This document shows, in pieces, positions 1 through 64,000 of a stretch of DNA of 64,000 nucleotides. Numbering within the stretch: the first letter of the stretch is position 1; the number at the start of each line of letters is the position of its first letter. The notes under the pieces were generated by a model that did not search any database, was not told the DNA's origin, and saw only the letters and a list, made by a program, of their open reading frames with translations. The position numbers and the translations under genes were made by a program. The DNA comes from an uncultured Myxococcales bacterium (GTDB lineage Bacteria > Myxococcota_A > UBA9042 > DTJE01): NCBI GenBank assembly GCA_903936705.1, contig CAIZWN010000035.1, forward strand, positions 124,001-188,000, in the 5' to 3' direction.

Positions 1-1
1 C

Positions 2-628
2 GATTCATATCGCCAGGCCATCATCGATGCTGCGGCGGCGTTCGGGGTGCATTTGAGTGCGCAGGAAGTGGCAAAGGCCAAGCGCGAACCCGGTTCGAAC
101 AACGACTGGGTTGTGACACGCAGGCTTCTGGCAGCCCGGGGAGTTGATGCCACTCTCGAAGAGGTGACGGTACAGTTCGAGACTGCTTACCAGGGCAGCG
201 ATGCCGCGCCCGGGTTGTGGACGCGGGAGTCGCTGGCAGTGCCGCATGCAACATTGGAACGTCTCGCGGCAAGGCTTCCGCTGGGCATCGTGACGGGGCG
301 CCCCCGTGGGGACGCGGAACGTTTTTTGCGCCACGCGGGGATTGACGGTCTGTTCAGCGCGGTCGTCTGCATGGGTGACGCGCCCGCCAAGCCGGATCCT
401 GCGCCGGTCCAACTGGCCATGCAGCGACTCAACGTGAATCGTGCCTGGATGATAGGGGATGCGCCCGATGACGTCCGGGCTGCCCGATCAGCCGGGGTGC
501 TTCCTCTGGGAATCGTCACTCCAGGCGAGGATTCGGGTGAGTCTACCGGCGCACTGATGATTGCCGGCGCATCGCGGGTTGTTGACTCGGTTGCCCAGCT
601 TGAAGGACTGCTGCCACAATTGGCTTGA
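2..628 (+). CDS. HAD-superfamily phosphatase, 5' end outside window (histidine-operon type)
   Basis: The reading frame is open from base 2, so the N-terminus with the DxD nucleophile motif lies outside the window. Visible HAD landmarks are the motif II Thr in GIVTGRPRGDAERFL, the motif III Lys in AKPDPAPV, and motif IV in MIGDAPDDVRAARSAG. It is followed 18 bases later by hisB, with the rest of the his genes downstream. HAD proteins of this subfamily (TIGR01548-like) are known from histidine gene clusters. The downstream HisB has only the dehydratase domain, so this protein is a reasonable candidate for the missing histidinol-phosphate phosphatase; that is inference from context. A phosphoglycolate phosphatase-like role cannot be excluded. 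It ends in a TGA at 626-628. Confidence 0.8.
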   Translation, partial: DSYRQAIIDAAAAFGVHLSAQEVAKAKREPGSNNDWVVTRRLLAARGVDATLEEVTVQFETAYQGSDAAPGLWTRESLAVPHATLERLAARLPLGIVTGRPRGDAERFLRHAGIDGLFSAVVCMGDAPAKPDPAPVQLAMQRLNVNRAWMIGDAPDDVRAARSAGVLPLGIVTPGEDSGESTGALMIAGASRVVDSVAQLEGLLPQLA

Positions 629-646
629 TTCCGTGTGGAGGTCAGC

Positions 647-1231
647 GTGAACCGACGTTTCAGTACGACGCGGGAGACCCGGGAAACGATGATCCGTGTG
701 GACCTTGACCTGGACGGAACGGGACAGGCACAGGTCCGGACGGGTCTAGGATTCCTGGATCATCTGCTGACGGCCCTGGTCAGGCACGCGCGATTCGACC
801 TGGAGCTCGCATGCGATGGGGACCTGCACGTGGATGACCACCACACGGCTGAGGACTGCGCGCTGGTGATTGGGTCCGCCCTCGACAGCGCACTTGGGGA
901 TCGACGTGGCATCGCACGGTTCGGAGAGGCACACGCCCCGCTGGACGAGGCGCTGGCCCGTGCCGTGGTTGATCTGTCCGGACGGCCCATGCCGATCATC
1001 GACCTGGGACTGGCGAGACCGTCGATCGGTGGCCTTTCATCCGAGATGGTGACCCACGTCCTGAAGTCCCTTGCGGTGGCCGGACGGATGGCCCTGCACG
1101 TGGACGTTCTGCGCGGTGACAACGACCATCACAAGGCCGAGGCGGCGTTCAAGGCCACTGCGCTGGCACTGCGTCGGGCAGTTGCACTGGACGGTTCCGA
1201 CGAGATTCCATCGACCAAGGGCATGCTGTAG
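647..1231 (+). CDS. hisB: Imidazoleglycerol-phosphate dehydratase
   Basis: This 194-residue protein catalyses the sixth step of histidine synthesis, dehydrating imidazole glycerol phosphate to imidazole acetol phosphate. The length fits the monofunctional enzyme, with no phosphatase domain attached. It carries the metal-binding histidine motifs DHLLTALVRHARFD, DDHHTAEDCA and NDHHKAEAAFKA, and the GLGFLDHL start region. I chose GTG at 647 because GGAGG at 637-641 sits five bases upstream; a GTG at 635 would lie across that ribosome binding site. The next gene, hisH, begins four bases after the stop, so the two are almost certainly co-transcribed. Confidence 0.96.
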   Translation: MNRRFSTTRETRETMIRVDLDLDGTGQAQVRTGLGFLDHLLTALVRHARFDLELACDGDLHVDDHHTAEDCALVIGSALDSALGDRRGIARFGEAHAPLDEALARAVVDLSGRPMPIIDLGLARPSIGGLSSEMVTHVLKSLAVAGRMALHVDVLRGDNDHHKAEAAFKATALALRRAVALDGSDEIPSTKGML

Positions 1232-1235
1232 GAAC

Positions 1236-1862
1236 ATGACAAAAGCCTCCCCGGAAATCACAGTTGTCGTGACCGGCGTCGCCAATCTTGCGTCGGTGCT
1301 GGCCGGTTGGAAGCGCCTGGGCCTGGCAACGCGTGTCACCGAGGATCCCGAGGATGTAGAGCGCGCCGACTTCGTCGAACTGCCTGGGGTTGGCGCCTTC
1401 GGGGCAGCCATGGATCGCCTGCGCGCCACCGGCCTGGACCAGGCGCTGGTCAGGAGGGTGCAGTCCGACCGGCCTACGCTGGCCATTTGTGTGGGACTCC
1501 AGGTTCTGTGCGATGCCAGCGAGGAAAGCCCGGGTGTCGCCGGCCTTGGATTGGTGCCCGGGACCGTGCAACGATTCCCCGATCACGTTCGGATACCGCA
1601 GTTCGGCTGGAACCAGGTGCAGAATCCGGCTGGCGGGCCGATAGTCGATGGTTACGCCTACTTCGCAAATTCCTACCGTCTGCCCCTGGCGCCTGCTGGA
1701 TTCGCGGCGGCCACATCGGATCACGGCGGGGCCTTCGTTGCAGCCATTTGGCGCGGCAACATGCTGGCATGCCAGTTTCATCCCGAACTTTCTGGGGCGT
1801 GGGGACTGGGTCTGCTGGACCGCTGGGTTCGCGGACGCACCGGGAAAGGAGGATCGCCGTGA
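1236..1862 (+). CDS. hisH: Imidazole glycerol phosphate synthase, glutaminase subunit
   Basis: A class I glutamine amidotransferase that delivers ammonia to HisF, forming imidazole glycerol phosphate and AICAR. The nucleophile Cys is in [12 protein letters not shown] and the His/Glu pair in [12 protein letters not shown]; the [15 protein letters not shown] segment matches the P-loop side of the fold. The N-terminus ([12 protein letters not shown]) replaces the usual DYGxGNLxSV, so it is somewhat divergent. The 208-residue length is normal. ATG 1236 is chosen because homology starts just after it. The TGA overlaps the GTG of hisF (GTGA, 1859-1862), which implies coupled translation of the two subunits. 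Confidence 0.95.
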
Positions 1863-2614
1863 TCACAGCGCGCATCCTGCCATGCCTGGACGTCAAGGAC
1901 GGGCGAGTGGTCAAGGGCATCAAGTTCCAGGGGCTGAGGGACGCCGGCGACCCGGCCGAGAGGGCCGCTGCGTACGAGGCGCAAGGCGCGGACGAACTGG
2001 TGATCCTTGACGTGTCGGCGACCACGGAAGGCCGAAAGACTGCTGCCGAAACCGTGCGGCGTGTCCGCGACGTCCTGTCGATCCCGTTGACAGTTGGAGG
2101 CGGCGTCCGGTCGGTCGAGGATGCGGGTCGCCTGCTGGACGCTGGTGCGGACAAGGTGGCCGTGAACACCGCTGCAGTGCGCGACCCGTCGCTGATATCG
2201 GCCATTGCCCAGCGCTTTGGACGGCAGTGCGCGATCCTGGCCCTGGACGCTGCGGCACGTCCGGAAGGTGGCTGGGAGGTCGTAGTATCCTCGGGGCGCG
2301 AGCGAACCGGCCTGGACGCGATTGCCTGGGCACGCGAGGCTGTGTCGCGGGGGGCCGGCGAGATCGTCCTGACTTCGTGGGACCGTGACGGAACGCGCCA
2401 AGGCTATGACCTGCCTCTTCTGACGGCGGCTTCGGCGGCGGTGCCGGTCCCAATAGTGGCATCTGGCGGGGCCGATTCGGCACAGCACCTGCTGGAGGGG
2501 CTGCGTGCAGGCGCGGACGCAGTGCTGGCGGCATCAATCTTCCATTACGGCGAGACCACCGTCGGCGACGTAAAGGCATTTCTGGCCGCCAACGGTATTG
2601 AGGTGCGACGGTGA
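1859..2614 (+). CDS. hisF: Imidazole glycerol phosphate synthase, cyclase subunit
   Basis: A (beta/alpha)8-barrel cyclase that condenses PRFAR with ammonia supplied by HisH. It starts [16 protein letters not shown], containing the catalytic Asp of the first strand, and has the phosphate-binding loops [12 protein letters not shown] and IVASGGADS plus the second acidic region [14 protein letters not shown]. The 251-residue length is standard. It starts with GTG inside the hisH stop region and its own TGA overlaps the GTG of the next gene, so hisH, hisF and the hisA fusion form a chain of 4-base overlaps. Confidence 0.96.
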
Positions 2615-3867
2615 TTATTCCTTCCATTGATTTGATGAACGGTCACGCGGTGCAACTGGTTGGCGGACGCGAACTGAAGATCGACGCCGGAGATCCACGT
2701 CCGATTGCGACGCGCTTCCGGCTGGCTGGCGAGATCGCGGTTATCGACCTGGACGCAGCGCTGGGACAGGGATCGAACGAGGCAGTAATACGGGACCTGC
2801 TTGCTATCGCTCCGTGCCGCGTGGGCGGAGGCATTCGAGACGTCGAGACGGCGCGCAAGTGGCTGGATGCCGGGGCGACGAAGGTCATCCTTGGCACGGC
2901 AGCGGTGCCCGAGATTCTGTCGCAACTGCCTCGCGACCGCGTCATGGCCGCAGTTGATGCCGTGGATGGCGAGGTCGTGGTCAAGGGATGGCGCGAACGC
3001 ACGGGGCAGGATGCGCTGACCAAGCTGCACGAATTGAGTGGTTTGGTAGGCGGTTTCCTGGTGACCTTCGTCGAACGCGAGGGGCGACTGGGGGGCACCG
3101 ATCTGGAACGAGTGAAGGCGGTAGCCCAGGCGGCAGGCGGGGTCCGTGTCACTTCGGCCGGGGGCATCACGACCGTTTCCGAAATCGCGGCACTGGACCG
3201 CATGGGCGTGGACGCGCAGGTTGGAATGGCGCTGTATTCGGGCGTAATGGACCTTGCCGATGCCATTTCCGCCACGCTGACCTCGGACAGGCCTGACGGC
3301 CTGTTCGCGACGATCGTTTGCGACGAGCGCGACGTGGCGCTTGGACTGGCATGGTCGGACCAGGCTAGCCTGCGCGAGGCCGTCCGCACCTGCCGCGGCG
3401 TCTATCATTCGCGAACGCGGGGCTTGTGGGTGAAGGGGCTGTCGTCGGGGGATCACCAGGATCTGTTGCGGATCGATCTCGACTGCGATCGCGACGCAAT
3501 GCGCTTTACGGTGCGACAGCACGGGCGGGGTTTTTGCCACGAGGGCACCCGTACATGTTTCGGAGAGGACCACGGAATTGGCAATCTGCAGCGAACGTTG
3601 GCAGCAAGAGCGGTGGATGCGCCAGCCGGTTCCTACACGCGGCGCCTGCTGGACGACGCCGTGCTGCTGCGGGCAAAGCTGGTCGAGGAGGCAGGCGAAC
3701 TGGCTGATGCGGCCGGGGCGAACGATGTTGCCGGCGAGGCCGCTGACGTCATGTATTTCACGCTGGTGGCAATGGCCAGGGCCGGGGTTTCGATGGCCGA
3801 GGTCGAGGCCGTCCTTGACGCCCGGTCGCGCAAGGTCAGCCGCCGAAAGGGCGATGCCAAGGTGTGA
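2611..3867 (+). CDS. hisA: Trifunctional HisA-HisI-HisE fusion (ProFAR isomerase / PR-AMP cyclohydrolase / PR-ATP pyrophosphohydrolase)
   Basis: One 418-residue frame holds three histidine enzymes. Residues 1 to about 225 are His[19 protein letters not shown] with the catalytic Asp, [26 protein letters not shown] with the second acid, and VTSAGGITT. Residues about 228-315 are His[30 protein letters not shown] and [13 protein letters not shown] carry its metal-binding Asp and Cys residues. Residues about 325-418 are HisE: the [12 protein letters not shown] and [13 protein letters not shown] helices of the MazG-like fold. No stop or frameshift separates the parts. HisI-HisE fusions are common; attachment to HisA is not one I recognise. 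The three enzymes act at steps 2, 3 and 4. GTG at 2611 overlaps the hisF stop. Confidence 0.94.
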
Positions 3868-3939
3868 TCGCAGCGTGCAGAAATCGACTGGTCGGACATG
3901 TCCGACAAGGTTCTGGTTCGCAGGTATCAGGGGGACGAC

Positions 3940-5256
3940 ATGATCTTTTCCGGTCTTCGACGCCTGGAACTGACGGCGGTACCGCAGCTGCGCCGCGCAG
4001 CCGTCGATGGGGCAACGCTTGATGCGGCGGCCCGGATCGTACAGGACGTGCGGGACCGAGGCGAGGCAGCCCTTCGACACCACGCCGAGCGTCTGGGTGA
4101 TCTTGCGGCAGGCGAACCTCTGTTCAGGACACGCGCGGACATGCTGGCCGCCCTCGATGGGATTTCCACCGCCGATCGTGACGTCCTGGAACGAACGGCT
4201 GACAGGATCCGCGCCTTCGCCCAGTCGCAGCGATCAACCCTTGGCGACCTGGACGTTGCTGTTCCTGGCGGACGGGCCGGGCACACGGTCGTCCCGGTGG
4301 TGCGGGCCGGTTGCTATGCCCCTGGCGGACGTTTTCCGCTGCCTTCGTCGGTCCTGATGACCGCGGTGACCGCCCGAGTAGCCGGCGTACCCGAGGTGAT
4401 CGTAGCCTCCCCGCGTCCGGCGAAAGCTACTCTCGCCGCTGCGGCTGTGGCTGGCGCTGATATCCTGCTGGCCGCCGGAGGCGCCCACGCCATTGCAGCG
4501 ATGGCCTACGGGGCCGGACCGGTGCCCCCATGCGATGCGATCGTCGGCCCCGGAAACCGGTGGGTCACCGCCGCCAAACAACTGGTTTCTGGTCCCGTGG
4601 TGATCGACATGCTGGCTGGACCGTCCGAACTGGTTGTACTGGCGGACGGGACCGCCGATCCCGATGTCGTAGCGGCCGACTTGATCGCCCAGGCCGAGCA
4701 TGACCCCGATGCGTTACCGATCCTGGTTACTACTGCCGGCGAGACCTTCGCTTGCGCCGTTGACGATGCCATCGCACGCCGTTTGGTGGACCTTCCCACG
4801 GCGGCTACCGCCATTCCCGCACTTCAGAATGGCTTTACCGTACTTGCCCCGGATCTTGATGCCGCCATCGCGGTCTGCGATCGTCTTGCTCCCGAACACC
4901 TCGAGGTCAAGACCTTGGACCCGAAGGCCGTCGCAGCTCGCCTGCGCCACTACGGAGCGCTGTTTGTGGGATCTGCCTCGGCCGAGGTATTCGGCGACTA
5001 TGGGGCCGGTCCGAACCACGTCCTTCCCACGGGGGGGACCGCCCGCAGCATGGGCGGACTGTCGGTATTGACGTTCCTTCGCGTCCGGACCTGGCTGTGC
5101 CTGGATGACGCGGCGCCCCTGCTGGATGACGCGGCACGACTGGCGCGGATGGAGGGCCTGGAAGGCCACGCCCGCGCGGCCGAAGCCCGGAAAGTCATAC
5201 GCGAACCGGTTCCCGGATTCAGTCACGCGACTGCCGCATTGAAGGAGTCCAAATGA
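3940..5256 (+). CDS. hisD: Histidinol dehydrogenase
   Basis: Catalyses the last two oxidations of histidinol to histidine with NAD and zinc. Family signatures present include the VVRAGCYAPGGRFPLPSS region, the IVGPGNRWVTAAKQLV segment, IDMLAGPSELVVLADG, the DLIAQAEHDPDA catalytic stretch and APEHLEVKT, with GPNHVLPTGGTAR near the end. I favour ATG 3940 (438 residues) because AGGGGGA at 3929-3935 precedes it; an in-frame ATG at 3898 would add 14 residues. The 72-base gap after the hisA fusion (30 to the earlier ATG) fits one operon. The stop overlaps the start of the next gene by four bases. Confidence 0.95.
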   Translation: MIFSGLRRLELTAVPQLRRAAVDGATLDAAARIVQDVRDRGEAALRHHAERLGDLAAGEPLFRTRADMLAALDGISTADRDVLERTADRIRAFAQSQRSTLGDLDVAVPGGRAGHTVVPVVRAGCYAPGGRFPLPSSVLMTAVTARVAGVPEVIVASPRPAKATLAAAAVAGADILLAAGGAHAIAAMAYGAGPVPPCDAIVGPGNRWVTAAKQLVSGPVVIDMLAGPSELVVLADGTADPDVVAADLIAQAEHDPDALPILVTTAGETFACAVDDAIARRLVDLPTAATAIPALQNGFTVLAPDLDAAIAVCDRLAPEHLEVKTLDPKAVAARLRHYGALFVGSASAEVFGDYGAGPNHVLPTGGTARSMGGLSVLTFLRVRTWLCLDDAAPLLDDAARLARMEGLEGHARAAEARKVIREPVPGFSHATAALKESK

Positions 5257-6230
5257 CTGCACCATTGCCAACAGGAAAAGGGCCACTTCCGACGGTGACC
5301 GCGATTACGGCTGTTGGAAGCATGATGGAGCTGTTCTGGTGCTGCCTTCCGAAGGACCCCGACTCGGTAGTGATCAGCAACCGGTTCGCGATCGAGGACT
5401 CGGGACTGGCGCTGATGCGTCATGGTATGCGGCCTGTCGGCCTGGCCGAGTGCCTTGGGCCGGCCTCGTGCGCCGAGGGCGAGGATCGAGTCCGCAAGGC
5501 GCTTGGGGGAAAGGCGGCATTTGTTCGCAGGCCCGCCGATCAACCCGGCCTTGTCGATCTCCTGTATGGCCCGGAAGAGGCGGATGTCCGTGAGGCCGCG
5601 CGGGTCCTGGACGAACTCCTGCAGGCGAAAACTCACCGTCCCGACCTGATCAAGGGAATGGGCGCGTATCTTGGATATCCGGCATGCTGCCTTGAGGCGT
5701 TTTGCGAACTGAACGAGTTCGAGAAGCGCAACCTTGGGTGGGCCTATGCCCGGCTACGTGCCGAATGCCCCGGCCCGGTCGATCCTCGTCAAAACCCGTT
5801 CACTGGCTTGAAGCCGTACCACCTTCCATGCGGACCGAATTGTGCTGAAACCCTTGCGTTGATCGACGCCGCGGCATGTTTCATGTCCAGCGAAGCTCCG
5901 GCGATGCTGACGAATGAACTGGCAATCTCGACGTGTCCAATAGTCTTCTCGCTTGGCAGCTTTCCGTCATTTTCCTTGCTTCTGGGTGGAAAAGAGCAGC
6001 AGCCTGGGACGTTGACCTACCAAAGGGCAATCGCATTCGGCGGCGACCCGGCATTTGCTTTGCTGGCCAAGGGAAACCGCCTGGAGATTCACGAAGGCGA
6101 TTTGTCGTTGTTTTCGGGAAACGTCCCGATCGGCCGATTCGTGGATCAGTTTGCTGTCTGGTGGTGGCGCAAGGCTTTCGACCACGAATACTGGCTTGGC
6201 GAAGTGATGCGACGAGCCCACGGTCACTGA
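5253..6230 (+). CDS. DUF483-like Cys-rich protein coupled to hisD
   Basis: A 325-residue protein without signal peptide or membrane segment. It contains KGMGAYLGYPACCLEAFC around residues 134-150, which resembles the Cys-Cys core of DUF483 proteins, plus further cysteines in ELFWCCLPK near the start and in HLPCGPNCAETLAL. The clustered cysteines suggest a metal or iron-sulfur site; this is inference. The ATG overlaps the hisD stop (ATGA at 5253-5256), so it is translated with the histidine operon, yet it resembles no histidine enzyme I know. It ends one base before a convergent gene, with no room for a separate terminator. Confidence 0.7.
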   Translation: MTAPLPTGKGPLPTVTAITAVGSMMELFWCCLPKDPDSVVISNRFAIEDSGLALMRHGMRPVGLAECLGPASCAEGEDRVRKALGGKAAFVRRPADQPGLVDLLYGPEEADVREAARVLDELLQAKTHRPDLIKGMGAYLGYPACCLEAFCELNEFEKRNLGWAYARLRAECPGPVDPRQNPFTGLKPYHLPCGPNCAETLALIDAAACFMSSEAPAMLTNELAISTCPIVFSLGSFPSFSLLLGGKEQQPGTLTYQRAIAFGGDPAFALLAKGNRLEIHEGDLSLFSGNVPIGRFVDQFAVWWWRKAFDHEYWLGEVMRRAHGH

Positions 6231-6231
6231 T

Positions 6232-7914
6232 TCAATGGCCAGTCACGCCTGTCGGCGTCTGTAATGCAACTTCGGTCAGTCTGGAGCGCCTCGTCAGCGT
6301 GAAGGCATCGATGCGGATTTCGTCGCCCGTCCCGAACTCCAGAACCGTGTATTCATATCCTCGAAGGGACTTTTCCCGGATGCCCCCGTCGGGTGGGACC
6401 TTTACGGCCATCTCCCGGAGCATCGAGGGGGGCAAAAGAATCACCAGCCGCTCGGTCCCAGCATCGACGGGGACCTCAAGTCGATCTGGCAGCTCGAGGT
6501 TCGTCCAGAAACCGGGACCGCTGGCACAGTCGAACCTCCGATCCTGGGCGCGGCATGCATCGACTCCATCGCCGATCGGGAAGTTGCGTTTCGACATCAG
6601 CAACCAGATGGGAACGTCGGGACGGTAGTAGGACAGACGCCGCCAGTCCGGTGCCGGATGGATTACCACAAAGGCGGTTGTCCCCGGCCCGGCCGAGGCC
6701 TCATGCTCAGCAACTGCATCAAGCCCCATCTGCAGCATGTCTTCTGCGGTTCCAATGCTCTTTGCCGAAATGCCTGCGGTGTCCGCCAGATAACCGATAT
6801 CGAAGAAGATTCGCAGGCAAAGGGCAACGGTCACCACTGGAGCAAGCAGCCAGACGACAAGGTTCGTCCTTCCAGCGAACCGCCGAACCAGCGCTTCGGC
6901 CCCTCTCTCGGCCAGGGCCGACACTGCAACTACCAGCGGAGCAAAGTAGGTAAGAACGTACCCCGGCCGTGACGCAAACATCGCAAGATAAAATGTCATC
7001 GCAGGAAGCACCCACAGAATGCAAAGCCAAGGCAGGCCAGGTCCTGGCCTTGAGCAAACACCCGTGGAACTCCGTACGAAAAGCAAGGGGAATGACGCCA
7101 CCAGCAAAGGCATCGGCACCATCGCCGTCCAGGCAAGGATGTCGGTGATGTTGTTCGTCGCCCAGACCATCGATTCACCAATCAGCGGGGAAACCAGTCT
7201 TGCAACGATTCCAGTGGTCAGATTGCTGGTCAGGGTCAGGAAGGTCGTGGCTCCACCGGCGGAAATTGCCGTTGGAACGAACCAGGCGACAGTACCCAGA
7301 ATTGCAAGGCCGATTGCCACCGCCCGGACGCGCCATGACGGCACGCCCCTCAGGAAGGCTGCCGCCACCAGCGGCGCCATGAACAAGGGAATGCTTGTCC
7401 GGATGCCTCCGGCGATTCCCAGCAAGGCAGCCGCGGCCAGACCAGCCAGCGCACGGCCGCGCCAGGCATCGACCGCAAGGACCCCGATCCACGTGGATAC
7501 GGCAAACTCGGCAGCGTACGACTCGCCAACCACGCCGTAGGCCCAGACGTATGGATGAAAGAGGGTGGCAACCACGGCCAGCACCGATCCCCGCAAGCCA
7601 CAAAAGCGCCTTGCCAGAGCCCAGGTTCCTGCAATTCCGATCCCGGTCATCAGCGAGGACAGGATCTGGAAGGTTCGCTGGGGAGAGGCGACGAACAAAT
7701 CCAGTCCGCGGGCAAGAAGGACGTAGAACAGGTACCCGGGAGGGTGCGGCTGGTGATGGGCGATGTCGAACCGGTCGATGGCCAAACCAAGTTGGGTTGC
7801 ATCCCAGTCAAAGAAGTGATCCGAATAGAAAGGAAGCCTTGTCAAAATCAGCAGGGCCGCGACCGCAATGGTTCCGATCCAGAAGGCCAGCGAGGACACT
7901 CGATCCCGTTCCAT
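6232..7914 (-). CDS. Polytopic membrane glycosyltransferase-like protein (GT-C / GT39-like)
   Basis: About 560 residues with roughly ten hydrophobic segments. The first membrane span is followed by a loop reading FDWDATQLGLAIDRFDIAHH and then QPHPPGYLFYVLLARGL. That Asp-bearing loop and the HQPHPPGYP-like motif are typical of membrane transferases of the GT-C superfamily that use lipid-linked sugars. The last 170 residues are soluble and probably periplasmic. I place the start at ATG 7914, just before the first span. The frame stays open to a TTG at 8115, but that upstream part is not membrane-like and would overlap the divergent plsC-like gene. Substrate unknown; it may take part in cell-envelope glycosylation. 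Confidence 0.72.
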   Translation of the reverse strand: MERDRVSSLAFWIGTIAVAALLILTRLPFYSDHFFDWDATQLGLAIDRFDIAHHQPHPPGYLFYVLLARGLDLFVASPQRTFQILSSLMTGIGIAGTWALARRFCGLRGSVLAVVATLFHPYVWAYGVVGESYAAEFAVSTWIGVLAVDAWRGRALAGLAAAALLGIAGGIRTSIPLFMAPLVAAAFLRGVPSWRVRAVAIGLAILGTVAWFVPTAISAGGATTFLTLTSNLTTGIVARLVSPLIGESMVWATNNITDILAWTAMVPMPLLVASFPLLFVRSSTGVCSRPGPGLPWLCILWVLPAMTFYLAMFASRPGYVLTYFAPLVVAVSALAERGAEALVRRFAGRTNLVVWLLAPVVTVALCLRIFFDIGYLADTAGISAKSIGTAEDMLQMGLDAVAEHEASAGPGTTAFVVIHPAPDWRRLSYYRPDVPIWLLMSKRNFPIGDGVDACRAQDRRFDCASGPGFWTNLELPDRLEVPVDAGTERLVILLPPSMLREMAVKVPPDGGIREKSLRGYEYTVLEFGTGDEIRIDAFTLTRRSRLTEVALQTPTGVTGH

Positions 7915-8086
7915 AAGCCGCTCGAAATCCGCAACTGCGGCTGATAGTACTTTGAAAGTCCCTTCCTCCGTAATCGTCACTGTCCCTTCGACCTGAAGCT
8001 GGCCTCTGGCTAGGGTTTGCTGGCTCAAAAGTTGTTCATCGACCGCGCGGCGTATATCGTCCGGTCGCTGAAACCGGAGACTGTCA

Positions 8087-8863
8087 GTGGAGGAAGGACT
8101 GGTTCCCAGGTCCAATCCTGGTTCGCAGCGATGGTTCTGGGTGATGCTGTACGCACCCTGGGCGTTTCTTGTCGTGTACCCATGGCTGGTGCTGTCGACG
8201 ATGCTGGGGGCAATCGGCGGCTTTCTTGTATCGCTGCTGCGTGCCGATTTCGCGTTCTATTTCGCCGGTCCCTGGGCCAAGGGCCTGATCCTGGCGAACT
8301 TCTCAAGAGTGACGATTACGGGATTTGACAAGGTGCAGCCGGGGCACGCCTATGTCATGGTGTCCAACCACCAGAGCCATTTCGACATTCTTGCCTTGTT
8401 AAGCCGCTGGCCCCACCAGTTCCGGTTCGTGATGAAGCAGGAACTGAGGAGCGTGCCTTTCCTTGGGTGGTACTGCGGCTTTCTGGGCAACGTGTTCGTG
8501 GACCGCAGGGACCACGCCAGATCGGTTGCCAGCATCAAAGCGGCAATACCACTGCTGGAACGCGGGGTGTCGGTCCTGTTTTTTGCGGAAGGGACCCGCA
8601 GCCGCGACGGGCGCCTTCAGGCATTCAAGAAAGGCGCCTTCAATTTTGCCCTCGAGTCGGGGTTTCCGATCCTGCCGATCTCGATCAGCGGGACACACCG
8701 GATTCTCCCGGGAAACCAGCTAGGCCCGCTGCCAGGGCACGTCCGAATGACCGTGCACGAACCTATTCCGACGGCCGGGCTGGGAATCGATCAGAAGGAA
8801 GCCTTGATGCAGCAGGTCCGAACGGCAATTTCCAGCGGCTTGACCCCCTTCGAGCTCCGGTAG
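8087..8863 (+). CDS. plsC: 1-acyl-sn-glycerol-3-phosphate acyltransferase (PlsC family)
   Basis: A membrane-associated acyltransferase that would transfer a fatty acyl chain to the sn-2 position of lysophosphatidate or a related lysolipid. The NHQSHFD box (HX4D catalytic pair) and FFAEGTRSRDGRLQAFKKG (phosphate-binding EGTR block) are both intact, followed by PILPISISGTHRILP. There is one or two hydrophobic segments near residues 20-50. It has 258 residues, normal for the family. The start is GTG 8087. It is divergent from the membrane transferase; with the start preferred there, the two share about 170 bases of upstream DNA. The precise acceptor lipid cannot be read from sequence. Confidence 0.88.
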   Translation: MEEGLVPRSNPGSQRWFWVMLYAPWAFLVVYPWLVLSTMLGAIGGFLVSLLRADFAFYFAGPWAKGLILANFSRVTITGFDKVQPGHAYVMVSNHQSHFDILALLSRWPHQFRFVMKQELRSVPFLGWYCGFLGNVFVDRRDHARSVASIKAAIPLLERGVSVLFFAEGTRSRDGRLQAFKKGAFNFALESGFPILPISISGTHRILPGNQLGPLPGHVRMTVHEPIPTAGLGIDQKEALMQQVRTAISSGLTPFELR

Positions 8864-9004
8864 GCCAAAGACAAATGTTTCTCTGGTCAGCCAGCGCCAA
8901 CAACCAGATATCCGGAACATCCGCCAAGGGAAGAAGTCGCCGACGTTGACCCGGCGGGCAACGCTGCCTACACTCCCGTTCTTGAAAGCGCCCCGGAGGG
9001 TCCG

Positions 9005-10624
9005 ATGAAGTATTGCACTTTGCTGCTTGCGTTCATGGCAAGCCAGACGGTCCTGCTGGCCGGCTGTCACTCCCGCAAGACCGATGAAATCCCCCCCAAG
9101 CCTGTCGCCGCTGCCGAACCGGCAGTGGTGCCGGTCGCGGCCGAACTGTTCGTGATGTCCCGCTGCCCCTACGGCCTCATGGCCGAGGATGCACTGTTTC
9201 CGGCGCTGGACAAGCTTGGTGACGCCATCGACTTCCGCCTGCACTTCATCGGCGACGTGGACACGGACGGCAGCCTGATCACGATGCACGGCGAACCCGA
9301 ACTGCGGGCAAACCTGCTGCAGATCTGCGCGGCAAAACTGGCCCCAAAGGCTTTCCGCACGCTGATCGCCTGCATGAACCGGCAGCCGGAGGCGATTCCC
9401 GACAACTACCCTGATTGCGCCGTGAAGGCCGGAATTGACGCAGCGGCTGTGACAGCTTGTGCCGACGGCGACGAGGGCCGCGGGCTGCTGAAGGCATCGT
9501 TCGAGTATGCGGCGCAGAAGGGGATCCAGGGGTCTCCCTCGATGACCATCACAGGCAAGGAATTCGATGGCCCGCGGACCACTGAATCATTCCTGCGCGC
9601 CTTTTGCGGGTCATTTACCGGAACAAGGCCTGCGGCATGCGCTTCGATACCTGAGCCGGTCGAAGTGCCAGTGCTGGTCCTGACCGACGCCAGGTGCGAA
9701 CCTTGCAGCCGGGCAGTCGATATGGGCCTCAAGCAGTTGAAGGCGCTGTTTCCCGGGCTGAGGGAACGAGTGATCGAATACGCAACCGACGAGGGCAAGG
9801 CGCTGCACGGCACGTTGCGCGCTGCCGACCAGAAGTACCTGCCCGCATTCGTGTTCGGTGATGAGGTCTTGAAGGATGCATCCTATCCCCAGATCGAAAA
9901 GTACTTCGAGGACGCAGGCAAATATCACGTTCTGCTGGTGGAATCCGGCTTCGACCCGACTGCGGAAATTTGCGACAACAAGGTGGATGACGACTCCAAC
10001 GGAAAAGTCGATTGCGACGACCCGGGGTGCAAGTCCAGTTTGGTGTGCCGGCCCGAGCAGAAGCTTGGCCTGGACGTGTTCGTGATGAGCCAGTGCCCCT
10101 ATGGCATCGTCGCGCTGAACTCCATGAAGGAGGTCCTGGCGTCATTCGGCAAGCACATGAACTTCCGGGTCCACTTCCTGGTCGATGCCGGCGAGGAAGG
10201 GCAGATCGAGTCGCTGCATGGAGGTTCGGAAGTCGAGGAGGATCTGCGGCAGATTTGCGCCATTGCCAAGTACGGAAAGGGCAATCGCTGGCTGGACTAC
10301 ATCTGGTGCCGTAACAAGTCCCCCGAATCGAAGGACTGGAAGGCGTGCGCGACCGGCGCCATCAAGGCCTCCGTGATCGAGCAGTGCTCGACTGGCCCCG
10401 AGGGCCGGAAACTGCTGCTGCAGGACTCCATCATGGGACAGGAACTGGGAATCAGTGCCAGCCCAACGTGGCTGGTCAACAACCGCTTCCCCGCCAGCGC
10501 ACTCACCGCGGACGAGATCCGCGCTATTTTCTGCGCTCGCAATCCAGGAACCCCCGGCTGCGACAAGCCTCTTTCGAACGACGCTGGCGGAGCACAGCCG
10601 GGTGGCGGCTGCCAGGCTAACTGA
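9005..10624 (+). CDS. Lipoprotein with three thioredoxin-like domains and a calcium-type linker
   Basis: A 539-residue exported protein. The signal ends in LLAGC (lipidated Cys21). Domain 1 (about 45-205) opens with MSRCPYG (Cys54), domain 2 (about 225-315) has ARCEPCSRA (Cys231/Cys234, a CxxC pair), and domain 3 (about 357-515) repeats MSQCPYG (Cys364). Domains 1 and 3 look homologous to each other (LHFIGDVDTDG versus VHFLVDAGEEG; LLQICA versus LRQICA) and resemble DsbA/GILT-type thiol proteins, but their CPYG site lacks the second Cys. A segment at about 321-342 with DxDxNGxxD spacing and bracketing cysteines resembles calcium-binding repeats of myxobacterial surface proteins. GGAGGG lies five bases before the ATG. 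Role in periplasmic thiol exchange is inferred. Confidence 0.8.
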   Translation: MKYCTLLLAFMASQTVLLAGCHSRKTDEIPPKPVAAAEPAVVPVAAELFVMSRCPYGLMAEDALFPALDKLGDAIDFRLHFIGDVDTDGSLITMHGEPELRANLLQICAAKLAPKAFRTLIACMNRQPEAIPDNYPDCAVKAGIDAAAVTACADGDEGRGLLKASFEYAAQKGIQGSPSMTITGKEFDGPRTTESFLRAFCGSFTGTRPAACASIPEPVEVPVLVLTDARCEPCSRAVDMGLKQLKALFPGLRERVIEYATDEGKALHGTLRAADQKYLPAFVFGDEVLKDASYPQIEKYFEDAGKYHVLLVESGFDPTAEICDNKVDDDSNGKVDCDDPGCKSSLVCRPEQKLGLDVFVMSQCPYGIVALNSMKEVLASFGKHMNFRVHFLVDAGEEGQIESLHGGSEVEEDLRQICAIAKYGKGNRWLDYIWCRNKSPESKDWKACATGAIKASVIEQCSTGPEGRKLLLQDSIMGQELGISASPTWLVNNRFPASALTADEIRAIFCARNPGTPGCDKPLSNDAGGAQPGGGCQAN

Positions 10625-10678
10625 TCGGCGGGAATTCCTGCGCATCATCCTTCAGGTTTTTCATCGCCGGCACGTGCT

Positions 10679-11329
10679 ATGCTTGGCGCCATGATGACGT
10701 ATCTTCTGATCACTGTGGCCGGTCTGGCAGTTGTCCTGGCAGCGGAATGGCGTGGCATCCCAGGTGTCCAGTGGGTTGCAAAGCCTGTTGCGTCGCTGGG
10801 TTTCGTCGCCTTTGCAATGGCTTCGGGTGCGGTTGACTCGCTTTACGGACAATGGCTGCTGGCGGGACTTGTCCTGTCATTCGCCGGAGACGTTCTGCTG
10901 ATTCCCAAGAAGACCTCCATTGCGTTCATGCTGGGCCTTGCCGCGTTTCTTCTGGGGCACGTGGCATACGCCGCGGCATTCCTTGTCCGGGGGTTGCAGG
11001 ATGCCGCCTCGCTGATGGTAGCAGTGCCGCTGCTGGCATTGGCGGGCGGAATCCTCTGGTGGCTGTGGCCACGCCTTGATGCCAGGTTCAAGGTGGCGGT
11101 CCCCCTTTACGTGGCCGCAATAACCACAATGCTGACCTGCGCCTTCGCCACGACAATGCCCTCGGGCCGACCGGTCGCCCTGTGGCTGGGGGCATTGCTG
11201 TTCTACGTGTCGGACCTTTCCGTCGCCCGCAACCGCTTCGTTTCCCCCGGATTTTCAAACCGGGCCTGGGGTCTGCCAGCCTACTACGCCGGCCAGTTGC
11301 TGCTGGCCTCGACCGTCGCCGGGTATTGA
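10679..11329 (+). CDS. YhhN/TMEM86-family membrane protein (lysoplasmalogenase-like)
   Basis: About 216 residues with seven to eight hydrophobic helices. The second half of the family core is recognisable: LSFAGDVLLIPKK, where the Asp is a conserved family residue, FLLGHVAYAAAFL, and LLFYVSDLSVARNRF with a second conserved Asp before the last helix pair. TMEM86/YhhN proteins hydrolyse the vinyl ether bond of lysoplasmalogens; the substrate here is unknown. ATG 10679 gives the longest product; ATG 10691 or 10694 are equally possible, with no clear ribosome binding site at any of them. The TGA at 11327-11329 lies inside the -35 box of the following tRNA. Confidence 0.8.
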   Translation: MLGAMMTYLLITVAGLAVVLAAEWRGIPGVQWVAKPVASLGFVAFAMASGAVDSLYGQWLLAGLVLSFAGDVLLIPKKTSIAFMLGLAAFLLGHVAYAAAFLVRGLQDAASLMVAVPLLALAGGILWWLWPRLDARFKVAVPLYVAAITTMLTCAFATTMPSGRPVALWLGALLFYVSDLSVARNRFVSPGFSNRAWGLPAYYAGQLLLASTVAGY

Positions 11330-11354
11330 CAATCACCCACCATTCGAATAAAAA
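11326..11354 (+). promoter_or_regulatory. Putative sigma-70 promoter of tRNA-Thr
   Basis: TTGACA at 11326-11331 is a perfect -35 box, followed after 17 bases by TAAAAA at 11349-11354 as a -10 candidate. The -35 overlaps the stop codon of the upstream gene. Transcription would begin near 11361, about 24 bases before the tRNA. Confidence 0.6.
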
Positions 11355-11384
11355 TCGCCCGCTTTCGCGCTCTTTGCGTAGTGG

Positions 11385-11457
11385 GCCACCTTAGCTCAGT
11401 CGGCAGAGCACTTGATTCGTAATCAGGGGGTCCGGGGTTCGATTCCCCGAGGTGGCT
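11385..11457 (+). tRNA. tRNA-Thr (CGT anticodon, reads ACG)
   Basis: A complete 73-base cloverleaf. The acceptor stem is GCCACCT/AGGTGGC, the D stem GCTC/GAGC, the anticodon arm CTTGA-TTCGTAA-TCAGG with CGT at the decoding position, and the T arm CGGGG-TTCGATT-CCCCG. The discriminator is T and CCA is not encoded (TCTA follows). Its 3' part is repeated at 13781-13823, a pattern typical of tRNA genes used as integration sites. Confidence 0.95.
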
Positions 11458-11567
11458 CTATAGTTTCACGGACTTAGGCGTCGTATCCACAATCCCCACA
11501 CCAGCTTGCAGATGTAACTGGCCAACGCCATGCCTGTCTACCGCTCGTCGTTCTTCAGGTCGGGCAG
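11415..11567. repeat. Direct repeat, copy A (tRNA-Thr 3' half plus flank)
   Basis: This 153-base stretch matches 13781-13934 with about 24 differences including one single-base gap (hand alignment). It covers the last 43 bases of tRNA-Thr and about 110 bases downstream. In both copies the flank includes, on the minus strand, the end of a coding frame reading LPDL(K/Q)(N/D)DE(R/G) then stop (stop at 11538-11540 here). Confidence 0.85.
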
Positions 11568-11640
11568 ATCGTGCAACTCAGCCTCGATGGTCTCGACCGT
11601 GGGCGCGGTCAACTGAGCCCAAACCCCTACGCAGCGTGCA
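11538..11640 (-). pseudogene. Short 3' remnant of an unidentified gene beside tRNA-Thr
   Basis: On the minus strand an open frame ends WAQLTAPTVETIEAE, then LHDLPDLKNDER and a stop at 11538-11540. It has no start and runs back into the 3' end of the antitoxin gene, so it is only a tail. A closely related tail ends at 13905-13907 in copy B of the direct repeat. An integrase end would be expected at this position next to a tRNA, but 30 residues are too few to identify the family. Confidence 0.35.
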
Positions 11641-12082
11641 TCTTCAGGTAGTCGAGTGTCCCTGGCACGTCACGAACGATCTTCAGCAGCACGTCCATGG
11701 CACCATTCTGCGCGTTCCGGCCAGCTTCCCAACGCGAGACCGTGTTCGGTCCAAGTTGAAGTAAAGCAGCTAGTTGCGCCTGCGTAAGGTGTAGCCGCTG
11801 TCGCAAAGCACGAATCTCGTCCGCACTAAGAAGGGCGTGGGAGTGCCGGTACATTTCGACCGCTCGTTCCTGCAGGGTCTTGGACTCGTCGTAACGAAGC
11901 ACGACCTCGCCACAAGACGGGCAGGCAAGATGCGACACTTCGGGTACTACTACCTTCTCGCCGTTGACGACGAACGGGAGTTCGGTAGTCATGGCTTGCA
12001 TGGCGGTCCCACACGTCGGGCAAGCGTCTTCAGACAAGACGGCGGGCCGAGGTTCACTGTTGCTGGTGGCAGCTCGCTTCAT
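11627..12082 (-). CDS. MqsA-like antitoxin (YgiT zinc finger plus XRE helix-turn-helix)
   Basis: A 151-residue DNA-binding protein. The N-terminal half has two Cys pairs, CPTCG near residue 22 and CPSCG near residue 55, forming the YgiT/MqsA type zinc fold. The C-terminal half is an XRE helix-turn-helix (RLHLTQAQLAALLQLGPNTVSRWEAG). Such proteins neutralise a partner ribonuclease toxin and repress their own operon. It starts two bases after the toxin stop, with a strong GAGGAGGTG ribosome binding site inside the toxin's last codons, suggesting high antitoxin synthesis. The toxin gene comes first, as in E. coli mqsRA. Confidence 0.88.
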   Translation of the reverse strand: MKRAATSNSEPRPAVLSEDACPTCGTAMQAMTTELPFVVNGEKVVVPEVSHLACPSCGEVVLRYDESKTLQERAVEMYRHSHALLSADEIRALRQRLHLTQAQLAALLQLGPNTVSRWEAGRNAQNGAMDVLLKIVRDVPGTLDYLKMHAA

Positions 12083-12083
12083 T

Positions 12084-12392
12084 TCACACCTCCTCGTGGA
12101 ACGAAACCACGATGCAGTCGTTTCGTATGATCACCTTGACGTAGAGCAAGCCGAAAGCCGTCGTCGGCTTGAATACGTGCAACGCCTCCCCCGTGATCAG
12201 CGAGCAGATCCGGCTCTCCCAATCCTCGGCCTCCAGCCCTGACAGAATCTCCACGACATCATCAATGTCGGCAGAAGGTTCCAGCGAAGCCATCTCCTCC
12301 TGGGCCTTCATCGTGACCCGTACGGCCCGCCGACCAGCAAGGTCGCGTATCCGCCGAAGGGCGTTTCGGGCGTGGCGAGGGATGGGAGACAT
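12084..12392 (-). CDS. MqsR-like / DUF4258-like toxin
   Basis: About 102 residues from ATG 12392; in-frame ATG 12401 is a near alternative. Recognisable parts are VRVTMKAQEEMAS, the charged EILSGLEAEDWESR segment, and the C-terminal strand pair FGLLYVKVIIRNDCIVVSF, as in small toxins annotated MqsR-like or DUF4258 that sit before a YgiT-HTH antitoxin. MqsR itself cleaves mRNA at GCU; whether this one does is unknown. Two palindromes immediately upstream (12394-12426) probably bind the antitoxin. It lies in a gene-poor accessory segment next to tRNA-Thr. Confidence 0.78.
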   Translation of the reverse strand: MSPIPRHARNALRRIRDLAGRRAVRVTMKAQEEMASLEPSADIDDVVEILSGLEAEDWESRICSLITGEALHVFKPTTAFGLLYVKVIIRNDCIVVSFHEEV

Positions 12393-12393
12393 C

Positions 12394-12409
12394 TTCACCA
12401 TATGGTGAA
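12394..12409. promoter_or_regulatory. 16-base perfect palindrome, probable operator of the MqsRA-like pair
   Basis: TTCACCATATGGTGAA is a perfect inverted repeat directly in front of the toxin start at 12392, spanning the alternative ATG at 12401. Antitoxins with an HTH domain usually repress by binding such a site. Confidence 0.6.
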
Positions 12410-12426
12410 TGGTACGCAGGGTACCA
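12410..12426. promoter_or_regulatory. Second inverted repeat upstream of the toxin
   Basis: TGGTAC at 12410-12415 and GTACCA at 12421-12426 form a perfect 6-base inverted repeat with a 5-base spacer, adjoining the 16-base palindrome. It may be a second operator half or part of the promoter. Confidence 0.4.
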
Positions 12427-12433
12427 GGGCGCG

Positions 12434-12808
12434 TCAAGGCAGTTCACAAGTCCGGTCCGGAAGCGGGCCGGAGACGTGATAGGTCGATGGCGCTGATGCC
12501 GATGACAGCCCTGGCACCCGGTCGAGGACCGTGCAAAGGTGGAACCACGGCAATTTGGCAGCAGCCTGCTGCACAAATGGCTCGTCGGGCCACGCCTCGG
12601 CAAACGCCTTCATGTACCGCAGGTTGCTCGGTGAGAACCTTTTCATATCAGGAAACTCGTGGCGAAGGTCGCGTGACAGCCGGTCGATCACCCCGGCGCC
12701 CCAACCCTGCTGGGCCTGCCGAACAATGATGTCGAGACCGATGCCCCAGTACAGCAGCACGAGTTCGCGGTTGGCCGACAAGACCGCCCGCAGGAGTCTC
12801 TCTCGCGT
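12434..12808 (-). pseudogene. Truncated DUF1016 (YhcG-type) nuclease N-terminal domain
   Basis: Between about 12520 and 12805 the minus strand encodes a clear DUF1016 N-terminal domain: RAVLSANRELVLLYWGIGLDI, then QGWGAGVIDRLSRDLRHEFPD, FSPSNLRYMKAFAEAW and LPWFHLCTVLDRV. DUF1016 proteins continue into a PD-(D/E)XK nuclease domain; here the frame leaves the family after DRV and stops at 12434, so the nuclease half is gone. No good start codon precedes the domain. Upstream at 12805 it meets a fragment resembling the end of the XRE gene at 14282, indicating a recombination junction. It is probably non-functional. Confidence 0.7.
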
Positions 12809-12871
12809 CCCTGGTCCGGGTCCCTCGTTTTGGCCGAGATTCGGACGATGCTGCGTTGGCCGAATCCGGCG
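12805..12871. repeat. Fragment matching the 3' end of the XRE regulator gene
   Basis: Bases 12805-12871 match 14726-14792 at most positions. In the plus frame they read SLVRVPRFGRDSDDAALAESG, shortened here, beside SLVRVPRPDQDSDD in the intact regulator. This is a stranded gene piece, marking an old rearrangement between this spot and the regulator locus. Confidence 0.7.
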
Positions 12872-12977
12872 CAGGTGACCACGTTGGGCTGGACCGCGGG
12901 CCTGGGACGGCATAGAATTCCTGGGAAGTTCGTTCGCTGCTGCAGATTTACGGCGACTCGGCGGACGTGGAGGGGTC

Positions 12978-13229
12978 ATGACAACGACGAATCTTATGAG
13001 GGAGCTGAAGCGACTCCCGATGGACGAACGACTGGCCTTCGTGGAGGCCGCGGTCCACCTCGTGCGAGAGGAACTAGCGCCACGGCCCAGGTCGGCCAAG
13101 GCAGCGACACCGCGCTCCGCCAAACGACGTGATCTGGCCGCCGCCGCGAAGAAATTGTTGCCGGACTACGCTGGCGACCGGGAGCTAACCGCGTTCACGT
13201 CTCTGGACGCGGAGGACTTCAGTGCGTAG
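12978..13229 (+). CDS. Small antitoxin partner of MazF
   Basis: An 83-residue, mostly helical and charged protein (RELKRLPMDERLAFVEAAVH at 8-27, then a basic Lys/Arg/Ala-rich middle). No family is recognised with certainty. Its role is inferred from position: its stop lies inside the first codons of the MazF-like gene (8-base overlap), the usual arrangement of antitoxin before toxin. GGAGGGG sits three bases before the ATG. The acidic end (SLDAEDFSA) could fit the RNA-binding groove of a MazF dimer, as other antitoxin tails do; that is speculation. Confidence 0.72.
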   Translation: MTTTNLMRELKRLPMDERLAFVEAAVHLVREELAPRPRSAKAATPRSAKRRDLAAAAKKLLPDYAGDRELTAFTSLDAEDFSA

Positions 13230-13566
13230 GGGCGAGATCTGGCAGATCAACCTGGACCCCACGGTCGGGTCGGAGATCAAGAAAACCCGGCCCGCGATCA
13301 TCGTCAGCGACGACGCCATCGGACTCCTCCCCTTGAAGGTCGTGGTCCCGGTGACGGAGTGGAAGGAACGCTACGCTGTCGCGCCGTGGATGGTGAAACT
13401 GCAGCCTGAGCCCAGCACGGGCCTGACAAAACCGTCGGCGGCCGACGCCTTCCAGGTGCGGGCGGTCTCCCACGAGCGGTTCGTCCGGCGCCTTGGGACG
13501 GTCTCTGATGCGGTGATGGATTCCGTGGCCGCGGCCCTCGCTTGCGTCCTCGCCATCGATCACTGA
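13222..13566 (+). CDS. mazF: MazF/PemK-family endoribonuclease toxin
   Basis: 114 residues of the MazF fold. The N-terminal block RRGEIWQINLDPTVGSEIKK followed by TRPAIIVSDD is diagnostic, including the Arg and Thr residues around the active site. Middle strands LKVVVPVTEWKE and the C-terminal VRAVSHERFVRRLG complete the family pattern. It would cleave single-stranded mRNA at a short motif; specificity is unknown. GTG 13222 is supported by GGAGGA at 13211-13216, five bases upstream and inside the antitoxin gene. Translation is therefore coupled to the antitoxin. Confidence 0.92.
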   Translation: MRRGEIWQINLDPTVGSEIKKTRPAIIVSDDAIGLLPLKVVVPVTEWKERYAVAPWMVKLQPEPSTGLTKPSAADAFQVRAVSHERFVRRLGTVSDAVMDSVAAALACVLAIDH

Positions 13567-14219
13567 ATCCAGTCGAATCCCTCGCGTCCCACCTCCACCT
13601 CGATGCCCGACCGTGCCGCACAAGCTCCAGGGCTCATGTCGGCGAAACCGACCCTAGTCGTGTGGCAACCACTTGAATCTAATGAATCCGACATCTTCCG
13701 TCGATATGTTGCCACAACCCTTTCGCTGATTGGCGAGATACCATAGTAACTACGGAATGTTACACACTTTGAACTTCTCAATTCGTAATCAGGGTGTCCG
13801 GGGTTCGATTCCCCGAGGGGGCTCTATAGTTTCAATTACTTGGGCGTCGCATCCACAATCACCCACACCCGCTTGCAAATTTCGCTGGCCAACACAGCTT
13901 GCGTCTACCCCTCGTCGTCCTGCAGGTCGGGCAGGCGAGATCGGAATCCGGATGCGGCAACGTTTGCGGGAAGTTCGAGACTGCCTTCCCCTGTCGCGCA
14001 TGCAGGCCCCGAGCGAGAGATCCGGTAGATGTCCACCCAGTCCACCTATATTTTCAGTGACATTTATACTGACATCCCCAGTCACTGCAACGTCGTTATG
14101 TGACACGAAAACCGACGGCTGGAACGGATGCAGAACCCTGGTCCCCAGACGGATTCCGACTAGCCACCGTCGTTAGCCACTACAGTGCCGAGGTCTGGTT
14201 CGAGGCGTGGCCTGGACCC
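13567..14219. other. Gene-poor stretch with inverted repeat and tRNA/flank duplication
   Basis: No convincing gene is seen in about 650 bases. It holds a perfect 9-base inverted repeat (TGTGGCAAC 13661-13669 and GTTGCCACA 13708-13716), then copy B of the tRNA-Thr repeat at 13781-13934. The remainder is unassigned. Open frames here cross the tRNA fragment and look fortuitous. Confidence 0.6.
13781..13934. repeat. Direct repeat, copy B (broken tRNA-Thr plus flank)
   Basis: Matches 11415-11567 at about 130 of 154 positions. Bases 13781-13823 repeat the 3' half of tRNA-Thr from the anticodon loop onward; the 5' half is absent, so no tRNA can form. The acceptor strand carries a T-to-G change. The flank again contains a coding tail ending at 13905-13907. 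Likely the far boundary of an insertion at the tRNA. Confidence 0.85.
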
Positions 14220-14248
14220 TTGACGAAAAGTATCACGGTTGATACCTT
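14220..14248 (+). promoter_or_regulatory. Putative promoter of the XRE regulator
   Basis: TTGACG at 14220-14225 and TACCTT at 14243-14248 are separated by 17 bases. The operator palindrome at 14230-14245 lies in the spacer, so a bound repressor would block polymerase. Confidence 0.4.
14230..14245. promoter_or_regulatory. Operator-like palindrome GTATCA-N4-TGATAC
   Basis: A perfect 6-4-6 inverted repeat about 37 bases before the regulator start. The spacing suits an XRE dimer, suggesting autoregulation. Confidence 0.6.
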
Positions 14249-14281
14249 GCCTGTGTAGACTTGGAAACTGGGGGAACAAAA

Positions 14282-14863
14282 TTGTCGAGCAAGAACCAAA
14301 TTTTGGACACTGGCGGAGACCTGCTTGCCGGGCTTATGGCGGTCGGAAGCCTCGTCGGGAACCTTGTCCAATTGGCGGACCACAAGCAACTCGGCAGGGA
14401 ACGCGAAGTGTTGCGGACGAGCCTCCAGGAGGCCGCCCGCATCATCCGAGGTCTTGAACAAAAGGTCAGGTCAGGGAAACCATCGGGCGTTATTGCCCAC
14501 CGTGGGCGCGTCCAGGTTCGTGCCGTGGCGGAACCGACCGTTGCGGCGGCGTGGGCCATCGGCCAGGCCGTCCGAGCTGCCCGCCTGAAAGTTGGCCTCA
14601 CCCAGGAAGAACTGGGTGATCGCACCGGGATGGCCCGGCCAAATGTCGCCCGGATCGAGAGCGGGCGACATGCGCCGTCAACAGACACCCTTATCCGAAT
14701 CGCGACCGCCCTAGGGGTATCGCTGGCGTCCCTGGTCCGGGTCCCTCGTCCTGACCAGGATTCGGACGATGTTGCGTTGGCCGAGTCTGGCGTGGACGAA
14801 TGGAACGATGACCCCCATTGCGTCCCCGGCTTTCACCGGTTGATGGACAACTGCGTTCGCTAG
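14282..14863 (+). CDS. XRE-family regulator with hydrophobic N-terminus and coiled coil
   Basis: About 193 residues. The DNA-binding domain at roughly 98-155 is a textbook XRE helix-turn-helix (LKVGLTQEELGDRTGMARPN, then IESGRHAPSTDTLIRIATAL). Before it are a weakly hydrophobic stretch (LLAGLMAVGSLVGNLVQLAD) and a charged helix likely to form a coiled coil (REREVLRTSLQEAARIIRGL). TTG 14282 is favoured because GGGGGA precedes it by six bases; TTG 14261 is the alternative. A palindrome upstream suggests self-repression. A broken copy of its last codons lies at 12805-12871. No obvious partner gene follows on the same strand, so its targets are unknown. Confidence 0.8.
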   Translation: MSSKNQILDTGGDLLAGLMAVGSLVGNLVQLADHKQLGREREVLRTSLQEAARIIRGLEQKVRSGKPSGVIAHRGRVQVRAVAEPTVAAAWAIGQAVRAARLKVGLTQEELGDRTGMARPNVARIESGRHAPSTDTLIRIATALGVSLASLVRVPRPDQDSDDVALAESGVDEWNDDPHCVPGFHRLMDNCVR

Positions 14864-14902
14864 GGGGCATCAGGTTCGGAATTTCCCAGGATAAGGTCGT
14901 GG

Positions 14903-14957
14903 GAGCCAGGATTTCGACGGCCAGGGCATCAGGTTCAACCCCCCTGATACCTGGCTC
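14903..14957. terminator. Nested inverted repeats between convergent genes
   Basis: GAGCCAGG (14903-14910) pairs with CCTGGCTC (14950-14957), and inside it ATCAGG (14928-14933) pairs with CCTGAT (14943-14948). It lies between the ends of the XRE gene and the convergent DUF5615 gene. There is no T-run, so a terminator role is only plausible. Confidence 0.35.
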
Positions 14958-14999
14958 ACGATGGCGCTTTGTGGTTGATGTGTCTTACACTCAAGCGAC

Positions 15000-15371
15000 C
15001 TACGGAAGGCGCAGTGGCAGCACGCGAACCCTGGTTCGACGCGGGTCAATAGTCAGCAATGCTCCCTCATCAAGTTCGCCTGCCAGTTGACGCAAGGCTT
15101 CGATTACCTGCAGCGAAATCGCTTCGGGGCGCACGTCGGCCGCCCGGATCTGAACTACCGAAGGCTTGTGCCAACCGGTAGCTGCCAGAATGGCACCGAA
15201 ATCCAGGTCGTGCGTCAGAACGACCATCCCGAATGTCTTGGCATGCGCCATCAACACCTGGTCAGATGCGTTGAGCACCCCGAGCATCGACCAGTGTGCG
15301 GCCTCGAAGCCGGCGGCGGACAAGACATCGACCCAGCGTGGGGAAAGGTTCATGTCAATCAGCAGTTTCAT
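15000..15371 (-). CDS. DUF5615 PIN-like protein (probable toxin)
   Basis: 123 residues of the DUF5615/Mut7-C-like PIN fold. The start MKLLIDMNLSPRWVDVL carries the first conserved Asp, HWSMLGVLNASDQVLMAHA the second acidic block, and VVLTHDLDFGAILA the third, as expected for a metal-dependent nuclease site. It overlaps the upstream DUF433 gene by four bases (ATGA at 15368-15371). DUF433-DUF5615 pairs are a recurring toxin-antitoxin-like arrangement; RNase activity is assumed from the fold. Confidence 0.88.
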   Translation of the reverse strand: MKLLIDMNLSPRWVDVLSAAGFEAAHWSMLGVLNASDQVLMAHAKTFGMVVLTHDLDFGAILAATGWHKPSVVQIRAADVRPEAISLQVIEALRQLAGELDEGALLTIDPRRTRVRVLPLRLP

Positions 15372-15598
15372 GCGCCAGCCAATATGACTTCACGTTCCTC
15401 AGCCAGCCATGCGGCGTAACGCAGAGCCTGAAGGACGTCCTCACGTTCCAGGTAAGGGTACTCGGCCAGAAGATCCTCGATGCTCTGGCCTGCGCCGATC
15501 TGGCCCACAATCAACCCTACTGTAACCCGCAGGCCCCGGATGCAAGCCCGCCCACCCATCACTTCGGCGGCTACGGTAATGCGGTCCAACTGACCCAT
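15368..15598 (-). CDS. DUF433 antitoxin-like protein
   Basis: 76 residues from ATG 15598, which GGGAGG precedes. The sequence MGGRACIRGLRVTVGLIVGQ followed by SIEDLLAEYPYLEREDVLQAL is the DUF433 signature, a winged helix-like domain thought to bind DNA. It directly precedes and overlaps the DUF5615 gene, so it is the probable antitoxin and autoregulator of that pair. A longer frame upstream to 15733 contains no family sequence and is rejected as the start. Confidence 0.88.
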   Translation of the reverse strand: MGQLDRITVAAEVMGGRACIRGLRVTVGLIVGQIGAGQSIEDLLAEYPYLEREDVLQALRYAAWLAEEREVILAGA

Positions 15599-15683
15599 AG
15601 GTTCCTCCCGTTCTGAACTACTGATACGGTATTTTAGTGAGCCGATCAAATCAACAATGGACGAACTTCGCCGTTGCCGCGTG

Positions 15684-15709
15684 GCCCCGGGAGGTTTCCC
15701 ACCCGGGGC
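15684..15709. other. Strong GC hairpin upstream of the DUF433 gene
   Basis: GCCCCGGG (15684-15691) and CCCGGGGC (15702-15709) form an 8-base perfect stem with a 10-base loop. It could be an operator or an old terminator for sequence on either side; no T-run follows. Confidence 0.4.
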
Positions 15710-15746
15710 TCCCATAGATCCGGACTTGCGCAATTAACGCATACGG

Positions 15747-15866
15747 CTAGTTGGTTCGCAGATTCGCTGCGCGATAGATGGAGTGAACGACCCCGTGGGC
15801 GATCATCGCGCACTCGATGTCGCGTTCGTGGACCTCCGGAAGGGATTCGTAATGACGGACCGCCAT
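15747..15866 (-). other. Possible 39-codon remnant
   Basis: A minus-strand frame from ATG 15866 to a TAG at 15747-15749 reads MAVRHYESLPEVHERDIECA, then MIAHGVVHSIYRAANLRTN. It extends upstream without a start to about 15935, so it looks like the tail of a larger gene. I do not recognise it. The rest of 15599-16089 holds only the hairpin at 15684 and a promoter candidate at 15997. Confidence 0.25.
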
Positions 15867-15996
15867 TCCGAAATCGCTCTCGAACGAAAATGATCTTCGG
15901 ATTCTATCCCCGTAATACCCCGCTTTGGAAGGGGTTTCTTATCTACACTGCCCCGCGCCCAACACTCCAAATGCGGCAATTCGGTCAAGATCGCCC

Positions 15997-16024
15997 TTGG
16001 TTCCTGCGAATGTTCGGGTAAAAT
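15997..16024 (+). promoter_or_regulatory. Putative promoter of the 13-haem cytochrome gene
   Basis: TTGGTT at 15997-16002, a 16-base spacer, and TAAAAT at 16019-16024. Transcription from here would leave a leader of about 60 bases before GTG 16090. Confidence 0.45.
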
Positions 16025-16089
16025 GCGCCCGGGCGCGAAGTCGGCCATGCAACCGACTCGGGACAGACGGCTATTGCCGGGGGGTATCG

Positions 16090-17904
16090 GTGGACGGAAA
16101 GGAAGTACGCGGAACCGGGCTTTACCGGAACTGGATCAGCTATTTCGGGGCCCTCGTGGTCCTGGCCAGCGTCCTGATGATCACCGGTACTCTGATCGCG
16201 GAATTCAGCCTGAAGAGCCCGAGTCCGTATATCGGCATCTTCACGTACATGGTGTTTCCGGGCGTCCTGATTGGCGGTGTCGTAATGTTCTTCTTCGGGA
16301 TGCGCCACGAAAGCCTTCGACGACGCCGTGCGAAAACCAAAGATGCCCTGCCCTTCCCGAAGGTGGATCTGAACGACCCGCGCATGCGGCGCAAATTCGC
16401 ATACTGGCTGGTTGGCGGCGGCTTCCTGGCTGTCCTGATGGCCTTTGTCGGCTACAACGCGTTCCTTTACACCGAGTCGGTCGAATTCTGCGGCACGGTC
16501 TGCCACACCGTCATGGAACCCGAGCACGTCGCCCGCCTGGAAGGCCCGCACGCTCGCGTTCCATGTGTTGATTGCCATGTTGGCAACGGCGTTTCCTGGT
16601 ACGTGAAATCCAAGATGTCCGGCCTTTACCAGGTGTACGCGGTAGCTACGGGCGACTACGAGCGGCCGATCCCGGTCCCCGTCAAGAACCTGCGGCCCGC
16701 ACGCGAAACGTGCGAAGAGTGCCACTGGCCGAACAAGTTCTTCGGTGCGCAGTTGCAGCAGAATCCGCACTTCCGCTATGACGAAGCCAACACGCCCGAA
16801 CAGGTCAGCCTGCTGATAAAGACCGGTGGCGGAACTCCCAACCTGGGCCAGAAGGCCGGAATCCACTGGCACATGGTCGTGGACAACGTCGTGGAATACG
16901 CGGCGACGGACGAGAAACTGCAGGATATCCCCTGGGTTCGCGTCACGCACAACGATGGCTCTACGAAGGAATACATCGACCGGAAAGCCAAGGTCACTGA
17001 GGCGGATATCTCGGCCTTGCCGAAGCACAAGGTCGACTGCATGGACTGTCACAACCGGCCGTCGCACGTGTTTGTGCCGCCAGAGACAGGGGTGGACAAG
17101 GCTGGCGAGTCGGGCAGCATCTCGATGACTCTGCCCTGGGTCAAGAAACTGGCCGTCGACTCCCTGGTGGCCGAGTACCCGGACAAGCAGACAGCTCACG
17201 ACGGGATCCGTCAGGCATTCACTACCTATTACGGCGACCGATATCCGAACATACTGAAGACTCGAGCCGCCGACGTAACGCAGGCGGTCGAGACCGTGAC
17301 TGCGATATACGACCGCAATGTCTTCCCGGCAATGAACGTGAACTGGAAGACCTACGCTTCAAACATCGGTCACAGGAACTGGAAGGGCTGCTTCAGGTGC
17401 CACGACAACGAGCACGTCACAAAGGACGGCCAGGTGCTCAGCAACGACTGCACGCTTTGCCACACAATGCCTCAACGAAGCGCATTGATGCCGCTGGGCT
17501 CGGTGGCCCCGGCCAGCGATCGGAATTGGCACCCGTGGGAACTTAAGGGCAGGCATGCGGAAGTCCTTTGTTCACGCTGCCACGAGGCGGGGTATCGTCC
17601 GCCCACCGAATGTGCCGAGTGCCACAAGCTGGACAAGAAGGCACCGATGATGGCGGACGGCTGCGACAGTTGCCACTCGACACCTGGAGTCCGCAAGCCC
17701 GTCACGGAATGCAAGGACTGCCACGAAAGCCTGGGTGAACTTCACAAGAAGGAAGCGCACTCGGCCGAGAACTGCCTGACCTGCCACAAGCCCCATGGCT
17801 GGAAGGTGCCGGCCCGCGAGACGTGTCAGGGGTGCCACGAGGAAAAGAAGGCCCACTATCCCGATCAGCCCTGCGCGAAATGCCACAATTTCAAGGGTTC
17901 GTGA
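16090..17904 (+). CDS. NapC/NirT-type multihaem cytochrome c, 13 haem motifs
   Basis: 604 residues from GTG 16090, where a G-run lies about five bases upstream. Two membrane helices occupy about 17-40 and 50-75, a third lies near 105-125, and the rest is periplasmic. Twelve CXXCH motifs are present (CVDCH, CEECH, CMDCH, CFRCH, CTLCH, CSRCH, CAECH, CDSCH, CKDCH, CLTCH, CQGCH, CAKCH). The first site is CGTVCH at 134-139, a CX3CH spacing. The NapC-like part suggests quinol oxidation, and the haem-rich tail would pass electrons to periplasmic acceptors. A convergent cytochrome/FeS/NrfD operon lies next door. The last 14 bases overlap the end of the gene on the other strand. Confidence 0.92.
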   Translation: MDGKEVRGTGLYRNWISYFGALVVLASVLMITGTLIAEFSLKSPSPYIGIFTYMVFPGVLIGGVVMFFFGMRHESLRRRRAKTKDALPFPKVDLNDPRMRRKFAYWLVGGGFLAVLMAFVGYNAFLYTESVEFCGTVCHTVMEPEHVARLEGPHARVPCVDCHVGNGVSWYVKSKMSGLYQVYAVATGDYERPIPVPVKNLRPARETCEECHWPNKFFGAQLQQNPHFRYDEANTPEQVSLLIKTGGGTPNLGQKAGIHWHMVVDNVVEYAATDEKLQDIPWVRVTHNDGSTKEYIDRKAKVTEADISALPKHKVDCMDCHNRPSHVFVPPETGVDKAGESGSISMTLPWVKKLAVDSLVAEYPDKQTAHDGIRQAFTTYYGDRYPNILKTRAADVTQAVETVTAIYDRNVFPAMNVNWKTYASNIGHRNWKGCFRCHDNEHVTKDGQVLSNDCTLCHTMPQRSALMPLGSVAPASDRNWHPWELKGRHAEVLCSRCHEAGYRPPTECAECHKLDKKAPMMADGCDSCHSTPGVRKPVTECKDCHESLGELHKKEAHSAENCLTCHKPHGWKVPARETCQGCHEEKKAHYPDQPCAKCHNFKGS

Positions 17905-19651
17905 CCGCCGGACGGGCAGACGCCTTGCGACGGACGATCCGGGACGCCCCGATCAATGCCCCACCGAACAGCGCCAGTGTAAGGAACAATGTCAGCGGCC
18001 GCCCGCGCGGAATGTCCTCCAGCAACACCTTGACAGCAGCCAATCCCAGGGCAAGGAACGTGGCCCAGCGGAACTCGGCCCTCTCGCGACGGCGGCCCAG
18101 GGAAGCAAGGCCCAGAGCCAGAATACCCAGCACGCCCGTTCTGAGGACGGCCAGTGCCCCGTGGTCCGCCGATTCCCCAAAGCCAGCCAGCGGCCCTGCC
18201 AAGATACCGACGACCGTCCCCGCAATCCCGACGCCAACTACCAGGCTAAGGATGAAGCAAGGGGCAGTCCAAGCCCAGCAACGACCGTCCGGAGCCAGAT
18301 GTCGACGCAGCACCCACAGTGAGACCGAAGCCAGAAACAGGCTGGCCAGCGCCGCTAGTTGAGGCGGGCCATCGGGAGTCTCCTTCCCCACCAGAGACTG
18401 CAGCGACTGAGTAAGAAGTCCCGTGGCAAGGGCGCTGGCCAGTACCAGGATTGCGACCTGAATCCGCAGCGCCACGCGATCCGATCGCACCGCCGCAAAG
18501 GCCAGTATCAGGGCCAGCACCGTCCACAGCACCCCGGCCAGCGGCAACGGCAAGGCCAGCCTAAGTGCCTCGACCGCAAGCAGCGAACCCAGGGCCGTAC
18601 AGCAGGCAACATTCAGCCGCCGGTCCTCCCGGTTCTCCAGGCGCAGGAACGCGGCCGAGTGGGCGGCAATCGCGACCAATCCCGCAAGGGCGGCAAGAAC
18701 CAGGCGTCCAGGCATCTCGGCCCCTGCAACGGCCACTGCGCCCTCGAAACCTACGGCGACCACGGCCAGGGACTGGACAACCTCGAAAACGCCCACCGAA
18801 TGGCGCTGCACGAGAATCCGATAGGCAAACGCCGAAAGATAGAGGCTGGCCAGGCCAGCCTGGAAAGCCAGCAATTCCGATGACGACACCCAGTCATAGG
18901 CCTGAACACCGAACCGGATGGCCAGCAGACCGATCACCACATTCAGGGCCAGCGCCGCTGGCCAGGCCAGTTCGTCCCATTCACGGTGCCACGCGACCGC
19001 CAGAGAAGCGGCTCCCAGCGGCAACAGCACCAGCACAATCGGGCTCGCAGAGCGGACGGCGATGACAAGGCTTACCGAGGTAACGGCTGCGGTCATAGCG
19101 GCCAGAAAGGCCAGGGTCCTCAACCCGCGACGCCACGTAACAAAGAGGATCGCCAGCGCAAAGGCCGCCAGGAGCGCAGACCCCAGGAACGGCCCAAGCA
19201 CCGAAAAGCGCGTGGAACCCTCCCAGACAATCGGGAAGGCAACAAGAATCGCAGCCACACCGTGAAACGAGGCGTCAACTTTCCGTCCGTCGCGACCCGC
19301 CAACTCGGCCATCAAGCCCCAAAGAGCCGCCCAAGTCAGCCCAAGGCCGATGCCCAGCACCTCCGACAGGGTGTCGGCCTCGGTCAATGCCCGCAGCAGA
19401 AAGGCGCCAGCCAGAATCAGGAAGGTCCGGCCAGCCCGGATGGCAAACCCTTGCCACGCAGACGGCTGGTCTTCGGGGTCATCTAACGTATCCCCCGCCG
19501 CCTTGGCGACCTCGGCAGGCTCGACTTCCAGGGGAGCCGCGGCAGCAAACCCGTCACGCACACCCTCAAGCGTGTCCAGACGGCGCACAAGGGTCTCGAC
19601 GCGCGCTTCGAGGCCTTCGATTCTGGACGCCAGATCCTCGCGTTGGGTCAC
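17891..19651 (-). CDS. Large polytopic membrane protein with N-terminal coiled coil (DUF2339-like)
   Basis: About 586 residues. The first 35 form a heptad-rich helix (LASRIEGLEARVETLVRRLD), followed by a Pro/Ala/Glu linker and then some 15 or more hydrophobic helices with few charged loops. This layout resembles DUF2339 membrane proteins, but no catalytic motif is visible. GTG 19651 is chosen because GGAGG precedes it by five bases; a TTG at 19678 is possible. It follows nrfD in the same direction with a gap of 35 bases, so it is probably the last gene of the electron-transfer operon, perhaps as an assembly or quinone-site partner. That role is speculative. Confidence 0.7.
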   Translation of the reverse strand: MTQREDLASRIEGLEARVETLVRRLDTLEGVRDGFAAAAPLEVEPAEVAKAAGDTLDDPEDQPSAWQGFAIRAGRTFLILAGAFLLRALTEADTLSEVLGIGLGLTWAALWGLMAELAGRDGRKVDASFHGVAAILVAFPIVWEGSTRFSVLGPFLGSALLAAFALAILFVTWRRGLRTLAFLAAMTAAVTSVSLVIAVRSASPIVLVLLPLGAASLAVAWHREWDELAWPAALALNVVIGLLAIRFGVQAYDWVSSSELLAFQAGLASLYLSAFAYRILVQRHSVGVFEVVQSLAVVAVGFEGAVAVAGAEMPGRLVLAALAGLVAIAAHSAAFLRLENREDRRLNVACCTALGSLLAVEALRLALPLPLAGVLWTVLALILAFAAVRSDRVALRIQVAILVLASALATGLLTQSLQSLVGKETPDGPPQLAALASLFLASVSLWVLRRHLAPDGRCWAWTAPCFILSLVVGVGIAGTVVGILAGPLAGFGESADHGALAVLRTGVLGILALGLASLGRRRERAEFRWATFLALGLAAVKVLLEDIPRGRPLTLFLTLALFGGALIGASRIVRRKASARPAVTNP

Positions 19652-19686
19652 GTCAACCTCCACCGGGGGCGACCCCAAACGTCATG

Positions 19687-20874
19687 TCACAGCCTGCCCT
19701 TGCCGATGGCGGAATCAGACGGGAACAGCGGGACAAGGAAGTCGAAGAAACGCAGAAGCAGGAACGGCACAGTGAACACAATCGCGGCCACCAGCAGCCC
19801 CTCCCGGTCCCACATGCCCGGCATGTACGACGTGTAGCCGCGGAAGGACTTGGACATCAACTGTCCGCCGATGACCACGTTCCAGCGCATCGCCAGAACC
19901 TGGATCAGCAGCAGTACCGATGACGAGAAAATCAGCACATTACGCGTCCGCTGCCCCAGCCGAACCAGGGAGTTCAGGCCCAGGAGCAGGAACGGGATCA
20001 GCGAGCAGATCAGCAACTGCAAGACTACGTGGCTCCAGAATAGCTTGTCGTGGATCAGGACCGACAATGCCTCCCATTCCGCCATCTGCTGATAGGCGAT
20101 CGACAGGACCTGCATCAGTTCCAGGGCCACGTCAATGATCATGAAGCCCCAGAGGTAGTTGGCCATCGTCTGCACGCAGGGCCCATCCACTTCCACCCGT
20201 CGCAACCACGAGATTACGTAGAACAGCAGGATCAGGACCGCGATGCCCGACACGATTGCAGACAGCAGAAAGATGATGAACATCAATGGCGTCGACCACC
20301 ACGGGTTCGCCTTGATGGACCCGAACAGGAAGCCCACGTATCCGTGCAGAAAGCAGGCAATAGGGATCCCCAGGCCGGCCAGGAACTTCACGACTCGGTG
20401 GTCCAGGGCACGCGTCCGGTCGTCAACCCGCAGGTCGAACAGCGCCAATGCCTTGAAAATAAAGCCCAGAAAGCCCTTTTCAGCCAGCGCCCGGTTGACG
20501 ATCTCCTCGCGCATCGAGAACCAGACCTCGACCACCACAAGGGCCATGTAAGTCAGATAGACGATGCCGAAACCTGCCATTGCCGACGTCGAGGACGGCG
20601 TAATCATTATGTTGAAGGCACGCATCGGAAGGCCCAGGTGCAGAAGCAGGGGCAGCGTCGCGAACAGCAGGAAAGCAAAAGATGAAACCAGGGCGAATCG
20701 CGCAACCGGCTTCAGCGTTTCCTGGCCGAACAGATGGTACAAAGACGACACGATGAAAGCGCCGGCCACCAGCCCGGTGATGTAGGGATACAGCACGATC
20801 ATGACTGTCCACGTGACATGCTGCTCGTTGGGAAACACGAAACCCATTAGTTCCGAGATGGCCTCGACGTGCAT
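19687..20874 (-). CDS. nrfD: NrfD/PsrC-family quinone-interacting membrane subunit
   Basis: 395 residues with nine to ten membrane helices. Segments such as WTVMIVLYPYITGLVAGAFI, RAFNIMITPSSTSAMAGFGI and ACFLHGYVGFLFGSIKANPW match the NrfD/PsrC/QrcD/ActC family, which carries a quinol-binding site at the periplasmic face. The ATG at 20874 overlaps the stop of the ferredoxin gene (TGATG), and AAGGAGGTGG provides a strong ribosome binding site. Together with the ferredoxin and nonahaem cytochrome it makes a quinone-cytochrome c oxidoreductase unit resembling Geobacter CbcSTU. Confidence 0.93.
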   Translation of the reverse strand: MHVEAISELMGFVFPNEQHVTWTVMIVLYPYITGLVAGAFIVSSLYHLFGQETLKPVARFALVSSFAFLLFATLPLLLHLGLPMRAFNIMITPSSTSAMAGFGIVYLTYMALVVVEVWFSMREEIVNRALAEKGFLGFIFKALALFDLRVDDRTRALDHRVVKFLAGLGIPIACFLHGYVGFLFGSIKANPWWSTPLMFIIFLLSAIVSGIAVLILLFYVISWLRRVEVDGPCVQTMANYLWGFMIIDVALELMQVLSIAYQQMAEWEALSVLIHDKLFWSHVVLQLLICSLIPFLLLGLNSLVRLGQRTRNVLIFSSSVLLLIQVLAMRWNVVIGGQLMSKSFRGYTSYMPGMWDREGLLVAAIVFTVPFLLLRFFDFLVPLFPSDSAIGKGRL

Positions 20875-21650
20875 CAAACCACCTCCTTGTCTAGACCGAT
20901 GTAGTAGCACTTCGGATTGGTCCCCAGGGCCGGCTTCAAGACGCCGTAACGGCTGGAGTTCAGCAGTGCCCGTATCCGGCTGGTCGCGTCCTTCAGGTTG
21001 CCGGCGGACCGCGCACCAACCGGGCAGGCCTGCGAGCAGGCGGTCGGCAGCCCCTTCGTGATTCGGTGGTAGCACAGCGTGCACTTGTCCGCATACCCGT
21101 TCTGGGGATGGATGAAGCGAACGCCGTAGGGGCACGCCTGCACGCAGTAACCGCAGCCGATACACCGCTTGCGGTCCACCAGCGTCACCCCGTCAGGCGC
21201 CGCATAGGAGGCGCCAACCGGACAGACCTGGACGCACGGCGCCGTCGCACACTGGTTGCACAACTTCGGCACGAAGAAGGACTTCGCGACATCCTTTTTA
21301 GGATGGGCCGGGTCCTCCGGGAAGCCATCCAGGGCGCCCCGCGGAGAATCGACCTCGACACGGCCGTTCGCCAGGACCGTATAACGCTCGACCCAGGTAC
21401 GGTGGTAGCCGTCGGGCACACTGTTCTCGGCCTTGCATGCCCGCACGCACGAACCGCAACCCATGCACTTGGTCGTGTCAACTATGAATCCCCAGGTGTA
21501 ATCCTCGCGCTTGTAGGGGGCGCGCTCGGCGGCACGGACGGCGAACGGGACCAGAAGGCTGAATGCGCCGACCAGCCCGATCTTCATGAATTGCCGCCTG
21601 CCAACCGCCAGAGAAGCCCGGTCCAGCACGTCGCTGCCGTCTTCGATCAT
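20874..21650 (-). CDS. Periplasmic ferredoxin with four [4Fe-4S] clusters and Tat-like signal
   Basis: 258 residues. The N-terminal RRQFMKIGLVGAFSLL looks like a twin-arginine signal or anchor. Four cysteine sets follow: CMGCGSCVRACKAE, CNQCATAPCVQVCPVG, CIGCGYCVQACPYG and CTLCYHRITKG with TACSQACPVG. This is the NrfC/PsrB/DmsB family that wires a cytochrome or molybdoenzyme to NrfD. No molybdopterin subunit is encoded nearby, so electrons probably run between quinone and the nonahaem cytochrome. GGAGGTG precedes ATG 21650 by four bases, and the ATG overlaps the stop of the cytochrome gene. Confidence 0.95.
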   Translation of the reverse strand: MIEDGSDVLDRASLAVGRRQFMKIGLVGAFSLLVPFAVRAAERAPYKREDYTWGFIVDTTKCMGCGSCVRACKAENSVPDGYHRTWVERYTVLANGRVEVDSPRGALDGFPEDPAHPKKDVAKSFFVPKLCNQCATAPCVQVCPVGASYAAPDGVTLVDRKRCIGCGYCVQACPYGVRFIHPQNGYADKCTLCYHRITKGLPTACSQACPVGARSAGNLKDATSRIRALLNSSRYGVLKPALGTNPKCYYIGLDKEVV

Positions 21651-22645
21651 CGAGCACCTCCTTCGCCGACCACCACGGACTTGGCCGGCCGGTGCATCGT
21701 GTGGATCTTCTCCTCGGCGTGACAGTCGACACAGCGCTTCTGCCGATCTGCGTCGTCCGACGCCATCTCGTTCCGGTGGGCCTCGAACGACGCCAGTTGC
21801 GGTATGCTCCCCTTGCCACGGAACGGCTGCTGCTGGTGGCACATCAGACAGAATTTCGGGTTGCCGTTCTTGAAGATGCGGCCCGAGAATTCGCTGTCCT
21901 GGTGGAACACGTGGCACGTCGAGCACTCAAGGTCCTTGTGTGGCTTGGTCTTGTAGTCAGCCAGCACGTCGGCATGGCAGTCCTTGCACTGGAAGGTCAC
22001 CACATGGCCGTCTGGCAGCGCCTTGCTGCGGATTGCAGGGTCCAGATGGCAGTCTGTACAAGCATGGATCAGCGGGTGCAGCCGAGCCTGCGAAACCTTC
22101 CGGTCCAGAAACAGCGGCTCGTGCGGACTGTGGCAGCCCTGGCACTTCACCGACGAATCCGTGACGCCCATTCGCGTAAAATGCTCGGCCGCGTCGATGG
22201 TGGGGAACAGCTTTGGCCTGGCCTGGAGTCGCCGGTGGCACGCCAGACAGTTGGCCTGGGCCAGTTCCCGAAACATCTTCCCCTTGTCTGGAGCAAGCCC
22301 ATCGGTCCTCGCCTGAACATGCTCGGCAGCCGGCCCGTGGCAGTCCTCGCACTGCACCGTCAGATGGACGTCCTTCTCGTGGGCGTCGAACTCGGCCTTG
22401 TGACAAACCTCGCAAGCCCCCTTTCCCTGGAGGGTCGGCTCGCGTGCCGCCTCCTCGTCCAGGGCCGCCGTCCTGAAAAAGCCGATCTCCCCGAATCCCG
22501 AAGGCTTAAGGTACTGCCTGACCCCCAGGCCAGCCAGGATTGCCAGCATGAACAGGAGGAAGAAACGTCGAGAGTAGGGGAAGGATAGGATTCCAGTCTT
22601 TTCAGGTCCGCTGTGGCCACCCGATTGCTGCGCTTCGCCCGCCAT
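21647..22645 (-). CDS. Membrane-anchored nonahaem cytochrome c
   Basis: 332 residues. A single N-terminal helix (FFLLFMLAILAGLGV, about 29-43) anchors a periplasmic domain with nine CXXCH motifs: CEVCH, CEDCH, CLACH, CQGCH, CTDCH, CKDCH, CSTCH, CLMCH and CVDCH. Many free histidines (HVQ, HFTR, HLTV) could be distal ligands. It is the first gene of a minus-strand operon with ferredoxin and NrfD, joined by 4-base overlaps. In Geobacter Cbc complexes a cytochrome occupies the same place but usually with fewer haems. Probable role: exchange electrons between the quinone pool and periplasmic carriers. Confidence 0.93.
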   Translation of the reverse strand: MAGEAQQSGGHSGPEKTGILSFPYSRRFFLLFMLAILAGLGVRQYLKPSGFGEIGFFRTAALDEEAAREPTLQGKGACEVCHKAEFDAHEKDVHLTVQCEDCHGPAAEHVQARTDGLAPDKGKMFRELAQANCLACHRRLQARPKLFPTIDAAEHFTRMGVTDSSVKCQGCHSPHEPLFLDRKVSQARLHPLIHACTDCHLDPAIRSKALPDGHVVTFQCKDCHADVLADYKTKPHKDLECSTCHVFHQDSEFSGRIFKNGNPKFCLMCHQQQPFRGKGSIPQLASFEAHRNEMASDDADRQKRCVDCHAEEKIHTMHRPAKSVVVGEGGAR

Positions 22646-22837
22646 GCCGCCCCCGATTGTGAAGAAGCTGCCGCATGCAGACCGGCTCCAGCCGAGGCGT
22701 TCATATGCGCGCTGGCAAGGAATCCCAAAAACGGTCGCATTCGGGCTGTCAACTAGTTTCCGGAATATGTATGACTTTTGTCAAAGGCTTGTTGAAAATC
22801 CGAAGTCAACGCTGCTGATTAGGATGAATCGAGGGAA

Positions 22838-23863
22838 TCAGGGTTTCTTTTTCTGGACGGTTGGTTTGCCCGAAAACAACGTGATCGACATCAACAATAT
22901 GACGCCGACCGATATGCCGATGTCTGCGATGTTATAGCGCGGCCAGTGCCAGTCTTGCCAGTAGTTATGAATGAAATCGACCACGTAGGTCAAAGTCAGT
23001 CGATCAACCAGGTTTCCGATGGCCCCGCCCATTATGCCGCCCAGAGCGATGACAGGGATCAGTCCCGGGCCCGGCGGGCGGACCAGCAACCATCCGACCG
23101 CGATCAGAGCCACGATCGACAGCACAAAGAAGATCGTCCTGCGCAGGCCCTCGTCCAGGCTCAGCAGCATGCTGAAGGCACCTGCCGGATTCTCGGCGTA
23201 CGAGAAATCGAAAAATCCTGGTATCAGAACAATCTCCCGATGGCCGACCAGGTATGCCTGCCCGGGCACCGCCTTTGATCCCGGATCGACCTCGGATCCG
23301 CCCATCGGTATCGGATGCAGTCCGGTGCGTGCAACCTCCGAGGCCTCGTCGTCCGACAGGTGGGGAAGGCGCGACTTCAGGTATTCGGCAACGCTGACCT
23401 TCGACAACACTTCGCGCACCTGACGTCTGGCTTCCTGCAGACCAAGCTCGGGCCGCTCACGCTGAAGAGCCTTTTCCATCACCCACGCGTCGTTGCGCTC
23501 GATGCGCCTGGCGAAACGTTCAACCTTCCCGCTGTCGAACACGAAAAAGCCCACGGCCTCGATATTGCGCGATGGCTCCAATTCGAAGACAGGATCGCCC
23601 GGGTCCAACGCAACCTGCTGCGGCAGACGCCACAACGACCCTCGAAGCGTCCCGTCGTCAAGGTCGGAAAAGCGGGTTCGAACGACGTCCCCAACAGTCA
23701 TCCCCGAGGCCCCAGCCGGGGCAGTGACCGGCAGCAGGTGCCTGGGCGTCGCAAGGTTTTCCTCCATCCACCGCTTGGACCACAAGTCGGACCCTGCAAC
23801 ACCAAGGATCACGCACACAGTCACCGTCCATCGAACAACCAGCTTGCGTCTTTCCATTGTCAT
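22838..23863 (-). CDS. lspA: Lipoprotein signal peptidase with large insertion
   Basis: 341 residues, about twice the usual length. The catalytic Asp motifs are intact: IGNLVDRL and, later, PRYNIADIG, with NPAGAFSML and VVDFIHNYW in family order. After the first membrane helix (WTVTVCVILGVAGSDLWSK) about 180 extra residues intervene before the familiar IPGFFDFSYAENPAGAF segment. This insert is charged and partly helical, so it should form a periplasmic domain. ATG 23863 overlaps the ileS stop (ATGA), preserving the classic ileS-lspA pairing. The enzyme removes signal peptides from the many lipoproteins seen in this window. Confidence 0.9.
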   Translation of the reverse strand: MTMERRKLVVRWTVTVCVILGVAGSDLWSKRWMEENLATPRHLLPVTAPAGASGMTVGDVVRTRFSDLDDGTLRGSLWRLPQQVALDPGDPVFELEPSRNIEAVGFFVFDSGKVERFARRIERNDAWVMEKALQRERPELGLQEARRQVREVLSKVSVAEYLKSRLPHLSDDEASEVARTGLHPIPMGGSEVDPGSKAVPGQAYLVGHREIVLIPGFFDFSYAENPAGAFSMLLSLDEGLRRTIFFVLSIVALIAVGWLLVRPPGPGLIPVIALGGIMGGAIGNLVDRLTLTYVVDFIHNYWQDWHWPRYNIADIGISVGVILLMSITLFSGKPTVQKKKP

Positions 23864-26718
23864 GAGGTCACCGCCTGCAAGACATCCGCGCACCGGCCGC
23901 ACAGGTCGGGCGTCGTTTCCGTCGATCCCACGTCCATAGCGTAGTTCCAGCATCGGCCACAACGGGTACCAGCGATTCGTTCGACGGACACGTCAGCAGG
24001 TCCATCCACGCCAGGCAAATCATCGGCACGTTTGACGCAAACCCTTGATACTACGAACAACTCCGGCAAGGCCGCCTCGAATCGGCGCAAGACTGCGTCG
24101 AAAGTCCCGCCGGTCTTGACCGTCACGGTAACGAACGCCTCCAGTGGGTGGCCCAGCACCTTTGCAGCCCTCGCTTCCTCCAGTTTCTTCAGTACGACCG
24201 CGCGCACCTCGAGGAAGGAATCGATGTCACTTCGCAGATCCGGGTCATCCGGGAAATCGGTTGCCGCGGGGAAAGGCACCAGGAAGATCGAGTCCGGCGC
24301 GCCGTCCACCTTGTTAAGATGTGAATACGCCTCCTCGGCGGTAAACGACAGGATCGGCGCCATCAGCGACAACGTACCCTCAAGGATGCGTCGGACCGCG
24401 GTCTGGGCCGAACGCCGTTGCAGGCTGCCGGGTGCTGCGCAGTACAGGCGATCCTTGGTGACGTCCAGGTAGAACGCCGACAGATCGGTGATGAATAGGT
24501 CCATCAACGCACGAACGGCGGCGTGGAATTCGTAATCGTCGTAAGCCTGCCGCACCCGTGCAACAACCTGGCTGAACCGCGCCAGCATCCAGCGATCGAT
24601 GTCCAGCATCTGATCAACCGGCAGCGGGCCGGAGACCGGGTCCATGTCCGAGATCACGCCCAGCATGAACCGCCAAGTGTTGCGCACCTTCCGGTAGGCA
24701 TCGACCAGGCGCTTGAGGATCTCGTCCGACAGACGGATGTCATCCCGGTAGTCCTCGGCCGCCGTCCACAGTCGCAGCAGTTCGGCGCCGTTCACGTCCA
24801 TGATCTTCGCGGGATCGATGTAGTTGCCCTCTGACTTGGACAGCTTGCGGCCGGCGCCGTCCACGACGAAACCGTGTGTAAGCACGGCCTTGTATGGCGC
24901 CTGCCCACGCGTTCCAACCGAAGCCAGCAGCGATGACTGGAACCATCCGCGATGCTGGTCGCTGCCTTCCAGGTACAGATCCGTTCTGGGGTGAGGTTCG
25001 GCAAGGGTTGCAAGTCGCGCCTCGATCACGGCTGCGTACGACACTCCCGAATCGAACCATACGTCCAGGATGTCCTTGACCTTCTGCAGGTCGGTGGACC
25101 CGCACTTGCCGCACTTCCACCCATCCGGCAACAGTTCCGACAACGGCCGGTCAAACCAGGCGTCGGCCCCCTCGACCTCGAAGATTTTCGCGACATGATC
25201 GATCAGCACCTGGGACGTCTCGACATGGCCGCACGAGTCGCAGGAAGTGCCTACGATCGGCACACCCCAGTGGCGCTGGCGGCTGATGCACCAGTCGGGA
25301 CGAGACTTCAGCATGCCGCCGATGCGGTCGCGACCCCACGAGGGGATGAATTTCACGTCCTCGATCGCGGCATGCGCCCGCTGACGCATGGTCGCAGTAC
25401 CACCGTCATCTGCCGCAAGCTGCGGCTGAAGCGGTCGATCAACCTGAATGAACCACTGCGGAGTCGCCCGGAATATCACGGGATTCTTGGACCGCCAGCA
25501 GTGCGGGTACGAATGCGTGATCTTCACGGCGCCCAGCAGCGCCCCGTTCGCCTTCAGCAGCGCGATGACGTCGGCGTCGCAGTCGAAAACGTTACGACCA
25601 GCGAACTCGGGCACCTCGGACGTGAACCGCCCCTGGTGGTTGACTGGCGCGTAGGCAGGCAGGCCATAGCGCGCGCCCACAACAAAGTCATCCTCGCCGA
25701 AACCTGGCGCAGTGTGGACGCAGCCGGTACCCGAGTCCATCGTCACGTGTTCGCCGACGATCAGCAGGGATTCGCGGTCGATGAACGGGTGCCGACAGGC
25801 GGCACGATCAAGCGCGGACCCTGGGAACGTCGCGATAACCGTGCCTTCCGGGCGACCTATCGCCTTGTGAAACGCTGCAAGCAACGCCTCGGCCAGGACC
25901 CAGACATCACCATCGACGTCCTCGGCGACATAGGTCGCGTCGGGGTCGAACGCAATCGCCAGGTTCGACGGGATCGTCCACGGGGTTGTCGTCCAGATGA
26001 TGACGCCGCCATCGCGACCGGCCAGCGCTGGCACCTTCTGGCCCACCGACGGCATGAACGGGAAGCGCACGTAGATCGAGGGCGACGTGGCATCGCGATA
26101 CTCGACCTCGGCGTCGGCCAGCGCCGTTTCGCAGACGTGGCACCACAACACCGGCTTGCGGCCCTGATAGGCAGCGCCAGCGCCCACGAAGCGCCCGAAC
26201 TCGCGCAGGGTCAACGCCTCGTAATCATGGGACATTGTCAGGTACGGGTCGTCCCATGACGCGAACACGCCCAGGCGTTCGAACTCGGCCGCCTGTATGT
26301 CCACCCACTTGCGCGCGAAATCGCGACACTTGTGACGCAAGGCAGACGGATCACCACGCGCTGCTTCCCGACCGATCTCCTTTTCGACTGCGTGCTCGAT
26401 GGGCAGGCCGTGGCAATCCCAGCCGGGCCTGAACTCGGTGGGCTGCCCCGACAGGTTGCGCATCTTCACCACGATGTCCTTCAGGACCTTGTTCAGGATG
26501 TGACCGTGGTGAATGTGACCGTTCGCATATGGAGGGCCGTCATGGAAACAGAATGGCGCACCACCCCTGTCCGCTGCGGCCTTCCGCATCCGCGGATATA
26601 CCTGGCCCTTCTTCCAGAAGTCCAGGATCTGCATCTCCTTCTCGCGCAGGTTGGCCTTCATCGGAAACGACGTCACGGGAAGCCGCAACGTCGCCTTGTA
26701 ATCGTTTTGATCCGCCAC
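23860..26718 (-). CDS. ileS: Isoleucyl-tRNA synthetase
   Basis: 952 residues of a class I synthetase. The HIGH-type motif appears as PYANGHIHHGH and the KMSKS-type as GRKLSKSEGNY, with the editing domain between them (TTTPWTIPSNLAIAF). The C-terminal zinc-binding element shows CGRCWNYAMDVG and LCGRCADVL. GTG 26718 is chosen because GGAGG lies upstream at a seven-base distance; a longer frame to 26766 lacks family sequence. It is the first gene of a two-gene operon with lspA. No T-box or other leader structure was seen in the upstream DNA. Confidence 0.97.
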   Translation of the reverse strand: MADQNDYKATLRLPVTSFPMKANLREKEMQILDFWKKGQVYPRMRKAAADRGGAPFCFHDGPPYANGHIHHGHILNKVLKDIVVKMRNLSGQPTEFRPGWDCHGLPIEHAVEKEIGREAARGDPSALRHKCRDFARKWVDIQAAEFERLGVFASWDDPYLTMSHDYEALTLREFGRFVGAGAAYQGRKPVLWCHVCETALADAEVEYRDATSPSIYVRFPFMPSVGQKVPALAGRDGGVIIWTTTPWTIPSNLAIAFDPDATYVAEDVDGDVWVLAEALLAAFHKAIGRPEGTVIATFPGSALDRAACRHPFIDRESLLIVGEHVTMDSGTGCVHTAPGFGEDDFVVGARYGLPAYAPVNHQGRFTSEVPEFAGRNVFDCDADVIALLKANGALLGAVKITHSYPHCWRSKNPVIFRATPQWFIQVDRPLQPQLAADDGGTATMRQRAHAAIEDVKFIPSWGRDRIGGMLKSRPDWCISRQRHWGVPIVGTSCDSCGHVETSQVLIDHVAKIFEVEGADAWFDRPLSELLPDGWKCGKCGSTDLQKVKDILDVWFDSGVSYAAVIEARLATLAEPHPRTDLYLEGSDQHRGWFQSSLLASVGTRGQAPYKAVLTHGFVVDGAGRKLSKSEGNYIDPAKIMDVNGAELLRLWTAAEDYRDDIRLSDEILKRLVDAYRKVRNTWRFMLGVISDMDPVSGPLPVDQMLDIDRWMLARFSQVVARVRQAYDDYEFHAAVRALMDLFITDLSAFYLDVTKDRLYCAAPGSLQRRSAQTAVRRILEGTLSLMAPILSFTAEEAYSHLNKVDGAPDSIFLVPFPAATDFPDDPDLRSDIDSFLEVRAVVLKKLEEARAAKVLGHPLEAFVTVTVKTGGTFDAVLRRFEAALPELFVVSRVCVKRADDLPGVDGPADVSVERIAGTRCGRCWNYAMDVGSTETTPDLCGRCADVLQAVTS

Positions 26719-27090
26719 CAATAGCCTCCAATTCCACAGGAAAACCCCGGGGATCGTGCCCCACAAGCGGACGAATCGTCAAGTGCTACGCGGGGATCCA
26801 AATTTCGCGCTAGATTGCGGTGCAACTCGATATCGTTGATGAATCGGCCAGTTTGGCCGCGTCACCTAGTTCTCAATAGCCAAGGTAGACTGACGGCGCC
26901 GCCAGGACTATTGCTGCAATCTGTCGGAAATCCCGAATCTTGCAGGCTAAAATGCGCATGGCAATGAGAGATGCCGGCAGCATAGTGTGCCGTCTGGTCG
27001 CCCGTTTCCCGCGCCACGACCCTGGAACGGCCTGCTATAATGTCCACCGCATTTACGAAGTTTGGGGCTCGGCCCCCTGGAGAACCATCG
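26719..27090. other. Intergenic region between ileS and the sigma-factor operon
   Basis: 372 bases without a gene. It holds an extended -10 promoter for the plus-strand operon at 27033-27041 and a GC hairpin at 27064-27076. On the minus strand a TTGACG is a possible ileS -35 box, but no good -10 box follows. Confidence 0.55.
27033..27041 (+). promoter_or_regulatory. Extended -10 promoter of the ECF sigma operon
   Basis: TGCTATAAT gives a perfect TATAAT with the upstream TG of an extended -10 element; no matching -35 box is present. The transcript would start near 27048 and pass through the hairpin GGGGC-TCG-GCCCC (27064-27076) just before the ribosome binding site. Confidence 0.55.
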
Positions 27091-27768
27091 GTGCGATTCA
27101 CCGCCCCACCCATGGCGTTCATCATTATTTTGCTGGTGTTAAATCGAAACCGTTCGGGCGCCGTCTATAAGGAGGATCCGCGTTCCGACGAGGAGTTGTA
27201 TCGCCGGTACGCGAAAGGGGATGGGCGGGCCTTCCGGGCACTGTTGAATCGCCACGGTGGGGCCGTCCACGGGTACCTGACGAAGTTCATCGGGGACGCC
27301 GAGATGGCGACTGATCTGACCCAGGACGTATTCATGAGGGTGATCTCGGCGGCCGAGGACTTTCGCGGCGAGGCCAGTTTCCGTACGTTCCTGTTCCGGG
27401 TAATGCGCAACGTCGCCACCGACTCGCTGCGGTCACGGATCCATCGGCCCGATGGCAACGCCTGTTCACTGGACGACCCGGGCCGGCCGGACCAATCCGG
27501 TCCAGCCCTGGTGGAGAAAATGGCCGGATCGGTCGTGCCGGTGGACCACAAGACCTTCTCGGGCGAGCTGTCACAAGCCCTTGAGTCCGGGCTGGCCGGA
27601 TTGCCGCCCGAGCAACGCGAGACGTTCCTGCTGCGCGAGGTGGAAGGCCTGCGATTCCCCGAGATCGCCACGATCCTGGGCGTGAACGAAAGCACGGTGA
27701 AGAGCCGGATGCTTTACGCGGTAAGAAGCCTGCGCCAGTCCTTGGCCGGCTTCGGGGGGCTGCCATGA
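27091..27768 (+). CDS. ECF-type RNA polymerase sigma factor
   Basis: About 225 residues. Region 2 is clear (YRRYAKGDGRAFRALL, ATDLTQDVFMRVI, ASFRTFLFRVMRNVATDSLR), and region 4 follows (LPPEQRETFLLREVEGLRFP with the helix-turn-helix IATILGVNESTVKSRMLYAV). The start is uncertain: GTG 27091 has GGAG eight bases upstream, while ATG 27112 is an alternative; both leave an odd hydrophobic AFIIILLVLN lead. The stop overlaps the anti-sigma gene by four bases. The system probably controls its own operon and envelope genes, but the promoter seen here is of housekeeping type. Confidence 0.92.
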   Translation: MRFTAPPMAFIIILLVLNRNRSGAVYKEDPRSDEELYRRYAKGDGRAFRALLNRHGGAVHGYLTKFIGDAEMATDLTQDVFMRVISAAEDFRGEASFRTFLFRVMRNVATDSLRSRIHRPDGNACSLDDPGRPDQSGPALVEKMAGSVVPVDHKTFSGELSQALESGLAGLPPEQRETFLLREVEGLRFPEIATILGVNESTVKSRMLYAVRSLRQSLAGFGGLP

Positions 27769-28910
27769 CAAACCAGCAGGCCCGCGACCGACTGTTCGAA
27801 TACGCGTACGGCGAGATGTCGCCGCAGGATGCCGTTGCGTTCGAGGCTGCCCTGCGCGAAGACCCCGATCTTCGGGCGGACCTTGATGCCGTATCGGTAG
27901 TCCGTCGTGCGGCAGCCGGGTTGAAGGACCATGAACTCCCATTGGCGGCCCACAGGAACATCCTGGCGGCAGCACGGCGGGCGACGCGTCAAAGAGCCAT
28001 GGCCCGACCGTGGGAGGCATTGCAGAGATTCCTCCTTTCCCCATCCTTCCTGGGGGCCACGGCGATTATTGCGGCTGTCGTGGTAGGCGCACACCTGATC
28101 CCGCTGCAGGAGATCGACGACCCGTGGACCCGCGCGGACCGTGAACAGAGGGCAGCGGCACTGGCTCCGGCAGAATCCGCCTTGATGGCTGCCGCATCTG
28201 TCGAGCCGGTCCCTGTGGCAGCGGCCCCTTCCCAACGCGCCCAGGAAGCCGGCGAAGCACTGGTGCAAGATGCCAGGGGCAGGGCTGGTGGCACGACGGC
28301 GACGGCGACGGCGACCGCGGCTTCGACACCGGACCGTGTTCATGTTGAATCGCGCCAGGCACGAAAGGAACTGGTCGGCCAGGCGTCTGGACAGGTCGCG
28401 GCAAAGCCAAGGGCCGCGAAAGGACCGGCATCGATTGCGCCGGCAGCCGCGTCGCTTCGGATGCTGTCTGACGAATCAATAGGCTTCGAAGCCGCCGGGT
28501 CAGGGTTCGTTCAGGAAGACGCAAAGCGATCGAAGGCTGAAGTTCGCCGGTTCGCGGCGCCTGCCGCCTCCCCTCCCATGCCCGAGCCGATGCCCGAGGC
28601 CGAACTTGCCAACGAGCCCCCAGCCCCCCCAGCCATGGCCAAGGTCGCCCGGAATGTACGGGCGGACGCAGCGGGCCTTCTGAAAGAGGCGCGAGACGAG
28701 CGTGCGGCGGGGCGCTTGCCCGATGCCCTGGCCTTGTGCCGCGCAGCGCTGGCGGCAGGGCCTTCCGATAATCTGCTGGCCGACATACTTGCCGAGGCGG
28801 CACAGCTTGCCCTGGCAATTTCCCGCCACGACGAGGCCGAGGGATACCTGACCCGCCTGGAACGCCTGCCCGGAGGCGCTGACAGGGCCGGGAAAATCCG
28901 CTTGAAGTAG
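27765..28910 (+). CDS. Membrane anti-sigma factor with TPR-like C-terminus
   Basis: 381 residues. The first 80 have the layout of an anti-sigma domain (RDRLFEYAYGEMSPQDAVAF, then EAALREDPDLRADLDAV), lacking the zinc-binding HCC residues of ZAS proteins. One membrane helix lies near 92-108 (SPSFLGATAIIAAVVVGAHL). The periplasmic part has a long Ala/Pro-rich low-complexity region and ends in helical repeats (LLKEARDERAAGRLPDALAL, LCRAALAAGPSDNLLADILA) typical of TPR. The gene overlaps the sigma gene by four bases. It would hold the sigma factor at the membrane until a periplasmic signal arrives; the TPR could be the sensing part. Confidence 0.82.
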   Translation: MTNQQARDRLFEYAYGEMSPQDAVAFEAALREDPDLRADLDAVSVVRRAAAGLKDHELPLAAHRNILAAARRATRQRAMARPWEALQRFLLSPSFLGATAIIAAVVVGAHLIPLQEIDDPWTRADREQRAAALAPAESALMAAASVEPVPVAAAPSQRAQEAGEALVQDARGRAGGTTATATATAASTPDRVHVESRQARKELVGQASGQVAAKPRAAKGPASIAPAAASLRMLSDESIGFEAAGSGFVQEDAKRSKAEVRRFAAPAASPPMPEPMPEAELANEPPAPPAMAKVARNVRADAAGLLKEARDERAAGRLPDALALCRAALAAGPSDNLLADILAEAAQLALAISRHDEAEGYLTRLERLPGGADRAGKIRLK

Positions 28911-28991
28911 ATTTATTTTCTCCCCGTAAATCGATTTGGTTTGGCCTCCGTCTAATGGTGGGTCGTTCTCACTGAAAGACAGGAGGTTCTT

Positions 28992-31685
28992 ATGAACGCC
29001 ACGACCAGGCAGAACCCAGTTCGATGCGCACCTCGCCTTTCCGCCAGCCGGCTTTTCGTCCTTGCCGGCACCACCATCGCCACGGCACTGATCCTTCTTG
29101 CTTCGCGCGCTGCACCAGCCGTTCAGGCGGCCCAATCGACTCCGGGAACCGGCGCCCTTGTCGGTCGCGACGAATCGGGGCACACGATCGACTTCCCTCT
29201 GAAGCACACCGACGTGCAGATCGATGTCTCGGGTTTCCTGGCTCGCGCCCAGGTCACGCAGGAATTCACCAATCCCTATAACCGACGGATCGAGGCCGTG
29301 TACGTCTTTCCGCTTCCCGAAAACGCGGCGGTGGACGACATGGTCATGAAGGTCGGGACACGAACCATCCGCGGCGTCATCCGCGAGCGTGGAGAGGCGC
29401 GGCAGGTCTACGAGCAGGCCCGAGCCAACGGCCAGACCGCCGCCCTGCTGGAGCAGGAACGCCCGAACATCTTCACGCAGTCGGTAGCCAACCTGCTGCC
29501 AGGCGACGACGTGAAGATCACCCTGACCTACGTGCAGACAATCAAGTACGAGGCCGGGACACTGTCACTGTCGTTCCCGATGGTCGTGGGCCCGCGCTAT
29601 ATTCCGGGCCACGTGACCACGCCTGACGGTGACGCGATCCCGGTCGATGATCGGGCCTCGGTCGTTCCCGACGCCGACTGCATCACCCCGCCGGTCCTGC
29701 GCCCCGGTACGCGATCGGGCCATGACGTCTCGCTGTCGGTCCACCTGGATGCCGGCGTGCCATACACCGATCTGCGATCAAAGTCCCACGAAATCCAGGA
29801 CCGGCGCATCGGGCCGAACGAGGCCGAGGTCCGCCTGGCCGCGAGCGACGGCATCCCGAACCGTGACTTCGTCCTCCAGTGGGACGTGCGCCCGGACCAT
29901 GTTGCTGCAGGCGTTCTGGCCCACCGTACCCAGGCCGACGGCTTCGTGACGCTGATGCTGGTCCCATCGCCCTCCCCGCGCGATGCCGACGTCACCCCCA
30001 AGGAAGTGGTCTTTGTGCTGGACTGCTCGGGCTCGATGTCCGGCGCCCCAATCGAAGCCGCAAAGTCCCTGGTTCGCCACGCGCTGGGCAACCTGAACCG
30101 GGACGACACATTCAAGATCCTGTCGTTCTCGATGTCGGCATCCGGCCTGTCGCCGAACGCACTGCGAAACACCCCCGAAAACATCGCGCGCGGCCTGGCC
30201 TATCTGAACGGGCTCCAGGGCGAGGGTGGCACCGAGATGATCACCGGCGTTCGGGCGGCGCTGTCGGGCGGTGGAGATCCGCGACGCCTGCGCGTGGTGC
30301 TGTTCCTGACCGACGGGTATATCGGCAACGAGACCGAGATCCTGTCGGCCGTACGTGACCACGTAGGCGACACGCGGCTGTATTCGCTGGGCGTCGGCAC
30401 TGCAGTAAACCGCTACCTGCTGGAAAACCTGGCCCAGGAGGGTCGCGGCCAGGTCCTGTACATCCAGCCCGGCGAGAATCCGACCGCGGCCGTAGCCAGG
30501 TTCTACGACCAGGTCCGTAGCCCCGTCCTGACCAACATCGCAATCGACTGGAACGGACTCGAGGTCCAGCAGGCGTACCCGGCCAATCCAACGGACCTGT
30601 TTGCCGGCCACCCGCTGCAGGTAACAGCGCGCTACCATGCCGCCGGCGATGCAACCATCCACGTGACAGGTCGCATCGCGGGTGAACGCGTTTCGATCCC
30701 GGTTCAGGTGTCGCTGCCTGCCCGCGAGACCAGGAACCCGGCACTGAAAAGCCTGTGGGCGCGCCAGGCCATCGACGAGCTGATGCGCAAGATGCTGCAA
30801 GGGGAAATCCCCGAGATCGTCAAGGAGATCATTCGCATCTCGGTCGCGAACCGCGTGATGTCACGCTACACAGCCTTCGTGGCAGTAGAGGAAAAGACTC
30901 GGACCGACGAGAAGGGCGCCCCGACAAGAATCGAGGTACCGGTCGAGATGCCAAAGGACGTTTCCTTCGAAGGTGTTTTCGGCGAGGACTCCGTCGAGGT
31001 GGGCCTGGCGGCCCCGCAGGCGGCCGCGATGATGGCCACAGCCAAGGCCAAGCGCAGCATACGGTCGTTTGGTTTCAGCGCATCGGCCCCGCCGGCCCCT
31101 GCATCCGCCGCGGCCACCTATGCCGGTTCGTTCGCGGTGTCCGGCAGGAACGCGGGCGCAGCCGCTTCCGGCGCAACCAGATCGGCGCAATCCTCGGGAT
31201 ACGGTGGAGGAAGCGCTGTCGGCAGCCTGGCCGATGGGCAGGTCGCCAGGATGAAGGATTCCGGTACCTCTTCGTCGGCGATGGCTGATGCCGAGGGGAC
31301 AAGCCACAAGGAACCAGGTCTGCGCCCCCTGGCAGGCGACAACAGGCCCGTGGCCGTTGAAAAAAAGGAATCGTCCGACACAAAAGCCGGACCCACGGTC
31401 GAAGTCCGAGTGTCAAAGGGCATTGCCGGACCTGCGATGCACGCCTTCAAGTCCAGGGTTTGGGTCACGATGAAGGCGCTTGCAGCCAACCTGGCCGGGA
31501 TCACGACAACCTTGCGCGTAGCCGCAGACAACCAGGGACGACTGCGCGTGACAGCAATAGAGGGCCTTGACCGCGAACCCGCCAAGCGTGACCGGATCCG
31601 CAGGGCACTGCAGGCCCTGAACCTGTGGCAGCCCTCGGCGGCAGCCGGCGCGACTGGCACCGCGGAACTGGTCGTTGCTTTCTGA
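28992..31685 (+). CDS. Exported VIT and von Willebrand A domain protein
   Basis: 897 residues with an N-terminal signal or anchor (about 20-45). The VIT domain (about 60-190) includes VTQEFTNPYNRRIEAVYVFP, followed by IRGVIRERGEARQVYEQA. The vWA domain begins near residue 335 with EVVFVLDCSGSMSG, a complete MIDAS DxSxS motif. After it come a linker (EIPEIVKEIIRISVANRVMS), a Gly/Ser/Ala-rich stretch and a C-terminal 100-residue domain ending LWQPSAAAGATGTAELVVAF. AGGAGG lies just before the ATG. Located 81 bases after the anti-sigma gene, it is the likely effector or sensor partner of the sigma system at the cell surface. Confidence 0.9.
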   Translation: MNATTRQNPVRCAPRLSASRLFVLAGTTIATALILLASRAAPAVQAAQSTPGTGALVGRDESGHTIDFPLKHTDVQIDVSGFLARAQVTQEFTNPYNRRIEAVYVFPLPENAAVDDMVMKVGTRTIRGVIRERGEARQVYEQARANGQTAALLEQERPNIFTQSVANLLPGDDVKITLTYVQTIKYEAGTLSLSFPMVVGPRYIPGHVTTPDGDAIPVDDRASVVPDADCITPPVLRPGTRSGHDVSLSVHLDAGVPYTDLRSKSHEIQDRRIGPNEAEVRLAASDGIPNRDFVLQWDVRPDHVAAGVLAHRTQADGFVTLMLVPSPSPRDADVTPKEVVFVLDCSGSMSGAPIEAAKSLVRHALGNLNRDDTFKILSFSMSASGLSPNALRNTPENIARGLAYLNGLQGEGGTEMITGVRAALSGGGDPRRLRVVLFLTDGYIGNETEILSAVRDHVGDTRLYSLGVGTAVNRYLLENLAQEGRGQVLYIQPGENPTAAVARFYDQVRSPVLTNIAIDWNGLEVQQAYPANPTDLFAGHPLQVTARYHAAGDATIHVTGRIAGERVSIPVQVSLPARETRNPALKSLWARQAIDELMRKMLQGEIPEIVKEIIRISVANRVMSRYTAFVAVEEKTRTDEKGAPTRIEVPVEMPKDVSFEGVFGEDSVEVGLAAPQAAAMMATAKAKRSIRSFGFSASAPPAPASAAATYAGSFAVSGRNAGAAASGATRSAQSSGYGGGSAVGSLADGQVARMKDSGTSSSAMADAEGTSHKEPGLRPLAGDNRPVAVEKKESSDTKAGPTVEVRVSKGIAGPAMHAFKSRVWVTMKALAANLAGITTTLRVAADNQGRLRVTAIEGLDREPAKRDRIRRALQALNLWQPSAAAGATGTAELVVAF

Positions 31686-31815
31686 ATCCTCAAGATCCTG
31701 CAGGTAACTTGAAGCACATCGACGAAGCCGATGTTCAGCAGACTGCGCTGCCGACCTCTTCAATCCGCAATCGATCGCATGACGTTACCTGTACTTTCCT
31801 GGCCACGATCACGCG

Positions 31816-32994
31816 CTATTCAGCCTGGTGCAGGACCGGATCGACAGCCAACTCCGTGTCCGGACGCAAGGCCCGCAGAAACCGCTCGCACGGCAGGCAG
31901 CGGATCCCGTCGAGGTCAAGCGACTCGGTCCCGCGGTACAGCAGAATCTGCGTAGACGTCGGGTAGTCTTCGCGAAATGCACGCAGCCCTCGCAAGTCCT
32001 CGGGCCGAACCCGGGTCGTGTTCTTCACCTCGATCGCGCAAAACGTCAAAGGCCCGTACACAACGAAGTCCACTTCATTGCCCGAGGCGGTCCTCCAGAA
32101 CGAGAGGGTGTCGTCCCCCCCACGATAGGCACACCAGGCGCGCAGATGCTGCGCAACCAAACCTTCCAGGGCTGGACCCTCCACATCGCCGGGTCGATCC
32201 AGAGGGCCGGTTCTACGCAGACTGCGATACACGCCAGCATCGAACAGGAAAAACTTCGGATGGCTGGACAGTACCCGGCGAGCCTGGCGCGAGAACACAG
32301 GTACCAGCCAGGCAAGCAAGAGATCCTCCAGGACCCCGAGGTAGCCCTCGACCACCTTGCGTTCGACCTGGCACTCCCGAGCAACGTTCGCCACGTTCAG
32401 GACCCCGCCGTGCGAGAAGGCCACGGCCTCCAGGAAACGCGCGAAGCCGCCCAGATTACGGACCAGGCCTTCCGTCTGGACCTCCTCCCTCAAGTACAGT
32501 GCGACATATCCCCTCAGCACCTCGGCGGGCGCTCCGGACCCGACCACCAATGGCACCAGCCCAAATTGGAGAGCCTCGTCCAGCCGGAAGCTTTCACCGA
32601 GTTCCGCTGCGACAAACGGGTGCGCCGTGCGCAGCACCGCCCGACCCCCCAGCAGGTTTACACCCGACCGCTTCAACTTGCGGGCGCTGGACCCGGTCAG
32701 GATGAACCGCCGGGTGGGCGCCTCCTCAATAAGCAAGTGGACCGTTGACAGCACCGCAGGGACCCGCTGGACTTCGTCCACGATTATCGTGGCGTCAAGG
32801 GGGCTGGCCCGGACAACCTCGGCCAGGTGTTCGGGCCGCGCCTGGTATGTCCGCCAGGTCTCCTCGTCCAGAAAATCGACCCTCAACGCCTCCGGGAAGG
32901 CCCGGCGCAACCACGACGACTTGCCTGTGCCGCGGGGGCCGAACAGGAAAAAATTGGAGGAAGGTGCCTGGAGAAATCTAGGGACAAATTCCAT
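31816..32994 (-). CDS. AAA ATPase with DUF4143 domain
   Basis: About 392 residues. The N-terminal ATPase has Walker A FLFGPRGTGKSSWL and Walker B ATIIVDEVQRVP, followed by the sensor FILTGSSARKLKRSG. The C-terminal half is DUF4143 with a restriction-endonuclease-like end (SGNEVDFVVYG, CAIEVKNTTRVR). Such ATPases are widespread accessory genes, and no partner gene is linked here. ATG 32994 starts immediately before the family region; the frame continues to 33087 without useful sequence. The function of the family is not settled. Confidence 0.9.
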   Translation of the reverse strand: MEFVPRFLQAPSSNFFLFGPRGTGKSSWLRRAFPEALRVDFLDEETWRTYQARPEHLAEVVRASPLDATIIVDEVQRVPAVLSTVHLLIEEAPTRRFILTGSSARKLKRSGVNLLGGRAVLRTAHPFVAAELGESFRLDEALQFGLVPLVVGSGAPAEVLRGYVALYLREEVQTEGLVRNLGGFARFLEAVAFSHGGVLNVANVARECQVERKVVEGYLGVLEDLLLAWLVPVFSRQARRVLSSHPKFFLFDAGVYRSLRRTGPLDRPGDVEGPALEGLVAQHLRAWCAYRGGDDTLSFWRTASGNEVDFVVYGPLTFCAIEVKNTTRVRPEDLRGLRAFREDYPTSTQILLYRGTESLDLDGIRCLPCERFLRALRPDTELAVDPVLHQAE

Positions 32995-33116
32995 TTCTGG
33001 TCCAAAAAAGGAAACTTGCGACCCAAATATAGCGCATCTCGGCGGAAACGCAACGACGACCAAGCGCTTCAACAAACCAACAGGCAACTGGCCGTTTGTC
33101 TATGAAAAACGTGAGG

Positions 33117-33189
33117 CGCGCCCGGAGGGACTCGAACCCCCAACCGTCGGATCCGAAGTCCGATGCTCTGTCCATTGAGCCACGGGCGC
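33117..33189 (-). tRNA. tRNA-Arg (TCG anticodon, reads CGA)
   Basis: A 73-base cloverleaf on the minus strand: acceptor GCGCCCG/CGGGCGC, D stem GCTC/GAGC, anticodon arm TCGGA-CTTCGGA-TCCGA, and a T arm with TTCGAGT loop. Discriminator G; CCA is not encoded. Third gene of the tRNA cluster. Confidence 0.95.
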
Positions 33190-33241
33190 CGGGTACAAAG
33201 GGACATCAAGGCGGTGGGCCGGGACGCCGAAGCCCCGGAAC

Positions 33242-33317
33242 TGGGGTGCCTGGAGGGATTTGAACCCACGACCACTGGAGCCACAATCCAGCGCTCTACC
33301 CCTGAGCTACAGGCACC
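33242..33317 (-). tRNA. tRNA-His (GTG anticodon), CCA encoded
   Basis: The extra G at position -1 pairs with C73, as expected for tRNA-His. The anticodon arm is CTGGA-TTGTGGC-TCCAG and the T loop TTCAAAT. The minus strand reads CCA directly after C73 (33244-33242), unlike the other tRNA genes in this window. Confidence 0.95.
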
Positions 33318-33369
33318 ATTGAAGGGTGATCACCCCCACCCCGGCTAAAAAGCAGGGCGGAATAACGGG

Positions 33370-33444
33370 TACGCCTGAGAGGATTCGAACCTCCGACCGG
33401 CGGATTAGAAGTCCGCTGCTCTGTCCTGGCTGAGCTACAGGCGC
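33370..33444 (-). tRNA. tRNA-Arg (TCT anticodon, reads AGA)
   Basis: A 75-base cloverleaf: acceptor GCGCCTG/CAGGCGT with a G-T first pair, a longer D loop, anticodon arm GCGGA-CTTCTAA-TCCGC, and T loop TTCGAAT. Discriminator A, no encoded CCA. It is the promoter-proximal gene of the cluster. Confidence 0.94.
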
Positions 33445-33508
33445 GCAGAGAACGTCCGCCAAACCGGCGACCACCAACCTCGTGTCCAAAGAACAAAAAA
33501 GCGAAGGG

Positions 33509-33537
33509 ATTATCCGGGAGGGTCCCGTGACTGTCAA
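33509..33537 (-). promoter_or_regulatory. Near-consensus sigma-70 promoter of the tRNA cluster
   Basis: On the minus strand TTGACA (33537-33532), exactly 17 bases, then GATAAT (33514-33509). Transcription would start near 33502, some 58 bases before tRNA-Arg(TCT). One of the best promoters visible in the window, as expected for stable RNA. Confidence 0.8.
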
Positions 33538-33561
33538 GAGCCATTGCTGGCCGTGACGCGC

Positions 33562-35682
33562 CTAGCCTTCGCGCAGACGTTCGACCATGCGTGTGTTCCG
33601 GGGCTCGAGGCGGGCATTATCCAACGCCACGCGAATTGCACGCCGACTGCCGCAAACCACCACCAACCGTCGCCCACGGGTCACAGCCGTGTACAGCAGG
33701 TTCCGACGCAGCATCACCCAGTGCTGGGTAGATACCACCACCACCACGGCCGCAAACTCGCTGCCCTGCGACTTGTGAACCGTTATCGCATGCGCCAGAG
33801 ACAGATCGGCGGCCTCCTCGGAATCGAAAGCCACCTCGCGATCATCGAATCTGACGCGCACGCCCCCGTCTCCAGAGGCGGCAACCACCGATCCGATATC
33901 ACCGTTGAACACCTCACGGTCATAGTTGTTGCGGTTCTGGATCACGCGATCACCCGGCGCCAGGCCTGGATGATCCCCCGCCTGGGGATTGAGTCTGGCG
34001 CGCAACCTCTTGTTCAGGGCATCGGTTCCGCAATCCCCCTTGCGCATCGGCGCCAGCACCTGAACATCAGTCCGCGGGTCAAGGCCGAAACGCGCGCCGA
34101 TCCGGTCCGCAACCAGCGTCTCGACCATGCGGGCAATCTCCTCCGGTTCCTCTCGAATGACCAGGTGGAAATCGCCGGGCTGATCCCCCTGATCGGGGGC
34201 AGACAAAGGTTCCTTGCCCGATAGGATTCGGTAGGCTGCCGCCACGATCGACGACCCTGTTCCCTGCCTGAACACCTCATGCAGCCGGGCAACCGGCACC
34301 GTTCCAGACGCAGCCAACGCGCGAAACGGATCGCCTGGGCCGACAGGCGGAAGCTGGTCAGCGTCCCCCACCAGGGTCAGTCGCGTCCCAGGCGCGATGG
34401 CCCGCAGCAGGACGTCCAGCATGACGGCATCCAGCATCGATGATTCGTCCACTACAACCCAGTCGGCATCCAGCGGAAAGGACTCGTTTCGAGCGAAACG
34501 GCCATCCCTTGGGTTGAACTCCAGCAATCGATGCAGTGTCTTCGCCTCGTGCCCCGTGGCCTCCTTCATGCGCATGGCCGCACGACCCGTTGGCGCCGCC
34601 AGCACCACCTTGCGACCTGCCCTCTCGCCGGCCCGCAGCAGCGCGGAAATGATTGTGGTCTTCCCCGTGCCTGGACCGCCGGTCAGAACAGCGACCGACG
34701 CCGAAACCACGGTACTCAATGCACGAACCTGCGATGGCGCCAGGGCCACCGCATCACCAGCCAGACCATCAGTCGGAATCGGCTGGATTTCCTGGGCAGA
34801 AAGCAGCCGCAGTCGTCGCGCGGCCTGGACCTCGGCTCGCCACAAGGGCACCGAGTACACAAGCACCCCTTCAGGACCAGCCTCTTCAACGAACTCGCCT
34901 CCCGCCGTCAGATCGGCGACCGCCAGGCGAAGTTCCTCCTCGGAACGCCCCGTGACACGGACGGACTCTTCCAGCAGGGCCTCGATTGCCAGGTACAGGT
35001 GCCCGGCCTCGGCAGCCGATTCAAGGACATGCCTGGCTGCTGCACGAAGGCGCAGCGGCGACGAGGCCTCGATCCCGATCCGGAAGGCGATGCCGTCGGC
35101 CGTCCGAAAGCCGATGCCTGGAACGACCCGGGCCAGTTCGTAGGGATTGGCTTTAACCCGCGCCGGGGCCTCCTCGCCAAAAACACGCACCGCCCGTGAA
35201 GCCTGTGATGGCGTCAAGCCGATGTCGCACAGAAGGACAAAGGTCTCGCGGACCGTCCGCTCGCTGCTCCATGCCTGGGCAATGGCCGCGGCCTTGGCGC
35301 GTCCGATTCCCGGGGCCTCGGCAAGCCGGTCGGCCCCAGCTTCCAGGATCTCGCGCGTGGCCGACCCGAAATGCCCCACGATCCGGGCGGCCAGCTTGGG
35401 ACCGACCCCCGGAACACGCCCGGATCCCAGCCATGCCACAAGACCGTCAATACCTTCCGGGGCAAGTACCAGGACAGTTGTGGCCCTGAAACGTCGACCG
35501 TATCTGGGGTGATCCTTGAACCCGCCGGTGACACGCACCTCCTGGCCTGGCGCGATCCCTGCGTACTGGGCAGCCACGAAGACAGGCCCCTCGCCTGTTG
35601 CCACCTCGAAAACCGAGTACGGCTTTGCCTCGTCGGCAAACACCACGCGAACAACGCGCCCGTTGATGGTCAGGTCAGCCAT
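33562..35682 (-). CDS. recD2: RecD2-type DNA helicase
   Basis: 706 residues of the RecD2 family, a 5'-3' superfamily 1B helicase. The N-terminal OB-like segment (VFADEAKPYSVFEV) and helix-hairpin-helix region (VPGVGPKLAARIVGHFG, APGIGRAKAAAIAQAW) precede the helicase core. Walker A is VLTGGPGTGKTTII, motif Ia APTGRAAMRM, Walker B ADWVVVDESSMLD, motif III GDADQLPPVGPG, and the last motifs are AITVHKSQGSEF and LLYTAVTRGRR. GAGG lies five bases upstream of ATG 35682. No RecB or RecC partner is nearby, consistent with RecD2 acting alone in DNA repair. Confidence 0.95.
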   Translation of the reverse strand: MADLTINGRVVRVVFADEAKPYSVFEVATGEGPVFVAAQYAGIAPGQEVRVTGGFKDHPRYGRRFRATTVLVLAPEGIDGLVAWLGSGRVPGVGPKLAARIVGHFGSATREILEAGADRLAEAPGIGRAKAAAIAQAWSSERTVRETFVLLCDIGLTPSQASRAVRVFGEEAPARVKANPYELARVVPGIGFRTADGIAFRIGIEASSPLRLRAAARHVLESAAEAGHLYLAIEALLEESVRVTGRSEEELRLAVADLTAGGEFVEEAGPEGVLVYSVPLWRAEVQAARRLRLLSAQEIQPIPTDGLAGDAVALAPSQVRALSTVVSASVAVLTGGPGTGKTTIISALLRAGERAGRKVVLAAPTGRAAMRMKEATGHEAKTLHRLLEFNPRDGRFARNESFPLDADWVVVDESSMLDAVMLDVLLRAIAPGTRLTLVGDADQLPPVGPGDPFRALAASGTVPVARLHEVFRQGTGSSIVAAAYRILSGKEPLSAPDQGDQPGDFHLVIREEPEEIARMVETLVADRIGARFGLDPRTDVQVLAPMRKGDCGTDALNKRLRARLNPQAGDHPGLAPGDRVIQNRNNYDREVFNGDIGSVVAASGDGGVRVRFDDREVAFDSEEAADLSLAHAITVHKSQGSEFAAVVVVVSTQHWVMLRRNLLYTAVTRGRRLVVVCGSRRAIRVALDNARLEPRNTRMVERLREG

Positions 35683-35842
35683 GAAACCTCGGGAGGAATA
35701 CCGGAACCAGGTACCCGGGGAGGATACCACGCACCACAAGATAGGCACCCCCGGCCACATCGGACCTACATCGTCCGATGACCGTGATAGAATCCGCACG
35801 TTTTCGGGTCCTGTAACATGTCCTTCGCAAGGAGTTCGACGC

Positions 35843-38137
35843 ATGATGAAGCATTCGTCGCTGGTTTGTACCCGGATGGCTCGAGGCATTGGGGTCCTGA
35901 CCTTCCTTTTCGCCTCGGTTGCCGCGGCCGCCCCATTCGAGTCCGTGCCGATGCTGTACCAGGCCACATCGATCGATCAGGGTGGCGTCAGCATCAACGT
36001 CCTTGTGCCACGCGCCATGGATCGGGTCGATCCCTTGCGCCTGGCCGATACCGCCTTGCGTGCCTTCGACCGCCTGAAGTCGGAAAAGGCAGCCGAATAC
36101 GGCAATGCCAGCTTGTCGATCGAGGCTGACTTCCCGCGCACTCGCAAGATCGTTCTCAACCTCGATCCGTCCCGTACCTCGACGTTTGACCGGGTGGCCT
36201 CCGAGGTGTTCTACACCCTGCGGTCACTGGGTATTACCGAGGTCCGCGCCCCGGCATTGCGCGATGCGCCGCTGGAGCCATCGGCCCTGCGAACGCCTGT
36301 TTTCGTCCTGATTCTGCCCTACTACGATGCACTTCCTCCCAGGACGCATCCCGACGCGCTGGTCGTCCTTTCCCCGACCGAGCTACTCCCTTGGACCTTG
36401 TTCGACTATCGTCTGCGCCACGGAGACCGCGATCTCCTGGAGAAGGTTCTTGCCGGTTTGGGCAGCCGCTCCGAGACCGTGCGACTTGCCGTGCTTTCTG
36501 CCGTACCCGATCTGCCTATTGACCGAAAGTCGGCACGCCTGATGCCACTGCTGGACGACAAATCATCCAGTGTGCGCCTGGCAGTACTGAAGCTGCTGGA
36601 AAAGGAAGTCGATCCTGCCGTGAACGAACGGCTTGGCCGCGTGGTGGAACTGGACCCCGACGCGTCCATCAAGCTGGTAGCTGTGCGGCTGTTGTCGGCG
36701 CGCGGCATCAAGAAGTACGACGTGATCATCGAGATGGAAGCCCTGACTGACGCCTCCGAGGACAAGGCGGCGGCGGCAATCGGCAGGCTGGCGGCTTCGA
36801 ACAACCCTGTTGTCGGCCCTGCAATCGCCGGCGCACTTCGTGCGACGTCCCCCCGAATTCGTGCCGCTGCACGGGACGCTCTGCTGCAGATGAACGCGCA
36901 GGATCGCATGGTCGAGGCCCTGCCTGACGAGTCGGTAGATCTTGCCGCTCGCGAGATTTTCGCCCGCAAACTGGCCGAAACCGGCACGGCCGACAAGATT
37001 TCCAAAGCGATGACCTATCTGCTGACGAAGGGGACCGAGCCCAGTGCCGCATGGACCGTGGCCCGAATTGCCGAGGCGCGACAGCCCGACGGACTCCCAC
37101 TCCTCTACGGTGTCCTGCTGCGTCCTGAGGCCTCGTTGCGATCGCTGGCGGTAAAGGCCATCGGCACATTCCGTAACCCCGAAAGCATTTCCCCCTTGCT
37201 GGCGGCGGCCAAGACCGCCGAGGACAAGGCCCTCGCCGAGCAGACCGTGGTGTCAATCCTGGGCGCGCTTTCCCTGGACGTCGTCCTTGCCAGGATGGAT
37301 GACCCAGACGTAACCGTGCGACGCCTGGCGATGAAGGCACTTTCCGACGCTTTGAAAGGCTCGTTGCCGCCACCCAAGGCGGTTTCGGTCCTGCAGTCCC
37401 GGCTGGCCGATCCTGATGCCGGCGTGCGCCGTGCAGCCGTTTACGCCCTGGCCCGGCTGCCGGACGACCGGGTTGCGGCATCCCTGCTGACATTGGCGCG
37501 GGACGCAGACCCTGAACTGCGGGAGGCGGCAGTCGTGGCTGCAACCCGCCTGAATACCCCGGAGGCTGAAAAGGTCCTGCTGGCTGGTCTCGAAGACATG
37601 TCGGACAAGGTCAAGTTCAACGCGCTGGAAGCGGTTGCATCTCGACGCATGGTCGCGGCACGCGAGTCCCTGGCCCTGCTTTGTTCCTACAGGGACAACT
37701 CGGTACGCCGCAAGGCGGTCCAGGCCTGGCTGGCCCTGCTGCAGCCTGGTGAGGCAGCCGGAAACTACAACTTCATATCCAGCCTTCTGTACGACAAGGA
37801 CCCCGAGATCAAGATCGCAATACTGCGCGTCGTCGTCACGATCCCCGAGCGCAAGGCGCTGATGGCCGTGTCCAGTTTGGCTATCGACCCTGACAAGTTG
37901 GTCAAGATGGCTGTTATCGAAGCCCTGGCGAAAACCCGCGAAAAGGACGCGATGGACGGTTTGCAGAAAGCGGTGTTCGATCCCGATCCGACGGTCAAGC
38001 TTGCAGCACTGGATGGTCTGCAACGCCTGGGCCGCCCGGAAGCCGTGGATTTCTTGAACGAACTGATCAACCTCGAATCGGACGCGGCGATCAAGGCCAA
38101 GGCGCTGGAAGTCCGAGACGCCCTTCGCTCACGCTAG
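35843..38137 (+). CDS. Exported HEAT-repeat protein
   Basis: 764 residues with a signal peptide (GIGVLTFLFASVAAAAPFES, cleavage near 27). The first 150 residues after the signal form a non-repeated domain. From about residue 190 on, roughly fifteen HEAT-like repeats of about 31 residues follow. Typical units are SSSVRLAVLKLLEKEVDPAV, PRIRAAARDALLQM, DAGVRRAAVYALARLPDDRV and DPTVKLAALDGLQRLGRPEA. Such superhelices bind other proteins; here it must act outside the cytoplasm. AAGGAG precedes ATG 35843 (a second ATG follows at once). It ends nine bases before a convergent gene. The partner is unknown. Confidence 0.85.
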   Translation: MMKHSSLVCTRMARGIGVLTFLFASVAAAAPFESVPMLYQATSIDQGGVSINVLVPRAMDRVDPLRLADTALRAFDRLKSEKAAEYGNASLSIEADFPRTRKIVLNLDPSRTSTFDRVASEVFYTLRSLGITEVRAPALRDAPLEPSALRTPVFVLILPYYDALPPRTHPDALVVLSPTELLPWTLFDYRLRHGDRDLLEKVLAGLGSRSETVRLAVLSAVPDLPIDRKSARLMPLLDDKSSSVRLAVLKLLEKEVDPAVNERLGRVVELDPDASIKLVAVRLLSARGIKKYDVIIEMEALTDASEDKAAAAIGRLAASNNPVVGPAIAGALRATSPRIRAAARDALLQMNAQDRMVEALPDESVDLAAREIFARKLAETGTADKISKAMTYLLTKGTEPSAAWTVARIAEARQPDGLPLLYGVLLRPEASLRSLAVKAIGTFRNPESISPLLAAAKTAEDKALAEQTVVSILGALSLDVVLARMDDPDVTVRRLAMKALSDALKGSLPPPKAVSVLQSRLADPDAGVRRAAVYALARLPDDRVAASLLTLARDADPELREAAVVAATRLNTPEAEKVLLAGLEDMSDKVKFNALEAVASRRMVAARESLALLCSYRDNSVRRKAVQAWLALLQPGEAAGNYNFISSLLYDKDPEIKIAILRVVVTIPERKALMAVSSLAIDPDKLVKMAVIEALAKTREKDAMDGLQKAVFDPDPTVKLAALDGLQRLGRPEAVDFLNELINLESDAAIKAKALEVRDALRSR

Positions 38138-38146
38138 AGCCTGGCG

Positions 38147-41100
38147 TCACACCTCAGCCGCGCTCCCACCCGCACCACCGTCATCCTCATGCGACAAGGC
38201 CTCGCCCATCTCGCCTCGGACCGCCCCGGAGCGATCCGGCCGGTCCAGCCGATCAAACACGACAACTGCACACAGCCTATGCCTCGAGGCCGCTTCGCTT
38301 TCCCCCGACGAGTCCAGGATGTCGGCAAGCAGCAGGTGCGCATCCGCAAGAGATATCGTCAATGAATCGTCCCTCAGCGCGGTCAGAAGGCAGGCCTCGA
38401 GTCTTCGGCGAGCCTCGGGCACATCCCCCATTCCGTGACAGGCCCGCGCATGTTGCATCAGTCCTTCCCGCTCGCCCCGCACGTATCCGGCCTGCTGACA
38501 GATGTTCAACGCCCTCTCGGACAGTTCCCGGGCCGTGGACCAGTCCTCGCGCCTTGACGCCAGGCCGGCCAGGGCGGCCAGGACCTGCGCAAGACCCCTC
38601 GAATCCTTCATCTTCTCGCGTATTTCCAGGGACCGGCGGGCCGCTTCCATTCCCTCGTCGACCCGTCCAACGTTTCCCAGACAAATCGCAAGGTGAGTCA
38701 GGTGGGCGGCGGTTCCTCGCGGGTATCCCGCCTGGTCGCAAACAAAAGAGCCGGTGCGACTTGCCTCCAATGCATCTTCGTACTCCTCGCGATCCATCAG
38801 GCAGGCAGCCCGAAAGAACAGGGCCGAGAAGCGTGCAACAAAATCCCCCGGTTCGATCAGAACCGACAACGCCCTATCCATGCAGGACAGCGCCTGGACA
38901 ACTGGTCCAGTCCTGCGCAACAAACGTCCCCGAACAAGTTCCAAACATCCGACCGTTCTCGAGTTATCGAGTCCCTGCAGGACGGCTGCAGCCAGAATGA
39001 TGTTGGCCTCGGCCCCGAGGTTATCGCCCCGGTCCATCTGCATGCACGCCAGTCCCAGACGGGCCTGCCCTGCCGTCTTGATGTCCCCAGCCGCGGTCGC
39101 TTCAGCTACCAGGCGCTCCAGATCGGCACCAGCGCGGTGGGGATGCCGTCGGGCCTCGTCCAGGCATGCCCTCACTTCCAGCATCCTTCGCGCAAGCACA
39201 CTTCCAGTCGCCGGAGCGCAATCCCTTTCGGCCGCAGCCAGTGCCCTTACAGCCTCCTGATATCTCCCCCCAAAAACCTCCCATGCCACAAGATCCAGAA
39301 GCACCGCCGTCCGACGAGGGTCCTCGGGTAGCCCCAGTCGCACCAGATGAACCTCGGCCCTATGCAACAGATCCCGCGCCCTGCGTGAATCCCCTTCCGA
39401 TACCGCACGGTCGGCCGCCAGCCGAAGCCACTCGACAGCCACATCCAGATATCCCGCGCGCTCGTAGTGGACCGCCAAATCCGATGCGATCAGCGAGACG
39501 TCATCGACCGCCATCGATTCCAGAACCCTGGCTACAGCAAGATGCAGTCGCGCAGCCTCTGGGCCACAGATTCCCGCCACCAGCAGGTCGCGAAGTCCGG
39601 CATGTACCGGCATCCAGAATGATTCGAGCTTCCACTGAACTTCCCGGATGTATCCTTCCATCTCCAGGCATTGCAGCGCCCTCGACAATCCGTCATGCAG
39701 ATCCGCCCTGCCTTCCAGATCCATCAGGACCTTCAGGTTTGCTGATGTCGCATGCCGTCCAAGAAGAACCACCCGGTCCAACACCATTGCCGCAAGTTCC
39801 CCATTCGGAGTCCGGCGCAGACCATCCAGTCGCATTGCAAGGATCTGCCTCAACCCGTCCGGGATGGCGGCCTGGCGACCGGCCACCAGTGAAACCTTGC
39901 CATCGATGATGGTCAGCGTACCCTGGGATGCCAGATGCCTCAGAATCTCTATGGCAACCATGGGGTTACCGGCAGCCGAGCGACGAGTCACTGCACGCAG
40001 GCCGGGGTCGATCGGTTGGCGACTCATCCCGGCCGTCACATCGTCAATTTCCAGGTCGGTCATGCCCGTAAGCTGGAATTCCCCACCAAGTCCCCGGATC
40101 GTGGCAAGCGCGCGATGCAGACCAGCCTCATCCCCCGCCCGCGAACGGCCAAGAGGGCGCGACGTTGCCAGAATCACCAAAGCCGTTGGTCGATCCGCAA
40201 GCGCCATGGCCACTCGTTCCAGTAAATCCACCGAGAACGAATCTGCTTGCTGCATGTCGTCCAGGAACAATGCTACCGGTCGGAGCGCGGCGAACTGAAA
40301 CAGCGCGTCCTCCAACGGCTTTGTCATGGCGGTGTCGTCGATGGCCGACATTCCAGCAGAAGTCATGGACTCGGCCCAGGCAGTCAACCGGTGACCCTGG
40401 ACGGCCCGCCCAGTACCGACACAAAAGCCCCGGTCCAAGGCCAGATCCAGGAAGGACTTGCCCAATGTGGTCTTGCCGTAGCCCTCGTCGCCCTCCATCC
40501 AGAATACGGTCCCGCGTCCCGCGGCGGCCGCATCAAGCGCGCCTGCAAGCCGTCGCATCTCGGTTACCCGAGGGGCCACGGCTGGCTTGTCCAGTTCGAC
40601 CACAACCGCTGGCGACAAACTTGCCTGGTCTTCGGGCTGGATGCCGTCGGCCCTGCCCCTGACGCCGCGACCACGCGCCAAAGGACGCCAGCGTTCGAAC
40701 CGTCTTGCAGCCTCCAGCGCCGACGCGGGCCTTCTATTCGGGTCTTTTGCCATCATTCGCATCACGAAATCGTCTAATTCTGGCTGAACCTCGACTGGTG
40801 GCTTCAGCAATGCGAGGGGCACGGGCAGACGTCTTTCGCCAGCGCCTGCTTGCGGAGGCACCAGGCGACCAGACAGGCACTCCCAGGCAAGGGAACCCAG
40901 GGCGCAGATGTCACTGGAAACATCTTGCCCTAGACCCAGACCTGACAACGTACCGTTAACAGCAGGTTCGTCTGCAACCGAAGTGTCTCGCTGGGCAACT
41001 GGTGCGAAATCCAGGATGACGGCCAGATTGGTCAATCGGCCGGTCTTCCCCCGGGCCAGAAAGACCCCGCGCGAGTCCAGGGCGCCATGAACCAGACCCT

Positions 41101-41572
41101 TTTCATGGATGGCAGCAAGTCCGTATGCGACGCCAGTCAGCAACTCGGCAACTTCCTCGGCAGGCAGGAACCGTTCAATGGACAGATGTTCCCGAATCGT
41201 ACTTCCATCCAGGGGTTCCAGGGCCAGCCATGGAGCACCGTCGGCCCCGACGCCCCCCTCAAGGGCCTTGACCACGTTGGGATGACTCACGGCAGTTATC
41301 GGGAAGGCATCCAGGACATGCTGGGGTTCGGGAGCATGGTGCATGCCAGGAGGACGCGACTTCAACACCACTTCCGACTTGTCGCCCAGACCGTGAGCCA
41401 GATAGACACGGCTATCGGAGCTGGCCCGGATCAAACGTACGATCCGCCAGCGACTGGAAACCTGCGACCCAGGGGTCAGGACCGACTCGCCCCCGCAATC
41501 CTTGCAGTACCAGTCAACAATCGGAACAGGGCGTTCGCATCTCGCACACCTCTTCCTCATACGCCCAGTCAT
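38147..41572 (-). CDS. Kinase-like/AAA-ATPase/TPR signalling protein, kinase domain degenerate
   Basis: 1141 residues. Order: zinc ribbon (CARC and CKDC, Cys9-Cys26), protein-kinase fold (about 40-300), ATPase of the STAND/AAA type (about 335-600), and a long TPR array to the end. The ATPase is intact (Walker A MEGDEGYGKTTLGK, Walker B VALFLDDMQQAD). The kinase part is not: the glycine loop reads IRASSDSRVYLA without glycines, HRD has become HGA (VHGALDSRGVF), and DFG is DFA; only the Lys in VVLKSRPP is kept. It is therefore probably a pseudokinase that binds rather than phosphorylates. It follows the barrel-protein gene on the same strand with a 91-base gap. Confidence 0.85.
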   Translation of the reverse strand: MTGRMRKRCARCERPVPIVDWYCKDCGGESVLTPGSQVSSRWRIVRLIRASSDSRVYLAHGLGDKSEVVLKSRPPGMHHAPEPQHVLDAFPITAVSHPNVVKALEGGVGADGAPWLALEPLDGSTIREHLSIERFLPAEEVAELLTGVAYGLAAIHEKGLVHGALDSRGVFLARGKTGRLTNLAVILDFAPVAQRDTSVADEPAVNGTLSGLGLGQDVSSDICALGSLAWECLSGRLVPPQAGAGERRLPVPLALLKPPVEVQPELDDFVMRMMAKDPNRRPASALEAARRFERWRPLARGRGVRGRADGIQPEDQASLSPAVVVELDKPAVAPRVTEMRRLAGALDAAAAGRGTVFWMEGDEGYGKTTLGKSFLDLALDRGFCVGTGRAVQGHRLTAWAESMTSAGMSAIDDTAMTKPLEDALFQFAALRPVALFLDDMQQADSFSVDLLERVAMALADRPTALVILATSRPLGRSRAGDEAGLHRALATIRGLGGEFQLTGMTDLEIDDVTAGMSRQPIDPGLRAVTRRSAAGNPMVAIEILRHLASQGTLTIIDGKVSLVAGRQAAIPDGLRQILAMRLDGLRRTPNGELAAMVLDRVVLLGRHATSANLKVLMDLEGRADLHDGLSRALQCLEMEGYIREVQWKLESFWMPVHAGLRDLLVAGICGPEAARLHLAVARVLESMAVDDVSLIASDLAVHYERAGYLDVAVEWLRLAADRAVSEGDSRRARDLLHRAEVHLVRLGLPEDPRRTAVLLDLVAWEVFGGRYQEAVRALAAAERDCAPATGSVLARRMLEVRACLDEARRHPHRAGADLERLVAEATAAGDIKTAGQARLGLACMQMDRGDNLGAEANIILAAAVLQGLDNSRTVGCLELVRGRLLRRTGPVVQALSCMDRALSVLIEPGDFVARFSALFFRAACLMDREEYEDALEASRTGSFVCDQAGYPRGTAAHLTHLAICLGNVGRVDEGMEAARRSLEIREKMKDSRGLAQVLAALAGLASRREDWSTARELSERALNICQQAGYVRGEREGLMQHARACHGMGDVPEARRRLEACLLTALRDDSLTISLADAHLLLADILDSSGESEAASRHRLCAVVVFDRLDRPDRSGAVRGEMGEALSHEDDGGAGGSAAEV

Positions 41573-41663
41573 TATTTACTGGATGAATCGTAGAGGCAGC
41601 CATGTCGGACGTCAATGGACCATTACGGGAGGTTACAGCCTGATGCGCTTCACATGAGGCAGC

Positions 41664-43154
41664 CTAGAAAAAGGCATAGCCAAGGCCCAGGTCCAGCGAC
41701 AAGGGAAAATTGACGGGAGTATCTGATTCGTTCGACACAAAGAACGCTCCCATACCAATCTGGAATGTGAAGAATATGGGGCCGAAGATCGTCACGTTGA
41801 CCCCCAAAGCGACGGTGGCACCGAAAAGATACCTGGGGCGCCTGACATTGGATGCCGGACAACGGGCGGGGTCATCCGGCCAGAACTTGCAGTTTGGATT
41901 GGTTGTGGACTCGAATCCGCTGAGGTAATCGAGGACGATTCCGGTGTGCAAGAAGACCCGGCCCCAATACCCGCGCACCGAGTAGCCCACCCCGGCGGTC
42001 GTACGCACCGTCCAGAACTGCCGGAATAGATCACCGTAAGGATCCTCGAATGCATTCAACAGGTTGACTCGACCAAAGACATCCAGGCCGTCCTTGATCT
42101 GCCATGACAGGCCAATTCCGAAACCGGCGTTCGAAAATATGCGACGCGTCGGAACCTTCAGGTACACCGAATAGGCTCCAGCGGTATCAAGAAAAAAGCG
42201 GGCATGAGGACGATCGACCGCCTCTCTTGAAGGAAGGACCGTACATGACAACCAGTTGGAGACTGTCCTCGACACTACATCTACCGCAGCCTCCGGGCTG
42301 ACCCACGACGTATCTGCCCTTGCAACCTGAACAAGGTGGCTCCCGGGTTGCCTGGACATTTCTGCGATACGCACCTGGACCTGACCTGCCTCGCCGGGAC
42401 CACCCGATAGATATGCCGTCACGACCGCAGTGGCTTTCGCATATTTGAGAAACGACTCCATTCGGTCGACGCCGCCCAGCAGGTTTTCCCATGGGCTGGT
42501 TCGAATGAAATCCTCGGCAGCTGCCTTCAGGGCAGCCTCGGTGGCCGGAGGAAACCATCCCTTGCGAAACTTCCGCCGCGGAGAAGCTGTCAGCATGTTC
42601 TTGAAGGCCGCATGCGACAACGCTACCTGATTCAATTCGAGATAGCTGAGTCCCTGGTACAGGTAAAGGTCGGACAGCACATCCGGCGCAAGTATGTCCA
42701 GCCACGCCTTCCTTGCGGATGCGATACCTTGTTCCAAAGCCGATATCGCCTCGGGAATCCGAATGTCTCGGTAGCGCTCCTGGCCCAGGTGCAACAAGCC
42801 CCGCACCGCCAGATCAGGACCGTCGAACCGATCTCCCCCGTCACCCCTTTCCGACAATCCATCACGCAGCGCAACCGAGATTTCGACCTCTTTTCTAAGA
42901 GTAGCCGCCGCGACATCGGAAAGCGCGCCCCCCTCGTCGCCGGACGTCGGAGGATCCCCGTCCATGAACAGATTCGCAGGGTCGAGCCGGTAGTCATGAC
43001 CTGGCAACACAAGGACGCGACGCTTCACGACTTCAGATGGCTTGGTCGGGACAGGAGCGGCATCCGATGACAATGTCATGCAGGTAAGAAAGACCACCAG
43101 CCCAATCAGCAAGCCCGTCCGAGCCTCGATTGCAGCCCCCTGGAGGCGGGTCAT
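41664..43154 (-). CDS. Exported TPR/beta-barrel outer-membrane protein
   Basis: 496 residues. The signal is about residues 13-33 (LLIGLVVFLTCMTLSSDAAP). Residues about 110-200 contain TPR-like helices (LYLYQGLSYLELNQVALSHA). From about 330 the sequence alternates polar and aromatic/hydrophobic residues (FGIGLSWQIKDGLDVFGRV, TTAGVGYSVRGYWGRVFLH), as in small outer-membrane barrels, and it ends in Phe (LGLGYAFF), the typical barrel-insertion end. Its ATG overlaps the stop of the lipoprotein gene by four bases. The lipoprotein and barrel probably form one envelope complex. No named family is recognised. Confidence 0.75.
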   Translation of the reverse strand: MTRLQGAAIEARTGLLIGLVVFLTCMTLSSDAAPVPTKPSEVVKRRVLVLPGHDYRLDPANLFMDGDPPTSGDEGGALSDVAAATLRKEVEISVALRDGLSERGDGGDRFDGPDLAVRGLLHLGQERYRDIRIPEAISALEQGIASARKAWLDILAPDVLSDLYLYQGLSYLELNQVALSHAAFKNMLTASPRRKFRKGWFPPATEAALKAAAEDFIRTSPWENLLGGVDRMESFLKYAKATAVVTAYLSGGPGEAGQVQVRIAEMSRQPGSHLVQVARADTSWVSPEAAVDVVSRTVSNWLSCTVLPSREAVDRPHARFFLDTAGAYSVYLKVPTRRIFSNAGFGIGLSWQIKDGLDVFGRVNLLNAFEDPYGDLFRQFWTVRTTAGVGYSVRGYWGRVFLHTGIVLDYLSGFESTTNPNCKFWPDDPARCPASNVRRPRYLFGATVALGVNVTIFGPIFFTFQIGMGAFFVSNESDTPVNFPLSLDLGLGYAFF

Positions 43155-43723
43155 CCATTGCCTCCGTCAAGGTCTGCCCCATCGTCCCCCGGGCCGCTGT
43201 CGGGGACTGCCCCAGTGAAGCTCTGGTCGCAGGTCTTGTCCTCCGTCGTCAGGTCTCCCGCCGCCTGTTTCCTGGAAAACGTCCACTTTCGTCCATCGTA
43301 GGTGCGGCCGATCGGCCCCTCCAACGAGTTTCCGTTGTTCCTGGACGTCAACCAGCCGGCAAGTTCCTCGGGGTCACCCCCGTCACAGGGATAAGGAGCC
43401 AGAAAACCGAAAACCAGATCGCCGTTCTCGTAGCGACCGTCGATCAGGAAACGACAGTCGCAAATGCCCTTGACCGACAGGGCGCAGTCAGGATCCGAAC
43501 AGAACCGGATGATACCGGCAACGTCCGGACCGAATTGGCCCAGAACCAGTTTGACATAGGCCCCGGTCCCGAGCCCCGGAACGTTCTCGAACGTAACGCG
43601 TTCGGTGGAAACGAACGAGCCCGTCAACAGGTGGGAGTTCTCGCACCCAGCCAGCAACACCAAGGAAGCAGTCAGGCAGATCCACCCCGGCGCCTGACGC
43701 ACCATGCTGCTGCCGGTTCTCAT
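43151..43723 (-). CDS. Lipoprotein coupled to the barrel protein
   Basis: 190 residues with lipobox VLLAGC near residue 27 (MRTGSSMVRQAPGWICLTAS start). The mature part has Cys pairs (FCSDPDCALSVKGICDCRF) that probably form disulfides, and a Gly/Asp-rich tail (PDSGPGDDGADLDGGNG). The family is unknown. It lies between a GNAT gene and the barrel gene and overlaps each by four bases. Lipidation would place it in the inner leaflet of the outer membrane or at the surface. Confidence 0.75.
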   Translation of the reverse strand: MRTGSSMVRQAPGWICLTASLVLLAGCENSHLLTGSFVSTERVTFENVPGLGTGAYVKLVLGQFGPDVAGIIRFCSDPDCALSVKGICDCRFLIDGRYENGDLVFGFLAPYPCDGGDPEELAGWLTSRNNGNSLEGPIGRTYDGRKWTFSRKQAAGDLTTEDKTCDQSFTGAVPDSGPGDDGADLDGGNG

Positions 43724-44256
43724 GGAAGCGACCTCTCCATAACCAACAGATCCTCGAAGCCCCGCCCCAACCGAACTTCGTCGACGAACCGACCGGTCTC
43801 CACGAAGCCGGCCCTGAAGTACACAGCGATGGCTCGTGTGTTCGAGGCAATCACCATCAGTCGGATCTTCGTGAAACCGTGCGCTATCGCAGACTGGATG
43901 GCGTGTTCCATCAGGCTGCTGCCGATTCCCCTGTCGCGAAACCCGGCAATAACCCCGATTCCCAGTTCGCACACGTGGGCACATCGCCTGAACGCCACCG
44001 CCCTCAAATCCACCATTCCAGCAACAACACCATCCTGTTCCGCGACGTACAACATCCATCGGCCACCGCCGATATTGGCCCGAGCAAGATCCCCAGCACG
44101 GGCAACCGGATCGCCGGCAACCTCTTCGGGAGACAGCAATATGAACCCGTCAATTTGAGCCAGTTGCGAGAGGATTGCACCCAGGGCCGGCGCGTCGTCA
44201 GGCTGAGACTCCCTGATGATGAAACTTGCGCCACGGCCATCGACATGGAGGCCCAC
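43720..44256 (-). CDS. GNAT-family N-acetyltransferase
   Basis: About 178 residues. The acetyl-CoA binding region CELGIGVIAGFRDRGIGSSL carries the Q/RxxGxG/A motif (RDRGIG), and the C-terminal motif B region is VIASNTRAIAVYFRAGFVE. The start at GTG 44256 is supported by GGAGG five bases upstream; GTG 44262 would sit on that site. RimI-like and small-molecule acetyltransferases share this fold, so the substrate is open. Coupling to a lipoprotein and barrel gene by overlaps suggests joint expression, though not necessarily a joint function. Confidence 0.88.
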   Translation of the reverse strand: MGLHVDGRGASFIIRESQPDDAPALGAILSQLAQIDGFILLSPEEVAGDPVARAGDLARANIGGGRWMLYVAEQDGVVAGMVDLRAVAFRRCAHVCELGIGVIAGFRDRGIGSSLMEHAIQSAIAHGFTKIRLMVIASNTRAIAVYFRAGFVETGRFVDEVRLGRGFEDLLVMERSLP

Positions 44257-44291
44257 CGGCACCTCCGGCCCACCTTGACACGGGGGCAGAA

Positions 44292-45158
44292 TCAGGCAGC
44301 GGGGCGACCGTCGTCCACGTCCGAGGTAACGGTCGCCTGAATTGAATCAACGGGCTGATCCTGAGGCTCGGAGTCAACGATCTCCGATTGAGAAGCCGGC
44401 CCAGCATCATCGTCGGCGTATACGTAGCCCTCGACATCCTCGGGAACCGGACGATCACCAGCAACGTCACGCGGCGTCTCATAGATCGGCCTGGGCTTTC
44501 CGGTAGCCAACAGATGCAGCCTGTCTTCGGCCAGGTCCAGTTGCATCTGAGTCACCAGGTAGGCGCGTCGATTGTGTTCGGCCTTGCGCAATGCCACTTG
44601 CAGGTGTTCGGCAGTCTCGGCCAGCCTGCGACGCAAATTGTCGATATCGGCCTTGAACCGGGCTCCATCATCGGATGCCGATGCCACGGGAGTTGGCTGC
44701 GGGGTCTGCCTCTGGCGCTGGCGCTCGTCTGAACGTTCCCGCCTTGCGGCCTCAAGCTCACCACGCAGATGCTCGACATCGGCCCGCATCTGCCCGGCCT
44801 CGGAACGCAGGCGCACGGCCTCGGTCAGCGCATCTGCCGCCTTTGCCGCGTCATCCTCCCTGGCCTTGATGGCGGTTTCTGCAGACGCAGTCGCCTGGTT
44901 GTAACGGTCTTCCAGCCATTTCCAGGCCAGATCGGCCTTTGCCTTCAGTTCGGACGCCTTGTCCCGAGCAACTTCGGCTTCCGCAAGACGGGATTTCAAC
45001 AGATCGCGCTCGGTCTCGAAACCCCTGGTTGCCTTCCTGAGTTCCTCGGACCGGGCACGTTCGCGCTCGAGTTCCTTGCGCGCCTTGTCCAGTTCGGACT
45101 CGACGGAATCCAGGCGGCCCTTCACCTCGTCACGTTCGCGGTTCCCAAACAGGCCCAC
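44292..45158 (-). CDS. Cytoplasmic coiled-coil protein
   Basis: 288 residues. From residue 10 to about 210 it is almost wholly heptad-patterned charged helix (RLDSVESELDKARKELERER, EHLRGELEAARRERSDERQR, DIDNLRRRLAETAEHLQVAL). The last 70 residues are acidic and disordered-looking. There is no signal peptide or membrane segment. GTG 45158 has GGAGG five bases upstream. It is 46 bases after panD and 35 bases before the GNAT gene in the same direction. Such proteins act as scaffolds, but nothing specific can be read from it. Confidence 0.75.
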   Translation of the reverse strand: MGLFGNRERDEVKGRLDSVESELDKARKELERERARSEELRKATRGFETERDLLKSRLAEAEVARDKASELKAKADLAWKWLEDRYNQATASAETAIKAREDDAAKAADALTEAVRLRSEAGQMRADVEHLRGELEAARRERSDERQRQRQTPQPTPVASASDDGARFKADIDNLRRRLAETAEHLQVALRKAEHNRRAYLVTQMQLDLAEDRLHLLATGKPRPIYETPRDVAGDRPVPEDVEGYVYADDDAGPASQSEIVDSEPQDQPVDSIQATVTSDVDDGRPAA

Positions 45159-45204
45159 GCGATCCTCCAGAAGCCTCGGCAGTCATGCCTGCCGGGCCAG
45201 CACG

Positions 45205-45612
45205 TCACTCCTCGACGACCTCGAAAGCGCCAGTCGACATATCGGTCTCGTAGCGCAACACACGCCCGACACGGTTCTTGTCGTCGGGAATGACCACCGG
45301 CGCCTTATGAGGCCCGAAGTGTCCCTCGTCGAACCAGCCGTAAGCCGCAACGATAACCTTATCGCCCACGTGGGCAAGGTGCGCCGCTGCCCCGTTGATG
45401 CGGATGTCACCCCCGCCACGCCGACCCGGCAGACAGTACGTAGAAAACCGCGCCCCGTTAGTGACGTCCCAGACGTCAACTTCCTCCAGGGGGCGGAAAC
45501 CGGCTGCCTCGATCAAATCGAGATCCATGGTGATCGAACCCATGTAGTCAACATCGGCCTCGGTAACCGTTGCGCGATGAATCTTGCCAATCAGGAACTT
45601 CCGAACACCCAT
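45205..45612 (-). CDS. panD: Aspartate 1-decarboxylase (pyruvoyl type)
   Basis: 135 residues. The proenzyme cleaves itself between Gly and Ser in VDYMGSITMDLDL (Ser near residue 26) to create the pyruvoyl cofactor, then decarboxylates aspartate to beta-alanine for pantothenate and CoA. Other signatures are IGKIHRATVTEADVDY, STYCLPGRRGGG and INGAAAHLAHVGDKVIV. The C-terminal 30 residues are a little longer than in E. coli PanD. It is the first gene in a minus-strand run; no other pantothenate gene is in the window. Confidence 0.95.
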   Translation of the reverse strand: MGVRKFLIGKIHRATVTEADVDYMGSITMDLDLIEAAGFRPLEEVDVWDVTNGARFSTYCLPGRRGGGDIRINGAAAHLAHVGDKVIVAAYGWFDEGHFGPHKAPVVIPDDKNRVGRVLRYETDMSTGAFEVVEE

Positions 45613-45785
45613 CCACTCCTCCGGGCATCGCCCAATTCGCCATTCCTAGCACAAGCGCCCGGGTTTGAAAAGCGCCGGGACCAACGAACCGACGAAGCCT
45701 CGTTGCGTTTCGGCTGGCTGTTCCAGTACACTACGTCTGGCGTTTTGCGGGTTCGGCCGTCCAACCTGAACCGAGGCAGATTCTA

Positions 45786-47792
45786 ATGAAGCGTTCCATG
45801 ATGCTGATCCTGCCCGTCCTCGCGGCTTCACTGCCACTGTCTTGCGGCGGCGGCGGCTCACCCGGCAACCCTAATAACGGGCTGGACGGCCTTGCGATTG
45901 ACTACTCGACTACGTCCGATGTGGAACAGGACCTTCCACAACGCGATGGTCAGGATCTGTCCGTCGACCAGGATTGCACGACACTTGCGATTACCTACGC
46001 GGAACCCATGGACAAGCCCGAGGACGGCTATCACATAGTTCTGGGTTGGAACGGCGACCGCGATCTCAAGGTCAAGGTCACGGGCTGCGGTGTTGCTGCG
46101 GCAGACGTCCCGGTGTTCTTCACCGAGGAAGCCGACGACCTGGGGATTTGCGAGCTTGACCTTGCGCAAACGAATTCGCTGGAGGACGGCATCGCGGCAG
46201 TCAGGATCAGCAGCCCCCAGGCGGAATTGAAGGGCGACTGCCTGTTCAAGGCCTGCCTGGATCCGGAACTACCCGAAACTTGCATAGTATTCAACGTCAA
46301 CGTGAATCCGAAGGGTATGCCCCCCCTGGTTGTCGGCTTCCTACCATATACGGGTTCATACCCGCTGGTCAGGATGGCCGATGTCCGGATCTACAAGAAT
46401 GCCGCCACCGGCAAGCCGAACTGCGAGGACCTGAACCTGGACAAGCTCCCGACGGCACAGGGCGCATCCCCAGGAAAGGTCAGCCTTCTGACCACTGTCC
46501 AGTTCACGAAGGAACAACTTTTGGGTCTGGAGGCTGAAAAGACGCAGGTCTACACCGTGCTTTGCCGCGCCTACGAGGAAGGTTCCACCACCCCGCGCGC
46601 ATCCGGATGCCTGGACGACGTTCCCGTGGAAATTGACGGTTTTACCCGGGTGGACTGCCCGCTGGACGACATACCACCAAAGATTGTCGGCACCTACGAC
46701 ATCACCAGTACTTTCGACATGGTGTCGGGGCTTCCGCCCCCCATCGAGCGAGTTGTCAACTACATCATCAGTTTTTTCACCAGCCCTACGGCCACGGTCT
46801 TGCTGCTGATCTGTGACCCGACCATCTGGACTGGGGGGTCGGCCCTGCAAAGCCTGTGCGACTGGGTCTTCGTAGACCCGGCTGATCCCAAGATCGACCA
46901 GCTCAATCCGGCAGGCGAGTTCGCAAAGGAGTTGATCGACTCCATCCTGGTCGGGTTGCTGGAAACGCAGTGCCCCTACCCCGACAATCCCGAGCTGTGC
47001 AAGGACATCTGGTTTTCCGGTGGGGATATTTCCGGAATGCTGAAGAAGTTCACGCTGAAATCGACGATGACCTGCACCAAGGAACCCGACAAGACGGGCT
47101 TCATCGCGATGGGCGGGTGCAAGGAACGCTGGCACACGATCGTCCTGAAATGGTCGCTGGGCAAGGATTGTCAGGGCGACCCGGAGTGCGGCCAGATGCT
47201 GCTGTCGCTGGACTCGCTGCAGGGCGGCAGCGACACGGTAATGGCGGACATCGAAGCCCAGTTGGTCGAGAAGAACACCAAGCTGGTGATCATGCCGCAC
47301 CATATCACTCTGATGTACGGCATCATCATCGACTACCTGCTGGAAAAACAGCTGCTGCCGTTGATCTTCGGAAACGGGTCGGACGGTTTGCCTGCCGTAG
47401 ATTCGTTCGAGTCGATGATCGGTTCCCTGCTGGCCGGTCGCGGCTGCCTGGACCCGCGCAACCCGCCGTGCTGCAAGACCTTCTCGCTGCAGATCTCCGG
47501 CAGCATCGGCGGCCTGGCTCAGAGCGTCATCGAGGGGGCTTGCGAAGCTCTTATTTCGACCGGTTCCGAATACGTGCGCAGCTTCCTGACGGACCTGACT
47601 GCCGAACCGGGCAACTTCACGCTCCAGACGCCTGACGACGACCCGTGCGCCATATTCGACAAGAACAAGGACATGAAGTTTGATACGCTGGGCGAGGAAC
47701 CGGAAGAAAAACAGTGCAACTGGAAGGCCCACCTGAAGCTCGGCACGTTCGACTACGATCCGGACGGGAAGTTCTTCGGTCTTCGCCAGTAG
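45786..47792 (+). CDS. Large Cys-rich lipoprotein of unknown family
   Basis: 668 residues. The signal peptide ends LPLSC (Cys20) followed by a Gly-rich and Asp-rich linker of the type seen on many myxobacterial lipoproteins. Cysteines recur through the mature part (CLFKACLDPELPETC, CDWVFVDPADPK, CLDPRNPPCC), suggesting several disulfides. A beta-rich N-terminal half (VVGFLPYTGSYPLVRMADVR) is followed by a more helical C-terminal half. No catalytic motif or known domain is visible. Its upstream DNA is shared with panD in a divergent arrangement. The GAGG about ten bases upstream is a weak ribosome site. Confidence 0.75.
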   Translation: MKRSMMLILPVLAASLPLSCGGGGSPGNPNNGLDGLAIDYSTTSDVEQDLPQRDGQDLSVDQDCTTLAITYAEPMDKPEDGYHIVLGWNGDRDLKVKVTGCGVAAADVPVFFTEEADDLGICELDLAQTNSLEDGIAAVRISSPQAELKGDCLFKACLDPELPETCIVFNVNVNPKGMPPLVVGFLPYTGSYPLVRMADVRIYKNAATGKPNCEDLNLDKLPTAQGASPGKVSLLTTVQFTKEQLLGLEAEKTQVYTVLCRAYEEGSTTPRASGCLDDVPVEIDGFTRVDCPLDDIPPKIVGTYDITSTFDMVSGLPPPIERVVNYIISFFTSPTATVLLLICDPTIWTGGSALQSLCDWVFVDPADPKIDQLNPAGEFAKELIDSILVGLLETQCPYPDNPELCKDIWFSGGDISGMLKKFTLKSTMTCTKEPDKTGFIAMGGCKERWHTIVLKWSLGKDCQGDPECGQMLLSLDSLQGGSDTVMADIEAQLVEKNTKLVIMPHHITLMYGIIIDYLLEKQLLPLIFGNGSDGLPAVDSFESMIGSLLAGRGCLDPRNPPCCKTFSLQISGSIGGLAQSVIEGACEALISTGSEYVRSFLTDLTAEPGNFTLQTPDDDPCAIFDKNKDMKFDTLGEEPEEKQCNWKAHLKLGTFDYDPDGKFFGLRQ

Positions 47793-47811
47793 CGTCGCCA
47801 GGTTCTTGCCT

Positions 47812-48828
47812 ATGATCCAGGTTGCCAACAATCCAGTCGTTCCTGAGCCAGACAAGCTGCGTCTTGGTGTCTTGACCAACCCAGCCGCCCAGCACAACTA
47901 CCGTTTTCCATTCACGCACCATGCGCTCGGAGCCGAATTGGCATCTGAACTTGACGCCGTTCGAACTGCGGCCAAGGACGAGATCGATGACGCCGTGCGC
48001 TTCTTGGTAATGGAACGGGGCGTGAACGTCCTTGGCATCAACGGCGGCGATGGCACCATCCACGGGACAATCAACTCGCTGGTGCGCCTGCTGGGGCCAG
48101 AGGTTGATGCGGGCCGGACCCGGATGCCCCGCCTGGCGCTGCTGAACGGCGGCACCTACAACATGGCCAGCCGCGCGATGGGCACAAAGGCCGATCCGGT
48201 GACGACCGTACGACGATTCCTGACCAGGTGGTCGGATGCCCCTGTGTCGGACGTTGCAACGCGACCTGTTGGCCTGCTGGAAGTGTCCCGCCCGGACCAT
48301 GAACCGATGTTGGGAATGGTATTCGGATCGCAGGTCGTCATGAACGTCCTGGCGCTGTGCGACGAACTGGGTTCGGGGTACCTGGGCCTTGCGTCGCTGT
48401 TGGCTCGAGGCGCGTTCGGCACACTGCTGCGAACCCGCTTCTACCACGAGAATCGCTGGCGCCTGCATCCCGACGACGGTACTGCGTGGCTGGATGGCGT
48501 CAGAATCGACAACGTCTCGGCAATTGCGGCATCAACCATCGACTTGAAACTGGTCCACGGCGTCATCTGGGCCTTGGCCGTGCCTGCCGGCTCGCGTGGA
48601 TTCGCCGTTCGAGCCCTGCGCACACGTACCACTGGCGAGATGGTCCGAATGCTTCCTCACCTTTTGTTCGATCTGCCACATCCACTTGTCCAGTCCGTTC
48701 CCGAGATTCGCAGCCTGGTATCCTCGGGCGACTTCACCATGGACGGTGAACTGTACCCTTCGAAGGGTCGCATCGAAATCTCGATGAGCCACCATACATT
48801 CGACGTCGTCGCCGGAGAAGACCTCTGA
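47812..48828 (+). CDS. Diacylglycerol kinase / sphingosine kinase-like protein
   Basis: About 338 residues. The nucleotide-binding motif LGINGGDGTIHGTIN and the second glycine loop LLNGGTYNMASRAMG are the hallmarks of the DAGK/YegS/LCB5 lipid-kinase family. The C-terminal domain ends with FTMDGELYPSKGRIEI, matching the usual DGE motif. ATG 47812 is chosen over TTG 47806. It starts 19 bases after the lipoprotein gene. Likely substrate: a diacylglycerol or related lipid; unresolved. Confidence 0.85.
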   Translation: MIQVANNPVVPEPDKLRLGVLTNPAAQHNYRFPFTHHALGAELASELDAVRTAAKDEIDDAVRFLVMERGVNVLGINGGDGTIHGTINSLVRLLGPEVDAGRTRMPRLALLNGGTYNMASRAMGTKADPVTTVRRFLTRWSDAPVSDVATRPVGLLEVSRPDHEPMLGMVFGSQVVMNVLALCDELGSGYLGLASLLARGAFGTLLRTRFYHENRWRLHPDDGTAWLDGVRIDNVSAIAASTIDLKLVHGVIWALAVPAGSRGFAVRALRTRTTGEMVRMLPHLLFDLPHPLVQSVPEIRSLVSSGDFTMDGELYPSKGRIEISMSHHTFDVVAGEDL

Positions 48829-48863
48829 CCACGTCACCAGATGGACCTTGCGTAACGCTGCCA

Positions 48864-50090
48864 GTGGACGACCACGGTTTCAGGGCGGCGCGAAGGATCA
48901 TCGAGATACTGCGGGCCGCCGGCCACCAGGCGTGGATCATCGGCGGGGCAGTCAGGGATCTTCTGATCGGAACCATGCCACCCGACTGGGACGTCGCGAC
49001 ATCGGCACATCCCGCTGACGTCCAGGCGCTGTTCCACCGAACAATACCTGTTGGAGTCCAGTTCGGCGTCGTCAGGGTGAGACTGATGGGAGCCGAGGTC
49101 GAGGTCGCGACGTTTCGGGCCGACCTGGGGTATTCCGATGGACGCCGCCCGGACGCTGTCAGGTTCACCGACCTGCGTGAGGACGTGCTGCGGCGTGACT
49201 TCACCATAAACGGCCTTGCGCTGGACCCAGGCAACGGCGAGGTCGTGGACCTTGTCGAGGGCATCGCCGATCTGAGGGCCGGCCGAATCCGGGCCATCGG
49301 GAACGCTGATGCCCGTTTCGCCGAGGACCTGCTGAGACCCTTGCGGGCAGTGCGCCTTGCGGCTCGGACGGGGTTTTCAATAGAATCCGGCACCTGGGAG
49401 GCCGTCCGGCGGGCGGCCGGAAGCGTTGCGGTGGTCAGCGTCGAGCGCATCGCCGAGGAACTGAAAAAGACCCTTCTGTCCTCGCGGCCAGGTCTCGGCT
49501 GGAGTCTCCTGGCAGACTCCGGGATTCTTGAGGCCGTACTGCCAGAGGTGGCTGGCGGCCCCAGTGTGGCGCAGGTTTCGAGTGCCCTGGATGCCTCGGT
49601 TGGTTCCGACGCAGAAACGATGTGGGCGAACGTGCTGTGGCCGATCGGCCCGGCTGGATCAGCCGGCACTCTGCGCCGCCTGAAGTACAGCAATCACTTC
49701 ATTCGCGACACATCCGAGACGATTCGGCTTGGCCAGGCCGCATCGCGTTTCCCGATAGAGGATCGAGCCGCCGCAAAGAAGCTTCTGAGGGAGGCACGAG
49801 CGGCGGCCGGGCTTGCAGTCCTGGCTGTCTGGCGACAGGTTGAGGGGCTCGATGACCGCCCCGTTCGGGAGGCCCGCGAGTTTCTTCTTGGCCTGGGACC
49901 CGAGGACCTGTGGCCTCTGAGGCTGCTGACCGGTGACGACGTTCTGGCTGCCGGGATCCCTCGGGGCAAGGGGGTATCGGAAGCCCTGTGCGCCCTGGAG
50001 GACGCCCAGTTGCGTGGCGAGGTGACGACGACCGAGGCAGCGAAGGCCTTCGTATGCCGATGGTCAGCCAAAATGCCCGAAAGCGGATGA
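48864..50090 (+). CDS. cca: tRNA nucleotidyltransferase / poly(A) polymerase family protein
   Basis: 408 residues of class II nucleotidyltransferases. The head domain shows IIGGAVRDLLIG, then DWDVATSAHPADV (the DxD metal site), followed by LREDVLRRDFTINGLALDP and RFAEDLLRPLRAVRLAART with the tRNA-handling motif. The C-terminal helical domain has no HD phosphohydrolase signature. It would add or repair the CCA end, consistent with several tRNA genes here lacking encoded CCA. A poly(A) polymerase (PcnB) cannot be excluded by motif alone. The only start codon in reach is GTG 48864; the ribosome site is weak. Confidence 0.88.
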   Translation: MDDHGFRAARRIIEILRAAGHQAWIIGGAVRDLLIGTMPPDWDVATSAHPADVQALFHRTIPVGVQFGVVRVRLMGAEVEVATFRADLGYSDGRRPDAVRFTDLREDVLRRDFTINGLALDPGNGEVVDLVEGIADLRAGRIRAIGNADARFAEDLLRPLRAVRLAARTGFSIESGTWEAVRRAAGSVAVVSVERIAEELKKTLLSSRPGLGWSLLADSGILEAVLPEVAGGPSVAQVSSALDASVGSDAETMWANVLWPIGPAGSAGTLRRLKYSNHFIRDTSETIRLGQAASRFPIEDRAAAKKLLREARAAAGLAVLAVWRQVEGLDDRPVREAREFLLGLGPEDLWPLRLLTGDDVLAAGIPRGKGVSEALCALEDAQLRGEVTTTEAAKAFVCRWSAKMPESG

Positions 50091-50161
50091 CATATCAACT
50101 GGAAGACTGCGTACCCCCACTTAGGTTTCCGATCGGGCTTTCCTTCCTGATTTGGCTCCTT

Positions 50162-50167
50162 TATAAT
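50162..50167 (+). promoter_or_regulatory. -10 box of the dnaG-rpoD operon
   Basis: A perfect TATAAT lies 32 bases before the preferred dnaG start; only a poor -35 (TTTCCT at 50139-50144) is spaced 17 bases away. An in-frame ATG at 50166 falls inside the box and cannot be the start if this promoter is used. Confidence 0.55.
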
Positions 50168-50198
50168 GCGTGGCCCTTCGTTTGGGCGGAGGCCGGGT

Positions 50199-52043
50199 TT
50201 GGGTACCTCGGATCCTGTCGTTCAAGAAGTCCTTGCACACGTCAGCCTTGTCGAGGTAGTCCAGGAGTTTGTCCCGCTGAAGAAGACGGGCCGTAACACC
50301 TGGAAAGGACTATGTCCGTTTCATTCCGAGAAGACGCCATCGTTCAATGTCAACGAGGACAAGAAGCTGTTTTTCTGCTTCGGATGCCAGACCGGAGGGA
50401 ACGCAATAACGTTCCTGAAGCAGGCTGCCGGCCTGACAGGGCAAGAGGCATTGCGTCGCCTGGCCGAGAAGGCCGGGATCACCTTGCCTGAACAGGCCAA
50501 CCGGAACCCTGCCGAGGATGCAGCGGCGCGGGTTCGGGCTGACCTGTCACATGCGGTGCAGGCAACCCAGGAATTCTTCCGTGCGGCCCTTTTGTCCCCG
50601 CATGGAGCCGGCGCAAGAAAATATCTTGAATCGCGAGGCATCCCGGTCGAGATCGCCGACCGCTACGGCCTGGGCTATGGCGGTGACTTTGGCGAACTGA
50701 TCGATTTTCTTGGACGCCGGAACGTGCCGCTTCGCCACGCCGAAGAGGCTGGCGTAATCGCGCAGTCCCAGTCGGGTTCGGGCTACTACGAACGCTTTCG
50801 TGGACGTCTGGTCTGCCCCGTCCTGAACCTGGACGGTGCCGCCATCGCCTTTTCGGCCCGCCTTGTTCCCCCTGCCGACGACGGTCCCAAGTATGTGAAC
50901 AGCCCCGAATCGGCGTTGTATGTCAAAGGTGATGCCGTCTTTGGGCTGCACGTGGCACGTTCTGCCATCCGGCAGGCAAAGCAGGCAATCCTGGTCGAGG
51001 GCAATTTCGACGTGTTGGCCCTGGCCGCCGCCGGCGTGTTGAACGTGGTCGCCCCGCTTGGAACCGCGCTGACGAACGCACAGTTGCGACTTTTGCGTCG
51101 TTTTGCCGAGACCGTGGTCGTGATGTTCGACGGCGACGAGGCTGGCCGCAAGGCATCCAGGCGGGCCGTGGGGCTGCTGGTAGAGGAAGGTATCGAGGGA
51201 TTTGTCGCGGAAGTCCAGATCGGACAGGACCCGGACACCCTGGCTAGATCCGGAGGACAGCCGGCGATTCGAGCCGTCCTTGACCGGGCGCGGCCGATGG
51301 TTACGCACCTTCTTGAAGCCCTGGTTGAGGTTCATGGTCGAACCCCACATGGACTTCGAAAGGTAATCGAGGATGCCCGCGAGGTGTTCCGGCATGAACG
51401 GGACGCTTTCAGAACAGGGCGCTACCGCGAGGAGATGGCGCGCCTTCTGGGAGTCGATGTCAGGGAACTTATGCGTCTTATGCGCGACCCGGACGCACAG
51501 ACATTCGACCCGGATGTCCGGCCGCCGTGCCCCGCTGCTGAACGTATGCTTCTGGAACTCATGCTGCTGCATCCCGACCTCATCCGTCGTTTCCTGGAAG
51601 ACGAGGTGGCGCGCCCTGGGCTGCTTGTGCATCCCGAGACGCGTGACATCCTGAAGGACCTGGTCGGCGCATCGCTGGCGGGCGACGATCCTGCCGAGGC
51701 ATTCGTCTTGTCGGCCGACGCAGGCGGTCCCGTTCGAACAGCTGTGGCCCACGTCCTTCAGAACCCCGACCGCTATCCGGATGCCGAGGGCGCATACGTG
51801 GACTGTCTGAAGGATCTCGAGCGTGCTTGTCTGGAGCGCCAGCGCATCGACATCGAAACTCGACGGGCGCTCGCCGAGTCCGAAGGAGATCAGGGGGAGG
51901 CCATCCGGCTGCTGTCGGAAGTCGCCCTTTTAAGAAGCCGGATTCTGTCGCTGGGACGGGCAAACAGTGTTGCCGAGGCCGCCCGAATTACGGGCATCGG
52001 TTCGGGGAGGACGCCGCTTGGTGGCGTCTCGACGGCGAGGTGA
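50199..52043 (+). CDS. dnaG: DNA primase
   Basis: 614 residues. It makes RNA primers for replication. The zinc finger is [11 protein letters not shown] with [11 protein letters not shown] (the CHC2 type), the TOPRIM core shows [11 protein letters not shown] and [14 protein letters not shown], and the C-terminal helicase-binding part is helical. TTG 50199 is chosen because CGGAGG precedes it by six bases; the alternative ATG 50166 overlaps the TATAAT box. It is followed by rpoD, whose start overlaps its end, the classic macromolecular-synthesis operon. Confidence 0.95.
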
Positions 52044-52045
52044 GC

Positions 52046-53776
<1,731 letters not shown>

Positions 53777-53778
53777 GG

Positions 53779-55053
53779 ATGGACGACACAGACACCCTCG
53801 ACGTTCTTGACGGGCTGCAGCGAACCGGGATCCGGCCGGGTCTTTCCAGGATCCGGCGCCTGGTGGCTCGCCTGGGCCACCCCGAAAGGCAGTTCCCCTC
53901 GGTCCTTATCACCGGAACAAATGGCAAGGGTTCGACCGCGGCGTTTCTTGAAGCGATCCTTCGCGAGGCCGGCCACCGGACCGGCCGCTTCACCTCGCCT
54001 CACCTTGTGGACGTGCGCGAGCGAATCACGATCGACGGCGGGCTCATCGATGCCACGACCTTCCTGGCGCTGGGCCGGGAGGTGCGTGACGCCATGGCTC
54101 GCGGCCGGACCCAGGTGAGGGCAACCTTTTTCGAGGCCCTGACCGCTATCGGCTTTCTGGCCTTCGCACGGGCACAGGTGGACATCGCCGTTGTCGAGGT
54201 CGGGATGGGCGGGCGGTTCGATTCGACCAACGTTTGCGACCCACTGGTCAGCATCCTGACCAACGTGACGCTGGACCACGTTTCATTCCTGGGTTCCACC
54301 GTCGAGGCCATCGCGGCCGAAAAAGTAGGCGTGGCTCGGCCGGGACGCGTGCTTGTTACCGCGGTCGAGGACGGCTTGTACCTGCGGGTCGTCGGGCCGG
54401 CCCTTGCCAAGCTGGGCGGAACGTCCCTGCGGGCGGACCGTGACTTCCACTCCCGACGCAGGCCCGACGGAAGACTGGATTTTGCCCAGGAATCAAGGCA
54501 ACTGGATGGAGTGGTCCTGGGTCTGGCCGGTGCGTTCCAGTGCGAAAACGCGGCGCTTGCTGTTGCGGCGGCCCTCGCCCTGTCGGACACCGGGTTGGCG
54601 GTTGCAGACGAGGCCATCAGGGCCGGTCTAGGAGCAACCGTGTGGCCAGGCCGCATGCAGACCGTACGGGAGCGGCCTCGGGTGATCCTGGACGGCTGTC
54701 ACAACCCCGGCGCCGCGCTGCGCGTGGCACAGACGCTGCTGGCCGACCCTCCCACGCGCCCCCTGGTGATGGTCTATGGAAGCCGGCCGGACAAGGATGC
54801 AAGGTCAGTCCTGGGGCTGCTGGCGCCTCTTTGCGACGCAATCATCACGACCCGCATACCCGGACTTACGGATCCCACCGAGGCTGCCGCGATGTCTCGC
54901 GAGATCGTCGGCGACGGAAGATTCGTCGAGGTGCGAAAGGACTTGCATGAAGCGATCGTCACGGCACTTGCCCTGGCCGGTGCCGAAGGGACCGTGCTGG
55001 TGACGGGTTCCTTGTACCTTGTGGGGGCCGTCCTGGCTTCAAAGCCCTGGTAG
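53779..55053 (+). CDS. folC: Folylpolyglutamate synthase / dihydrofolate synthase
   Basis: 424 residues of the Mur-ligase-like FolC family. The P-loop is [15 protein letters not shown], then [16 protein letters not shown], the Mg-binding [15 protein letters not shown] with [11 protein letters not shown], and the C-terminal [15 protein letters not shown]. It adds glutamate tails to folates and may also form dihydrofolate from dihydropteroate. It begins two bases after the rpoD stop and is likely read through from that operon. It ends eight bases before a convergent gene. Confidence 0.95.
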
Positions 55054-55061
55054 AACCCGAG

Positions 55062-55517
55062 TCATTCGATTTCCACGACCCACGTAGCCTTCACGGTTGT
55101 GACCACTTCCCCGTCGGCATCACGCACCTCGGAAGTGGCGACGACTTCGTGGCGTCCAGGCCTGCCAGGAAGCTGAGCACGCCCTGTCGCGGTCACCTCG
55201 CCGCGCGCCTTCCGGAGGTACTCGACTTCAAGGTGACGCAGGATCATCCGTCCAGTTCCAGAAATGGCGCCAATGATCGCCAGACCTGTCGAAAATTCGC
55301 CCACGTTGGCCAGGGCTATTGCATGCAGGGACTCTAGATGGTTGCGAACCCGGCGCCGGTCCGGAAGCCGCACGATCGCCTCGCCATCCGTAATGGACAT
55401 CACCTCGGCCCCGGTCGTACCGGTATAGGGGATGTACAAGCCCAGCGCACGCGAAAACAGAAGGCGCCCGCCCGGCACCCTGCAGGCCTGCTCGAACCAC
55501 TTTCGTACCGGATGCAT
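55062..55517 (-). CDS. DUF4442 hotdog-fold thioesterase-like protein
   Basis: 151 residues of the hotdog fold. The helix region [20 protein letters not shown] is the conserved core helix of DUF4442 (PaaI-like) proteins, with strands before ([17 protein letters not shown]) and after ([35 protein letters not shown]). These are often acyl-CoA thioesterases, but the substrate is unknown. It is a single gene on the minus strand, head to head with the FKBP lipoprotein. Confidence 0.88.
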
Positions 55518-55646
55518 CGTGACCTCCGATTCGGCGCCGACACTGTCGCCGGTTGCCTGGATGCCGTCAAGATGGCAGGGAGGCTTGACAACTCACTCCC
55601 TTCCGGCGGAACCTTCCGCCGGTTGTCCCTTGAGCAGGAGGGTTCC

Positions 55647-56192
55647 ATGATCGCACGTACGTTACCGTTCCTCGCAGCCGCCGTTCTGGTTTCGACGGCA
55701 TGCAAGGGTTCGACCGAAGAGGCCGCAAAGCCTGCTGAATCGGCGAAACCCGCAGCAGCCATAGCGGCCAATCCGGCCGTGCAGAACGCCACGGCCGCAG
55801 CTGTGGCTCAACCCCCAGCCGCAGTGCCGGCAGGGAAGGAGGGTTCCGTGCAGAAGGTAACCACACCGTCTGGTCTGCAGTACGAAGAGATTATTGTGGG
55901 CACTGGCGCGCAGCCGACAGCCGGCCAGACCGTGGTAGTCCACTACACGGGCACGCTGACGGACGGCAAGAAGTTCGACTCGTCGGTAGACCGAGGCCAG
56001 CCGTTCAAGTTCGTTCTTGGTCGCGGCATGGTCATCAAGGGCTGGGATGAAGGCCTGTCCACGATGAAAGTCGGCGGCAAGCGCAAGCTGACAATCCCGC
56101 CAGACCTGGGCTACGGCGCCCGCGGCGCAGGTGGGGTCATCCCCCCGAACGCCACCCTCGTCTTCGACGTCGAGTTGATCGCTGTCCAGTAA
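55647..56192 (+). CDS. FKBP-type peptidyl-prolyl isomerase lipoprotein
   Basis: 181 residues. The signal ends VLVSTAC (Cys19), followed by an Ala/Pro/Lys-rich linker of about 50 residues. The C-terminal FKBP domain (about 70-181) carries [20 protein letters not shown], then [16 protein letters not shown] and [19 protein letters not shown] with the aromatic active-site residues. It catalyses proline isomerisation during folding of exported proteins, held to the membrane by the lipid. AGGAGGG lies just before ATG 55647. It ends four bases before a convergent gene. Confidence 0.94.
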
Positions 56193-56196
56193 TTTC

Positions 56197-58995
56197 TCAA
56201 TTTATCGCGCGCACCTCGATTTCCGTGTGCATCGTCACGCTTTCGCCAGCCTGCAGTAACGTGCGCTGACCGAAAACCTCCATTTCCAGATCCTGCAACT
56301 CGACCGGGTACGAGTACAACTGGGTGAAGTCCACCTCGGCCGGCGTGAACCGGTGGGTCAGGCGCAGGCCCTTGCTGCCGGTGAACGTCCACTCGCCGGC
56401 GGGGGTCAGTCCCTTGCGAAAGGTCTGGCCCTCGCGCATGCCAGCCACCACGCCTTCCATGTCCTGTTCAACCGGAACGCCGTCGCGACCCGTGAACGCC
56501 ACCCGCGTCGTTGAAACGTCACCCAGGTCCATTTCGAAATGGCTGCGCAGGCGCGTTTCCCGTGCGTCCGGCCCCGGGTTCGTGACCGTGGACGTGATGC
56601 GCAGGATCGGCTGGTCGGGGTCCAGGGTCATCGTGCGCGCCAGGTCCATCCCGTCGAAGGTCTTCAGGCTGATCGTTATCGAACGTTCGGTCACGCCGCT
56701 TTCATTGCCCGGCTCGACCCAGCCGAAGAAGTTGAAGCCCTCGCCAACCCGGTCTTCCAGGCCCCCGGCGAAGGGGTAGAACAGGCCCGGGCGCCGGTCG
56801 TACGCCGTCAGGATGTTTCCACTCGCTCGATCCGTGATCCTGAGTGCACGTCCGGCCAGAGCAGGCACTACGTCCACTTCCAGCCCGGCGTTCCGGATCG
56901 TCCTGACCTGCTGGTCCACGCCCAGGATGACGTACAGCAAAGTCATGGTGTCGGGGCTGCCCTGAGCCTCGCGAATCGACCTGAACCCATGCGCGTTCAA
57001 CATATCGATGAACGCCAGCACCTCGTCGAATGCAGCCTGGCCGGGATTCCAGCGCAGCCAACCGTCCTCGATGCGATAGCCGTTTCGCGGGTAGAAGCGG
57101 GCATAAGCCAGCGGCATCGCGGCCACCTGCACACGGTCCAGCAGCACCGGGTCGTCGGCAACCATCTTGACTGCCTCGGCGAACAAGGCCTCGCCGGTCA
57201 CGACTACGTCCTCGGTCAGGTAACCCTGGGCCGGGTTCGTGTACAGGTGCATGTGGATGTTTTCCTTGTCCACCTTGTCCTGCAACAGGCGGATCCAGTC
57301 GTAGATTGGCCCCCACGCCGCGCCATAATAGTCCTCCAGAAAACGGCGAATCAGGCGGTCCGGATCCTGCGATGGGTTCCACAACAACTTCATGCCGAAC
57401 CACGGCCGCAGCAGGCTGAACTCGCCGCCACCACCCTGACTCATGCCCTGCAGGAACATGCCCTCGACCCCGATTTCACGATAGAAGCGCAGGTTGTCGG
57501 CAAGTGCGAAAAAGTTCGGGAAGGGCGCGTAGTAGTGCATGAAGTCCACGATGTAGTGCCAGATGTACAGGTGGTTCGTCAGAACGCTCCACGCCAGCGC
57601 ACGGCGCTTGTAGTCGGCGTTCTTGTCGCATGTACGAATCGGATGGCTGTCGCACGACGGGTACATGTGGCACAGCCAGATCGCCACGTTCGGGTGGATC
57701 TCCAGGCCGACGGGAGGCTCCTCGGTGTACATGTAGGCCAACGTGCCGATCTGCTTGTCCGGATAAACCGCGCTGGTGCGCCTGGCCAGTTCGCTGACGA
57801 ACCAGAACTGGGTGCCTCCGTCGGTGCCGTACAACTTGTTCATCGCCTTGCACTTGTCGCACTCGCACACGTTGTACCGGTCCTGCTGGCTGAAGTTGTG
57901 CTGACGAACGTGCGGCATAGACTCCATACGGGCCAGCATCCGTTCGTAGACGATTTCCATGACGTCCGGGTTGGTCAGGCACAACTGGGTCTCCTCGCGA
58001 ATCCGGACGCCCCCGATCTCGCTGAAGTATTCGGGGTGCGTGTCGAAGAACTCGTCGGGCGAAATGAATGTGAAGTAGCTGTGCGCCTGCCCATCGTTGC
58101 CGTGTTCGAGGCCCCATACGGCATCCGGCCCATCGCCGCCATCGTTTTCCCCCTGGTGGACCCTGAATCCGTGATCCCCGCCTGGCCATGTGTATCGAGT
58201 CGAACGCCAGTTGAATGCAGGCTGGACCGTGCGGTCCGCTGCATCCGGGAATACGACGTTTGCAACCTTCGGCACAATCGTCACACCAGGGGCGGTCCAG
58301 CGAACCTTCAATGCCTCCTCGACGAACCGGTGAACGCCGTACATTGTTCCGGCACCTGGGGTACCGGCGATGACGACGTGTGGCGGAATAGCGCGCATTA
58401 CGTATCCCTGCTCGCCGATGTCGGCTGCAGCCGGATCCACGCCCAGATCCTTTGCTGCGGCACCCTGGCCGACAACTATGCGCGGCTGGTTCATCGTTTC
58501 CGGTGCGGCGACGATCGGGAGCGTCAGACCTGTAGCCTCCAGAAACAGCGCCTGCATCTCGGTGGCCGCGTTCCTTTCCGAAGGGCTGGCGTCGTCGGCG
58601 ACCACTATTACGTGCAGGCTGACACCGTCCTTCACGATGTTGAAGGACGGGACGGGCGGGCCGCTGTCCTCGAAGACATCGGAGTAGTCGCGCCCAGGAT
58701 CTATTGCCGGCACGTCCAGGGCGTCGGGGGACGCAGGTTCGTCGACGCCGCCGTCGGTCACAAACAGGTCCTCGCCCGGATCAACAATGGGTACCTCAAG
58801 GGGTACCTCGGACAGCACCTCGGGCGGCGCGTCAGGCGGCACCTCCGGCAGCACGTCAGGTAACGACCCGAAGTCAGCGACATCCGCGCCGGGCCCAGGC
58901 GCGTCCGCAGTGGAGGACCCTCCCCCACCGCAAGAAAACGCGGCTCCAATCACCAGCACCCAGAGCACGAAGACAAGCAGACGGACATCTCGCAC
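56197..58995 (-). CDS. DUF4838-domain surface lipoprotein, glycoside-hydrolase-like
   Basis: 932 residues. Lipoprotein signal ending AAFSC (Cys22) is followed by a Gly-rich run and a Pro/Glu/Asp/Val repeat linker (VLPEVPPDAPPEVLSEVP). Residues about 115-260 resemble an alpha-glucuronidase N-terminal (GH67N-like) domain, then a DUF4838 barrel region includes HNFSQQDRYNVCECDKCKAM and GVEGMFLQGMSQGGGGEF. The C-terminal 250 residues are beta-rich. The family is seen in polysaccharide-degrading bacteria; no catalytic residue can be assigned with confidence. The protein probably sits at the cell surface and acts on a glycan. Confidence 0.85.
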   Translation of the reverse strand: MRDVRLLVFVLWVLVIGAAFSCGGGGSSTADAPGPGADVADFGSLPDVLPEVPPDAPPEVLSEVPLEVPIVDPGEDLFVTDGGVDEPASPDALDVPAIDPGRDYSDVFEDSGPPVPSFNIVKDGVSLHVIVVADDASPSERNAATEMQALFLEATGLTLPIVAAPETMNQPRIVVGQGAAAKDLGVDPAAADIGEQGYVMRAIPPHVVIAGTPGAGTMYGVHRFVEEALKVRWTAPGVTIVPKVANVVFPDAADRTVQPAFNWRSTRYTWPGGDHGFRVHQGENDGGDGPDAVWGLEHGNDGQAHSYFTFISPDEFFDTHPEYFSEIGGVRIREETQLCLTNPDVMEIVYERMLARMESMPHVRQHNFSQQDRYNVCECDKCKAMNKLYGTDGGTQFWFVSELARRTSAVYPDKQIGTLAYMYTEEPPVGLEIHPNVAIWLCHMYPSCDSHPIRTCDKNADYKRRALAWSVLTNHLYIWHYIVDFMHYYAPFPNFFALADNLRFYREIGVEGMFLQGMSQGGGGEFSLLRPWFGMKLLWNPSQDPDRLIRRFLEDYYGAAWGPIYDWIRLLQDKVDKENIHMHLYTNPAQGYLTEDVVVTGEALFAEAVKMVADDPVLLDRVQVAAMPLAYARFYPRNGYRIEDGWLRWNPGQAAFDEVLAFIDMLNAHGFRSIREAQGSPDTMTLLYVILGVDQQVRTIRNAGLEVDVVPALAGRALRITDRASGNILTAYDRRPGLFYPFAGGLEDRVGEGFNFFGWVEPGNESGVTERSITISLKTFDGMDLARTMTLDPDQPILRITSTVTNPGPDARETRLRSHFEMDLGDVSTTRVAFTGRDGVPVEQDMEGVVAGMREGQTFRKGLTPAGEWTFTGSKGLRLTHRFTPAEVDFTQLYSYPVELQDLEMEVFGQRTLLQAGESVTMHTEIEVRAIN

Positions 58996-59140
58996 AACGG
59001 GCCTCCGACCTACTGGTCGTGAACAGGGTAGCGACCCGGCGCGCGGAAGAAAAGGACGTAAGTGCAGACTGCAGGTGGACCCTAATTTGACCGTCCGAGC
59101 CGCGCAGGACTAGAATCCGCCCGTCGGAACGGGGGTTTCC

Positions 59141-60193
59141 ATGCGCCGCGCCGGGTTCCATTCGACGACTGCCGCCTCGATTGTCGTCGTTTTTGCCATT
59201 CTATTGCCGACAACGGCGCACGCTGAGGAGGCCCCTGCTGAAGGGCTGCCCCAGTGCCCGTCATCCCTTGCCGACGCGATCAGGGCGGTGCCGTTCGACC
59301 CGCTGCCAAAGCAGCTATCCGCTGACTCGCACTTTGTCGTATCCGACGAAAAGGCCCACTGGCTGTTCCATGACGCAGCGAAGGACCGCGGGGGCGCCCT
59401 GATGGGCGTCGGCACCGACCCCAACTACCTGATGGCCGGCTGGGCGCGATCGGAAATTCTTGTTCTGCTGGACTTCGACCAGGTGGTCGTGGATCTTCAC
59501 GCGACGTATCGCGAGATCTTCCTGCACTCTCCGGATGCACGTTCGTTTGTTTCTGCATGGTCCAAGGAACAGTCCATTGTGGTTGAAGGCTGGCTGGAGG
59601 CCGCACACCCGAGCGAGGCTGACCGCAAGCGTGTATTGAAGGCCTTCCGAATGTCCCGAAACCTGGTTGACTGGCGCCTGCACGCGCTGATCAAGGCGTA
59701 TCGCGAGGCCGGGGTGGCTACCTTCCTGTCCGACCCCCAGCAGTATCGCCACCTCGTAGACCTCTTTCGTACCGGCCGGGTGTTCGCCATCCGAGGCGAC
59801 CTGACTGGGTCGAAGGCTGTGCGTGGAGTTGGAAAGGCGCTGTCGGACGCCGGTATCCCTATGCGTGTCCTTTACCTGTCCAACGCCGAGAAATACTTCG
59901 AGTTCACGACCGACTACAAGGCAAACATGCGTTCGCTGCCGTTCGACGACCGCAGCGTTGTTCTGCGGACTGGGGGCGGCTGGCATGGCGGGCTGCCATC
60001 ACCCGACGGTCTGTACACATATGTGGTGCAGCCAGGGACCAGCTTCCTGGCGTGGATGCAGGAGGATGGTTTCTGCTCGTTCGCGGCCCTGATGCTGCGC
60101 CGCAAGAACAGCAAGGACATCGCCGGCTTTGCAACACTGGAAGCCTTGCCTTCGGCACGTCGCAAGTCCTCGAAGCCCAAGGGGACACAGTGA
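59141..60193 (+). CDS. Exported LIC_10091-family-like protein
   Basis: 350 residues with a signal peptide (IVVVFAILLPTTAHAEE, cleavage near 28). The segment GALMGVGTDPNYLMAGWARS followed by EILVLLDFDQVVVDLH resembles proteins of the LIC_10091 family, first named in Leptospira, whose function is not known. Further on are VFAIRGDLTGSKAVRGVGKA and RVLYLSNAEKYFEFTTDYKA, which have the look of a Rossmann-like nucleotide-binding fold. Its stop overlaps the permease start by four bases, making it the first gene of a coupled trio. Confidence 0.72.
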   Translation: MRRAGFHSTTAASIVVVFAILLPTTAHAEEAPAEGLPQCPSSLADAIRAVPFDPLPKQLSADSHFVVSDEKAHWLFHDAAKDRGGALMGVGTDPNYLMAGWARSEILVLLDFDQVVVDLHATYREIFLHSPDARSFVSAWSKEQSIVVEGWLEAAHPSEADRKRVLKAFRMSRNLVDWRLHALIKAYREAGVATFLSDPQQYRHLVDLFRTGRVFAIRGDLTGSKAVRGVGKALSDAGIPMRVLYLSNAEKYFEFTTDYKANMRSLPFDDRSVVLRTGGGWHGGLPSPDGLYTYVVQPGTSFLAWMQEDGFCSFAALMLRRKNSKDIAGFATLEALPSARRKSSKPKGTQ

Positions 60194-61728
60194 GCGATGT
60201 TCACGAACCGGCATCCGGCACTGATTCCGGGACGCTTGCGGCCGGGACGTCGGGCGTGGCCGTTAGCGCCTCATCGTGCGGAATCTCCCCACGCCGTCGC
60301 CTGGGATTTGGCGCGTCGCTGGCTCTGATCCTCGGCAACACAGTCGGGGTTGGCATCTTCCTGACCCCGGGAGAGGTCGCCCGGTCTGTCCCGGACGTCG
60401 TCGCATATTTTTCCCTATGGGTCGTTGGCGGACTGATGGCGGCGGCAGGGGCACAGGTCTTCGCCGAACTTGGAGCGCTGTTCCCAAGGGCTGGAGGCGA
60501 TTACGTCTTTCTGGATCGAGCGTTCGGAAGGCCGGTAGCCGTTGCGTGGGGGCTGCTGTCGGTCCTGGGGTCGTTCCCGGGGTCCATCGCAGCACTGGCC
60601 GTGGGCGCAGCCTTCACCCTTGAAGCAACTTCGTTCGGCGCTGGCCTGGCGACGCCGCTGTTGACCGTCGGCACATGGTCACTGGCAGGCCGCGAGCTGG
60701 TGGCCCTGGGCGCGGTGGCATTCGTGACCCTGCTGAACATGCGAGGAGTGCACGGAACAGGTCGCGCCCAGCTTGTCCTGGCATGGACACCGATAGCCCT
60801 GTTCCTGCTGATGGCGCTGTGGGCGATGGTCGAGGGGCTGACTGGCGCGGCCGATGGCCTGCCGGCGGTGGCAGCGTCCCAGCCGCAGGTCGCTTCAGCG
60901 TTGATCCCCGGATCTTCGGGGCTGTCACTTGCGTCACTTGCGTCCGCCTCATGCGCGATCTTCTTCACCTTCTCGGGCTGGAACGTGCTGACTTACGTGG
61001 GCGGCGAAGTAAAGGCACCTGGCCGCACGATCCCGGCCGCAATCCTGTCGGCGGTCGGCCTGACCGTGATCCTGTACCTTCTGCTGAACGCAGCCTTCCT
61101 GGCGGTTCTGGGGCTGTCTGGCATCGGGACCGTGTCCAACGCAGGGGTCGCGACTGCGCGCCACCTTCTGGGCGAGCGCGGCGCCGACGCGTTCGCTGTG
61201 GTGATGGTGATGGTGATTCTGGCAGGCCTTAATGCCACGGTGATGGCCGGATCGCGTATTGCGATGGCCGTTGGCGCGGACGGGTACCTGTGGCCTCGCC
61301 TGGCGGAACTGCACCCGCGACGGGACACGCCGGTAATGGCGCTGCTGGCCCAGGCGGCACTGTCGGCGGTCCTTGTGCTGACCGGCTCGTTCTCGTTCCT
61401 GGTCACGGTGACCGGGGCAGTGATGATCCTGCTGTCCTGCGTTACCGTGGCCACGATTTTCGTGTTCAGGCGACGGATGGGCCTGGTGCCGCCGGTCCGC
61501 ACTCCCGGGTACCCTCTGACCCCTGCGCTGTTCCTGCTGATCGGTGGTCTTGTTCTGGTCACAGGGATGCTGTCGGGCGGACCGTGGGCGCTGCTGGGGC
61601 TGGCGGTGCTGGTGGCGCTGGTCCAGGCGCAGCGTTTCGCGACGCGCTTTCGCCCTTCTAACGGCAAGGGCACCGGGAACGGGACAAGCGCTGGTTCCTC
61701 GGACGCAAATGCCGGGAGGCCGGAATGA
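60190..61728 (+). CDS. APC-family amino acid permease
   Basis: 512 residues with about twelve membrane helices. The first helix block GASLALILGNTVGVGIFLTP is the APC signature (GxGxF-like unwound helix), followed by FAELGALFPRAGGDYVFLD and FTFSGWNVLTYVGGEVKAPG, both characteristic. The C-terminus is hydrophilic and Gly/Ser-rich. GTG 60190 lies inside the stop of the upstream gene (GTGA). It would carry an amino acid or amine across the inner membrane; the substrate cannot be deduced. The downstream SUMF1-like gene overlaps it by four bases. Confidence 0.9.
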   Translation: MSDVHEPASGTDSGTLAAGTSGVAVSASSCGISPRRRLGFGASLALILGNTVGVGIFLTPGEVARSVPDVVAYFSLWVVGGLMAAAGAQVFAELGALFPRAGGDYVFLDRAFGRPVAVAWGLLSVLGSFPGSIAALAVGAAFTLEATSFGAGLATPLLTVGTWSLAGRELVALGAVAFVTLLNMRGVHGTGRAQLVLAWTPIALFLLMALWAMVEGLTGAADGLPAVAASQPQVASALIPGSSGLSLASLASASCAIFFTFSGWNVLTYVGGEVKAPGRTIPAAILSAVGLTVILYLLLNAAFLAVLGLSGIGTVSNAGVATARHLLGERGADAFAVVMVMVILAGLNATVMAGSRIAMAVGADGYLWPRLAELHPRRDTPVMALLAQAALSAVLVLTGSFSFLVTVTGAVMILLSCVTVATIFVFRRRMGLVPPVRTPGYPLTPALFLLIGGLVLVTGMLSGGPWALLGLAVLVALVQAQRFATRFRPSNGKGTGNGTSAGSSDANAGRPE

Positions 61729-62651
61729 GGAACGCTGGGGCGTCTGCGGCCTTGGTGGCGGTCTTCCTTGCTGTTTCGGCCAGCGCGCATGCCCAGGGAC
61801 CAGCCAGCTCGTCAGCCACAGCGACAGCCACAACGACAGTCAGCTTCCCCGACGCCCCCGCAATTCTCCCATGCGGCCCGGTTCCTGCTGGCATGGCGTG
61901 CATCCCTGGAGGCCCCTTTCTGCGGGGGTCCGACACCGGCCCGATTCACGCCAGCCCGGCCTCGACCATCTTCGTACAGACGTTTCTGATGGACCTGAAC
62001 GAAGTCACGGTTGCCGAGTACCGGGCCTGCATGAAGGCCGGAAAATGCCCCGAAGCCGGCCCACGCTACGTTGACTACGACCGTCCACGCCAGCCAATTA
62101 CGGGCGTGTCCTGGTTCGACGCCGTCACCTACTGTCGCGTCAACGGCAAGCACCTGCCCACCGAAGCCGAATGGGAAAAGGCAGCACGCGGTACGGACGG
62201 ACGGCTGTATTCCTGGGGAAACGAGCCTATCAACTGCACCCGCGCAGTTTACATGGACGCATCAGGCCGGTCGTGCGGCGTCCTGAAGCAACGCGGCAGC
62301 CATCCCGAAAAAGGCCGCCCCCTGGAGGTCGGCTCGCGCCCTCCCGGTCTCTATGGCCTGTACGACATGATCGGCAACTCGTGGGAGTGGACGGCCGACT
62401 GGTACTCGGACTCCTGGGCCTCGTGCAAAACGGCGTGCGCAGGAATCGACCCGAAGGGACCGTGCGATGGCCGCGAAACCTGCCCCGGGCACTTCAAGCG
62501 CGTAGTTCGCGGTGGCTCGTGGTACTGGCCCGCCGAATACAACACCGCGGTCTACCGTCGTCCACACGTACCAGCTAACCAGCCAGAATTCCACCACTTC
62601 GGCTTTCGCTGCGCAGCCAGTCCAGCCGAAGGAAACTTATTGTTGCGTTGA
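61725..62651 (+). CDS. Exported SUMF1/FGE-fold protein lacking catalytic cysteines
   Basis: 308 residues with a signal peptide (ASAALVAVFLAVSASAHAQ). The SUMF1 (formylglycine-generating enzyme) fold shows MACIPGGPFLRGSDTGP, VTVAEYRACMKAGKCPE, ITGVSWFDAVTYCRVNGKHL, PTEAEWEKAARGTDGRLYSW, WEWTADWYSD, VVRGGSW and FGFRCAAS. In true FGE the motif GGSYMCHRSYC provides the active cysteines; here it reads GGSWYWPAEYNTAVYRR, so sulfatase activation is unlikely. Such degenerate members bind ligands or act in other chemistry. It overlaps the permease by four bases. Confidence 0.9.
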   Translation: MRNAGASAALVAVFLAVSASAHAQGPASSSATATATTTVSFPDAPAILPCGPVPAGMACIPGGPFLRGSDTGPIHASPASTIFVQTFLMDLNEVTVAEYRACMKAGKCPEAGPRYVDYDRPRQPITGVSWFDAVTYCRVNGKHLPTEAEWEKAARGTDGRLYSWGNEPINCTRAVYMDASGRSCGVLKQRGSHPEKGRPLEVGSRPPGLYGLYDMIGNSWEWTADWYSDSWASCKTACAGIDPKGPCDGRETCPGHFKRVVRGGSWYWPAEYNTAVYRRPHVPANQPEFHHFGFRCAASPAEGNLLLR

Positions 62652-62693
62652 CGACAGTCGAATCGACATCCACGCCCGAACCGAAAACGGATG

Positions 62694-63515
62694 CTAGACG
62701 AACAGATCTTCCAGCAGGGCATTCCCGGGCTCGACTGCGTACTTGGCAAAGTCAGTCTCTCCCTCGGCCATCAGGACATCGTCATCGATGAAGAAATTAC
62801 CTGTGCATTCCCGGGACTTGCGCGTCACGATCGACCATGCCGCATCTGCCATGATCGTTGGCAGGCATGACTGTTTCAACGATTCGTCACCCCCCAGCAC
62901 GTTCCTGACGGCAGCAGTCGCGACCGACCAACGGGGCCACAGCGCGTTCACCCCAATGCCCTCGTGACGAAACTCCTCGGCCCAGCCCAGTACACACAGG
63001 CTCATGGCGTACTTCGACAACGTGTATGGCAAGTGCGCCCCAAACCAGGCAGGTTCAAGGCGCGGCGGCGGGGACATCACCAGAACGTGCGGATTACTGC
63101 TGTGCCGCAGGTGCGGCAGGCACGCCTGGGTCATCAGGAACGTGGCGCGTGCGTTGACCTGATTCATCAGATCCCAACGCTTCACGGGGGTATCCTCGGT
63201 GCGCGCCAGGAAGATGGCACTGGCGTTATTCACCAGTATGTCGATTCCGCCAAAAACCTGAACCGTCTGATCGATTGCAGCACGAATCTGGTCCTCGAAA
63301 CGGACGTCGACCTGCAGCGGCAGCGCCTTCCCTCCAGCCTTTTCGACCGCATCGGCCGCCGTGAGAAGCGTCCCGGGAAGCGACGGGTGCGGTTCCAGCG
63401 TCTTGGCCAGCAGCGCCACATTGGCGCCATCACGGGCCGCCCGCAGGGCAATGGCCTCACCGATTCCACGGCTGCCACCAGTGATGACGATCGTCTTGTC
63501 CTTCAGCGTTCGCAT
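62694..63515 (-). CDS. Short-chain dehydrogenase/reductase (HSDL2-like)
   Basis: 273 residues. The Rossmann motif is VITGGSRGIGEAIALRAARD, NNAS is intact (ILVNNASAIF), and the catalytic pair YxxxK is in PYTLSKYAMSLC with the Ser in VLVMSPPPRLEP. The NALWPRWSVATAAV stretch and length fit SDRs resembling HSDL2, which are often linked to lipid metabolism, but no substrate can be named. GGGAGG precedes ATG 63515 by six bases. It is convergent with the SUMF1-like gene, 42 bases away. Confidence 0.88.
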   Translation of the reverse strand: MRTLKDKTIVITGGSRGIGEAIALRAARDGANVALLAKTLEPHPSLPGTLLTAADAVEKAGGKALPLQVDVRFEDQIRAAIDQTVQVFGGIDILVNNASAIFLARTEDTPVKRWDLMNQVNARATFLMTQACLPHLRHSSNPHVLVMSPPPRLEPAWFGAHLPYTLSKYAMSLCVLGWAEEFRHEGIGVNALWPRWSVATAAVRNVLGGDESLKQSCLPTIMADAAWSIVTRKSRECTGNFFIDDDVLMAEGETDFAKYAVEPGNALLEDLFV

Positions 63516-63594
63516 GCAATGCCTCCCGAATCAGGACGTCCAGGGTACCGGACCTGGACCGGATTGTCGTGCAGGGATGGTAGCCCTCGTTTCA

Positions 63595-64000
63595 CTACAT
63601 GTGGTTGGCCCAACCGACCAGCGGCATCCAGGGGAATGCGTATTGCCACCCCTCGACCTGCTTGCGCCCGTCCAGGTCGTCCGGCGATGGATAGTCGTCA
63701 GCTCGCTGGGAAGCTGCGACCCGCGCCACAATCGGCCCCATCTCGTCGCAGGGAACCTCGCGCGCCGCCCTGCTTTCGTAGTCGAACCACTGGTACAAGC
63801 ATTCGCGACCGATCCAAACGGTGCGCAGGTGGGCAACCGAAGGCCCCGAGGCACGCGGAAACCTGACGACCGAATCGTATGGAGAACGAGGCCTGAACGG
63901 GATGCCCCACACCCAGCCAGCCGTGGGTCTCCCGGCAGGAAAGCGTTCCTGCAGCACCAGCGTAGGACGATCGTGAGGCGTGGCCGGGGCCGCAGCCGCT
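63595..64000 (-). CDS. Hypothetical protein, 5' end outside window
   Basis: The minus-strand frame is open from 64000 to a stop at 63595. The visible 134 residues include VWGIPFRPRSPYDSVVRFPR, WIGRECLYQWFDYESRAARE and a Trp-rich end QYAFPWMPLVGWANHM. No family is recognised. An Ala/Pro-rich segment near the window edge suggests a linker or signal region upstream, so it may be an exported protein. It ends 79 bases before the SDR gene starts, in the same direction. Confidence 0.6.
   Translation of the reverse strand, partial: AAAAPATPHDRPTLVLQERFPAGRPTAGWVWGIPFRPRSPYDSVVRFPRASGPSVAHLRTVWIGRECLYQWFDYESRAAREVPCDEMGPIVARVAASQRADDYPSPDDLDGRKQVEGWQYAFPWMPLVGWANHM

Follow-up and report, generated by a model that had tools for sequence, protein, structure and literature searches.

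The gene at positions 9005–10624 of the window (the whole 64,000-nucleotide stretch of DNA that was analysed) encodes a lipoprotein of 539 residues in which two domains akin to GILT, a lysosomal enzyme of animals, each with a single cysteine at its active site, flank a divergent thioredoxin domain, and in which a further cysteine lies on a flexible C-terminal tail. We propose that it is a surface- or periplasm-facing thiol oxidoreductase of GILT-like type, whose tail cysteine would resolve domain 3 and whose domain 2 would exchange disulfides, and we put the probability of this reading at about 45%.

Results

Architecture and GILT kinship of the outer domains

The open reading frame starts with ATG and lies on the forward strand, as do all features of the protein given below, between an acyltransferase gene (8087–8863) and a YhhN gene (10679–11329). 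Its product contains 23 cysteines. The lipoprotein signal peptide (9005–9067) ends with the lipobox LLAGC21, whose C21 is conserved at 90% or above across 25 aligned relatives. The same genome encodes a second full-length paralogue with 46% identity, which the original prediction, made from the sequence of the window, had missed.

Pfam GILT (PF03227) matches the protein twice (68 bits against a gathering cut-off of 22.4), in domain 1 (residues 44–214, 9134–9646) and domain 3 (residues 353–522, 10061–10570). The outer domains of the two paralogues all score above the cut-off, giving four domain matches in the genome, and no match was found in any of 14 control genomes. Within a 25-member alignment (A1), Pfam GILT matches 25/25 sequences, DSBA 23/25 and VSR_TRX 8/25. 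A full-length AlphaFold model built from a 25-row alignment (pLDDT 88.6, pTM 0.67) returned mouse GILT as the first Foldseek match (E 3e-9), and a profile search of PDB sequences likewise ranked mouse GILT first (E 7e-8). VIA superposed the domain 1 model on mouse GILT with Z 23.0 and an rmsd of 2.1 Å over 177/189 residues, the next row scoring 17.9; the VIA matches of the full-length model fall mostly in domain 1. Domains 1 and 3 share 35% identity over 164 columns (E 5e-30 in a single comparison), and the duplication is therefore real; from this identity, domain 3 would be expected to have the DsbA-like fold of mouse GILT. Together with the lipobox and the structural matches, these results bear out the original prediction of a lipoprotein with three thioredoxin-fold domains, the outer two duplicated.

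As had also been claimed, the outer sites have one cysteine each, C54-P-Y-G57 (MSRC54PYG, 9164–9175) and C364-P-Y-G367 (MSQC364PYG, 10094–10105), and the middle domain has CxxC. In the AlphaFold model C54, C231 and C364 each directly precede the first helix that follows strand 1, and a proline stands before the next strand at the cis-proline position of each domain (P178, P280 and P487; in domain 1 the conserved pair S177-P178, 9533–9538). Given this geometry, the CPYG cysteines do not look structural; a structural role would have gone against the original prediction. The six non-catalytic cysteines of domain 1 (C108, C123, C138, C152, C201 and C212) each find a counterpart in mouse GILT, and this set recurs in domain 3, which leaves C54, apparently free, and C364 as the odd thiols. 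C54 itself aligns with the first cysteine of the GILT CXXC, and the position of the second is glycine here.

Passages in one account describe GILTs as having CXXC or CXXS sites and the signature CQHGX2ECX2NX4C (PMC7017176). A remnant of this signature occupies residues 93–108 of domain 1 (9281–9328), where H95, G96, E99, N103 and C108 are kept with unchanged spacing, and H95, G96, E99 and C108 are invariant in 25 aligned relatives. The glutamine and two other cysteines are replaced, so that the full signature is absent, and both outer domains have CPYG in place of CXXC or CXXS. As two defining GILT features are missing, we class the outer domains as GILT-like, within the GILT branch of the DsbA superfamily and not GILT proper. 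The thiol reductase activity of GILT is described in another study as depending on CXXC (PMC3543425).

The middle domain

Domain 2 (residues 217–318, 9653–9958) carries the conserved dithiol C231-E-P-C234 (9695–9706) and the cis-proline position P280 (9842–9844). Modelled alone, residues 216–320 form a thioredoxin-like domain with a pLDDT of 95.7 (67 rows; 8 of 74 candidate rows were left out of the alignment as divergent or odd), and the model has a beta-alpha-beta active site with CxxC and cis-proline, as expected of a thioredoxin fold. Its structural matches to PDO and thioredoxins are all weak (best VIA Z 7.3; best Foldseek E 1.9e-3, TMq 0.44).

Across 110 aligned ORFs, which include near-duplicates since some genomes sit in two collections, cysteine is found at C54 in 102, at C364 in 104, at C231 in 104 and at C234 in 107, and proline at P280 in 106. 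All three active sites are conserved far above chance, and the four thiol sites (C54, C231/C234, C364 and the tail cysteine) occur together in 86/110. The two cysteines of domain 2 are spaced by 2 residues (CxxC) in 73/110 and by 3–5 in 31/110, and in two relatives the first is replaced by Phe or Tyr. Such spacing of 2–5, together with the two losses of the first cysteine, is unusual for a catalytic CxxC and counts against our preferred explanation.

Variants were seen at the outer sites. Five ORFs at loci L077, L085, L086 and L089 have a dithiol CPYC or CPHC in domain 1 and CPxA in domain 3, a pairing that holds in all five, of 98 ORFs in which both sites are readable.

The cysteine on the C-terminal tail

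The original prediction had also missed Cys536 (codon 10610–10612), the lone cysteine on a flexible tail formed by residues 523–539 (10571–10621). Residues 531–539 have pLDDT values below 50, and the AlphaFold model gives no position for the tail. A cysteine occurs within the last eight residues of 101/113 non-redundant ORFs with a GILT-like last domain, against 87/576 other ORFs, the latter called mechanically from the same loci. After 12 rows had been dropped before tree building (CxxC DsbA-like proteins, fragments, one split gene and L076), a tail cysteine was present in 95/101 non-redundant relatives, which range from Myxococcota to CPR bacteria and DPANN archaea; L076 was dropped since two ORFs had one label, and one of these is a good member with the tail cysteine. 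Tail length varies among relatives. The tail cysteine accompanies the C-terminal GILT-like domain whatever the number of domains: one in proteins of candidate-phyla bacteria, two in archaeal proteins, or three. At its smallest, the form thus consists of a single CPYG domain and a tail cysteine. At L148 the last domain is without all six structural cysteines, and CPYG, the domain 2 CxxC and the tail cysteine are retained.

Six members have no tail cysteine (L046, L056, L069, L072, L077 and L082); domain 3 has CPxA in five of them and an intact CPYG in one. These six count against our preferred explanation. CPxA in domain 3 was associated with tail-cysteine loss by Fisher's test (p 0.006), in which the rows are not independent and one non-glycine row (L078) is an alignment gap. 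On the tree, with at least four tail changes and at least six glycine changes, an independent-pairs test of the link was not significant, and the association is therefore not relied on. The ORF at L056 (780 aa, from base 2343, forward strand) continues for more than 200 residues after its last domain in place of a short tail, and its domain 3 has CPYA.

The linker between domains 2 and 3

Domains 2 and 3 are joined by a linker that resembles an acidic double-disulfide repeat (E321–C348, 9965–10048). The DxDxNG motif between linker cysteines that had been pointed out earlier is there, as DDDSNG at residues 328–333 between C323 and C337. Residues 318–348 score 29.1 bits against NF033662 (acidic double-disulfide repeat), below its curated cut-off of 41. 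Among solved structures, the C-rich domains of teneurins come closest, with a teneurin-4 profile E of 0.017. As described in part of the structural report on the teneurin-4 domain, the crystal structure has three bound calcium ions, compactness of the dimer depends on calcium, and the disulfides are 838–857, 852–863 and 858–869 (PMC9058538).

Four of the six teneurin cysteines and several acidic ligands align with the linker. On our reading of this alignment, C323-C342 and C337-C348 would be the counterparts of the first two teneurin-4 disulfides, and D328, D336 and D339 align with calcium ligands at positions given in a passage of the same report (PMC9058538). These three are aspartate in 85, 86 and 82, respectively, of the 87 rows in which none of the four linker cysteines is missing. 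By homology, the linker is likely to bind calcium.

The order GILT-like, thioredoxin, GILT-like, which the original prediction had proposed to look for in homologues, was found in 92 non-redundant proteins. Scored by regular expression, the linker motif is present in 69 and absent in 23. By our reading, six of the 23 have a shortened four-cysteine linker and 17 have neither; 13 of these 17, all in named archaeal records, lack every one of the four linker cysteines, and one more, from Nanoarchaeota (L102), has a cysteine in the aligned stretch that lies off the motif. The hinge is thus optional.

Distribution and gene neighbourhood

Among 52 relative genomes 23 match the protein, 19 over most of its length and four in part, and across the phylum 36/377 genomes match, one of them only in part. 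From a named collection, the 80 best of 147 relatives were retained. These 80 come mainly from Myxococcota and Deltaproteobacteria, then from Kuenenbacteria, Patescibacteria, Gracilibacteria and Sumerlaeota, and include the archaeal groups Woesearchaeota, Nanoarchaeota, Altiarchaeota and Diapherotrites; these taxa are from record titles, mostly of MAGs with unchecked binning. Phylum samples centred on genomes picked for holding the family matched in 110/236 genomes around one Woesearchaeota genome, many through a single GILT-like domain, and in 18/239 around one Kuenenbacteria genome. The three-domain order spans several phyla of Bacteria and Archaea, and no viral relatives were found. A locus from outside the usual taxa of the family, in Spirosoma arboris (L110), holds a 651-aa ORF from base 5695 with a GILT-like CPFG domain, then cysteine-rich repeats and an extended C-terminal region.

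No cluster of neighbouring genes was common to more than five of 80 related loci, leaving aside the family itself (69 loci) and one further cluster (12 loci) read as an antisense frame of the family gene. The neighbourhood of these 80 loci indicates no pathway. For redox partners, the genome has three matches to DsbD_TM (reducing) and two to VKOR (oxidising), and so fits either direction.

Elsewhere in the window, positions 11630–12437 (reverse strand) hold an MqsA-like antitoxin and MqsR-like toxin pair, each above its Pfam cut-off, and positions 12978–13566 (forward) a gene for a PemK/MazF-like toxin, preceded by a small ORF without a Pfam match. A DUF5615/PIN-like and DUF433 gene pair at 15003–15733 (reverse) is, by our reading, likely a toxin-antitoxin module. 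A multihaem cytochrome (659-aa ORF, 15925–17904, forward) matches NapC/NirT and cytochrome c3/c7. In the same genome, a tRNA-Sec candidate above the Rfam cut-off (G000:C31:25299-25392, locus L120) suggests selenocysteine use; the control search gave matches in all 14 control genomes, over the cut-off in five, and only over-cut-off matches were counted. Selenocysteine at the single-cysteine site was considered and rejected, with no in-frame TGA among the matches listed (none, TAA or TAG).

Discussion

Proposed mechanism and alternatives

Our preferred reading starts from the domain identities, duplication, active-site geometry, domain order and conservation of the four thiol sites computed here. 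In each outer domain the one cysteine (C54 or C364) would attack a substrate disulfide, the second cysteine of the usual CxxC having presumably become glycine. A single-cysteine site needs another thiol for substrate release, so the candidates are the tail thiol for C364 and the middle CxxC for C54; of the features considered, the tail cysteine appears the likelier partner for a site with one cysteine. At domain 3, Cys536 would swing in on its flexible tail and free the putative substrate with formation of a C364-C536 disulfide. The C231/C234 pair of the middle domain may swap disulfides with the outer sites and link them to the electron carriers of the cell, perhaps in the reductase and not the oxidase direction. 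The linker would serve as a rigid spacer, stapled by disulfides and probably loaded with calcium.

The tail cysteine could have another use: it may disulfide-link two molecules, or anchor the protein to another, with the single-cysteine domains acting as monothiol-like exchangers that use substrate or small thiols. The predicted disorder and variable length of the tail would suit intermolecular bonding, and the human GILT precursor is a disulfide-linked dimer, which speaks for such linkage. We nevertheless regard it as doubtful, given that the tail cysteine stays tied to the C-terminal GILT-like domain in differently anchored proteins of one, two or three domains. It is unlikely that the outer domains bind rather than catalyse, in a ligand- or metal-binding lipoprotein with C54, C364 and C536 as thiolates, as might be suggested by plant vacuolar sorting receptors. 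The central domain of these receptors shares the fold, VSR1 structures rank close behind GILT, and the Pfam domain VSR_TRX matches eight of the 25 aligned members. Nearly all relatives retain the active-site cysteine, the cis-proline motif and the dithiol of domain 2, which suggests redox chemistry, and the lack of a conserved neighbourhood at the 80 loci also counts against a binding role.

The original prediction cast the three domains as a thiol relay within one molecule, with calcium at the hinge as its gate. Part of this stands, in that the linker motif is real and nearly invariant at its three aspartates, and the closest solved relative, teneurin-4, binds calcium and has a dimer of calcium-dependent compactness. 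A shape that depends on calcium fits poorly with the 13 archaeal relatives that have the same domain order and no linker cysteines, and with the shortened linker of six more members. Calcium gating is therefore unlikely as the core mechanism, and we consider the gated relay the least probable of the readings weighed here. Returning to the oxidoreductase with a resolving tail, a wider possibility, which we hold more tentatively, is that Myxococcota, candidate-phyla bacteria and DPANN archaea share a prokaryotic GILT-like class whose second active-site cysteine has been relocated to a swinging tail, with a four-site electron wire (C54, C231/C234, C364 and C536) running within one chain.

Comparison with known systems

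A 2008 survey states that prokaryotes had no known GILT homologue (PMC2398784). Our literature search, which covered mostly open-access papers and no preprints, turned up nothing published on such GILT-like proteins from bacteria or archaea. The view of GILT as eukaryotic would be broadened by a conserved family of multi-domain, single-cysteine relatives in Bacteria and DPANN archaea. Such a family would also allow one to ask how a CxxC enzyme functions once its second cysteine has shifted to a flexible tail, and to do so in lineages whose extracytoplasmic redox biology is little known.

Several named families share parts of the protein. The Rcas_1661 family thioredoxin-like (seleno)lipoprotein (NF041057) is a lipoprotein by name and matches residues 95–200; this identity was rejected at 38.6 bits against a curated cut-off of 190. 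Of 282 phylum genomes 281 match NF041057 loosely and none passes the cut-off, so we read these matches as general DsbA-like proteins. Archaeal PDO (1a8l, 1j08) gives the best profile and Foldseek matches of domain 2, weak at E 0.008 and 0.002 (1j08 VIA Z 6.1), and is a tandem pair, whereas domain 2 is a single divergent domain. The linker shares four cysteines of matching spacing and acidic ligands with NF033662 and the teneurin C-rich domain (7plp), but has only those four cysteines, the third disulfide being teneurin's.

The outer domains resemble in fold the thioredoxin-like domain of the vacuolar sorting receptor (PF25011; 9b1r and 8r4y, Z 17.9 and 17.4), which is a plant cargo receptor; the window protein has no PF25011 match at E 0.001. 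Bacterial DsbA is also similar in fold (S. aureus DsbA 3bci and BdbD 3eu3, Z 17.8 and 15.7), and differs in that the outer domains lack CxxC and have the GILT cysteine pattern. GILT itself (mouse structure 6nwx) is alike in fold, in the Pfam cut-off passed in both outer domains, in the six structural cysteines and in the HG-E-N-C part of the signature. Compared with GILT, the bacterial protein has CPYG for CxxC, has lost two signature cysteines and carries a tail cysteine, and it is a lipoprotein that joins two copies of the domain through a thioredoxin domain.
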